Shown: positions 1 through 33,667 of the stretch, one piece after another | Layout: the number at the start of each line of letters is the position of its first letter | Numbering within the stretch: the stretch's first letter is position 1 | Virus record (IMG/VR): IMGVR_UViG_3300007276_000155 | Location: 1-33,667 of that record | Direction: 5' to 3' (one strand) | Source of the DNA: a virus | Length of the DNA: 33,667 nt | The notes under the pieces: generated by a model | The model's input: only the letters and a program-made list of their open reading frames with translations | Told to the model about the DNA's origin: nothing | The model's database searches: none | Translations under genes and position numbers: made by a program

Positions 1-193
1 CCTTAAAAATAGATAGATAGTTTTTCCTACTAACTTTTTTTTTTAATTCTAAAATATCTTCAGAATTTTGATGAGTTGCTTTCTTGAGATGCTTTACATC
101 TGTACCTAATCCTGTATGCCCCATTTTTTCGTCATCCGACAAAATGAACAGCACTCGATCAACTTTCTTATTTAATTGTTTTAACTCTTCCAC
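1..193 (-). CDS. N-terminal part of small one-TM phage protein spanning the sequence ends
   Basis: The first 64 codons are visible, starting at a GTG at 193 (an ATG at 124 is the alternative). The protein begins VEELKQLNKKVDRVLFILSD, a short charged, coiled-coil-like stretch, and runs off the left edge at ...NYLSIFK. If the two window ends are joined through the shared CCTTA, it continues in frame as GVSIGGGFVGGIAKFW and stops at 33577, giving about 92 residues with one hydrophobic glycine-rich segment near the C terminus. Small proteins with a coiled N terminus and a C-terminal membrane anchor are common near phage lysis genes. A holin or accessory lysis role is inference from topology and from the DUF5675 gene that follows. 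It overlaps the preceding gene by 26 bp. Confidence 0.6.
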   Translation of the reverse strand, partial: MEELKQLNKKVDRVLFILSDDEKMGHTGLGTDVKHLKKATHQNSEDILELKKKVSRKNYLSIFK

Positions 194-530
194 GATATAT
201 TGAATAAAAAAAACCTGTTACTGCTAATGCTATTTCCCATATAGACCAACGCCCTACAGTAATTAATTCGTTGCTAATGTCAAATAAATAAAATATTGAT
301 AAACTTCTGTTGATTGCAAAGCCAACTAGAAACCACATTAAAAAAGCTGATACATGACTCTTTAACTTATCATTAATAACAATGCCCATTAATAAAAATA
401 CAATCGATTCACCTACTGAATAAAATACTATACGCTCAATAGTTCCGCGTTCCATAAGGTTCTGACCAAATAAAACAGCAAACAAAAGTATAGTAGCTGC
501 TAGTATTAATATGTTATTCCTAGTTAACAT
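168..530 (-). CDS. Small polytopic membrane protein
   Basis: A 120-residue protein with about four hydrophobic segments: residues 5-22 (ILILAATILLFAVLFG), about 37-53, about 60-80 and about 96-112. The C terminus is short and basic (YRGRVKTIK). Size, topology and position between a fibre-like gene and the lysis-like block fit a holin candidate, but no family was recognised. It overlaps the upstream gene (524-766) by 7 bp and the downstream end-spanning gene by 26 bp, so it is part of one late transcript. Confidence 0.6.
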   Translation of the reverse strand: MLTRNNILILAATILLFAVLFGQNLMERGTIERIVFYSVGESIVFLLMGIVINDKLKSHVSAFLMWFLVGFAINRSLSIFYLFDISNELITVGRWSIWEIALAVTGFFYSIYRGRVKTIK

Positions 531-766
531 GGAAAGTCACTTAAATCATTGTTACCACCTGATTCTACTAAAGCTCTTACAGTTGATTTATCTGCTGAAC
601 TCATTGCATCGTATTCAGTACTGTCATCCTCTACATCATCTATACTTGATTGTGATATTCCGGTATGTTGTCTTCTAAAGATTTTTTGATTATTAACAGC
701 GTTGAAGTATCCTCTTTCTTTTGCTGAATAAGCTAATATTTTGTTTGCTAATATTGTTGTTGCCAT
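524..766 (-). CDS. Hypothetical phage protein, 80 aa
   Basis: No family recognised. The N-terminal third is alanine-rich and basic (ATTILANKILAYSAKERGYF); the rest is acidic and Ser/Asp-rich (SSIDDVEDDSTEYDAMSSAD). It sits 2 bp after the fibre-like gene (769-1629) and overlaps the next gene by 7 bp, so it is very likely translated in the late operon, perhaps as a minor virion or assembly factor. Confidence 0.5.
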   Translation of the reverse strand: MATTILANKILAYSAKERGYFNAVNNQKIFRRQHTGISQSSIDDVEDDSTEYDAMSSADKSTVRALVESGGNNDLSDFPC

Positions 767-768
767 AA

Positions 769-1629
769 TTAAAAAGTTGTATAAAAGTCGTTAATATTTG
801 TTTCTATTCCTACTATGTTAGCCGCTTGATCATTTGGATAAATAAGTACTTCGCTAAAATACCCATTTGTAGCATAAGAACTAAATCCAAATAAAGCAAA
901 TGATTCATTTAATGCTGTTGCCCCTGTAGTTAATGCGTGTATTTCTGTCCCATCTCTTCTAATTGTACCGCTTGATACGTCTTGTGATACCGTTAAAATT
1001 TGCTGTGCTAATAAATAACCTGATAATGTATCTACATTTACTCCATCATAATAATTTATTGAGTTATCCGCAGGCGTATAAATTTGATAAAAATCTGTAG
1101 TTATCTGTAATAAAAGAGAATTGAAAACCCCAAAGGATGCACCTAACCTCTCAGTAACTATAAATATATTCCTATCTGCTGCCATTGAAATTGATGGAGT
1201 ATCTAGTCTTGAATTTGCAATTGATTGAATCGCAGGCTTTCCATTTGACATTAATACAGACCCTGAAGAAACTATTTGAGGCTGCTTCGCTGTATTAGCT
1301 TGTACTGCATCATTACTATTTTCTTGGTCGTACCATTTAGAAACAAATCCATCCCCTGCTCCTGTAAAGGCTAATAAAGCAACTGTATCTAATTCGTTAT
1401 TTGTAAATCCAATATCTGAAGTAGCGTTATCTGATGACCTTCTAACTTCAATAGAAGCCCCTGTATAATTAGCTCTCAATTTTCTTAGTGAATATCCTGC
1501 TGCTGCTGTTGGATAAAAATCTAATATCCCCTCGAATGCCTGCCAAACTAAATTAGTGCCTAATCTGACCTCATTTACTTGTAAGCTGCCTAGCTTTAAA
1601 TTAGCTATATCTAAGCTCCCTAATTTCAT
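769..1629 (-). CDS. Tail fibre/tip-like protein with arabinofuranosidase-type (ABF-B catalytic-like) domain
   Basis: 286 residues. After an N-terminal stretch of about 30 residues with a repeated KLGSL motif (residues 2-6 and 12-16), residues ~38-280 show the pattern of the jelly-roll domain shared by ABF-B arabinofuranosidase catalytic domains and many phage fibre proteins: YSLRKLRANYTGASIEVRRS, then SDIGF, and GAGDGFVSKWYDQ. In phages this fold usually sits in receptor-binding or adsorption proteins; true glycosidase activity cannot be judged here. It follows the 85-residue protein (1-nt overlap) at the distal end of the head genes. Family call from recognition; fibre role is inference. Confidence 0.6.
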   Translation of the reverse strand: MKLGSLDIANLKLGSLQVNEVRLGTNLVWQAFEGILDFYPTAAAGYSLRKLRANYTGASIEVRRSSDNATSDIGFTNNELDTVALLAFTGAGDGFVSKWYDQENSNDAVQANTAKQPQIVSSGSVLMSNGKPAIQSIANSRLDTPSISMAADRNIFIVTERLGASFGVFNSLLLQITTDFYQIYTPADNSINYYDGVNVDTLSGYLLAQQILTVSQDVSSGTIRRDGTEIHALTTGATALNESFALFGFSSYATNGYFSEVLIYPNDQAANIVGIETNINDFYTTF

Positions 1630-1886
1630 TAAATGATAAAGTATAAGGTAGTAGCTACAGGAGTACCTATAGCGTTGTATTCTGCTAGTGTAAGTGTAGT
1701 TACTGTATTAGTAGTGTAAGTTGCTGCTACGTTCTTTTCAATCCTGTTATCTGTTAACGCTGCATTGTCATTAATAGCATCTTTGATTTCGTTTACATCT
1801 TCAAATCTTAGCTTTTCAGTAATTGGTACAAGAGGCAAATCTCTACCTTGTACCTTGTCGTCAAATGTTATTAAAGTTGCTGCCAT
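1629..1886 (-). CDS. Small virion-associated protein
   Basis: 85 residues. The C terminus LTLAEYNAIGTPVATTLYFI is the short 'xAEYxAIxxxxxxTLYFI' type ending seen in many phage fibre and collar-associated proteins, which suggests a virion partner of the following fibre-like protein. It starts 2 bp after the connector gene (1889-2434) and shares 1 nt with the downstream fibre gene. No enzymatic domain seen. Confidence 0.55.
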   Translation of the reverse strand: MAATLITFDDKVQGRDLPLVPITEKLRFEDVNEIKDAINDNAALTDNRIEKNVAATYTTNTVTTLTLAEYNAIGTPVATTLYFII

Positions 1887-1888
1887 AA

Positions 1889-2434
1889 TTAATAGTCGTT
1901 AAAATATAAGTTAGGCGTATAAGTTGTGCCTTGACTTGTATCAGATGTCGTTAAATTTGATTTCAAAAATTCAGGAGTAGTATCTGCCAATTCAGGAAAG
2001 CTAGATTGGTTTTCACTTAGATACTTCTTTACTTGGTTTTCGTATGTTACTAAAGTCGCATCTGCATTTCTAATTAACATTGCTAGATCTGAATTGCTAG
2101 AGCTTTCCCCATCCCCTACGTGCCTTGTAACCGAGTTGTTATTTATCTTGATTGCCATTGTTGGAAGTCCTAACCTATAAGCCTGCCAACATACCATCCT
2201 TTCTAATCTTGATTTACTTGAACTATAAAGCTCTTGATAAACGCCTGCTAAAGTTCCTGCATTATAATCTGAAATGATTTTTTCAGTTAATGCTGTACCT
2301 AATATATTTTGAGCAATTGTATCAGTCGCCTGTAAAATATAAGGTGCTAAAAATTCAGCATCATTTGAATCATTGATTGAACAAAAATATCTGAATCTAT
2401 CTACTCCTATTATTAAATCTTCAGTTACTGCCAT
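1889..2434 (-). CDS. Head-tail connector-like protein (DUF6712-like)
   Basis: 181 residues, largely helical. It has the pattern of the Bacteroidota phage DUF6712/head-completion adaptors: an early FLAPYILQATDTIAQNILGT segment (about residues 28-47), a conserved middle RLERMVCWQAYRLGLP (about 76-91), and a low-complexity C terminus. It starts at the stop codon of the portal gene (1-nt overlap), where connector genes normally lie. It probably forms the ring between portal and neck. Function is from family resemblance and synteny. Confidence 0.6.
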   Translation of the reverse strand: MAVTEDLIIGVDRFRYFCSINDSNDAEFLAPYILQATDTIAQNILGTALTEKIISDYNAGTLAGVYQELYSSSKSRLERMVCWQAYRLGLPTMAIKINNNSVTRHVGDGESSSNSDLAMLIRNADATLVTYENQVKKYLSENQSSFPELADTTPEFLKSNLTTSDTSQGTTYTPNLYFNDY

Positions 2435-4614
2435 TACTTATTATAGTTTGGGTGATGTCCATGATTAGGCATATTATAAGGGATAGTTTCCGCATCGCTA
2501 TACTGTTTGCCTTTTGGTTGATAACTGCTAGGAATAGAACTTACTTCTTTGCCTTTTGATATGTATTTTTCTGTTTTAGACTTCATTCTATAAAGTTCTT
2601 CCTGCCAATAATGTCCACAATTAACACCGCCTTTAAAGCGGAACAAACTATAGTTTTGCCCTTTATGACCTAACTCATTATTGACTCCTTGAAAACTTGC
2701 TTTATCTATATCTTCTTTTCTATACACTACGCCTCTACCTGTTCTACTCATCATTTGATTGCAGAACCTTCTAGTCTTTCCTGAAGTACCTCCACCTCTT
2801 CTTGATTGATAAGTATATCTTATCTTATAATAAGACTCATCTAAAAAACTTTCTCCATTAGGATTAGATTTTATAAAGTCTGCCAACTTCTGAACTGCTG
2901 AACTCTTAACTTTTATTAAGCTATTAGCCCACTCTTTGCAATCTTGTCCGTTCTCTTCTCTTGTATCTACTAACTCCCATTCATCAAAGTTAATTACTTC
3001 GTTAACCTCTAAAGCATCTAACATACATTGGTCATCGAAATCAGTTGGTTTACTTAATATAATCTTTCTTAGACTTACTGATAATTCAGTCCCATCATTC
3101 AACCATACTAAAGCCTCTGCTTCATCAAAGCCAAAGCCCGACATTAACATTAACTTAGCTTGCTCTTTATTTAATTTACCTTGTGTAAACTTTCTTACAA
3201 TTCTTTCAATGCCTTGCATCTGTCTGCCTGTAAGATTCTTTATTGATTCATTTACGCTTTTAGTCTCTTCTAATGGTACTAAGTTTTCAACCTCATTAAC
3301 TCCATCTAAACCGCCCTCAAATAACGAGGCTGCTAATGCAGGGCTAAACTGTAGCATCTGAATTAAAAACTTTTCAGCTTGTTTCTTAGTTAATAACCCT
3401 GTATTTACTGATTCCATTATCTCAAGAGCTGATGCAATTTGCGCCCCATTATATGAAGCCTCTTTATCAACTAGTACTGAATCATCTATTGCAGGAGCTT
3501 CTGTTACTACTCCTGTCTCCTCGTCCACAATAGGTGCGCTTGTTATAGTCGTTTCTTCTCCTACAAATTCAACCTCACTTTGAATGCCTATCATTTCAAA
3601 TAAAGGGTTTAAAATATCTAATAACTCCTCTCTTTCAGGTTCAATTCTTTTCTTCTGCAATATCTTTAAAGCAAATTCCATCTCTTCAGCAGGACTACTA
3701 AACCCTGAACCCTTAGTATTAAGTCCACTTATTAAGGTAGGGCTAGGAATCTGCCAGGCTTTTAATATTCCTATTTCAGCTACTTGATATTGATTTTCAT
3801 AAATCTTATCTAAGCCTGTTAAATTAGGAGTTGTAAATGTTGTAGTGTTTTCTGCTCCTGCAGGACGGTAATCAAAGGCTACTTTACCTGCAACCGAAGC
3901 CCCCGATAATTGGTTTATCGTTGCTTCTGCATCTGCTTTATCCTTTTCAGGGTCTCCGCAAGTAACCTTACTAATTAACATAGAAGGAAACATCCCATTT
4001 TGCGCCCCTGTATTGTGCATCAAATAAATACTAGCCTCTAATTCAATAGCATTTAATCCGCTTATGTATTTTGGTCGTCCATAAGGTACATCAAATGTAC
4101 CTGAATCATACCAATAAAATAAACCCTCAAATTTATTCGGAGTTATTCTGTTTAATTCTTTTGTGATTTGATAGGCTTGGTAGCTGTTCTGATCCCATGA
4201 TTTACGAAATACAAACCCTACAGGCTTATTGTGATGAAGCTGACTAACTCTTATCTGTGAAGCATGAATGAATTTTAAACTCAATACATTACCGAGCTGA
4301 CTTTTCATTACTTCAATGTTGATAGCTGCCTGAACTAACTTAGAGCGTATAATTCTCTTTGTCTTACCCTTTGGAAAGAACTTATCTAATAGCTCTTGCT
4401 CTGATGGGTTAACCGTTCTTAGCCCTTTGCCATAAACATAATCAATTAAATCATTAATTATATCTTGATGGGTTACTGAACTATTTGAAAGGCTATCTAA
4501 GTAATCGCTAAACCTGTTATCTTCTCCATTCTGATAAACATTATTTCCGTATGGTCTTGAAAGGTCGCTTATTGATCTTATGTTATACCTTGCTGCTTTT
4601 ACTTCTATATCCAT
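2434..4614 (-). CDS. Portal protein with fused C-terminal head-morphogenesis domain
   Basis: 726 residues, longer than a stand-alone portal. The N-terminal ~430 residues are portal-like: LKFIHASQIRVSQ, FVFRKSW, a KGSGFSSPAEEMEFALKILQ stem-helix region and LLDILNPLF. Residues ~455-560 contain EQAKLMLMSGFGFDEAEAL. The C-terminal ~130 residues contain RRFCNQMMSRTGRGVVYRKE and FRFKGGVNCGHYWQEELYRM, a Cys/His-containing segment common in Bacteroidota phage portal fusions and minor head proteins. It lies downstream of capsid and tube-like genes. Portal assignment is by pattern and context; the C-terminal domain may correspond to an Mu F-like head protein. Confidence 0.75.
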   Translation of the reverse strand: MDIEVKAARYNIRSISDLSRPYGNNVYQNGEDNRFSDYLDSLSNSSVTHQDIINDLIDYVYGKGLRTVNPSEQELLDKFFPKGKTKRIIRSKLVQAAINIEVMKSQLGNVLSLKFIHASQIRVSQLHHNKPVGFVFRKSWDQNSYQAYQITKELNRITPNKFEGLFYWYDSGTFDVPYGRPKYISGLNAIELEASIYLMHNTGAQNGMFPSMLISKVTCGDPEKDKADAEATINQLSGASVAGKVAFDYRPAGAENTTTFTTPNLTGLDKIYENQYQVAEIGILKAWQIPSPTLISGLNTKGSGFSSPAEEMEFALKILQKKRIEPEREELLDILNPLFEMIGIQSEVEFVGEETTITSAPIVDEETGVVTEAPAIDDSVLVDKEASYNGAQIASALEIMESVNTGLLTKKQAEKFLIQMLQFSPALAASLFEGGLDGVNEVENLVPLEETKSVNESIKNLTGRQMQGIERIVRKFTQGKLNKEQAKLMLMSGFGFDEAEALVWLNDGTELSVSLRKIILSKPTDFDDQCMLDALEVNEVINFDEWELVDTREENGQDCKEWANSLIKVKSSAVQKLADFIKSNPNGESFLDESYYKIRYTYQSRRGGGTSGKTRRFCNQMMSRTGRGVVYRKEDIDKASFQGVNNELGHKGQNYSLFRFKGGVNCGHYWQEELYRMKSKTEKYISKGKEVSSIPSSYQPKGKQYSDAETIPYNMPNHGHHPNYNK

Positions 4615-4940
4615 TACGCTAAATAAAAATCTAATTCTGCATCTAACTCCCCTGAAAACTCCTCGCTTACTTCTATCCTTCTAACAAATCCTGTCTTTAA
4701 TAAAACTGAATCTTGGTAAAGGTAATAAGAATAAGTATCATCCACCAATTGAGCTGTATCTATTGACGTTACATCAATTGAAAAAAAGCCCGAACCTAAT
4801 TCGGTCAGGGCTTTCGTAAAATTTAATTCAACCCTACTAGGACTAACTAGATTCAGTACTACGTTTTCTAGTAGACTTACCTTTGCTCGATTTAGACTTA
4901 GCTTTATCGTTTGATTTTGGTAGGCTGCTATCGTTATCAT
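4614..4940 (-). CDS. Small head/connector-region protein
   Basis: 108 residues, beta-rich. It resembles the small proteins between tube and portal genes in Bacteroidota phages that begin MxxIxxxQxxTIxLSL. No known domain. Its first 98 nt overlap out of frame with the end of the gene at 4843-5070, and no later in-frame ATG would remove the overlap. Its codons for TKALTELGSGFF also form a terminator-like hairpin (4785-4814). It ends with a 1-nt overlap with the portal gene. Confidence 0.6.
   Translation of the reverse strand: MITIAAYQNQTIKLSLNRAKVSLLENVVLNLVSPSRVELNFTKALTELGSGFFSIDVTSIDTAQLVDDTYSYYLYQDSVLLKTGFVRRIEVSEEFSGELDAELDFYLA
4785..4814 (-). terminator. Terminator-like hairpin inside a coding region
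   Basis: On the minus strand AAAGCCCTGACC and GGTTCGGGCTTT can pair around a GAATTA loop (two internal mismatches) and are followed by a run of seven T. This has the form of an intrinsic terminator but lies inside the 108-residue ORF (4614-4940), upstream of the portal gene. It could attenuate portal transcription relative to capsid. Structure is seen; activity is inference. Confidence 0.4.
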
Positions 4941-5070
4941 CTAGTTGAATGTATTTGTCCCCTAATTCAGGATGTTTTTTAAGAATCTTTTTTAACTCCG
5001 CTATTGGTGTATCATTTGTTAATACATAAATGTCTCCTTTGTAGCTTAGAGTTCCTACTAATACTTTCAT
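4843..5070 (-). CDS. Small protein with basic Ser/Lys tail
   Basis: 75 residues. Residues 1-45 are compact (MKVLVGTLSYKGDIYVLTND...), containing a KKILKKHPELGDKYI helix. Residues ~50-75 are a disordered, strongly basic tail (KAKSKSSKGKSTRKRSTESS). The tail is encoded by the 98 bp that overlap the next gene in another frame. It follows the tube-like gene by 10 bp. Analogous small proteins with a basic tail occur beside capsid and connector genes; function unknown. Confidence 0.5.
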   Translation of the reverse strand: MKVLVGTLSYKGDIYVLTNDTPIAELKKILKKHPELGDKYIQLDDNDSSLPKSNDKAKSKSSKGKSTRKRSTESS

Positions 5071-5080
5071 AGTTTCAATT

Positions 5081-5626
5081 TTATGATCCTTCGTTAACTG
5101 TGAAGGCTGTTGTATATTCTGAAAAGTCCGCTAGTGTTGGTGCTGTCAACTTACTCTCACAAGTTAAAGTGTAAGATTGTCCATTGGCATCTGCTTTAGC
5201 TGTTCCGCTAAATCCTGCATCTCCTCCATTACTTTGCAATCCATTTACTTCAATTCCTGCCATTACATAAGTACCGTCATCAAACTTCATTAAAGCCTCA
5301 ATTCTACCCTTTCCAATTTCATCACTCAAATAAGCTAATGCTGCTGAATAACCTACTAATGTAAATTCTAAAGTTTGAGTTACAAAAGTAGTTCCTGCTG
5401 TATTGTCATCACTTCTAGGTTGAGTAAAAGTTGTATTATTCTCTCTTGGTTCAATGTGATACGCTGCAATTGCACCGCCTCCTGCTATTGTCAAAGCTCC
5501 GTTTAAAATAGTATAAGTGATACCTCCATCAATTCGGGTTTCCTTATCATTTATCCAAATGTCGGTAATCCCTCCTGTTACTTTACAGCCTCTCTTATAC
5601 GCTGATAGTGTTGGTGTACAAGCCAT
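5081..5626 (-). CDS. Probable tail tube or other beta-rich virion protein
   Basis: 181 residues, beta-rich, no signal peptide or TM. Features: MACTPTLSAYKRGCKVTGGI at the N terminus, GGGAIAAYHIEPRENNTTFT, LEFTLVGYSAALAYLSDEIG, then FDDGTYVMAGIEVN and a Gly/Asp-rich stretch. This layout resembles major tail tube/tail proteins of Bacteroidota phages. It is the first gene after the capsid, separated by a hairpin (5648-5669). The alternative is a head decoration protein. Not resolved by sequence reading alone. Confidence 0.5.
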   Translation of the reverse strand: MACTPTLSAYKRGCKVTGGITDIWINDKETRIDGGITYTILNGALTIAGGGAIAAYHIEPRENNTTFTQPRSDDNTAGTTFVTQTLEFTLVGYSAALAYLSDEIGKGRIEALMKFDDGTYVMAGIEVNGLQSNGGDAGFSGTAKADANGQSYTLTCESKLTAPTLADFSEYTTAFTVNEGS

Positions 5627-5647
5627 TTTATTAATTTTTAAAGTTAA

Positions 5648-5669
5648 GCAAGGGACTAAAGTCCCCTGC
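5648..5669 (-). terminator. Hairpin between capsid and downstream gene
   Basis: On the minus strand GCAGGGGACT and AGTCCCTTGC form a near-perfect 10-bp stem with one G-T pair and a 2-4 nt loop, followed by an A/T-rich tract with a few short T runs. It sits in the 63-bp gap after the capsid stop. It may be a partial terminator or an mRNA-stabilising 3' hairpin giving higher capsid expression. Confidence 0.45.
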
Positions 5670-5689
5670 TGTAATATATTAAGAGCTTA

Positions 5690-6646
5690 TTAAGCTGCTG
5701 TATTTTCCCAAAGAACGAAATCAGTAGTTTGTATTCCTGCACCGTAACCGTAGTTAGCAGTTAAGAAAGCCCTGTTTCCGTTTCCTAAAGCATATTGATC
5801 GACTACATTTAAATCTAGTAAATCATTACCGTTAACAGATACCGCTACTCCCATATTCTGAGACTTTCCAATTATGATTCTTAATGGGTTCAAGTTTGGA
5901 ATAACTTTAATTTTATACCTGTTGAACATTAAAGAATCAGTTTGAGGCAAGTTTGTTGCTAGTGTAGTACTTAATGACTCCCAATAAGCCTGCTCTACTG
6001 AAGGAGCTACAAAGATTGTCATGTCAGGACTTGCTACTAAAGCCGTTGGAATAACCGCTGTTGCTGCTAGTAAAATAGCTTGTACTTTAGTTGAATCACT
6101 TGGTACAGTTGCTGCAACCGCTTCAGTAATTATTTGAGAAGGTGCTGCTGCTAGTTTAGTTCTAATGATATTTCCAAAGCCATTTAAGTAAGTACGCCCT
6201 ACAGGAGTACCGTCTGTTAAATCGCCTGTTAATCCACCGTTACCATTCCACCAATCAGCTTCAGTTTCAGAATTTACTTCTTTAGTAATTTCGCCTGCTA
6301 ACCATGTTAAAAACTTTGGCGGCAATTTTTGATTTTTTAAATCCGCTACTGCATCTTTCCAAATTGTGTTTTTAAACTCATCGTAATCAATCTTAAATTT
6401 GATTGACCTTTTGCCGATTGTGAATTCAGCATCTGCTGCTGTAATAGTCCCTGATAATGAAGGGTCATCTGAATAATCTTGTACTAATGCTGAAGTTGAT
6501 CCAAAGTTCATAGAGAATGTATCTCTTGAAGCTCGGATATATTGAAACATATTTGATTCAATAGTCTCACTTGACAAAATAGCATTTGAGAATATTTCTG
6601 CTACTCTTTCAATGGTAGCTGTAGTTTGTGTTATAGTTAATGCCAT
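5690..6646 (-). CDS. Major capsid protein
   Basis: 318 residues. Position directly after an XkdF-like protease/scaffold gene, length, and composition fit an HK97-fold capsid protein. Notable segments: an N-arm-like start (MALTITQTTATIERVAEIFS), a P-domain-like helix region, TIFVAPSVEQAYWESLS, PNLNPLRIIIGKSQNMGVAV and a C-terminal aromatic/beta segment (RAFLTANYGYGAGIQTTDFV). It starts 1 bp after the protease stop. Fold assignment is inference; capsid role is strongly supported by synteny. Confidence 0.75.
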   Translation of the reverse strand: MALTITQTTATIERVAEIFSNAILSSETIESNMFQYIRASRDTFSMNFGSTSALVQDYSDDPSLSGTITAADAEFTIGKRSIKFKIDYDEFKNTIWKDAVADLKNQKLPPKFLTWLAGEITKEVNSETEADWWNGNGGLTGDLTDGTPVGRTYLNGFGNIIRTKLAAAPSQIITEAVAATVPSDSTKVQAILLAATAVIPTALVASPDMTIFVAPSVEQAYWESLSTTLATNLPQTDSLMFNRYKIKVIPNLNPLRIIIGKSQNMGVAVSVNGNDLLDLNVVDQYALGNGNRAFLTANYGYGAGIQTTDFVLWENTAA

Positions 6647-6647
6647 C

Positions 6648-7682
6648 TTAGTTAAATTTAAATTTTGCGTTATTTTCTAATTTTACTTCAGGTAGTGCTT
6701 CTAACTTTGTAACCTCAACGCCCGCAGGAGTTTCAGATAGTTTAGTTAACATAGCTTTCATTTCAGTAACCGTAGTTTCGATTGCTGTAACTTTTTCGTC
6801 TACCTTTTTATTTACTGCTTCTAATCCTTCCTTTGTTGCTTCTGCTAATGCTTCAACAGCAGTAGTATCTTCAGCAGTTAATTCAGGTTTAGCTAATTCA
6901 GGAGTTTGTAACTCCTCCTCTTCGACAACTTCCATGACTTCAACCATTCCTTCGATTACTCGAATTTTCTGACCGTTGTCTAGTGTATACTCGCCATCTT
7001 CTAGCATCATTAATTTTTCTGCTTTGGGAGCTTCTTCTGAAAGTTTAACTTCCCCTTTCAAAAAATTAACTACATTATGCAATGCATTTAATTTATTCAT
7101 AATAGTTTGATTTGGTTTATTGATTGATTTGGTTATTGATTGCTTGGTTAGTACTGCTTCGAAATTCTCAAAGTATCCCTCAATTGAAATACCTTCATAA
7201 ACTCCTAGCTTAATATCTCTTGCTACATCTTCGTTATCGACTTCGATTTCTAAACACCATTCACCCTCTACTGTAGATAGTCCCTTTTGAGTTGATAAGT
7301 CTTTCTTTGGATCGCCTACTATCCAACTCATGGTAACTGATACACCGCCTAAAGTTTCAAATTCGTTATGCTCTGAATTGAATTTAGATACTAAGCTGCC
7401 TGCTTTTATAAAATCTCTTGCTGTTCTTGCTATAGTTTCCTTTGAAAAGAATATTTGATACTCTTCTCCATTTTCGTCTACTCTTGAAATCCTTTGTTCA
7501 GGTACTAAAGCTGAAGCATAAATAAAATGTCCCCCATCATTGGAAGCTAATTTAATATTACTTACTGTTTGCTTGGATAAATGAATGCCTAACCCTCTTT
7601 CATTTGCAGGGCTTTTTACTAATGCGATGGTATAAACTCCGCTTTTTAGATTCTTTTTAGGCTTTAATTCAAATGTTTTCAA
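6648..7682 (-). CDS. XkdF-like prohead protease fused to a scaffold-like domain
   Basis: 344 residues. Residues ~1-175 match the XkdF family of putative phage serine proteases: YASALVPEQRISRVDENGEE, KFNSEHNEFETLGG (candidate catalytic His105), SWIVGDPKKDLS, GEWCLEIEV and GISIEGYF. Residues ~195-344 are acidic, Glu/Ala/Lys-rich and coiled (TKEGLEAVNKKVDEKVTAIE), like a scaffolding core. Met195 (start at 7100) follows a spacer (SITKSINKPNQTI) and could initiate a separate ~150-residue scaffold, as for lambda C/Nu3; that is inference. It lies immediately upstream of the capsid gene. XkdF activity is predicted, not proven, in the family. Confidence 0.7.
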   Translation of the reverse strand: MKTFELKPKKNLKSGVYTIALVKSPANERGLGIHLSKQTVSNIKLASNDGGHFIYASALVPEQRISRVDENGEEYQIFFSKETIARTARDFIKAGSLVSKFNSEHNEFETLGGVSVTMSWIVGDPKKDLSTQKGLSTVEGEWCLEIEVDNEDVARDIKLGVYEGISIEGYFENFEAVLTKQSITKSINKPNQTIMNKLNALHNVVNFLKGEVKLSEEAPKAEKLMMLEDGEYTLDNGQKIRVIEGMVEVMEVVEEEELQTPELAKPELTAEDTTAVEALAEATKEGLEAVNKKVDEKVTAIETTVTEMKAMLTKLSETPAGVEVTKLEALPEVKLENNAKFKFN

Positions 7683-7724
7683 GAGAAAATATAATTTGAA
7701 TGTAAAGTTTGTTCTAATTAGTAC

Positions 7725-7732
7725 TATATTTG
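7725..7732 (+). promoter_or_regulatory. Candidate promoter for the plus-strand HTH gene
   Basis: TATATTTG matches the Bacteroidota -7 box TAnnTTTG, about 39 bp before the ATG at 7771. The nearest TTTG (7708-7711) is only 13 bp upstream, closer than usual, so the -33 element is uncertain. Confidence 0.45.
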
Positions 7733-7734
7733 CA

Positions 7735-7764
7735 ATGACTTAACAAGTCTTAACGAGTCTAAAC
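7735..7764 (+). repeat. Three 10-bp-phased direct repeats, candidate operator
   Basis: The sequence reads TGACTTAAC, AAGTCTTAAC, GAGTCTAAAC: three tandem copies of an AGTCTTAAC-like unit, exactly one helical turn apart, between the candidate -7 box and the start codon of the HTH gene. Phased repeats directly downstream of a promoter suggest cooperative binding, possibly autoregulation by the HTH protein. The DNA pattern is seen; the ligand is inference. Confidence 0.5.
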
Positions 7765-7770
7765 CTAAAT

Positions 7771-7998
7771 ATGTACCCTGCTAACTACTTAAAGAGATTC
7801 AAGCACCTTAGACAAAAGGAAATATGCTTTGAACTTGGAATATCAAGAACAACCCTTTGGAGTTGGGAGAAGCTAGGGCTACCATCACACCGTCCTACTA
7901 GGAATGCTATCTATATTAAAGAAGAAGTATTTGATTGGGTTCGAAGTCAACCTTCTTTGAATGAGAAATTTTACGATAAATTAAACTCTAAACAGTAG
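7771..7998 (+). CDS. Small HTH (MerR/excisionase-like) DNA-binding protein on the opposite strand
   Basis: 75 residues and the only plus-strand gene in the window. Residues ~14-55 form a helix-turn-helix with a wing: LRQKEICFELGISRTTLWSW, then PTRNAIYIKEEVFDWV, as in excisionase/MerR-like HTH proteins (HTH_17 type) of Bacteroidota elements. It lies between the protease and tape-measure genes, converging on the latter with an 11-bp overlap of the two 3' ends. It has its own promoter-like box and phased repeats. As there is no integrase in the window, a role as excisionase is unlikely; a repressor, late-gene regulator or moron is more plausible. Confidence 0.7.
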   Translation: MYPANYLKRFKHLRQKEICFELGISRTTLWSWEKLGLPSHRPTRNAIYIKEEVFDWVRSQPSLNEKFYDKLNSKQ

Positions 7999-9859
7999 CT
8001 TTATCGTCTATCCTTTGTGATAATGAGGAGTCGTCTTTTATATCTTGATTGATGACATAAGCCCTTGTATTAAATTGAGCGTTCTGAGTATCACCTATTC
8101 CTTGATTTGTGAATGAGAAGTCAGGGACTCTAGGTTCGTTTTGTGAAGCATCAGGAACTGAGCCAACACTACCACCTCCACCGCTTGGAACTGTACCCGA
8201 TTTAACATTAGAGCTTAGTATCTTTTGGACATTCTTTAATCCTGCAATAATTGTAAAGCCTGCTAGTATCTGACCAAATGGAGGAGGAGCAGAAGCTAAT
8301 GCTACATTAGCAGCCTTGTAAGTATTAAACGCCGCCTCTACTGCTGCTATCCCTTTTTGAGCTTCAGCATTCTTTTCAGTAAGTGCTAACCCTGTTTGTA
8401 AAGTTTTAGTTGTTAAATCTAACTTAGACTTGTTTTTTAAGTCCTCAATCTTTTCTGAACTATCTGCTACAGTCTTATCTAAAGCTAATCCCATTTGGTC
8501 AAGCTCTTGTTTCTTGTTTAGATACTCCTGTTCTGCATCTACTCTATTTTGAGTTCCTATAGCGTGTAATTCTCTCTTCCTTTCTAAGTCTGCTAATATA
8601 ATATCATTCTCAGTTTTTAAATTTTCTCTAAGTTTTTGGATTCTTAACTCTTCGGTTAATTGCCTTTCTGCATCAAACTCTCTTTTATTCTTAGCCCTTT
8701 CTTCTTCGCCCTCAATTGCCGTTCTGTTTAAATCATTAGCCTCTCTAGTAAGCCCGTTTATGTTTGCTTGTTGTTCGCTTCTAAATCCTTCTACTTGCGC
8801 TAGTACGCCTTCTCTATTTGCTAATGCTTCAGTTAATGCTACTTGGTTTTCAATAGAAGCATTCTTATCTACTGCTGCTTGTGCTGAGGCTACTTGTAAG
8901 TCTGCTACTTTTAATAGTGCTTTCTCTTGCTCTTCTAGTACGGCTGCTAAATCTTTGTTAGCTTGTATCCTAACTTCAATCGAATTGCTTTCTAAATCTC
9001 TTGTTTGTCTTAGCTTTTCAGCTTGTCTATCATAAATTTCAACTAATCTTTGTTGCTCTGCTGCTGCTAACTTTGCAGTGTTCTGTAATGCTACATTTGT
9101 CTTTGCTGTTTCTAAGGCTGCTTCAATGCTTATCTTTTTAACGTCCTCTGCTACCCCAACAGCTACTTGTGATACTTCTGCAACAGCTCCAACGAAATTA
9201 GTTACAATATCCTTCCCTGCATCTATTGCAGCACTCCCAACTTCTAAAATACTGTTTTGAGTTTCTACTATTTCCCCTGTTAAACGCTTTATTGTTTCAG
9301 GGTCGCCGTCCCCTAAAAATGATTTTTCCCATGCTAATTGAGCAGCCTTGACGCCTAGAACTATTTGAAAGAAACTTAGCTTTAATGGAGTTAATGCAAT
9401 TGTTAATAACCCTTTTGCAACCTTTCCTAATGCCTCAAATCCATTGGTTGCTTCGCTTACTTCCTTAACAGTATCTACTAATGAACCTACTACCTCATTG
9501 AACACAATACTAACAGTTTCAAAAGTAGTTGCTACTGCATCGGCTATCTCTTGATTCTGCATAAATACCTCTTTCAAGGCACTTAACGCACTAATGATTA
9601 ATCCTATCCCTGCTGCCTTAATTGCTAATCCTACACCCTTGAACCCTTGAGCTAGTAATTTAGTACCCTTTGCTGCTTCTTTGGTTGCTTTGGTATTCTT
9701 GTTTATAGCATCCTTAGCCTGTACCGCACTTTTCTTTTGATCTTCTAAAGCCTGAGTTTGAAGGTTAATTAAATCCTCTACTGAATTAGATAGCTTGTCT
9801 ACTGACTGCTCCGCTTGCTTTGTGTCGAATTTAGTTTCTAAATCTATAGTTAATGACAT
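7988..9859 (-). CDS. Tail tape measure-like protein
   Basis: 623 residues. A charged N terminus (~1-60) is followed by a hydrophobic Gly/Ala segment (GFKGVGLAIKAAGIGLIISA, about residues 73-92), more hydrophobic stretches to ~175, and then long Ala/Glu/Gln-rich helices with coiled-coil character (AALETAKTNVALQNTAKLAA, EEERAKNKREFDAERQLTEE). A hydrophobic patch near 510-560 and a Gly/Ser linker precede the C terminus. This is the usual tape-measure build. If it is the length ruler it implies a modest tail of roughly 90-95 nm at about 1.5 A per residue. It directly follows the tail-tip-like gene. Confidence 0.65.
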   Translation of the reverse strand: MSLTIDLETKFDTKQAEQSVDKLSNSVEDLINLQTQALEDQKKSAVQAKDAINKNTKATKEAAKGTKLLAQGFKGVGLAIKAAGIGLIISALSALKEVFMQNQEIADAVATTFETVSIVFNEVVGSLVDTVKEVSEATNGFEALGKVAKGLLTIALTPLKLSFFQIVLGVKAAQLAWEKSFLGDGDPETIKRLTGEIVETQNSILEVGSAAIDAGKDIVTNFVGAVAEVSQVAVGVAEDVKKISIEAALETAKTNVALQNTAKLAAAEQQRLVEIYDRQAEKLRQTRDLESNSIEVRIQANKDLAAVLEEQEKALLKVADLQVASAQAAVDKNASIENQVALTEALANREGVLAQVEGFRSEQQANINGLTREANDLNRTAIEGEEERAKNKREFDAERQLTEELRIQKLRENLKTENDIILADLERKRELHAIGTQNRVDAEQEYLNKKQELDQMGLALDKTVADSSEKIEDLKNKSKLDLTTKTLQTGLALTEKNAEAQKGIAAVEAAFNTYKAANVALASAPPPFGQILAGFTIIAGLKNVQKILSSNVKSGTVPSGGGGSVGSVPDASQNEPRVPDFSFTNQGIGDTQNAQFNTRAYVINQDIKDDSSLSQRIDDKATV

Positions 9860-9861
9860 AT

Positions 9862-12144
9862 CTAGTTAATTAATATTTGCCCCTGTTGAGTTCCTATGTT
9901 TTGCCCTGCATCGTAATAGAATCCATAAGCTATACAACTTGGTTCTAATTCACCTGCAATTGGACTAGCATTTACTGAATTGTCATCTGAATTTTTCCAC
10001 AATACAACCTTGTCGACAATATCATAAGGGTATAAAGGTGCAATATCTAAATTATTAATGCTTATTCTCTTCATCATTTCAACGCTTGTGAATTGCTGCG
10101 AAGTTAATTCTATATTATTCATGGCAGTTATTCTAAACCTAGAATCTGCATAGTATACTTTTTCATTGAATGCTAAAGAATCTACTTGATATTGACTTAA
10201 CGCTAAATCAATGCTAACTTTCCTTGCATCACTTGTATAAGTTTCTACAATATATTGTTTCCACCATTGCTCATAGCTTGTATCATTTGGGTAATTTTCT
10301 CCTGCAAAGAATGTTAAGGACTGTCCAAAATTAGTATCCTTTGTATTATAACCGCCGTCCTTATTTAACCAATGCCCCATTTGAGGAACTGATGCAATAC
10401 TGTGAACTGTTCCACCGAAAACATCCTGTACATATATCTGTTGGTCTACATATTGGTCAACTGAAAATCCTAATACTCTTGGTTTTGTTTTAACACAATT
10501 AAATGAACTATCGTAAAATTTAGGTATTGCTATTGCTGCAAATTCTACAGGAACTATTGGAGTTGATGCAAATGGTACTTCAATCTTTATTTCATTCGTT
10601 GCAAAATCACTCCCTGTATCTTCGATTAATAGTTGACCGTAAATTTCATTAGTCAAATCTGTATAAGCCTTATTAAATAAATCTTCATCCTTTAAATAGG
10701 TTAACAATATACTCTTCGCTCCTTGAATTGAATAAGGTTCAATAACTAAATCCTTTGTAAAATCGGGTTTATCATTTAAATTTAAAGTATCTGTATTGTC
10801 ATCAATCCAATTAACCCAAGGCACTAAATCATAAACCCCATCTTCATCCTTTACTATTACCGCTTTGCCTTGTATTGCTATAGTTCGAACAATATCCCAC
10901 GCTGTAACATCAGGGCAATTTGTAGGAACGTCAATATTACTACTAGGGGTAACTGATGGAGCTTCTGAAACAGTCCATCTAAATCCAGAATTGAAGTTAA
11001 TATTACCTCCTGTGGAGAATGTTTCTATTACCTTAACCCTGAGTCCTATCTGTTGACCTACTGTTAAAGCTGCTGATTTTGTCGCATTAATTACTAAGTT
11101 GGTTGAACTAGCAGCGTTTATAAATGGGTTATTGTAATAAATAGAGTCAATAAATGTAGCTGAATTGTAATCATAAAGATCAATGGCTAATATTAAGTTA
11201 CCTCCCGTGCCTGAAGGATTAACGAAGTCTAAGCTACCGCCATTCAAAGTAAACATATAAGTACCATCAAATGGAATAGTATACCAATCATTACCCAAAT
11301 CTATATTATCCACATTGTAACTACTCTCTAATTCGAAAGGGAGTTTTTGCAGTCCCATCGGAACAGTAAGGTTAAACACTAAATTCTTTTCTAAATATCC
11401 TGTTTGATCTAATGGACTAGTGTCAAGTGATGGGATTGGTAACTTGCTATTATGTAATGGTATTGCTTGGTCTAATAAATAATCAATAGCACTATCAACC
11501 GTTACAACTATTGGCAGTAAATCAAAGCACTTTCTAAATGTTGCAGCAGGCTTAAAATCTAACTGCGTTAATGGTGCATTAGGGTCGTTAATAATCTTGC
11601 CTATAGTTGCATTCAAATCCCCTGTAAATTGCTGACCGTAATCAATTAAAGGAAATACATAACCATTTGCTATGTGATAAGCATTAGGGTCTGTAAAGTA
11701 TGTATTTATTTCTGCTGCTGTGTATGGTATTGTTTCCCCATCAAATAGGGTTTTCATTTTCACATCATCCAACGTACCTTTTAAAGAAGTTTCATTTCCG
11801 TTAAATATAAATTCAGCTTCTCCTACATCTGCTTTTAACTTCTTGTAAGCCTTCATAAATTGGAACTCTCCAACGAATCTAGGAAAGTTGTCTACTAATA
11901 CCGAGCCTTCAATTTTCTTGTTTAAATCAACTATTGATTCTTGAATGAAACTTGTAGGGTCACCAATGGCTTCTATTAATTCAGGGCTTAAAGGAACTCT
12001 AAATGTTTGCTTTGTTGTTGTACCTTGTGAGCTTAGATTATCAATAGTTGAAACTCGTCTAGTGATTTGAATAGCCGTCTTTTCAAAGGTTGGTATTATG
12101 TATGCAACCCCTCCGACATTAAATCTTAATGCAACTACGCTCAT
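9862..12144 (-). CDS. Large tail-tip/baseplate-like structural protein
   Basis: 760 residues, beta-rich, no TM. The N terminus (VGGVAYIIPTFEKTAIQITR, NLSSQGTTTKQTFRVPLSPE, FPRFVGEFQFMKAYKK) follows the pattern of Bacteroidota phage tail-tip/hub proteins that take small loads of beta strands before a long insertion. It is 2 bp upstream of the tape measure and shares 1 nt with the 418-residue protein before it. No enzymatic motif was seen. Tail role is from context; exact position in the tail is unknown. Confidence 0.5.
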   Translation of the reverse strand: MSVVALRFNVGGVAYIIPTFEKTAIQITRRVSTIDNLSSQGTTTKQTFRVPLSPELIEAIGDPTSFIQESIVDLNKKIEGSVLVDNFPRFVGEFQFMKAYKKLKADVGEAEFIFNGNETSLKGTLDDVKMKTLFDGETIPYTAAEINTYFTDPNAYHIANGYVFPLIDYGQQFTGDLNATIGKIINDPNAPLTQLDFKPAATFRKCFDLLPIVVTVDSAIDYLLDQAIPLHNSKLPIPSLDTSPLDQTGYLEKNLVFNLTVPMGLQKLPFELESSYNVDNIDLGNDWYTIPFDGTYMFTLNGGSLDFVNPSGTGGNLILAIDLYDYNSATFIDSIYYNNPFINAASSTNLVINATKSAALTVGQQIGLRVKVIETFSTGGNINFNSGFRWTVSEAPSVTPSSNIDVPTNCPDVTAWDIVRTIAIQGKAVIVKDEDGVYDLVPWVNWIDDNTDTLNLNDKPDFTKDLVIEPYSIQGAKSILLTYLKDEDLFNKAYTDLTNEIYGQLLIEDTGSDFATNEIKIEVPFASTPIVPVEFAAIAIPKFYDSSFNCVKTKPRVLGFSVDQYVDQQIYVQDVFGGTVHSIASVPQMGHWLNKDGGYNTKDTNFGQSLTFFAGENYPNDTSYEQWWKQYIVETYTSDARKVSIDLALSQYQVDSLAFNEKVYYADSRFRITAMNNIELTSQQFTSVEMMKRISINNLDIAPLYPYDIVDKVVLWKNSDDNSVNASPIAGELEPSCIAYGFYYDAGQNIGTQQGQILIN

Positions 12145-13400
12145 TATCTTCTTTGTATTTTACCTACGTTTGCAACAGCTACATTAAAACTCACTTTGAT
12201 TAGCTTGTTCTTAATATCTTCAATTCTATATGAAGAGTCTTTAAAAATTACAGGGATAATATTATTATCAGGGTCAAACATTATAATATTAGGACTCCTT
12301 TGTAAATCTCGCAAAGCATATTGTTCTTCCTCATTTAAAAATGTAGAATTTAGTTTATAGATTGTTTCTACTGATTTGCCAAATGGTATTTTTTCAGGGT
12401 CTGCAATTGGGGCAATTTCTCCAAATGTAGTAGCAGTGTAATTTATGCCATCTGATAAAATTGTTTTATTATTCGAAATAACATCAGTCATTTCTGTTGC
12501 TCCATTAAAATTAAGATAATCAAAAGCTCCGTATTTGTTAACCCATCTTAATCGGTATCTGTCATTCTTTCCACATTGAGTATCAGGATAAAATGTAATT
12601 ATTTCAGTATCTATTAATATAACTCCTGTTGTGTTGTCTGCGTATTGAAAGTAATATTCAGAATAACCAGATGATATTGCTGTATCACCATAATAAGTCC
12701 AATAACCATCAATAGAAAATATAGCAGAAATGTCTACAGTATTAGTAATTATTAAAACTCCATCAGCATCATAAGCCGACAAAACAACATTTTTTATATT
12801 GTAAGAATCATCTGACCTTTTAATTATGTTTGGGAAAAATAGCTTACAAAAGTCTGGAGCTAATGGGTCTGTTGCAATATACCGATTTAGAATAGTATGC
12901 GGCAATTTAATTGGAGTTGTATTATACCATGCAGGCTCTAAGTAATTAGTATACGATGTATTTACATTAGGTCTTAGAACATCCTCATACCCATTGTAGA
13001 ACCAAAAAGAATCTGAAGTATCATAGCCTTGAAAAGTTGGAGGATCATTAACTAAGGCTGCATAAAATTCTCCTACCTCTATTTTTATTTTACCGTATGC
13101 AAAATTAGCAACGTCCGTCTCATCACTATCATCAAGAGAAAACCCAAATTCGCCCCCTACATTTTGAGCCTTGAAATATACGTCCTTTAGAATGTTAATA
13201 GGGTTAACTATGCTTTGAGTGCCTATTGGCTCAATGTCAGGAAGTACATATTCGTCCCCTGTTGCAACTACTGTTAATCGTATCCTGTACTTTAATCCAA
13301 ATACATCAGGTCCTGTTCTAGTTATAAGAAAAAGAAACTTATTGTATAGTCCATAAATACCTTCATTTGAATTTGCTCCAAAGCCTGCTACTGCTGTCAT
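12144..13400 (-). CDS. Tail structural protein
   Basis: 418 residues, aromatic- and Asp-rich beta protein (SFWFYNGYEDVLRPNVNTSY, RYRLRWVNKYGAFDYLNFNG). The C terminus has a helix-strand region (LNEEEQYALRDLQRSPNIIM followed by IKVSFNVAVANVGKIQRR). No domain recognised. It is translationally coupled (1-nt overlap) to the 760-residue tail protein, which supports a distal tail role. Confidence 0.5.
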   Translation of the reverse strand: MTAVAGFGANSNEGIYGLYNKFLFLITRTGPDVFGLKYRIRLTVVATGDEYVLPDIEPIGTQSIVNPINILKDVYFKAQNVGGEFGFSLDDSDETDVANFAYGKIKIEVGEFYAALVNDPPTFQGYDTSDSFWFYNGYEDVLRPNVNTSYTNYLEPAWYNTTPIKLPHTILNRYIATDPLAPDFCKLFFPNIIKRSDDSYNIKNVVLSAYDADGVLIITNTVDISAIFSIDGYWTYYGDTAISSGYSEYYFQYADNTTGVILIDTEIITFYPDTQCGKNDRYRLRWVNKYGAFDYLNFNGATEMTDVISNNKTILSDGINYTATTFGEIAPIADPEKIPFGKSVETIYKLNSTFLNEEEQYALRDLQRSPNIIMFDPDNNIIPVIFKDSSYRIEDIKNKLIKVSFNVAVANVGKIQRR

Positions 13401-13410
13401 TTAATTCTTT

Positions 13411-13506
13411 TTAAAATTCATCCTCAATTAATACATACTTTAAAATATATCCTTGAAAATCTGTTGCTGAAAATACCGAAGGATGGAAATAGTCTGTTGA
13501 ACTCAT
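13411..13506 (-). CDS. Mini-ORF, 31 aa, in the tail operon
   Basis: MSSTDYFHPSVFSATDFQGY, then an acidic C terminus ending in DEF. Its ATG overlaps the stop of the gp10-like gene by one nucleotide (TAATG) and it ends 10 bp before the next gene start, filling the only gap between two tail genes. This tight spacing suggests coupled translation. No function can be assigned. Confidence 0.4.
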   Translation of the reverse strand: MSSTDYFHPSVFSATDFQGYILKYVLIEDEF

Positions 13507-14027
13507 TAGCTTTTTGTTACGTTATACCCTGCTTTTGTGAAATTGTCGAAGATCAAATCTTCTAAGTCTGTTACTAATGCAGTTTGTACCAATGGTGGAA
13601 GCATCTCAAATACCTCATTCATTGCCAAACTAAAGAAGCGTACAGGCTTGATACCCTGCTTTGCTATGCTTCTTCGTATCCTTTCAGTTGCTCTTTGCCT
13701 TGTCTCAAATTGACCTTTCTTGTTTCTTGTAACTATTCGCCTTTGAGCTACCCATTTATTGATAGCAGCGTATGGAGGCATCTTTGCCCCTTTGCTTCTG
13801 CCCTCTTCAACTATCCCCGCATAGTCAACGCCTGATTTAAAAGATATGATTATTTTGCCGTCTGTTTGACGAATAGAATATCCTAAACTCTTTGATAGCT
13901 TCCCTGTATTGTCTTTCTTCCTGCCCTTGATCTGACCGTCAAACCCTTTTGTAGCTAGATTCTTTTGAGCCTGTTTCACTACATCCTTGCCGAAGGTATC
14001 AATAACTAATGTAGTCCTTTTAAACAT
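13506..14027 (-). CDS. HK97 gp10-like neck/tail-completion protein
   Basis: 173 residues, basic. The pattern DNTGKLSKSLGYSI, FKSGVDYAGIVEEGRSKGAK, MPPYAAINKWVAQRR and RSIAKQGIKPVRFF is typical of gp10-like/virion-morphogenesis proteins that complete the tail or neck. It is the first structural gene after the inserted cassette array; the tail-completion-like gene at 17765-18205 lies on the other side, so the array interrupts a normal neck/tail gene pair. Confidence 0.7.
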   Translation of the reverse strand: MFKRTTLVIDTFGKDVVKQAQKNLATKGFDGQIKGRKKDNTGKLSKSLGYSIRQTDGKIIISFKSGVDYAGIVEEGRSKGAKMPPYAAINKWVAQRRIVTRNKKGQFETRQRATERIRRSIAKQGIKPVRFFSLAMNEVFEMLPPLVQTALVTDLEDLIFDNFTKAGYNVTKS

Positions 14028-14058
14028 ATAGCAAAGATAGTAAAAGGAATTGATTAAA

Positions 14059-14298
14059 TTAAAAAGGTAAATTAGAGTTATTCATCCCTTTAATTGCAAA
14101 CTTTTGTTTACCAATAACTATTTTATTATATTGGTTCGATATTAATATACCTCTTGGAGTTTTACCTTCAATCCTTGCCATTTCAGAAATAGTATTAATC
14201 TCTAACTTTTGAGCAGTTAGTACTAATATTGATACTAATTGCTCCTTTGTTAAATTACCCTTATCTATACTAACTATTTGTTTTGTAAACTCTTCCAT
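14059..14298 (-). CDS. Small putative HTH-like protein, downstream boundary of cassette array
   Basis: 79 residues. Residues ~35-60 (INTISEMARIEGKTPRGILI) look like a short helix-turn-helix, followed by IGKQKFAIKGM. No firm family. It starts right after the 25-bp element (14299-14323) that also occurs upstream of the winged-helix gene at 29227-29508, so it may be a resident phage gene next to which cassettes insert. The ATG at 14298 is the only reasonable start. Confidence 0.55.
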   Translation of the reverse strand: MEEFTKQIVSIDKGNLTKEQLVSILVLTAQKLEINTISEMARIEGKTPRGILISNQYNKIVIGKQKFAIKGMNNSNLPF

Positions 14299-14340
14299 GT
14301 ATCAAATTTAGTATGTTCTATACACAATTGTTGGCAGTAA
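14299..14340 (-). repeat. Terminal half-site of cassette array plus shared boundary element
   Basis: On the minus strand TTACTGCCAAC (14340-14330) is the complement of the GTTGGCAGTA that opens the last cassette (14555-14541). It is followed by GTATAGAACATAC and TAAATTTGATAC. The latter part (14323-14299) matches 29546-29522 at about 22 of 25 positions. No loop-type hairpin is present here, unlike the internal junctions. TAAATTTG also fits a -7 promoter box for the 79-residue gene. Confidence 0.6.
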
Positions 14341-14523
14341 TTAGAGATCGTCTACTTGTTTAGAAACTTCATCCCAAAAATCAAGTACTTCTTCACTAAA
14401 ACCACCAACAGAAGAAGTTTCCTTAATCCATTTTTTAAAGTTGTCTTTTGCTTCCTTTATTGTTACTACTCGCCTTTCTACTTCCTTTTTTGCTACTGCT
14501 TTAGCTTTGTTTTTATCTAACAT
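14341..14523 (-). CDS. Cassette gene 9: small hypothetical protein
   Basis: 60 residues, charged and helical (KAKAVAKKEVERRVVTIKEA; ends WDEVSKQVDDL). No family recognised. The cassette opens with GTTGGCAGTAGTTAA (14555-14541) and closes with CTAATTACTGCCAAC (14344-14330), inverted repeats matching at 13 of 15 positions. The stop codon abuts the closing repeat. This is the last cassette of the array. Confidence 0.5.
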   Translation of the reverse strand: MLDKNKAKAVAKKEVERRVVTIKEAKDNFKKWIKETSSVGGFSEEVLDFWDEVSKQVDDL

Positions 14524-14540
14524 AATTTCGTTTTTTTAAA

Positions 14541-14616
14541 TTAACTACTGCCAACACTATGTATAATGCATAGCTCGTGCCTCGCTACGACACCATACAA
14601 GATGCCGTTATACCAC
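14541..14616 (-). repeat. Cassette junction site with large hairpin (no CGTTTTAATG loop)
   Basis: Minus strand: closing arm GTGGTATAAC (14616-14607), then a long imperfect hairpin in which TGTATGGTGTCGTAGC pairs with GAGCTATGCATTATACA around GAGGCAC, then opening arm GTTGGCAGTAGTTAA. Same arm-hairpin-arm order as other junctions but a different, longer stem and no conserved loop. Confidence 0.55.
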
Positions 14617-14766
14617 ATTTGACCACTTCTGCCAAAGTTCGAGTAATTTTAAAAGCCTGTCAATTTTTGCTTTGTATTTTTTAGGAACATTATTTTTACG
14701 TATAGAGTTATCCGAACCAGACAACTCTATACTTACTTGCTTCCAATTTATTAAGTCCTTACTCAT
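14608..14766 (-). CDS. Cassette gene 8b: 52-aa basic protein
   Basis: MSKDLINWKQVSIELSGSDN, then a basic helical stretch (PKKYKAKIDRLLKLLELWQK). Its ATG overlaps the end of gene 8a by 8 bp, indicating translational coupling. The TAA stop is inside the closing arm GTGGTATAAC, so gene and recombination-like site share bases. Two-gene cassettes of this type resemble small toxin-antitoxin or regulator pairs, but no such family was recognised. Confidence 0.45.
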   Translation of the reverse strand: MSKDLINWKQVSIELSGSDNSIRKNNVPKKYKAKIDRLLKLLELWQKWSNVV

Positions 14767-14920
14767 CACTTATATTATTTTCAATTTCTTTTTGAGTGAA
14801 GTTTATATTTTGTTTTAGCTTATTTAAAGCCCAAACAACCTCGATATTTGATTGTAAATTTTTAATAGAGTTTAAGTCCTCTTGCAAGTCTTTTAATAAT
14901 GCTTTTGTTAAATCGTTCAT
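14759..14920 (-). CDS. Cassette gene 8a: 53-aa acidic helical protein
   Basis: Starts MNDLTKALLKDLQEDLNSIK (ATG at 14920, preferred over an upstream ATG at 14974 that would translate the promoter/repeat region) and ends FTQKEIENNISDE. Predicted helical, acidic, no family. Its own promoter-like TAGATTTG and two 15-bp repeats lie just upstream, suggesting independent regulation. It overlaps gene 8b by 8 bp. Confidence 0.45.
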   Translation of the reverse strand: MNDLTKALLKDLQEDLNSIKNLQSNIEVVWALNKLKQNINFTQKEIENNISDE

Positions 14921-14952
14921 TTTATTAGGTTTTGAATTAAACATACGCAAAT

Positions 14953-14999
14953 CTACAAAATAATGTAATACCAACCTAATAAAAATACAAAATAATGTA
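14953..14999 (-). promoter_or_regulatory. Cassette-internal promoter region with two 15-bp direct repeats
   Basis: TACAAAATAATGTAA occurs exactly at 14953-14967 and 14985-14999 (plus strand), 32 bp apart (three helical turns). On the minus strand the proximal copy overlaps TAGATTTG (14955-14948), a TAnnTTTG -7 box for gene 8a. The layout is that of an operator pair around a promoter. Confidence 0.5.
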
Positions 15000-15014
15000 A
15001 AATAATTTAAAAAA

Positions 15015-15074
15015 CGTGGTATAACAACGTGTATAGCACATTAAAACGATGCCATACACAATACGTTGTATGCC
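15015..15074 (-). repeat. Cassette junction site with attC-like double hairpin
   Basis: Minus strand order: closing arm GGCATACAAC (15074-15065), GTATT, inner arm GTGTATGGCA, loop TCGTTTTAATG, inner arm TGCTATACAC, GTT plus a short spacer, opening arm GTTATACCACG (15025-15015). The inner 10-bp stem pairs fully with one G-T pair. This is the clearest site: R''-L''-loop-L'-R' topology as in integron attC, but not classical attC sequences. Confidence 0.75.
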
Positions 15075-15075
15075 A

Positions 15076-15306
15076 TTACTGCTCTATCCAATAACGATTT
15101 GCTTTACAGTCAAGTAACTTCACGCTGTTTATTTCGAGTGTATCTTGGTGACAATCACCTGTAATAGTCTGTAATACTATCCCACCAACATCTATTGAGC
15201 CGTTGGTATTATAAGCATATATTTTACCATACTCAGTCATTGTACCTTCTGGCGGTAAATCTTTATCTAAGTATCTTGCTCTTACAAATTTTGAATCTTT
15301 AGTCAT
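15076..15306 (-). CDS. Cassette gene 7: hypothetical protein, 76 aa
   Basis: Starts MTKDSKFVRARYLDKDLPPE; the upstream ATG at 15348 lies inside the preceding junction hairpin and is rejected. The protein is beta-rich with two cysteines (C50, C68) and ends CKANRYWIEQ; middle YGKIYAYNTNGSIDVGGIVL. No family recognised. Its cassette has perfect private ends: opens GTTGTATGCC (15332-15323), closes GGCATACAAC (15074-15065), 10 of 10 complementary. Confidence 0.5.
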   Translation of the reverse strand: MTKDSKFVRARYLDKDLPPEGTMTEYGKIYAYNTNGSIDVGGIVLQTITGDCHQDTLEINSVKLLDCKANRYWIEQ

Positions 15307-15322
15307 ATCTTTAAAATTTAAC

Positions 15323-15365
15323 GGCATACAACACAAAATAAATTGCATTGAAACGCCAATTTATT
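15323..15365 (-). repeat. Cassette junction site b (tandem with the next)
   Basis: Minus strand: AATAAATTG (15365-15357), loop GCGTTTCAATG, CAATTTATT (15345-15337): a perfect 9-bp stem with a one-base variant of the common loop. Then TTGT and opening arm GTTGTATGCC. No gene lies between it and the neighbouring site at 15366-15418, so the two could flank an empty or deleted cassette. Confidence 0.65.
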
Positions 15366-15418
15366 AATAACGTTGTGCTTCATTAAAACGAAAGCACAAC
15401 ACGTAATATAATTAATGC
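15366..15418 (-). repeat. Cassette junction site a with perfect hairpin
   Basis: Minus strand: closing arm GCATTAATTATATTAC (15418-15403), then GTTGTGCTT (15400-15392), loop TCGTTTTAATG (15391-15381), AAGCACAAC (15380-15372): a perfect 9-bp stem. GTTATTAAT follows as a possible opening arm. Confidence 0.7.
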
Positions 15419-15624
15419 TTAGTTATGTACGCTCCAAATAGTTTTAAGCCAATAGCCCAATAACCCCATTTAATGCCAAGTGCATAAGCAAAACCTAAAT
15501 CACCTACTTCTTCTTGGTTAGCCTCTGCAAATACTAAACTTGGTGTAATTCCAAAATCTAAGTCTTTTGGTTTTTGCTTTAACCCATCTAAGTAAAATGG
15601 GCTTATTTTGTATTTCGTTCTCAT
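15412..15624 (-). CDS. Cassette gene 6: hypothetical protein, 70 aa
   Basis: MRTKYKISPFYLDGLKQKPK, then a Gly/aromatic C-terminal half (FAYALGIKWGYWAIGLKLFG) that may be weakly membrane-associated. No family recognised. The stop codon is inside the closing arm (15418-15403). The cassette opens GTAATATGATTAGTGC (15661-15646) and closes GCATTAATTATATTAC, complementary at 14 of 16 positions. Confidence 0.5.
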   Translation of the reverse strand: MRTKYKISPFYLDGLKQKPKDLDFGITPSLVFAEANQEEVGDLGFAYALGIKWGYWAIGLKLFGAYITKH

Positions 15625-15645
15625 AAATTTTTGTGTTTTAAATTC

Positions 15646-15676
15646 GCACTAATCATATTACCATACGTTACCCTTA
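15646..15676 (-). repeat. Minimal cassette junction lacking the hairpin
   Basis: Minus strand: closing arm TAAGGGTAAC (15676-15667), GTATG, opening arm GTAATATGATTAGTGC (15661-15646). The GTATG spacer matches the GTATT next to other closing arms, but the inner stem and loop are missing; the site looks like a deletion product or a simplified site. Confidence 0.6.
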
Positions 15677-15679
15677 ATA

Positions 15680-16327
15680 TTAAAAAAGGGTTTGTTGCTT
15701 TCTATAAGGTTCTATCCTTTTGTTTGCTTTCTCAAAATAATCCTTATCAATTTCACAAGCAGTTAAGTCATAACCTAAGTCATCACAAGCAATCGCAATG
15801 CTTCCACTTCCTAAATGCGAATCAAATATTTTGTTGCCCTCTTCTGCATATTCATTTAACAGGTATCTATAAAGTTCAACAGGCTTTTGCGTTGGGTGTA
15901 TGCTTCCGCCTTTCTGTGCTATCAATCCTCTATTAAATGTAAATACCCTTGTAGCCTTATTAAAACTACTGTAAGCAAGTTCGCAATCACTCATACTTAA
16001 ACCGTGTTGTCCTTTGTCCCAAACTATCCACCCCATTGTTCCTTTGGTTAGGTGTTCAACAAAATAATTCGCACCCCAAACAATTTGATTTTTAGATATT
16101 CTTTCAAGTTCTCTAAAGTATTCAGCAGTAGGTATTGCATTATCCCACCCTTTGTCTTTATGTGCTTTTCTTTTATGTTTAGGGTTTTTTGTAAAGGTTT
16201 CAGTTTGTCCTGCTCTTGCAATACCATAGGGTGGGTCGACTATTGCAAGGTCAAATTGTTTATCCTCGCATTGCTTCATAAAAAGCAAACAATCAATGTT
16301 GTGTAATTCTATTTTACTTCTGTGCAT
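15680..16327 (-). CDS. Cassette gene 5: DNA adenine-N6/cytosine-N4 methyltransferase (beta class)
   Basis: 215 residues. Catalytic motif IV DPPYG at residues 31-35, target-recognition region in the middle, IHPTQKPVELYRYLL at ~143-157, and SAM-binding motif I FDSHLGSGSIAIA at ~168-180. The order IV-TRD-I marks the beta class; DPPY fits N6-adenine or N4-cytosine methylation by SAM. No partner endonuclease is present, so it is probably an orphan enzyme giving protection against host restriction. The cassette opens GTTACCCTTAG (16356-16346) and closes TTAAGGGTAAC (15677-15667), 10 of 11 complementary. Confidence 0.85.
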   Translation of the reverse strand: MHRSKIELHNIDCLLFMKQCEDKQFDLAIVDPPYGIARAGQTETFTKNPKHKRKAHKDKGWDNAIPTAEYFRELERISKNQIVWGANYFVEHLTKGTMGWIVWDKGQHGLSMSDCELAYSSFNKATRVFTFNRGLIAQKGGSIHPTQKPVELYRYLLNEYAEEGNKIFDSHLGSGSIAIACDDLGYDLTACEIDKDYFEKANKRIEPYRKQQTLF

Positions 16328-16345
16328 AATTCATCTTTTTTAAAA

Positions 16346-16402
16346 CTAAGGGTAACACCGTATAAATTGCATTAAAACGCACTTTATACATGTACGTTAG
16401 CG
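16346..16402 (-). repeat. Cassette junction site with attC-like hairpin
   Basis: Minus strand: closing arm CGCTAACG (16402-16395), TACAT, inner arm GTATAAAGTG (16389-16380), loop CGTTTTAATG, inner arm CAATTTATAC (16369-16360), GGT, opening arm GTTACCCTTAG (16356-16346). The inner stem pairs at 9 of 10 positions. The stop codon of gene 4 is inside the closing arm. Confidence 0.7.
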
Positions 16403-16705
16403 TGAATTTGCACATTCAATAAACCCCTCAATAAATAACTCTCTTTTTTCTTTATTCATATCGTAAAGCCCCATCCAAACTTCGCCTGCACTTCGCATCA
16501 TTTTAGGGTATTTTTTCATAGCTAATTGTTCTAATTCTTCTTTTGAAAAAGAACTCACGCTAACACTATCTATAGGCAATGTTTGCCCTTGCTTTAGTGG
16601 GTAATAGTCATCTATCAGTTCATTTAATTTTGTTGAGTCATGGTCAATGTATCCATGAAACTCTAAGGTTTCCATAAACTCTTTTACTCTTTCTAATTCT
16701 TTCAT
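16397..16705 (-). CDS. Cassette gene 4: hypothetical protein, 102 aa
   Basis: Acidic helical protein: MKELERVKEFMETLEFHGYI, then KQGQTLPIDSVSVSSFSKEE and a C terminus rich in Met, Glu and Lys. The segment GQTLPIDSV is nearly identical to GQSLPIDSV in cassette gene 1, and the DNA leaders of both genes are also homologous. The stop TAA lies in the closing arm (CGCTAACG). No family recognised. Confidence 0.55.
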   Translation of the reverse strand: MKELERVKEFMETLEFHGYIDHDSTKLNELIDDYYPLKQGQTLPIDSVSVSSFSKEELEQLAMKKYPKMMRSAGEVWMGLYDMNKEKRELFIEGFIECANSR

Positions 16706-16721
16706 AATTCGGTTATTTTAA

Positions 16722-16752
16722 GTCGGACAAAAACTACCCATAGATTTAACGT
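16722..16752 (-). repeat. Leader repeat, copy 2
   Basis: Minus strand ACGTTAAATCTATGGGTAG, then TTTTTGTCCGAC. It matches 17670-17640 except for two substitutions over about 31 nt. It starts at the opening arm of cassette 4 and ends shortly before the ATG. It may be a shared promoter/leader or mark the common origin of cassettes 1 and 4. Confidence 0.6.
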
Positions 16753-16792
16753 TGGCACACATTAAAACGATGATGCCAACAATGTATAAACG
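16743..16792 (-). repeat. Cassette junction site with hairpin and extrahelical bases
   Basis: Minus strand: closing arm CGTTTATAC (16792-16784), ATT, GTTGGCA (16780-16774), TCAT, loop CGTTTTAATG, TG, TGCCAAC (16757-16751), opening GTTAAATC. The 7-bp stem is perfect and the 4/2 asymmetry leaves extrahelical bases, as in attC bottom strands. Confidence 0.7.
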
Positions 16793-16804
16793 CAATAAAT
16801 AAAA

Positions 16805-17041
16805 CTACTTCATTCCTAAAATCACAAAACCTTTTTTAAGTCCGTATTTTTCGCAATCTCTAAGAATATAAGTAATTGTTCTATTGCATTCTTTACCTGT
16901 GTATTTAGAGTAATTATATTCAAGAAGTCTTAATTTATCTCCTACTTTATAATCTCTATAATCCTTTCTAACTTCAAAGGTTTTGTTTTCGTTCCATACC
17001 TCACAGAAGTATTGTGGTAATGTTTTAAGTTCGTGTGTCAT
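16805..17041 (-). CDS. Cassette gene 3: DUF3850 (ASCH/PUA-like) protein
   Basis: 78 residues matching DUF3850 along its full length: MTHELKTLPQYFCEVWNENK, TFEVRKDYRDYKVGDKLRLL, the YTGKEC segment, ITYILRD and GLKKGFVILGM. The fold is PUA-like (ASCH-related), so binding of RNA or modified nucleic acid is plausible; no enzymatic role is established. The cassette opens with GTTAGTATAAACG (17072-17060) and closes with CGTTTATAC (16792-16784), 9 bp complementary. Confidence 0.8.
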   Translation of the reverse strand: MTHELKTLPQYFCEVWNENKTFEVRKDYRDYKVGDKLRLLEYNYSKYTGKECNRTITYILRDCEKYGLKKGFVILGMK

Positions 17042-17059
17042 TTCCGTTTTATTTAAAGT

Positions 17060-17097
17060 CGTTTATACTAACTCGTTAGCAACAATTTAATTGCTAT
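17060..17097 (-). repeat. Compact cassette junction
   Basis: Minus strand: closing arm ATAGCAAT (17097-17090), then TTGTTGCTAACGA and opening arm GTTAGTATAAACG (17072-17060). TTAG/CTAA can pair around CGAG. No CGTTTTAATG loop. It belongs to the array by position and by arm complementarity with both neighbours. Confidence 0.5.
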
Positions 17098-17254
17098 TCA
17101 TTTTAACCCACTCATCTTTACAGTGGTTACATTGCTCTTTACACTTACCGTGTCTTGGGTCAGTTTCTACCTCGCAATAAAAAAGATTGCTAACAACGTT
17201 TATAGCACATTGCTTTTTAGTTTTCAATCCAAGTAATTTCTTAATCCAATTCAT
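17087..17254 (-). CDS. Cassette gene 2: 55-aa cysteine-rich protein
   Basis: Starts MNWIKKLLGLKTKKQCAINV and ends KDEWVKMNSN. Five cysteines; RHGKCKEQCNHCKDEW (about residues 34-49) with Cys38, Cys42, Cys45 and nearby His35/His44 suggests a zinc-binding knuckle. Codons for CAINVVSN (AATGTGCTATAAACGTTGTT) match the right half of the junction site at 15015-15045, so the reading frame appears to have grown over an old site. No family recognised. Confidence 0.45.
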   Translation of the reverse strand: MNWIKKLLGLKTKKQCAINVVSNLFYCEVETDPRHGKCKEQCNHCKDEWVKMNSN

Positions 17255-17269
17255 TTATTTTAAATTTAA

Positions 17270-17310
17270 GTTAGTGATAGCAACGTGCCATACACAATGC
17301 GTTAGCAAGC
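17270..17310 (-). repeat. Truncated cassette junction (left half-site)
   Basis: Minus strand: closing arm GCTTGCTAACG (17310-17300), CATT, GTGTATGGCAC, GTTGCTATCACTAAC. TTGTGTATGGCA followed by CACGTT matches the site at 15015-15074 with its loop and right arm removed (about 18 nt missing). The missing right half seems to lie about 90 bp downstream inside gene 2. Confidence 0.5.
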
Positions 17311-17625
17311 ATTAACTTCCTCTATATTTACCCACCAATCGTTATACTGCGGATGGTCTTGGTTTCTATCGTTAGCTAGCAATACTTTTCTAGCTTCTTC
17401 ATTTATTTCAAGCACCCAATAGTACATTCCGTCCCAAATTACCTTTTCATCAATTGAAAAACGCTTGATAACACTATCTATAGGTAATGATTGCCCTTTT
17501 ATTTTGCTGTTAATAATTTGCTCCGCTTTCGTTAAGCCAATTCTGTAATCTCCAGTCCTAACATTTCTGATACTTTCAATTTTAGCTTTATTTATTTCTT
17601 CTAATATCTCTTTTAGTATATTCAT
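17302..17625 (-). CDS. Cassette gene 1: hypothetical protein, 107 aa
   Basis: Start chosen at the ATG at 17625 (MNILKEILEEINKAKIESIR), because the upstream ATG at 17709 would translate the promoter and leader repeat. Contains KGQSLPIDSVIKRF, nearly identical to a segment of cassette gene 4, and an aromatic C terminus (YNDWWVNIEEVNAC). The stop TAA is inside the closing arm GCTAACG. First gene after the array promoter. No known domain. Confidence 0.55.
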   Translation of the reverse strand: MNILKEILEEINKAKIESIRNVRTGDYRIGLTKAEQIINSKIKGQSLPIDSVIKRFSIDEKVIWDGMYYWVLEINEEARKVLLANDRNQDHPQYNDWWVNIEEVNAC

Positions 17626-17638
17626 TTTCAATTTATTT

Positions 17639-17670
17639 AGTCGGGCAAAAACTACCCTTAGATTTAACGT
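17639..17670 (-). repeat. Leader repeat, copy 1
   Basis: Minus strand ACGTTAAATCTAAGGGTAG, then TTTTTGCCCGAC. It differs from 16752-16722 at only two positions. Lies between the array promoter and cassette gene 1; begins with the only opening arm at this end (GTTAAATC). Confidence 0.6.
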
Positions 17671-17680
17671 TAACATTGTA

Positions 17681-17709
17681 CAAATATACGAATAAATAAT
17701 AAGAAACAA
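17681..17709 (-). promoter_or_regulatory. Promoter at the head of the cassette array
   Basis: Minus strand TTG (17709-17707), 18-bp spacer, TATATTTG (17688-17681): good match to the Bacteroidota TTG / TAnnTTTG promoter. It starts directly after the terminator at 17711-17740 and drives the whole array, comparable in position to an integron cassette promoter. Confidence 0.65.
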
Positions 17710-17710
17710 C

Positions 17711-17740
17711 GAAGCCGCCTAAAATTAATTAAACGGCTTC
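17711..17740 (-). terminator. Intrinsic terminator upstream of the cassette array
   Basis: GAAGCCG and CGGCTTC form a perfect 7-bp stem around a 16-nt A/T-rich loop, followed on the minus strand by the T-rich GTTGTTTCTTATTATTT. It closes the transcript of the 146-residue tail-completion-like gene and insulates the array. Confidence 0.65.
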
Positions 17741-17764
17741 TCAGCTACTCTTACACATGGCAAG

Positions 17765-18205
17765 CTAGATATTAAAACAGGGTTTATCTGTAAAGAAATT
17801 AGGAGTAGCATCTACTCCGCTTAGTGAATTGTTCATTTCGTAATCAAATGGAGCTAATGATATTGTTAAGTCCCCATCAAAGAATGAACGGTCTTGTAAT
17901 ATGTCAAACAGTTTACTAGCTGCCTGAATCATATCAGATTTGATTTCCTTGTCTTTGTCGATTGCGTTATTCCTTGATCCTACAACATCACAAAATCTCA
18001 TGGTAATAGGAATTGTATTTGTCCTTTCGCCTATTGTTATATTTTCATTGGCTATTAAAAACAATCTAGGAAAGTCTTTTGCTTTTGCGTTATCCGGTGC
18101 AAAGTTAAATGTATATTCAGCTGCCACTAATTCTGAATCTGTGAACTCTTCGCTAACTATTGTAATAATATCTTCAATGATTTCTTTTAGGCTTACTTTG
18201 CTCAT
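17765..18205 (-). CDS. Putative tail-completion/terminator-like neck protein
   Basis: 146 residues, alpha/beta: MSKVSLKEIIEDIITIVSEE, KDFPRLFLIANENITIGERT, ITMRFCDVVGS, DMIQAASKLFDILQDRSFFD, and a beta C terminus. Length and the N-terminal helix plus edge-strand pattern resemble tail-terminator/tail-completion proteins. The gp10-like gene normally next to it is displaced 3.7 kb away by the cassette array. It overlaps the upstream gene by 4 bp. Assignment is tentative. Confidence 0.45.
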   Translation of the reverse strand: MSKVSLKEIIEDIITIVSEEFTDSELVAAEYTFNFAPDNAKAKDFPRLFLIANENITIGERTNTIPITMRFCDVVGSRNNAIDKDKEIKSDMIQAASKLFDILQDRSFFDGDLTISLAPFDYEMNNSLSGVDATPNFFTDKPCFNI

Positions 18206-18414
18206 TCCTTTTCTTTTAACATTTCGGATACCCTGCCTTGTATTTTAGCTAATGCCCCTTTATCGGAGTCATCAATTAAAAACTCAATAGCCTTCTTGTG
18301 AGGGTTTATTGAAGTGGGTATTCCGTTCATGTTAACAAAGGTATACTTTTTTAATGTTTTTTTTACTAATCGTAATGGCTTACCATCTACCAAATAGAAA
18401 CTTCCTTCTTTCAT
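18202..18414 (-). CDS. Small hypothetical protein, 70 aa
   Basis: Basic N-terminal half with beta character (MKEGSFYLVDGKPLRLVKKT), acidic/helical C-terminal half (KGALAKIQGRVSEMLKEKE). ATGA-type overlap (4 bp) with the next gene and 1-bp spacing from the upstream one put it in the same operon. No family recognised. Confidence 0.5.
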   Translation of the reverse strand: MKEGSFYLVDGKPLRLVKKTLKKYTFVNMNGIPTSINPHKKAIEFLIDDSDKGALAKIQGRVSEMLKEKE

Positions 18415-18415
18415 C

Positions 18416-18643
18416 TTACGCTGTTTTAGTTTCTAGTTCTTGTTTGACTTGCTGCCAATAATGACCATTTAGCCATATCGTATCTCCATAACTCATATCG
18501 TAGCAGGAGTGCATTTTCTTACCGCAACGCTTACAAGTTCTATTACACTTTATAATAGTTCCTTTATCCATTAGCCAATCGTGAAATCCAAGACGACATA
18601 CAACAACTCGCAAAAACCATTGTTTTAATTTTTTTGCCTTCAT
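18416..18643 (-). CDS. Small zinc-ribbon-like protein
   Basis: 75 residues. Cys16, His21 and the CKRCGKK knuckle with further Cys residues (Cys33, Cys37, Cys40, Cys47) resemble the small prophage proteins with 'CRLGxH-W...CxxCGK' (DUF1660-like). Likely binds one zinc ion. Start overlaps the preceding 50-residue gene by 4 bp (ATGA). Role unknown. Confidence 0.55.
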   Translation of the reverse strand: MKAKKLKQWFLRVVVCRLGFHDWLMDKGTIIKCNRTCKRCGKKMHSCYDMSYGDTIWLNGHYWQQVKQELETKTA

Positions 18644-18792
18644 TCTTTATTATTTATTATTTCTAAGACTTCTAATTGTCTTTCCTGCTCATTAATAACT
18701 GAAATTAAAATCATCCTTTTTTCCTTATTATTATTCAGGTGTAATTTTAAATCACTAATTGCTTCGTCTATTTTTTCTTCCTTTGGTGTCAT
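18640..18792 (-). CDS. Small coiled-coil protein, 50 aa
   Basis: MTPKEEKIDEAISDLKLHLN, then KRMILISVINEQERQLEVLE: highly charged helix. It ends in an ATGA overlap with the zinc-ribbon-like gene and begins about 20 bp downstream of a TATATTTG box. No family recognised. Confidence 0.45.
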   Translation of the reverse strand: MTPKEEKIDEAISDLKLHLNNNKEKRMILISVINEQERQLEVLEIINNKE

Positions 18793-18814
18793 ATCGCTGT
18801 TTTAATTGTTCGTA

Positions 18815-18822
18815 CAAATATA
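18815..18822 (-). promoter_or_regulatory. Candidate promoter (-7 box)
   Basis: TATATTTG followed by TACG, 23 bp before the ATG of the 50-residue gene and directly after the stop of the 230-residue gene. The same TATATTTGTACGAACAA string recurs upstream of 31452-31940. The -33 region lacks a clear TTG. Confidence 0.45.
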
Positions 18823-18838
18823 CTACTAATAAATATAA

Positions 18839-19531
18839 CTACATATTACCCTCGTTCTTTTTCTTCAAATAATCTTTTTTGCTTCGCTCTAAGTATCTGA
18901 ATGCCCTGCTAAGTTTTAACTGTTCACATTCGCCCCACTTCGTTACGTCATCCTTTGCTAGTCCGTTTATCATGTCATCCAATTGCCTTACTTCATCCTC
19001 TCTTTCTACTTCCTTTTTGCCACTATACAGAATAGGGTACATCTCTCTTAACAGCTTAACAAGGTCATCCATTAACTTGATAGCCCAAACTGTATATTTA
19101 AAAGGTTGAGTTCTGAAATAAATAGCAGTTTCGATTATTTCGTTTTCTGTTACTTCTGACTCATGGTCTTTTCTATACATACAAGCGCAAATAATTTCAG
19201 CGTTGATAAATGATTCCGCGTCCACTTCTGCTGATAGCATTTCGACGAATGACTTAATCCGAATAGATAGCAAATCTAAATTACCATCAGGAAATCTAGG
19301 GAGCTTGTATTGATTTACATCTTTGGGTTCGCCTGCATCATCCTTGCTTAGCTCCTCATAGAATCTATTTAAAGCTATCATTCGCTTATCTTGGTCGAAT
19401 AGTTCAGGATCAACTTTACAAATCTCTTTAAAGAAATATGTTGTTTTTTCGGTTTCCGACTTCTGCGTTCCAAGGAGCTGCATTGTTTCCAGTAAAATCT
19501 CCTTTAGTGTGTTTGGTATGGGTATTTTCAA
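18839..19531 (-). CDS. Hypothetical protein following the terminase
   Basis: 230 residues, helical and acidic/basic mixed; no domain recognised. Starts MKIPIPNTLKEILLETMQLL, overlapping the end of the terminase large-subunit gene by 104 bp; an ATG at 19483 (MQLLGTQKSETEKTTYFF) would cut this to 56 bp. The rest (NAEIICACMYRKDHESEVTE; KWGECEQLKLSRAFRYLERS) has no catalytic signature. Position directly after TerL suggests a packaging or head-tail assembly role; not proven. Confidence 0.5.
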   Translation of the reverse strand: MKIPIPNTLKEILLETMQLLGTQKSETEKTTYFFKEICKVDPELFDQDKRMIALNRFYEELSKDDAGEPKDVNQYKLPRFPDGNLDLLSIRIKSFVEMLSAEVDAESFINAEIICACMYRKDHESEVTENEIIETAIYFRTQPFKYTVWAIKLMDDLVKLLREMYPILYSGKKEVEREDEVRQLDDMINGLAKDDVTKWGECEQLKLSRAFRYLERSKKDYLKKKNEGNM

Positions 19532-20978
19532 TTGGGCTGTAATTTTGGTGTTCTAATATGTAGTTCTTTTCTATTATTCCTGTTAAGACATCAGGCGCAC
19601 CGTCTTGTCTATTTGCCTTAAATAGTCTTTTGTACCCTTTCAGATGCTTTGCAAATATAGTCCATTTGCTTTCCCATCCTAAAGGAAATATAATCTTTTG
19701 CTGTACTTGTGCGCTGTTGGATAGTATCCTGCTCTCTTTGTTATTCTTTTGATAAAAGGAATTAATAGAGCAGTTTGTTTTCTTACCTATATTCCTAGCG
19801 AAGTATCTACCACCGTTATTACTCTCAATGTCTGCTTGTATTGTACCTGAACTATTAAGCATAGCAGGAAGCGTATCCTCTGTTATATCCATTGAATCTA
19901 AAGTATACAGTACATCAGTAACGTAAATAAGATTATCACATACTACATAACTAACAGAGCAAAGGTAGTCATCACCACTATCAGCCGTATCTGTATAGTT
20001 CCCTCTCTTGACTATGTTTTCAGGTAGCTTAGTATAAGTCAGCCATTCATTCGGATAGTTCATACCTTCCTTTGATTCAGGATTCCCTTGATAAAGACAT
20101 TCAAACTTATTAGGGTTTAGCTTCCTTTCTTTTAACAGCTTCTTTTTATTATGTTTATTCTCCCATAATGATTGACCTATCTTTCTTGGATCAAATTCTG
20201 TAGCTTTACTATCCTTTATTGCTTCAAAGTTTATCTTTACCCAACTATCTATATCTACTTTATCTAAGTCATCATAGCAATTTACATTAGTTACCTTTTC
20301 ACTAGCTTCTATTCGTCCTATTACATCCTCTTCATGCCACCTTGTAAATACTATTAGCTGTTGGCTGTCATTGTGTAATCTTGTTTTAACTACTGTCGTA
20401 TACCAATCCCATGCAGACTCCCTTATAACGGGGCTATTGCCTTCTGAATAATCTTTGTAAAGGTCATCCATTATTACACAATCTAAAGTAATAGAAGTTA
20501 ATGCCCCACCCCTTCCAACCGCTTTAAGCGTTCCTTTATGATTTACTATCTCAAACTCTTCTGAGTTCCTTAGATAGTTGGTAGATACCGTTACGACATT
20601 AGACGCGCTTAAATGTGTTTCTTTAAATAACTCTCTATAATCATCTGAATCTATTATCCTTTGATTATCCCTATTAAACTTTCTTGCTATTGTAGCATTG
20701 TATGAAGTAACTGCTATTCTTAAATCAGGATTAAGCCCTAACATAAACGAGGGTAAAAATCTTGTGCTGCCTTGACTCTTCCCATGTTGAGGGGGCATAG
20801 AAATCATAAGGTTTTTTATCTCACCTTTTGCGAATCTATCTAATACCTCATAGTATACTTTGTGATAATGCTGCCAATCGAAGTTAGGCATCATGTAAGA
20901 TGAATAGGGTATAAGATGCTTCCTAGCTTTTCTTATTGCTTTCTCTTGGTATGCTTTTAACTGTTCGAGTTTATTCAC
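19428..20978 (-). CDS. terL: Terminase large subunit
   Basis: 516 residues, normal length. ATPase domain: Walker A-like MPPQHGKS (residues 61-68), RIAVTSYNATIARKFNRDNQ, Walker B LDCVIMDD (165-172) and the coupling motif IVFTRWHEEDVIGRIE. C-terminal RuvC/RNase H-like nuclease: YTDTADSGDDYLCSVSY (about 330-345) with a later acidic residue in IQADIESNNGGRYF. It powers DNA packaging into the prohead and cuts concatemers. Overlaps terS by 8 bp and the next gene by 104 bp. Confidence 0.9.
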   Translation of the reverse strand: MNKLEQLKAYQEKAIRKARKHLIPYSSYMMPNFDWQHYHKVYYEVLDRFAKGEIKNLMISMPPQHGKSQGSTRFLPSFMLGLNPDLRIAVTSYNATIARKFNRDNQRIIDSDDYRELFKETHLSASNVVTVSTNYLRNSEEFEIVNHKGTLKAVGRGGALTSITLDCVIMDDLYKDYSEGNSPVIRESAWDWYTTVVKTRLHNDSQQLIVFTRWHEEDVIGRIEASEKVTNVNCYDDLDKVDIDSWVKINFEAIKDSKATEFDPRKIGQSLWENKHNKKKLLKERKLNPNKFECLYQGNPESKEGMNYPNEWLTYTKLPENIVKRGNYTDTADSGDDYLCSVSYVVCDNLIYVTDVLYTLDSMDITEDTLPAMLNSSGTIQADIESNNGGRYFARNIGKKTNCSINSFYQKNNKESRILSNSAQVQQKIIFPLGWESKWTIFAKHLKGYKRLFKANRQDGAPDVLTGIIEKNYILEHQNYSPIENTHTKHTKGDFTGNNAAPWNAEVGNRKNNIFL

Positions 20979-21387
20979 CCAATACTTTTTTTGCTTGCTT
21001 TATTTTTTCGTCTAACTCTTCATCTGTTAAGTCAGACATATCAATAACCTTGTTTAAATTCTCAGTCTGTAGTTTGTCCCCATACTTCTTAGGGTTCATT
21101 TTTGATAGTACCCATTTTCTAGTATCAACCATCAATCTTGATCTTTGGTGTTCTACCAATTCATCATCCGCTATAATTAATAAATCCTCAAATAACTTAT
21201 CCTGTCTACATTTAGTCGCGTGCGCGTATTGGTTCATTTTCTCTTTACTCTCATCCCTCCACTTATAAAATGTAGTTCTTGAAATTTCAGCATCAATAAC
21301 AGAATCCCTAAGAGAGTTGCCCTCCTCTATGCTTTCGCAAATGGTAGTAAATATATTATCTCTCTCTTTATTTGTATAGCTACTCAT
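20971..21387 (-). CDS. terS: Terminase small subunit
   Basis: 138 residues. N-terminal HTH (ICESIEEGNSLRDSVIDAEI, SRTTFYKWRDES) followed by the family signature CRQDKLFEDLLIIADDE and RLMVDTRKWVLSKMNPKKYG, typical of phage small terminases that recognise packaging DNA and recruit TerL. Lies directly upstream of terL with an 8-bp overlap; itself coupled to a 17-codon ORF. Confidence 0.85.
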   Translation of the reverse strand: MSSYTNKERDNIFTTICESIEEGNSLRDSVIDAEISRTTFYKWRDESKEKMNQYAHATKCRQDKLFEDLLIIADDELVEHQRSRLMVDTRKWVLSKMNPKKYGDKLQTENLNKVIDMSDLTDEELDEKIKQAKKVLGE

Positions 21388-21433
21388 GGCTTTTTAAATA
21401 TTCTAGTAGGATGGGGATTTTTTTGTCTGCCAT
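21380..21433 (-). CDS. Possible 17-codon leader ORF before terS
   Basis: MADKKIPILLEYLKSHE. Its ATG overlaps the previous stop (TGATG) and its stop overlaps the terS start by 8 bp, so it chains translation between the two genes. May serve only for coupling. Too short to judge by composition. Confidence 0.25.
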   Translation of the reverse strand: MADKKIPILLEYLKSHE

Positions 21434-21573
21434 CAATTCAAATTTATCACAAATGTTAATAGTTCTGTTTTGTATCTTATTCTTTCTATTCTTATGGGGA
21501 CAAAGTAGTATTCCCTTTTAAAGAGTTCTTCTATCTGTTCTTCGGTGTAAGGAGTTAATTTATCCTTTGCCAT
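21433..21573 (-). CDS. Small hypothetical protein, 46 aa
   Basis: MAKDKLTPYTEEQIEELFKR, then EYYFVPIRIERIRY. Overlaps the upstream 54-residue ORF by 19 bp and ends at TGATG with the next mini-ORF. The chain of overlaps ahead of terS supports real translation. No family recognised. Confidence 0.4.
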   Translation of the reverse strand: MAKDKLTPYTEEQIEELFKREYYFVPIRIERIRYKTELLTFVINLN

Positions 21574-21719
21574 TCGTCATATATTTCAGACATTGTTTTT
21601 AATCCGTCCTTTCCTTTCCAAATAGTTTCTTCTGCTTTTATTCCTTCTAGTTTGTAATTCAAATCTGCCCATTCAGTAAATGGTATTTTTTGAACTTCAT
21701 TTTTTTGTGTCTGTCCCAT
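21555..21719 (-). CDS. Small hypothetical protein, 54 aa
   Basis: MGQTQKNEVQKIPFTEWADL, then KAEETIWKGKDGLKTMSEIY. No family. ATG at 21719 sits 36 bp after the stop of the 72-residue gene; the 3' end overlaps the next small ORF by 19 bp. Confidence 0.4.
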   Translation of the reverse strand: MGQTQKNEVQKIPFTEWADLNYKLEGIKAEETIWKGKDGLKTMSEIYDEWQRIN

Positions 21720-21754
21720 GCAGCAAGTAGACTAATTAGTTAGTTTTAAACTTA

Positions 21755-21973
21755 TTAATTTTCTTCAGCTTTTTGTTTATCCCTACTCTTTTCTAACTTC
21801 TCCTTAAACTCTTTGCAACTTATGTAGCTTTCGTATTTAAATTGTAGATTCATGGCTATTATTTCTTCAAAAATATTCATGTTATCTCTTGTCATTGTAT
21901 CATTGAACATCTTTTTATCAAAAATACAATCTACTAATATCTTTGCGTCTTGTTTAAATATGTTATCTGTCAT
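21755..21973 (-). CDS. Small hypothetical protein, 72 aa
   Basis: Helical, Lys/Asp/Met-rich: MTDNIFKQDAKILVDCIFDK; C terminus EKLEKSRDKQKAEEN. First gene downstream of the TATCTTTG box at 21997-22004, so it may open the packaging/tail transcript. No family recognised. Confidence 0.5.
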   Translation of the reverse strand: MTDNIFKQDAKILVDCIFDKKMFNDTMTRDNMNIFEEIIAMNLQFKYESYISCKEFKEKLEKSRDKQKAEEN

Positions 21974-21996
21974 TTGTTCTAAGTTTAATGTTAGTA

Positions 21997-22004
21997 CAAA
22001 GATA
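21997..22004 (-). promoter_or_regulatory. Candidate promoter upstream of the packaging genes
   Basis: TATCTTTG (TAnnTTTG) in the short gap after the 490-residue gene, about 24 bp before the ATG at 21973. No clear TTG at the usual distance. The rest of the gap holds only a doubtful 15-codon ORF. Confidence 0.4.
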
Positions 22005-22068
22005 CAAATAATTTTAGTTTATCCGCATTGTATTGTTACGTAATCGCCCTCTTGTGTTTCTATCATAG

Positions 22069-23541
22069 TTAAAATTTAAAGTGCCCTTGTGCCATCATTG
22101 TAAATTCATCAAGTCCTGTTAAGTCATCTTGTATTAAAATTTCAAGATATTCAGTTGGTAGTAACTCTAACACTACTCCATGATTACCTTGTCCTGCATA
22201 GCTATTCCTAAAGTTAGCCCCAAATTGACCTCCCGGAGCTTTGTCCGAATATTTAAAGTCATAACAGATTAAAGCTAAATCTGCATTTGTTTTAACATTC
22301 CATAGATTCGTAATTAAGCCGTCATTCTTTCTTAATACAACTCCATTTGTCAAAGCAGAAATACCACCGAATTTACCGTCATCCATTGCTGTTGAATCTA
22401 ATATGTGTCCCATGATTCTAGTAACATCTACTACAGAAGTAGAGCCTGCTGCTACAGGGCCTATCTGAAATACCTGAGTAACTGAACTACCGTCTACTGC
22501 CATGTTTATCGTAGTTGCTGCAATTGCTGAACCGCTTGCTAATGGTACATCTACAGGAGTATCAACTGTAATAACGCTTCCTGAAGGTGCGCCAATTTGA
22601 CCACCTAAATAAAAGTCGTCTACCTCATTTAAAGAGAATACCCCTACCACTTTTCCATCTGTAAATCCTGTTGTATCTGTTAGGGTTAATGTCATATCTT
22701 CAGGGTCTGCATTTGCTGACAAGGTTGTTAAATTATCCAGCCTGCCAAAGAAAAAATCTATTGACCTTGTTTTTTGATCGTGTACATTAACTGCTAATTG
22801 TCCTTCTTCGTCTACAGGTACGTTTCTATAAGTTCCATCATTATCTCGCCCAACTAATACAGACCTCGTTAACGTGGTTTCATTCGCATCATCTAAAGAG
22901 TCGTCAAGTCTATAACTTAAATCAAGGGTATCATCAACTGCATAAGTAGTTTGTATATTTAAAAATCCTGTTTGAGCTGTTGTGCCGTTTACATATCGTA
23001 TTCTAATATACGACTCAATAACTGCAATTTTATGCGGAAAGTTAAAAGTTGTATCACTTATAGCGCGAGGAATTGAAATAAATTCAACGCCCCCATCCAT
23101 TGAGACATCAAAGTATAAAATACCATCTGTTGAATTATCTGTTAAAACAGCAGACCTAACAACATTAAAATCGGTCACTTCTTCCCAAGCTCCTGTAAAG
23201 GTTTCTCCGCTTGTCAATAGTGTAGATGTTGAATTGGCTGCGCTTATTGTATTCCCTGTTAATTCGGATGCAACTCCTGCTGAAGTATAAGAAGTATTAT
23301 TTGTAAGAAAAGTTCTTAAAGTTGATTCCGTGTAAGCTACTGCTAAATCATTTTCCCATGTTCCTGCATCTGCAAAAAGGATAGTTAAAACATCTAATCC
23401 CGAATAGATGTTAGTTCCATCTGTTAAAGTAAATGATAAATTTGATTCTTTGTATCTTAGTAAATTCGTTGGTATCGGGTCAATGATTAATCCTGTAGGT
23501 TGGATTATAACATAGTTTCCATTTAAATATATTTTATTCAT
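22069..23541 (-). CDS. Probable virion structural protein, 490 aa
   Basis: Thr/Ser/Asp-rich, beta-rich, without TM or catalytic motif. Starts MNKIYLNGNYVIIQPTGLII; middle has repeats of TLTLTDTTGFTDGKVVGVFS type and GQLAVNVHDQKTRSIDFFFG; ends AGQGNHGVVLELLPTEYLEI and TMMAQGHFKF. Composition is that of phage surface or appendage proteins. It lies between NinG and the terminase genes, apart from the other structural genes, which suggests a separately acquired fibre or decoration protein. No family recognised. Confidence 0.5.
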   Translation of the reverse strand: MNKIYLNGNYVIIQPTGLIIDPIPTNLLRYKESNLSFTLTDGTNIYSGLDVLTILFADAGTWENDLAVAYTESTLRTFLTNNTSYTSAGVASELTGNTISAANSTSTLLTSGETFTGAWEEVTDFNVVRSAVLTDNSTDGILYFDVSMDGGVEFISIPRAISDTTFNFPHKIAVIESYIRIRYVNGTTAQTGFLNIQTTYAVDDTLDLSYRLDDSLDDANETTLTRSVLVGRDNDGTYRNVPVDEEGQLAVNVHDQKTRSIDFFFGRLDNLTTLSANADPEDMTLTLTDTTGFTDGKVVGVFSLNEVDDFYLGGQIGAPSGSVITVDTPVDVPLASGSAIAATTINMAVDGSSVTQVFQIGPVAAGSTSVVDVTRIMGHILDSTAMDDGKFGGISALTNGVVLRKNDGLITNLWNVKTNADLALICYDFKYSDKAPGGQFGANFRNSYAGQGNHGVVLELLPTEYLEILIQDDLTGLDEFTMMAQGHFKF

Positions 23542-23570
23542 CTTAATTGGTTTCTTGTAAATTTAACCAA

Positions 23571-24251
23571 TTAATATATTCCAATTATACGATTAACTTC
23601 TTCTCTCATGCTAATTCTTTCTTTTACGTTTCTAACCCTTTGATTCTTTTTTAAACTGTTGGCTATCTTGCAGGCTTTCTTGTAGGCTTCCATGTATTCC
23701 ATGTTATTTAAATTTGGTACAGGCGAACCAACTAAACTTTTTATCATGTCTAAATACTCTTGTCCGTACTCCTCTGCGATCTTATCCCTCATTAAAGCCT
23801 CGTCACTATTCCATTTGTTGGATTGCGCTCCTTGTCGATGGATGTTATGAAGGTTAAACCTTATCTCAGCATGACCGCCTTTTGTGTAGATATGACCTCC
23901 ATGTATTTGACCTTTATAATTTGGATTGCAAATACAAGGTAAACCGCAATCTATCAGCCTTGCAATCTCTTGAACCCTTACTTGTAGCTTTAACTTCCAA
24001 TTAGTAAGATTCTTTTTAATTTCCTTATCTTTGTTAGCTTGCTCCTTTCTTACTTCATTGGTTGCTTTGATTGCTAACCTTTCCCTTTTATCCTTTGCCT
24101 CTTGTTCGTCCGATGAAAGCCATTTGAAATAACAGCCACAAGATTTGCCTAATCCGTATACCCTCTCCAATTGCAGTTCCCCACATCCTGAATAGTTGTT
24201 AGTTATATAATTTCCTTTGCAGGGTTTAGCCTTTATATCCAAACCTTTCAA
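23571..24251 (-). CDS. ninG: NinG-like recombination protein
   Basis: 226 residues. An N-terminal Cys-containing part (KPCKGNYITNNYSGCG; CGCYFKW) is followed by a Lys/Glu-rich coil and the NinG core RLIDCGLPCICNPNYKGQIH, GGHIYTKGGHAEIRFNLHNI, HRQGAQSNKWNSD, typical of the lambda NinG (Rap) family, an HNH-like structure-specific nuclease that resolves recombination intermediates. It overlaps the upstream HTH-like gene by 26 bp. Together with the YqaJ-like exonuclease it gives the phage its own recombination set. Confidence 0.8.
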   Translation of the reverse strand: MKGLDIKAKPCKGNYITNNYSGCGELQLERVYGLGKSCGCYFKWLSSDEQEAKDKRERLAIKATNEVRKEQANKDKEIKKNLTNWKLKLQVRVQEIARLIDCGLPCICNPNYKGQIHGGHIYTKGGHAEIRFNLHNIHRQGAQSNKWNSDEALMRDKIAEEYGQEYLDMIKSLVGSPVPNLNNMEYMEAYKKACKIANSLKKNQRVRNVKERISMREEVNRIIGIY

Positions 24252-24420
24252 GCTCCTTACTTAGTAACTCCGCTTTTTCATCCGTCAATACTCCGCTTGC
24301 TTTCATCCATCCGTTAAAGCATGAGTGATGCCAATCAATTAAACGTCCTAAAGCTCGCCTATTTAATTCAGGTCTATCCTTTAAAAACTGCTTTAGCTCT
24401 TCTTTTTTCTTAATATCCAT
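24226..24420 (-). CDS. Small putative DNA-binding protein
   Basis: 64 residues. FLKDRPELNRRALGRLIDWH and the following HSCFNGWMKASGVLTDEKAE look like an HTH of the phage-regulator type (recognition helix near SCFNGWMK), ending in KELERFGYKG. Precedes ninG with a 26-bp overlap and lies just downstream of a promoter-like TACTTTTG. Possible regulator of the late genes; inference only. Confidence 0.5.
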   Translation of the reverse strand: MDIKKKEELKQFLKDRPELNRRALGRLIDWHHSCFNGWMKASGVLTDEKAELLSKELERFGYKG

Positions 24421-24434
24421 GTCTTTATTTTGTA

Positions 24435-24442
24435 CAAAAGTA
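24435..24442 (-). promoter_or_regulatory. Candidate promoter before the HTH-like/ninG pair
   Basis: TACTTTTG (TAnnTTTG) 15-22 bp upstream of the ATG at 24420, followed by TACAAAA; a second TTTG-type stretch (GTATTTG) lies just upstream. No good -33 TTG at 18-19 bp. Confidence 0.4.
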
Positions 24443-24453
24443 CAAATACAAAT

Positions 24454-24657
24454 TCAATTGCTAGTTAACTTAGATATTATTTCTATTTGCTCAATTGAGT
24501 TGATCCCTGAATATAAATCAGAAAGCATTTCATTTAACTTATTAACTGCATTAGTATTCTCTTCGTTAATGTCCAAGCCGTTTAAATTTAATATCCTTGC
24601 TTTTTCAAGTTCAAGATTTGTTGCTTCTCTTCTTAGTGTTGTTTCTGTGTAGTTCAT
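24454..24657 (-). CDS. Small hypothetical protein, 67 aa
   Basis: MNYTETTLRREATNLELEKA, then EENTNAVNKLNEMLSDLYSG: helical, coiled-coil-like. No family. Located in the early block between the replication genes and ninG. About 70 bp of non-coding, A/T-rich DNA with two CTATAG palindromes precede it. Confidence 0.45.
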   Translation of the reverse strand: MNYTETTLRREATNLELEKARILNLNGLDINEENTNAVNKLNEMLSDLYSGINSIEQIEIISKLTSN

Positions 24658-24725
24658 TTTGTTTGTTTAATTCTATAGCTACTTTTTAATAATGGTCGTC
24701 TTTTGCGCTATAGGTAGTATGTTAT

Positions 24726-24929
24726 TTATACAGTTGTTGATAGATGATAATCTAATACTCCTTTCCTAATCTGTCGGATTACGTCAGGTGTGTTGTAACC
24801 TGCAAATTCATGAATTAACTGATCGCACCAAATGTACCATCCATCGTTAGCGTGATAGAATAACTGGAACACACCAGAGAATCCTCTTTCCTGTAGTTCT
24901 GATTTAATTTTTTCCTTATTTTTTGACAT
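24726..24929 (-). CDS. Small hypothetical protein, 67 aa
   Basis: MSKNKEKIKSELQERGFSGV, aromatic middle (FQLFYHANDGWYIWCDQLIH), C terminus VIRQIRKGVLDYHLSTTV. No family. It follows the replication gene whose stop reads TAACGG, like some cassette junctions, but no matching closing arm is found at its end. Confidence 0.45.
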   Translation of the reverse strand: MSKNKEKIKSELQERGFSGVFQLFYHANDGWYIWCDQLIHEFAGYNTPDVIRQIRKGVLDYHLSTTV

Positions 24930-24975
24930 ATCTTTTAAATTACTTCAATCTCTCACAACTGATACACGTGCGCCG

Positions 24976-25620
24976 TTACTTTTTCAAATAATCAATTACA
25001 GCCCTTTTGCGGCACTCAATTTTAATTTGTGAGGGTTTAGTCGCATCGAGTAGAAACGAGCTAATAGGACGCATTAAACTGCGTTCTGCGTTTATATTCT
25101 CTTCAGCCTCTTTTGTCATCTGAATAAATAGCTTTTCCTTATCTTCATTTGTTAGATTAATTAATCCTTCCCTTTCTAAGTATTTAAAAGCATCTGACCA
25201 ATTTGCTATATTCGGCATCTTGCTTGATTCGCCATAAACCTTTTTGATAAAATCAAAAGCCCTTTTTTGTTCCGCTTCAGGATCTTGATTATTTTCTAGC
25301 ATTCGTTCAGGTTCAATTCTCTTTATCTGCTTCTGCTTTGCTGAATATTCTTTATAAGCCTGAATAACTTCCCCTACAAACTTTGGAGAAAATGTACCGT
25401 AATGTTCTATCTTTTCTTTTCCTGCTGTTAACTTTCCTGAAGCGTATACTTCAAAAGCTGATATTAAAAACTTTGCAGACAAATGAGCAAATTGATTTTT
25501 TAACAAAGCTCCAATTACTATAAAGTCATCTTCATTCGGCATAGTTCCAATTCCTGCGAACTTTGCACAAGTAATTATTATTGACTTTGATTTTTCTTTT
25601 TTAATTTCCTGTAGTTTCAT
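24976..25620 (-). CDS. Putative replication-associated protein
   Basis: 214 residues, helical. KLTAGKEKIEHYGTFSPKFV, GEVIQAYKEYSAKQKQIKRI and AFDFIKKVYGESSKMPNIAN resemble proteins encoded directly after DUF6291-like genes in Bacteroidota phages, thought to be part of the replisome-loading pair. No helicase or nuclease motif seen. Overlaps the upstream gene by 20 bp. Function is inferred from synteny. Confidence 0.45.
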   Translation of the reverse strand: MKLQEIKKEKSKSIIITCAKFAGIGTMPNEDDFIVIGALLKNQFAHLSAKFLISAFEVYASGKLTAGKEKIEHYGTFSPKFVGEVIQAYKEYSAKQKQIKRIEPERMLENNQDPEAEQKRAFDFIKKVYGESSKMPNIANWSDAFKYLEREGLINLTNEDKEKLFIQMTKEAEENINAERSLMRPISSFLLDATKPSQIKIECRKRAVIDYLKK

Positions 25621-26254
25621 CTATCATTAAGTTTTGAAAATCTTGTTCTGTTAAAATTAACTTTTCTTTTTTGTCGGCACTTTTTTCTTTTTCCCAATCC
25701 TTTTTGTTTTTAAGCCATGTACCTATCCGCCTTTCTAAGCTAAAACTCTTCTGCTTTTCAAATCTCATTTTCTTATCCTTATCTCCATGTTCAGTCCAAT
25801 AGCTTATAAATTCTTTTATATCCTCTTCTCCTATAATCCCTTTTTCAAAAAATGGGAGTAAGGATTTTTTAAAATCCGCTTCTCTCTCTTTTATTACTTT
25901 AACAGTATCATTTACTTTAACAGTTACATTATCTATTACTGTTGATTTCGTTGAACGACTTTCAACGCCGTTGAATTTCGTTGCTTCTCGTTGCTCTTTC
26001 CTTAACGCTGCTGACTTCTTTCCTGCTTCGCTTCGTTGCTCTCTTGACTTCTCAAACTTAATTAAATCTCTCTTTAACTGATTCTTTATAGGCTCAAATG
26101 CTATTTCAATTAATAAGTCTTTAGTAGTTGGGTTTTCATCATTTACGTATCTAAAAATATGCTTTATTAATTCTCCTGCTTTCTCATTTGGTAGCTTTTC
26201 AAACAAGCTCTTTTGATCTGCGTATAAAATAAATCCTTTTTTATCTTGTGCCAT
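25601..26254 (-). CDS. DUF6291-like replication protein
   Basis: 217 residues with start at the ATG at 26254 (MAQDKKGFILYADQKSLFEK); a further ATG at 26275 adds seven residues unlike the family. LPNEKAGELIKHIFRYVNDE fits the DUF6291 domain. Basic centre (SREQRSEAGKKSAALRKEQR) and C-terminal KKMRFEKQKSFSLERRIGTW, typical of phage replisome organisers/loader-like proteins. Driven by the promoter at 26363-26392 and coupled to the next gene. Confidence 0.65.
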   Translation of the reverse strand: MAQDKKGFILYADQKSLFEKLPNEKAGELIKHIFRYVNDENPTTKDLLIEIAFEPIKNQLKRDLIKFEKSREQRSEAGKKSAALRKEQREATKFNGVESRSTKSTVIDNVTVKVNDTVKVIKEREADFKKSLLPFFEKGIIGEEDIKEFISYWTEHGDKDKKMRFEKQKSFSLERRIGTWLKNKKDWEKEKSADKKEKLILTEQDFQNLMIDETTGN

Positions 26255-26285
26255 AATGTAAAAAATAAACCCCATTACTTCATTT

Positions 26286-26351
26286 AGCGTCTAACTTCTA
26301 AAATCAGTAACAGGGTTATTTTAATTTCCTTTATCCCTATAATGTTAGACG
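26286..26351 (-). repeat. Possible cassette-like junction beside the modification unit
   Basis: Outer arms CGTCTAAC/GTTAGACG (8 bp perfect; plus strand 26288-26295 and 26344-26351) surround an inner AGGG...CCCT pairing and an A/T-rich loop with ATTTTAA. Similar layout to the array junctions but with a shorter stem and without CGTTTTAATG. It may be a plain terminator-like hairpin pair. Confidence 0.35.
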
Positions 26352-26362
26352 GGGATTGAATA

Positions 26363-26392
26363 CAAATGTAAGACTAATTATTACATATACAA
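26363..26392 (-). promoter_or_regulatory. Promoter for the replication genes
   Basis: Minus strand TTG (26392-26390), 19-bp spacer, TACATTTG (26370-26363): full match to the Bacteroidota consensus. It overlaps the last codons of the Gp37/Gp68-like gene and drives the genes from 26254 downward, so replication genes have their own promoter behind the modification unit. Confidence 0.6.
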
Positions 26393-27139
26393 TCCACATT
26401 TTTCTAAACAGTTGTTACACTTTCCAAAATATGTTTTAGGATTATATTTTGATACATAACATTTATCTCCTAAAAACTTAGTTTCTTTTATATTAATAAT
26501 TCCTTTTTTATACATAGGATTAGATTTGCTACACCTAAAAATAGTATCTAAAACATCATAAGTATTAAATATCCAATCTTGAATTAACGAATAATTAAGA
26601 CCTTTTTTGTTAGCTGTATTGAAATCAAACGAAACAACCCTCAAAACAGATTTGCAATACTTTTTAATAAGTTCGTATTGTTCAATATTTTCATGTAAAT
26701 CTACATCAATAGGAGATATTGATGTGTTTATACAAACATTTAATTTACTTATTCTTTCTAATTGACACAATTTTAACTTATTCCAATGTTTTGTTATTAT
26801 TACAATTTGTTTATTTATTGGTTTAAGTTTTTCAAGAATCATAATTGTATGCTCCCAATTCTCACTAGGGTCACCTGAATTTCCCATTCTAATAAATTCA
26901 AAATCTATTTTATTAGCCTTATTTATTATTGAATGCAAATGCCGTTCATCTGTGAAATTCCTGAGTATATTTTCTGAAAAATTATACCCATAAATTCTTG
27001 CATTTCTAGCAGCATAGCAATCTGAAAAGCATCCCTTTTTATTTCTTTCAATTCCAGACTTGCAACCCATTATAGGATCAATAGTCCAAATACCCCTACC
27101 ATTTTCGGTAAGAGTAATTTTATTGCTGTAACTTCTCAT
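26381..27139 (-). CDS. Gp37/Gp68-like Cys-rich protein (DUF5131-related, radical-SAM-like)
   Basis: 252 residues. The N terminus WTIDPIMGCKSGIERNKKGC followed by FSDCYAARNARIYGYNF has the NPxxGCxxxSxGCxxCYA-type signature of phage Gp37/Gp68 (DUF5131) proteins, here with Cys26, Cys37 and Cys41. FIRMGNSGDPSENWEH and IVIITKHWNKL fit a TIM-barrel radical-SAM-like fold; a C-terminal cluster (YFGKCNNCLEKCGLYM) could bind a second metal centre. A chemistry on DNA bases with the upstream fusion enzyme is inference from 1-nt overlap and shared promoter. Confidence 0.6.
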   Translation of the reverse strand: MRSYSNKITLTENGRGIWTIDPIMGCKSGIERNKKGCFSDCYAARNARIYGYNFSENILRNFTDERHLHSIINKANKIDFEFIRMGNSGDPSENWEHTIMILEKLKPINKQIVIITKHWNKLKLCQLERISKLNVCINTSISPIDVDLHENIEQYELIKKYCKSVLRVVSFDFNTANKKGLNYSLIQDWIFNTYDVLDTIFRCSKSNPMYKKGIINIKETKFLGDKCYVSKYNPKTYFGKCNNCLEKCGLYM

Positions 27140-28527
27140 TATAATCTTCCAATGTTAGGGTATAACTCTTTAATTTTACTCATGTCTCCTTTATAAAACA
27201 TATATATTTTTTGATCCGCTTTAGGATATTTTCTACTATGAAGCGTTTTTTTAGCTTGGGAAAATCTTGTAAATTCTGATTCTAAATAAATAACTTTATT
27301 GTAAATATGTAATCCTTGTTGTTTAAAAAATAACTCATGCTCAGATTCACAACCATAATAAGCCCCCTTAGGATTTCTACTATCCCCAGTCATAACAACA
27401 AAAAATGTATTTTCTTTCATTGCTTTTATAGCGTTTTTATATCCTTGAAATAAAGTATCTCTAAACTCTTCATAGCTACCTAAATGATTTATTTCACCCT
27501 CAGGAGGCAACCCATCATAATCAATATACTTTTCAACTCTATAATAAGGTGGACAAGAAAAAGTTAAATCACTTTTCTTTTCAGGTGTATATTTCGAAGT
27601 ATCCGATAAGTGCCAATTTACATTTTCAAACTCTTTACAAATATCATTATTTGTATCACATTGGTTTTTTCTTATCTCTGAAGATTCATAAGTAAATCCA
27701 CAGCCCCCAGAAACATATCCCATCTGTACACCACCACCAAAAGGATTATATACGTGCTTACCACCTATTGGCATAAAAAACCTAGCTATGATTTCACAAG
27801 CAGTAGGATCTAGTACTGAAGCGTTACCGTTTAAAGTTTTACTATCCTTGTGTTTTATCTTTCCATTTTCAATAACATTTTTTGATAATACAACATTACT
27901 AAACCCTTTAGAGCCCTGCCAACATCCTTCACGTGATGCAAATCTAGGATTAACAACATTATTTATTTCACCTGCTTCATCTATTCTAGCGTTCCATGCT
28001 CTTTTATTTTGTAACCACAAGCCAGAAGTAGATCGCCACAAATTAGTCATAGCTGTATGGGCTAATAATTTCATTCTAACTTGTTCAGGCTTTCCATAAT
28101 AAATGTATTTAAAATCATTTTTATCTAAATTTACCTTAAATCCTATCTCTTCAAATACAGAAGGCTTTTCCAAATCGTGTTTTTTAGAAACAGTCATTAT
28201 CATAGGATACCCATAAGTATTACCATTTACTATCTTAGATACCATACCTTGATAGATTTCAACATCTTTAAATTTAGGGTACATTGCAGATTGTAATAAA
28301 CAATATTCCTTTGCATCATGATTTATCTCATAAGTAAAGAAGCCTGCAAATTCCTCATTTATTTTTAAAATGATAGCAGAATGAATTTGCATATTTTTAC
28401 GTGCTGCCCTATAAGCTATTTTATCCTCAATTGCTAATTTAGCTACATCTTCTTCATAACCTGAACCTATTATAGATTCTACGTTAATCATTTCAATTTT
28501 TTCTGTAAATAATTTTCCTTGTTTCAT
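27139..28527 (-). CDS. DNA-modification enzyme: GNAT/Mom-like N-terminal region fused to DNA methyltransferase domain
   Basis: 462 residues. Residues ~10-140 (IHSAIILKINEEFAGFFTYE; IYQGMVSKIVNGNTYGYPMI; VFEEIGFKV) look like a GNAT fold as in phage Mu Mom, which carries a modification onto adenine. The C-terminal ~290 residues are methyltransferase-like: LDPTACEIIARFFMPIGGKH, motif I YNPFGGGVQMG (260-270) and motif IV FSCPPYYRVEKY (323-334). Either half could set the final base. The Mom link is inference by pattern; the SAM-dependent DNA-modifying role is better supported. First gene of a two-gene unit with its own promoter and structured leader. Confidence 0.6.
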   Translation of the reverse strand: MKQGKLFTEKIEMINVESIIGSGYEEDVAKLAIEDKIAYRAARKNMQIHSAIILKINEEFAGFFTYEINHDAKEYCLLQSAMYPKFKDVEIYQGMVSKIVNGNTYGYPMIMTVSKKHDLEKPSVFEEIGFKVNLDKNDFKYIYYGKPEQVRMKLLAHTAMTNLWRSTSGLWLQNKRAWNARIDEAGEINNVVNPRFASREGCWQGSKGFSNVVLSKNVIENGKIKHKDSKTLNGNASVLDPTACEIIARFFMPIGGKHVYNPFGGGVQMGYVSGGCGFTYESSEIRKNQCDTNNDICKEFENVNWHLSDTSKYTPEKKSDLTFSCPPYYRVEKYIDYDGLPPEGEINHLGSYEEFRDTLFQGYKNAIKAMKENTFFVVMTGDSRNPKGAYYGCESEHELFFKQQGLHIYNKVIYLESEFTRFSQAKKTLHSRKYPKADQKIYMFYKGDMSKIKELYPNIGRL

Positions 28528-28529
28528 TG

Positions 28530-28632
28530 TTTAAATTTAAAAACCCTAACAAATCCAATAGGGCTTCACGCTATTTTCATTATCAGGGTCTGTTAAAATT
28601 CCTTCAGGTTACCTATGTTTGAAGCCATAACC
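28530..28632 (-). promoter_or_regulatory. Structured 5' leader with alternative hairpins (attenuator-like)
   Basis: Minus strand: GGCTTCA near the 5' end pairs with TGAAGCC ~60 nt later; the latter overlaps CCCTATTGGATTTGTTAGGG followed by TTTTT, a weak terminator-like hairpin just before the start codon. The two pairings share bases and exclude each other in part, which is the form of an attenuator or riboswitch. No known riboswitch class fits. Confidence 0.4.
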
Positions 28633-28638
28633 ATAAAG

Positions 28639-28646
28639 CAAATGTA
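28639..28646 (-). promoter_or_regulatory. Candidate promoter of the modification unit
   Basis: TACATTTG (TAnnTTTG), about 112 bp before the start at 28527, leaving a leader of about 100 nt. No clear -33 TTG. It lies directly after the stop of the 59-residue gene. Confidence 0.45.
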
Positions 28647-28651
28647 CTAAT

Positions 28652-28831
28652 TTAATTAATAACTCCTAATATTATTTTTCTAATGTGAACAGGGTTTAGC
28701 CCATTTTCAAGGCATACCGTTATTATTTTAAGTTCATCGGGTTTTTTGTGATCGGTTCGTTTTATCACATCTATTCCTACTATTTCAACTATTGCTTTTT
28801 CAATAGTTTCTGTTTTTTGTTTTCTTGTCAT
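28652..28831 (-). CDS. Small hypothetical protein, 59 aa
   Basis: MTRKQKTETIEKAIVEIVGI, DVIKRTDHKKPDELKIITVC, LENGLNPVHIRKIILGVIN. Helical, possible HTH at the C terminus (NPVHIRKIILG). No family recognised. 11 bp after the stop of the 43-residue membrane ORF. Confidence 0.45.
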   Translation of the reverse strand: MTRKQKTETIEKAIVEIVGIDVIKRTDHKKPDELKIITVCLENGLNPVHIRKIILGVIN

Positions 28832-28842
28832 TTTGTTTTGTT

Positions 28843-28974
28843 TTAATAAAGTACCCCATCACAAAGTAAAAGTACTGCTGTTGCTGCTCCGATAACTAGG
28901 AAGCCGATTAATACCGCTATTACATTCGCTGTGATGCTTATCTCTTTTTTTGTTATAGTATTATCCTTTCTCAT
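28843..28974 (-). CDS. Small single-TM membrane protein, 43 aa
   Basis: MRKDNTITKKEISITANVIA followed by VLIGFLVIGAATAVLLLC, one clear membrane helix with a short positive N terminus (inside by the positive-inside rule). Located 11 bp after the coiled-coil gene. No family. Could be a superinfection-type or host-interaction peptide; no direct evidence. Confidence 0.45.
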   Translation of the reverse strand: MRKDNTITKKEISITANVIAVLIGFLVIGAATAVLLLCDGVLY

Positions 28975-28985
28975 TTTAAAGTTTG

Positions 28986-29216
28986 TTAGGTTAAAAATGT
29001 ACCGTTTATTTCTCTTTTGAATCCTATTACCTTTCTTTCTAATTCTGATTTTCGCTTCTTTAATTCTATTAATGTCTTTTCCTTTTCTTCCATGTCTTTA
29101 GATTCAGTATTAAAATTGCTTTCCGTAAATCCAATGTTTACCAAGTCGCCTAAAATTTCTTTCAAGGAAAGTATAGCATCATTTACTTGCTTCGTTTCTA
29201 TTTCTATTCTTGTCAT
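28986..29216 (-). CDS. Coiled-coil protein, 76 aa
   Basis: MTRIEIETKQVNDAILSLKE at the N terminus, then EEKEKTLIELKKRKSELERK, an obvious heptad-rich helix, ending GFKREINGTFLT. No family recognised. 10 bp after the winged-helix gene; same early operon. Confidence 0.5.
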   Translation of the reverse strand: MTRIEIETKQVNDAILSLKEILGDLVNIGFTESNFNTESKDMEEKEKTLIELKKRKSELERKVIGFKREINGTFLT

Positions 29217-29226
29217 TGTCTTGCTT

Positions 29227-29508
29227 TTATTTGTTTAACTCTAAATATTCTTTGCGTTCAGGATTTAACTCCCAAATAGTTCTGCGCTTTTCAGTACTCC
29301 CAAATGATTTGATAAATCCATCTTCTCGTAGATCCTTAAACCTTCCTGAAATAGTATTTAAAGGAACTCCCATGTATTTGGCTATTTGGTGCATCGTAGC
29401 CTTGCCTAAAAATTCTAATGATTTGCATATTTTTATTTTTTGATTCGATATTTTTGGTAGTACTTCCTGATATGCTAACAGGCTATTTTTGTGCATTTGT
29501 CTTTTCAT
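29227..29508 (-). CDS. Winged-helix DNA-binding protein
   Basis: 93 residues from the ATG at 29508 (MKRQMHKNSLLAYQEVLPKI); the longer frame from 29601 would run through the cassette's closing arm and the boundary element and is rejected. Winged helix: KICKSLEFLGKATMHQIAKY, MGVPLNTISGRFKDLREDGF, then the wing IKSFGSTEKRRTIWELN. Likely early-gene regulator or replication factor. Lies directly after the second cassette locus and shares an upstream 25-bp element with the gene at 14059-14298. Confidence 0.65.
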   Translation of the reverse strand: MKRQMHKNSLLAYQEVLPKISNQKIKICKSLEFLGKATMHQIAKYMGVPLNTISGRFKDLREDGFIKSFGSTEKRRTIWELNPERKEYLELNK

Positions 29509-29521
29509 TTTCTTTGTTTTA

Positions 29522-29546
29522 GTATTAAATTTAGTATGTACTATAT
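29522..29546 (-). repeat. Shared boundary element, copy 2
   Basis: Minus strand ATATAGTACATAC then TAAATTTAATAC; matches 14323-14299 at about 22 of 25 positions. In both places it follows the last closing arm by 6-7 nt and precedes a small DNA-binding-like gene. Either an insertion target (attI-like) or a promoter; TAAATTTA is a weak -7 box. Confidence 0.6.
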
Positions 29547-29552
29547 TCGGGT

Positions 29553-29566
29553 GTTGTGCGCAATTA
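29553..29566 (-). repeat. Closing arm of the second cassette locus
   Basis: Minus strand TAATTGCGCACAAC (29566-29553) is complementary at 13 of 14 positions to the opening arm GTTGTGCGCAGTTA (29734-29721). The stop codon of the 50-residue gene is the first TAA of this arm. Confidence 0.65.
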
Positions 29567-29716
29567 GGAATCCGCTTTAAGAAACCTAATTGAGTCCTCA
29601 TAGCTTTTTATTAGCCTATCGTATGCACGTACAACTATATCATTTTCTTGCTTTGTTTGTTTCTTTTTAGCCAACCACAAGTGCAGTTGCATAAGTTTTA
29701 TTGTAATCCAAGTCAT
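29564..29716 (-). CDS. Cassette gene 10: 50-aa basic protein
   Basis: MTWITIKLMQLHLWLAKKKQ, then ENDIVVRAYDRLIKSYEDSI. Basic/amphipathic helix, no family recognised. It is the single gene of the second cassette locus: opening arm 5 bp before the ATG, stop codon inside the closing arm. Confidence 0.45.
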   Translation of the reverse strand: MTWITIKLMQLHLWLAKKKQTKQENDIVVRAYDRLIKSYEDSIRFLKADS

Positions 29717-29720
29717 AAAA

Positions 29721-29820
29721 TAACTGCGCACAACAAAGGCTAAAAAGCATAGCCATGCGACTTTTTTACATTTAATGAGGCGTAATTACTTGGCTACGCT
29801 TCTTAGCCAAACCGTTACAT
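29721..29820 (-). repeat. Second-locus cassette site with long hairpin
   Basis: Minus strand: ATGTAAC (29820-29814, carrying the stop of the upstream gene), spacer, GGCTAAGAAGCGTAGCCA (29808-29791), loop of 35 nt, TGGCTATGCTTTTTAGCC (29755-29738), TTT, opening arm GTTGTGCGCAGTTA (29734-29721). The 18-bp stem pairs at 16 canonical positions plus two G-T type mismatches. Same arm-hairpin-arm order as in the main array. Confidence 0.65.
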
Positions 29821-29985
29821 TGTTTTTATTAAATTGCTTATTTCTTTACCATGTTCAATTGCTCTTCTAACTGTTCCTTGTGTTATATTATACTGCTCCA
29901 TATAAAAAGAATAAGAGCTTCCATGCCTACGGTAATGATTCCAAATCTCTAACTTTTGATACGGTTTTAAACTAGGCTTTCTCAT
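29815..29985 (-). CDS. Small HTH-like protein, 56 aa
   Basis: Start at 29985 (MRKPSLKPYQKLEIWNHYRR), 1 bp after the previous stop; an ATG at 30003 would overlap the SSB-like gene. HGSSYSFYMEQYNITQGTVR resembles a helix-turn-helix with recognition helix ITQGTVRRAIEHG. The TAA stop lies in TAACGG, the first bases of the cassette site. Probably a resident phage gene next to the insertion point. Confidence 0.5.
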   Translation of the reverse strand: MRKPSLKPYQKLEIWNHYRRHGSSYSFYMEQYNITQGTVRRAIEHGKEISNLIKTM

Positions 29986-29986
29986 A

Positions 29987-30292
29987 TTAAAAAGGTAAGT
30001 CATCAGAATCAGTACTACTATTTATAGCAGATTTGTTTTCTACCTTCTCAGCTATTTTAATAGTTCCATCTGTCCAAAATACTTTGCCATTTCCTACATA
30101 AAACCTTTTCTTTTTTTCTTCCCTTTCTTCTTTAGATTGACTAACATAACTTGATAAGTTTTGTCCGAAATTATTAGTTTCATCTGAAATTGATATTGTT
30201 AAACTTATACCCTTTTCTCCTTTTGATTCTAAGGTTTTTAATATTTGATTTAGGGTTTCTGTCTTAATGTATAATTCTGATAGTACGCTCAT
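29987..30292 (-). CDS. Putative ssDNA-binding/SSB-tail protein
   Basis: 101 residues. Ends in SSTDSDDLPF, closely resembling the acidic C-terminal tip of bacterial SSB (DDDIPF), by which SSB recruits partner proteins. The body is small and beta-rich: ISLTISISDETNNFGQNLSS, basic EEREEKKKRFYVGNGKVFWT, DGTIKIAEK. A classical OB-fold SSB is longer, so it is either a diverged short SSB or a protein that borrows SSB partners. Located beside the exonuclease operon. Confidence 0.55.
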   Translation of the reverse strand: MSVLSELYIKTETLNQILKTLESKGEKGISLTISISDETNNFGQNLSSYVSQSKEEREEKKKRFYVGNGKVFWTDGTIKIAEKVENKSAINSSTDSDDLPF

Positions 30293-30311
30293 TTTTTTGT
30301 TTTTAAATTAA

Positions 30312-30389
30312 TTATCTTGGTTCGTTAAATTCACTTTCAAATATCCAATTATGGAACTTGTCTAGTAGGTAGTTGTATAGCTTTTTCAT
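30312..30389 (-). CDS. Possible 25-aa mini-ORF
   Basis: MKKLYNYLLDKFHNWIFESE, coupled to the previous gene by ATGA overlap and ending 19 bp before the next start. Aromatic and amphipathic. Short, so only weakly supported. Confidence 0.3.
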   Translation of the reverse strand: MKKLYNYLLDKFHNWIFESEFNEPR

Positions 30390-30535
30390 TTCAGATTGCT
30401 TATTACGTTATTGTTTAACTCGATTAGAGTTAGCATTGTCTCAATCTGATTAAGGCTTAAACCCCCAATATGACCTACAAGTACCTTCAATAATTCGTTA
30501 TTCGCTTCTAGTGTTTCTCTTGCTAATTCATTCAT
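30386..30535 (-). CDS. Small helical protein, 49 aa
   Basis: MNELARETLEANNELLKVLV, then LSLNQIETMLTLIELNNNVI. Leu/Asn-rich helix, coiled-coil-like. Overlaps the upstream gene by 8 bp and the mini-ORF by 4 bp. No family. Confidence 0.4.
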   Translation of the reverse strand: MNELARETLEANNELLKVLVGHIGGLSLNQIETMLTLIELNNNVISNLK

Positions 30536-30839
30536 TGCTTATAATTTTTAGTTCACTGTTAATTGATATGCTTACTCCTCTTGCAGCTTCTAGTATTTTC
30601 CTTGTTAGTCTTAATTCGGGTACATGAAAGTCCGCTTCAACCTTTGCCGCTGCATTGCTTTTCTCTGAATTAAATACTATTCCATTCCACTTGTTAAAGG
30701 ATTCAATGTTAATTTTTGTTAGATAATACATATTACTTGATAGGCTTCTGCTTAACTCTCGTAAAGCATCAACACTTTGCCACTCGCCCCCTTCATAAGT
30801 GTTTATTATTGTAGTAATGTCGTCTAGTATTTTATTCAT
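30528..30839 (-). CDS. Hypothetical protein downstream of the exonuclease, 103 aa
   Basis: ATG at 30839 preferred (MNKILDDITTIINTYEGGEW), giving an 8-bp overlap with the exonuclease gene; the ATG at 30884 would overlap by 53 bp. SVDALRELSRSLSSNMYYLT and AAAKVEADFHVPELRLTRKI are helical. Position next to a YqaJ exonuclease suggests an accessory recombination protein; no family recognised. Confidence 0.5.
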   Translation of the reverse strand: MNKILDDITTIINTYEGGEWQSVDALRELSRSLSSNMYYLTKINIESFNKWNGIVFNSEKSNAAAKVEADFHVPELRLTRKILEAARGVSISINSELKIISNE

Positions 30840-31461
30840 TTTGAAGTATTTTAATATCTGATAAAACCAACTCTTTAAAGTCATTCATTCTTGATTCCAT
30901 TCTTTCTATAATGTCTTCGTCCTTATAAACTCGACAAATATAAAGGCGTTTTTCTTCAGGCATTTCAGGACAGTATGAAATAAAATCGCACCATTCCTTT
31001 TTACCTATCCAAATATGACCGTGAATTTGCCACTTATAAGAATTATCTATACCTCCTCTTTTTAATCTAGCCCATTGTGTATTAGGAATTACAGATTTAA
31101 CCTCGATACAGCCACTTTCTCCTACATTACCATCTGGACTATCCCCCAATAAAATAGAGTGCTTAGAGTCTTGTATATTAAAGCCGCCATTTTTTACGCT
31201 GTTGAACGTTTCAATCTCATAAAGATTAATAGCAATTGGTTCAAGCTCTATACCATCATCCATGTAGCTATTCCTAAATCCGCTTCTTTCGTCCCTTTCT
31301 CCTGTTACATATTCTAGTGCAACTCTTTGAGCGTATTTCTTAGCAGGCTCGCCAAAAGCTTTACCCTCATTAGCCATTATTTCGCCAAAATGAGATGAAG
31401 TAGCTTTCTTTAATCTTAAATTAAACCACTCTTCTGTGTTTTGAATAACATCTACGAACAT
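30832..31461 (-). CDS. YqaJ/lambda-exonuclease-like recombination nuclease
   Basis: 209 residues from the ATG at 31461 (MFVDVIQNTEEWFNLRLKKA); an upstream ATG at 31494 adds 11 residues. Signature: TSSHFGEIM, GIELEPIAINLYE, LGDSPDG (Asp107/Asp110), IEVKSV (Glu120, Lys122) and YKWQIHGHIW: the PD-(D/E)XK core of YqaJ viral recombinases. It degrades DNA ends 5'-3' so that an annealing protein can act; the annealase has not been identified here. The 162-residue gene before it overlaps by 10 bp. Confidence 0.8.
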   Translation of the reverse strand: MFVDVIQNTEEWFNLRLKKATSSHFGEIMANEGKAFGEPAKKYAQRVALEYVTGERDERSGFRNSYMDDGIELEPIAINLYEIETFNSVKNGGFNIQDSKHSILLGDSPDGNVGESGCIEVKSVIPNTQWARLKRGGIDNSYKWQIHGHIWIGKKEWCDFISYCPEMPEEKRLYICRVYKDEDIIERMESRMNDFKELVLSDIKILQNE

Positions 31462-31940
31462 AACAACAAGTAGTTTTCTTTTGTTATTACCCAATTTTCT
31501 TCTAAAGATTCAAGATTTGCATTACCTTCTAGCACAGCCATTTTAGCCTGCTCCCATCTCTTGTGATCTGGAGTTAATTTAGGCTTCTTAGTAATTGGCT
31601 TAATAGACCTAATTCTAATGCAATCAATTTCTTCTTTTGTTTTGTTGTCTCTTATTGATGTAACGAATAACTGTATCTTTTCTCCTTCGCTATCTTCCAT
31701 AAACTTTGTGCCTGTAGCTTTTAGTATAGATTGTGCGTTAGTTTGATTGCAAATAAGAGGCTTTACCTTTTCCTTGAATCTAATAACTCTCTTAGCTTCT
31801 GATACGTTTATGATAGGATTCTTTACCTCCTCCCATTTTGCGCTCTCTATTGTTAGTATTAAGTCTTCTCCATTTGGTAAATCCCAATGACCTAAGTAGT
31901 TTTTGTTTGGATTTTGCAACCAATGTGTTTTGTTTTCCAT
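31452..31940 (-). CDS. Hypothetical recombination-operon protein, 162 aa
   Basis: MENKTHWLQNPNKNYLGHWD, ILTIESAKWEEVKNPIINVS, EAKRVIRFKEKVKPLICNQT, and a C-terminal helix (HKRWEQAKMAVLEGNANLES). Beta-rich N-terminal region with a DLPNGEDLILTI segment. This protein usually sits directly upstream of a YqaJ-type exonuclease in Bacteroidota phages and may bind ssDNA or be the annealing partner; that role is inference. Confidence 0.5.
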   Translation of the reverse strand: MENKTHWLQNPNKNYLGHWDLPNGEDLILTIESAKWEEVKNPIINVSEAKRVIRFKEKVKPLICNQTNAQSILKATGTKFMEDSEGEKIQLFVTSIRDNKTKEEIDCIRIRSIKPITKKPKLTPDHKRWEQAKMAVLEGNANLESLEENWVITKENYLLLCS

Positions 31941-31960
31941 CTTGTTTTATTTTGTTCGTA

Positions 31961-31968
31961 CAAATATA
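31961..31968 (-). promoter_or_regulatory. Candidate promoter of the recombination operon
   Basis: TATATTTG followed by TACGAACAA, 21 bp before the ATG at 31940; the same 17-nt string occurs at 18822-18806. The -33 position reads TTC instead of TTG. It starts directly after the stop of the 107-residue gene. Confidence 0.5.
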
Positions 31969-31980
31969 CAGTATTATTAT

Positions 31981-32304
31981 TTAATCGAATCTTATCTTCT
32001 TTGTTAGCTCTTTTTCTACCATTGTCATTTGCTCAATAGTTAAATCTATTTCTTCGTCATCTGTCCACATTTCCATGAAGTCTATGCAAGTACTGTAGCT
32101 TTCATCTTGCACCTCAGCAGGATCATCATGAGTAGCTGCACAATAAGTAGCTTGATAAAGAGCATAAAAGTTAACCGTTATTAAAGCATCCATTGTAGTA
32201 ATTCCTACTTCCTCATTTATTTCAATTTCTTGAAAGTCCGAAGGATTAAATCCTACCTCTACGTTGTGTAGATATTCGCTTAGTTCGCTGTTACTTATTT
32301 GCAT
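31981..32304 (-). CDS. Hypothetical acidic protein, 107 aa
   Basis: Very acidic: MQISNSELSEYLHNVEVGFN; AATHDDPAEVQDESYSTCID; FMEMWTDDEEIDLTIEQMTM. Helical. Acidic small proteins in early phage regions often mimic DNA to block host nucleases; here this is only a possibility. 6 bp after the 84-residue gene. Confidence 0.5.
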   Translation of the reverse strand: MQISNSELSEYLHNVEVGFNPSDFQEIEINEEVGITTMDALITVNFYALYQATYCAATHDDPAEVQDESYSTCIDFMEMWTDDEEIDLTIEQMTMVEKELTKKIRFD

Positions 32305-32310
32305 CTCTTT

Positions 32311-32565
32311 CTAATTTTTAGGTAATCTAATACTATTATTGTAATAACCTGAAGCCTCTTTAAATCCTATTTTAATTGTTGGCTCATTTCTATTATCAAT
32401 ATACTTTATAGGCTGATTCCATTTAGTCCATTTAGTCCATGAATATCCATATCCGTTATACTCTTCAGCTCTAAAGAAAGGGACTCCATCTTTTCTTATT
32501 GCTATACATACAGCACCATCTGTTCTATGATCTATGAAATAATTTGCTTCTTTATTATTTTGCAT
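32311..32565 (-). CDS. Hypothetical protein, 84 aa
   Basis: MQNNKEANYFIDHRTDGAVC, AIRKDGVPFFRAEEYNGYGY, SWTKWTKWNQ. Contains a WTKWTK duplication encoded by a 9-bp tandem repeat (plus strand CATTTAGTC twice). Beta-rich, no family. Overlaps the 44-residue upstream ORF by 11 bp. Confidence 0.45.
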   Translation of the reverse strand: MQNNKEANYFIDHRTDGAVCIAIRKDGVPFFRAEEYNGYGYSWTKWTKWNQPIKYIDNRNEPTIKIGFKEASGYYNNSIRLPKN

Positions 32566-32689
32566 CTCTTTCTAGTTTAAAAATTTGTCGTTTTAATTGT
32601 TTTACCTTTCTTATTGAAGGTTGAGGAGAATCCAAAGCTGAAATTAGCCTTTCCTGTAGTGATTCTAATTCTGTCTTTTCTTGTTTCAT
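32555..32689 (-). CDS. Small coiled-coil protein, 44 aa, first early gene
   Basis: MKQEKTELESLQERLISALD, then SIRKVKQLKRQIFKLERDAK: charged amphipathic helix. About 26 bp downstream of the strong promoter at 32715-32744 and overlapping the next gene by 11 bp, so it leads the early transcript. No family. Confidence 0.5.
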   Translation of the reverse strand: MKQEKTELESLQERLISALDSPQPSIRKVKQLKRQIFKLERDAK

Positions 32690-32714
32690 TTGTCTGTTGT
32701 TTTATTGTTCCGTA

Positions 32715-32744
32715 CAAACATACGAATAAATATTCAATGAACAA
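32715..32744 (-). promoter_or_regulatory. Strong early promoter
   Basis: Minus strand TTG (32744-32742), 19-bp spacer, TATGTTTG (32722-32715): full consensus for the Bacteroidota type promoter. Located behind the terminator of the lysis genes and 26 bp from the first early start codon. Confidence 0.65.
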
Positions 32745-32764
32745 TAGAAAAGTATATAAAATAC

Positions 32765-32793
32765 AAAAGCCCCCTAAATAAATAGAGAGCTTT
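32765..32793 (-). terminator. Terminator after the lysis-like genes
   Basis: Minus strand AAAGCTCTCT and AGGGGGCTTT pair over 10 bp (two G-T pairs) around a 9-nt A/T loop, followed by TGTATTTTATATAC. It separates the late/lysis transcript from the early promoter. Confidence 0.6.
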
Positions 32794-32829
32794 CATAACA
32801 ATTAAACAAGAGAAAACAGAAAAAAATTC

Positions 32830-33126
32830 TTATTCAGTTATACCGGTTAATGATTCTATAATGATATTTAAAGTTTCCATGTCAATTATATCAAAGTAAA
32901 TGAGTAATAGTATTACAGGCGTTGATATGGCTGCTATTAGCCGAGTCTTATCGTGCTTTCCTTGTCCACCTACTTCGCTGTTAAGATTGTCTGTTTTGAT
33001 TTTCTTAACGCCTTCCATTACGCCTGCAAATGCTCCAATGATTGGCTTTGTAGGATCAAATAAAACACCCTTTAAAATTGAGCCAACAAATTTGACTCCT
33101 TTCATTTCCTTAAATTTCTTTTTCAT
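32830..33126 (-). CDS. Single-TM lysis-region protein (holin-like candidate)
   Basis: 98 residues: MKKKFKEMKGVKFVGSILKG, basic/Gly N-terminal half with an amphipathic helix, then one membrane helix (TRLIAAISTPVILLLIYFDI) and a short acidic tail. Follows the DUF5675 gene by 1 bp and is closed by a terminator. Size and placement fit a holin, but the typical two to three TM helices are missing. The other candidates are the proteins at 168-530 and across the join. Confidence 0.5.
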   Translation of the reverse strand: MKKKFKEMKGVKFVGSILKGVLFDPTKPIIGAFAGVMEGVKKIKTDNLNSEVGGQGKHDKTRLIAAISTPVILLLIYFDIIDMETLNIIIESLTGITE

Positions 33127-33127
33127 C

Positions 33128-33550
33128 TTAAATATTATTGATAATTATAATTGCCTTCGTATCAGTTCCCATTACTTTATGAAATGCGTCTACTGTTTTC
33201 TTGCTATTTGTCACATCGTAGTAGCCGTCCCCATCTATATCTGCTCTTGTTTCTCCTAATGCTGTGCATCCGTTTAACTGTCTTGCATAGTTAGCTGAAT
33301 GTATCTTGCATTCGCTTCTATTAGGTATCTCTTTTAATTCCCATAAATCCATACCAAATTTATTAGAGTATTCTAATTCTAATGGATACGCGCCTTCAGG
33401 ATAACAGCTTATGTTTCTCTCATTATCTTGCCAACCTCGCTCAATACATTCTGATTTGAATATAACCGTTCTATCTTCTCCAACTACATAGAATGTACCT
33501 AGAGTTTGTTTGTCGTCTTGAAAGTCTCTATGTATTACAACTGTTTTCAT
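33128..33550 (-). CDS. DUF5675 family protein, probable lysis-region enzyme
   Basis: 140 residues. TLGTFYVVGEDRTVIFKSEC, IERGWQDNERNISCYPEGAY, KIHSANYARQLNGCTALGET and GYYDVTNSKKTVDAFHKVMG follow the DUF5675 pattern, with conserved His/Cys (IHSAN; LNGC). The family is common in Bacteroidota phages, often beside membrane proteins in the lysis region; a peptidoglycan-related activity is suspected there but not proven. Preceded by the end-spanning membrane protein and its own promoter-like box. Confidence 0.65.
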   Translation of the reverse strand: MKTVVIHRDFQDDKQTLGTFYVVGEDRTVIFKSECIERGWQDNERNISCYPEGAYPLELEYSNKFGMDLWELKEIPNRSECKIHSANYARQLNGCTALGETRADIDGDGYYDVTNSKKTVDAFHKVMGTDTKAIIIINNI

Positions 33551-33554
33551 TATA

Positions 33555-33562
33555 CAAATGTA
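33555..33562 (-). promoter_or_regulatory. Candidate promoter of the DUF5675 gene
   Basis: TACATTTG (TAnnTTTG) 5-12 bp before the ATG at 33550, after the stop of the end-spanning gene. -33 region A/T-rich without TTG. The very short distance would give an almost leaderless mRNA. Confidence 0.35.
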
Positions 33563-33576
33563 CTTATTAATATTAA

Positions 33577-33667
33577 TTACCCGAATAAATGAACAACTAT
33601 CGCCTTTAATTCAGTCCAAAACTTAGCAATACCCCCCACGAAACCCCCACCAATACTAACACCCTTA
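33577..33667 (-). CDS. C-terminal part of the end-spanning small TM protein
   Basis: The frame enters from the right edge as GVSIGGGFVGGIAKFWTELK and ends AIVVHLFG before TAA at 33577. The Gly-rich hydrophobic stretch is the membrane segment of the protein whose N-terminal part is at 1-193. The join works in frame only with the 5-bp overlap (CCTTA), not with blunt joining. Confidence 0.55.
   Translation of the reverse strand, partial: KGVSIGGGFVGGIAKFWTELKAIVVHLFG

Follow-up and report, generated by a model that had tools for sequence, protein, structure and literature searches.

A probable mobile-cassette array of a Bacteroidota integron-type system in a phage without an integrase of its own

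The attC site of classical integrons has an outer stem of about 7 bp and is cut on its bottom strand, at AA|C. Clusters of at least two attC-type sites without an integrase are known as CALINs. Integrons have been reported to be rare in Bacteroidota, and the one complete integron named in Bacteroidetes with IntegronFinder 2.0 is in Salinibacter (PMC9024848). Phage cassette arrays are already known, because attC clusters were reported in Polaribacter phage P12002L, one site of which, P12002L_attC2, was recombined with attI1 by IntI1, on the bottom strand only (Qi et al. 2023, PMC9892861). These clusters, integrase-less and methyltransferase-rich in a lytic flavobacterial phage whose sister is P12002S, are among the closest known counterparts of those described here. 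In contrast, that study relied on general attC models and IntI1, and its passages considered here give no account of the site family, host arrays, recombinase, or polarity rule presented below.

The DNA stretch analyzed here (the window), a 33,667-base record of a flavobacterial phage in IMG/VR, has about nine cassettes with private inverted-repeat ends between two neck genes. A sequence-only reading had placed an integron-like array of about nine cassettes at 14299–17709, and such an array is present there, delimited on the minus strand by AAC at 17671 and AAC at 14330; a further solitary unit at 29553–29816 had gone unmentioned. The five loops assigned to 15039, 15346, 15381, 16370, and 16760 are all found, on the minus strand. 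The proposal of private cassette ends is borne out by five GTT..AAC inverted-repeat pairs scoring at least 12 on the minus strand of 14000–17800, against a mean of 0.14 and a maximum of 2 in 300 shuffles, none of which reached five, but the repeats so assigned to the DUF3850 cassette and to that of gene 15412–15624 turn out to be the inner (L) stem. A covariance model trained on other genomes only, with the window excluded, recovered three sites in the window beyond doubt (E = 2e-13, 9e-13, and 1e-7) and a fourth weakly (E = 0.08); with about nine sites by grammar and, as had been stated, no integrase among the larger window proteins scanned, the CALIN criterion is met. An Rfam search of the window gave no match.

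All features of the array lie on the minus strand. Its upstream border consists of a neck/tail gene (17765–18205), a terminator-like hairpin 3′ of this gene (GAAGCCGTTTAATTAATTTTAGGCGGCTTC, then T-rich; 17701–17740), a probable array promoter with the box TATATTTG (17681–17688), which fits the consensus of a Bacteroidota-type −7 box, and the first AAC (17669–17671). Cassette 1 (17301–17668; outer stem GTTATCAAGCGTT/AATGCTTGCTAAC) and cassette 2 (17075–17300) carry genes 17302–17625 and 17087–17254, respectively, both starting in the inner loop. In cassette 3 (16751–17074), the DUF3850 gene (16805–17041) is placed within the inner loop, on the stem GTATAAACG/CGTTTATAC, and the outer hairpin GTTGGCA/TGCCAAC is capped by CGTTTTAATG. 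Cassette 4 (16396–16750; gene 16397–16705) has the outer stem GTTAGCGTGAGTT/AATTCACGCTAAC and meets, at a canonical site scored at 54.7 bits by the covariance model (16352–16400), the body of cassette 5 (15667–16356), which encodes an N6/N4 DNA methyltransferase (15680–16327) and has an outer stem score of 18. Cassette 6 (15372–15666) repeats the arrangement of cassette 3: gene 15412–15624 is placed in the inner loop, and CGTTTTAATG again caps the outer hairpin, here GTTGTGCTT/AAGCACAAC. Two more canonical sites, at 15328–15376 (36.5 bits) and 15021–15069 (56.6 bits), flank the body of cassette 7 (15065–15332; gene 15076–15348; outer stem GTTGTATGCCGTTA/TAATGGCATACAAC). The body of cassette 8 (14607–15025; outer stem GTTATACCACGTTT/AAATGTGGTATAAC) contains two small genes, and a longer-loop site (14551–14611; 15.8 bits), the weak one, leads to the body of cassette 9 (14330–14555; gene 14341–14523; outer stem GTTGGCAGTAGTTA/TAATTACTGCCAAC). 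Apart from cassettes 3 and 6, the window cassettes have the gene in the body or its start in the inner loop. The downstream array border is an attI-like half site, AACAATTGTGTATAGAACATACTAAATTTG (14303–14332), matching the border of the solitary unit and resembling host attI, and the insertion is bounded by a second neck gene (13506–14027; PHROG Neck1). The solitary unit (29526–29816) comprises a site, a body at 29553–29734 (GTTGTGCGCAGTTA/TAATTGCGCACAAC), and an attI-like border, AACACCCGAATATAGTACATACTAAATTT.

The sites obey the grammar AAC-spacer-GTATAn5-C-GTTTTAAT-G-n5TATAC-NNT-GTT, and their structure is strand-specific. In 19 aligned sites, 98.5% of cells are paired, with 20 double changes compared with 5 in shuffles, and sliding the partners abolishes the pairing. 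Position 11 of the outer stem is G·T on the loop strand in 191 of 226 cassettes (97/117 host, 94/109 viral) and A·C in none; in the window, this holds for all five cassettes with a clear outer stem. At the fourth position of the inner stem from the loop, 50 G·T face a single A·C. Although the stem caller is more lenient to G·T than to A·C, this leniency did not create the excess: ten matches suffice for a pair to be called, and position 11 comes only after them. The G·T positions mark one strand as the predicted folding strand, and the attC-type criterion of R and L stems, unpaired spacer, and strand asymmetry is met, in agreement with the attC topology originally suggested. As in integrons, one-gene cassettes stand in tandem, one strand would be the recombinogenic one, crossover falls at AAC/GTT, attI lies beside the putative integrase, and intermediates appear to be circular. 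Unlike in integrons, the outer stem is about 14 bp long and its position 11 is a fixed G·T, the loop GTTTTAAT is conserved, and genes may sit in the inner loop; the earlier remark that the sites are not classical attC holds for both sequence and stem length.

The site family extends well beyond the window. Polaribacter phage P12002S has the same grammar, as does Tenacibaculum phage JQ, one cassette of which begins with the same bases, GTTACCCTTAGTTTTAAAAAAGAT, and encloses a different methyltransferase. A search of viral and other genomes for loop and stem, a check proposed with the first reading, retrieved CGTTTTAATG-N5-TATACRTTGTT from 107 viral contigs, with a spacing of nearly always exactly five bases, and a slightly looser pattern from at least 116 genome contigs, mostly of Flavobacteriaceae and other Bacteroidota. 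Host loci form tandem cassette arrays, for example, in Aquimarina, Labilibacter, and Maribacter, and sites are detectable in 61 of 149 Flavobacteriaceae genomes by the model, which detects compact sites only.

The cassettes are gained or lost as whole units. In nine related phages, obtained through a terminase scan (terminases 66–68% identical; a neck-gene scan supplied only one distant locus), homologues of the two neck genes stand side by side, with a gap of −1 to 24 bp compared with 3.7 kb in the window. The block thus separates, as had been claimed, two genes that are neighbors in relatives without it. Phage 11b and the elemo phages were rejected as carriers: they have single cassette genes in common with the window but no cassette structure around those genes. 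The expected presence/absence variation is found between the sister phages P12002S and P12002L, which are 97.6–99.6% identical on either side of a difference amounting to exactly three extra cassettes in P12002S; in P12002L, AACGTGTTGTGTAT is joined directly to ATGATTAG, and the joins fall within AACG..GTAT. At a second junction, a cassette common to both runs up to AACGT and is followed by different neighbors. Moreover, contig L097 (2,170 bp) holds five cassettes of an array from another metagenome (L085) and has identical 123-base ends, for which reason it is read as a 2,170-bp circle. JGI's MEGAHIT assemblies use words of up to 123 bases. The circle is closed at TAAC (GTGCATAAC|TAGAATG), the AAC of the right end being joined to the interior of the left end; the possibility that a tandem duplication was assembled into this single circle is not fully ruled out. 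Every crossover that was mapped falls between AAC and GTAT, which is also its position in attC, yet the exact cut is not fixed, because the spacer goes with the left partner in the P12002 event and with the right partner in the circle. Site-specific excision and integration of circular cassettes is therefore a criterion met, by the circle and the indel, at the level of sequence only.

These events bear on two readings that need no site-specific recombinase. The inner stems are stable hairpins between operon genes and might be terminators or RNA signals conserved without mobility. Such a reading can hardly be maintained: against terminators alone stand the outer stems, which span genes (of 200–700 bp), and the movement of the cassettes, attested by the empty site, indel, and circle; ordinary terminators also fail because excision is site-exact and covariation is strand-specific, and in hosts the strand that folds is not the one transcribed but its complement. 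Shuffling by homologous recombination or annealing between repeated sites would find its material in the stems and 5′ ends common to cassettes, and the phage encodes a RecE-like exonuclease (30832–31494), but the joins need just 4–5 common bases (TAACT; GTAT), always at the same place of the site, and the structure is strand-specific, which makes this route highly improbable.

A candidate enzyme is found in the hosts. In Aquimarina AU58, Robiginitalea, Flavobacteriales ih4, Zobellia, and Maribacter litopenaei, a tyrosine recombinase of 366–410 aa, of the kind the sequence-only reading had thought worth seeking, adjoins an array of the same sites. In all five, its 3′ end faces the array and ends 40–175 nt from the last AAC, an attI-like hairpin lies between, and the loops on that side share one orientation. 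Longer forms (574–675 aa) adjoin arrays in Labilibacter and Natronoflexus, in which attI is less clear, and the criterion of attI beside the integrase is met in host genomes only. The AU58 attI reads AAC-A-GAATATAGGACATATG, with the motif GAATATAGGACATA. In the window, AAC-AATTG-TGTATAGAACATACTAAATTTG closes the array and AAC-ACCC-GAATATAGTACATACTAAATTT closes the solitary unit at 29.5 kb, and the motif of the latter equals the AU58 attI at 13 of 14 bases; two such attI-like border motifs in the window are not expected by chance. Recombinase homologues occur in 147 of 149 Flavobacteriaceae; where the homologue is a close one, 16 of 26 genomes have sites, versus 45 of 123 others, only a modest association (compact sites only). 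Because homologues are nearly universal, genome-level co-occurrence is too weak to identify the enzyme, and it is physical adjacency that carries the argument.

The array-adjoining enzymes are XerA-like and lack the IntI insertion, unlike integron integrases. All eight tested fail the IntI model TIGR02249 (181–213 bits; cut-off 265), whereas five pass the XerA-type model NF040815 (221–241 bits; cut-off 220), the forms of 336, 574, and 675 aa falling below it. The AU58 enzyme lacks 43 residues relative to IntI4, and, among solved structures, archaeal XerA is nearest in sequence; Foldseek could not separate IntI4 from XerA as the nearest fold, domain placement in the model being unsure (pTM 0.50). 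What sets the array enzymes apart from XerA-type recombinases is an N-terminal extension of about 105 residues and a location beside cassette arrays. In a tree of 36 proteins, a small sample, gammaproteobacterial IntI and IntI1 form a clade with 100/100 support, which includes one viral protein and excludes every array-adjoining enzyme. Since the criterion of an IntI-family integrase was tested and not met, the system is not filed as a classical integron. That the block is instead an ordinary CALIN, in which a classical IntI from somewhere in the community of hosts moves classical attC cassettes, would accord with the attC topology and with the attC clusters and IntI1 recombination of P12002L_attC2 reported in PMC9892861, although that site may or may not belong to the present family. 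We consider this unlikely, given the enzymes' position outside the IntI clade and the absence of any IntI over the curated cut-off from 20 array-bearing genomes, compared with 57 of 143 gammaproteobacteria. A phage-encoded tyrosine recombinase is very unlikely to take the place of the host's: one viral contig (L281) has a site with two integrase genes about 2 kb away, but it is the only one of 80 viral recombinase loci with a canonical site, and no integrase is annotated in JQ or P12002S.

Phage and host arrays differ in gene polarity. Taking the loop strand as reference, 105 of 109 viral loci have their site-adjacent genes in forward orientation, whereas 102 of 116 genome loci have them backward (p = 2e-42). 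By this measure, host arrays have the canonical gene-then-site order and phage arrays, unlike integrons, reverse it, and phages are thus not just drawing on the cassettes of hosts. Among 103 viral site-adjacent ORFs, relatives turned up at a single genome locus, L161, the common gene being a methyltransferase; this locus belongs to the minority with phage polarity and may be a phage contig binned into a MAG. In this sample, on which the search pattern imposes a bias, the two gene pools look separate. The reversed polarity and the position-11 wobble are two regularities that appear to be new.

The system works like an integron, and the integron-like reading was largely right, supported as it is by the empty site, the cassette indel, the circular contig, and the host recombinase. 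In the absence of a recombination assay, the block is probably a mobile-cassette array of a Bacteroidota integron-type system in a phage that has no integrase of its own. Every cassette, [spacer - inner stem L″ - loop - L′ - NNT - R′ GTT... body ...R″ AAC], would as a circle fold on the CGTTTTAATG strand into a double-stem hairpin, with an outer stem of about 14 bp carrying the fixed G·T at position 11 and an inner stem of 10–11 bp. A tyrosine recombinase would join folded sites between AAC and GTAT, whereby cassettes would leave as circles and might enter other sites or an attI-like half site (AAC-spacer-GAATATAG hairpin). Three points are inferences: the substrate would be single-stranded DNA in folded form, the host XerA-like recombinase would act in trans on phage sites and so move phage cassettes, and the exchanged genes, frequently methyltransferases, would serve counter-defense. 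Whether Bacteroidota have an integron lineage of their own, with a XerA-type recombinase without the IntI insertion and sites with a 14-bp outer stem and fixed G·T, and whether the separate, polarity-reversed pool of phages is an exchangeable counter-defense bank mobilized by the host enzyme, is for us an evenly balanced question.

In the literature searched on integrons in Aquimarina, Maribacter, Zobellia, and relatives, no description of such arrays was found, preprints and most subscription journals being outside the scope. Within the searched literature, no precedent was found for the strand-marked Bacteroidota site family, for a recombinase other than IntI adjoining host arrays, for the reversal of polarity in phages, or for the excision circle. 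The findings suggest that many marine Bacteroidota have integron-type arrays that were overlooked because both the enzyme and the site differ. Should the XerA-like enzyme prove to be the integrase, cassettes are captured at folded sites even in the absence of the IntI insertion, and the origin of the use of single-stranded DNA by integron integrases therefore becomes testable. For phages, exchangeable cassettes, often with methyltransferases, constitute a concrete route for the turnover of counter-defense genes.

Sites of this type are borne by other viral contigs, such as the 71-kb IMGVR_UViG_3300033388_003553, in which the model detected at least 15 sites and the first 12.9 kb of which holds about 18 cassettes, and IMGVR_UViG_3300017782_000056, where the site neighbours methyltransferase genes as well as a pair of adjoining phage integrase genes. 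The MAG contig JADBXZ010000137 displays the phage-type polarity and a methyltransferase that phage cassettes also carry; the contig is probably of phage origin and came into the MAG through binning. Flavobacterium elemo phages (MT497017), an unrelated group, carry the same cassette gene as window 15087-15322 (85.6% DNA identity), with no recognisable sites accompanying it.

Recombinases of 574-675 aa adjoin the arrays at two loci, L262 (310-2337) and L263 (52-1776), and their N-terminal half constitutes a second, degenerate-looking recombinase-like part.

Within the window, a lone cassette unit, which has an attI-like border of its own, lies at 29526-29816, beyond the coordinates given by the sequence-only reading. 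In two cassettes of the array, 16751-17074 and 15372-15666, the inner loop holds the gene and the outer stem is capped by CGTTTTAATG; thus, gene and loop positions appear interchangeable in the double hairpin.
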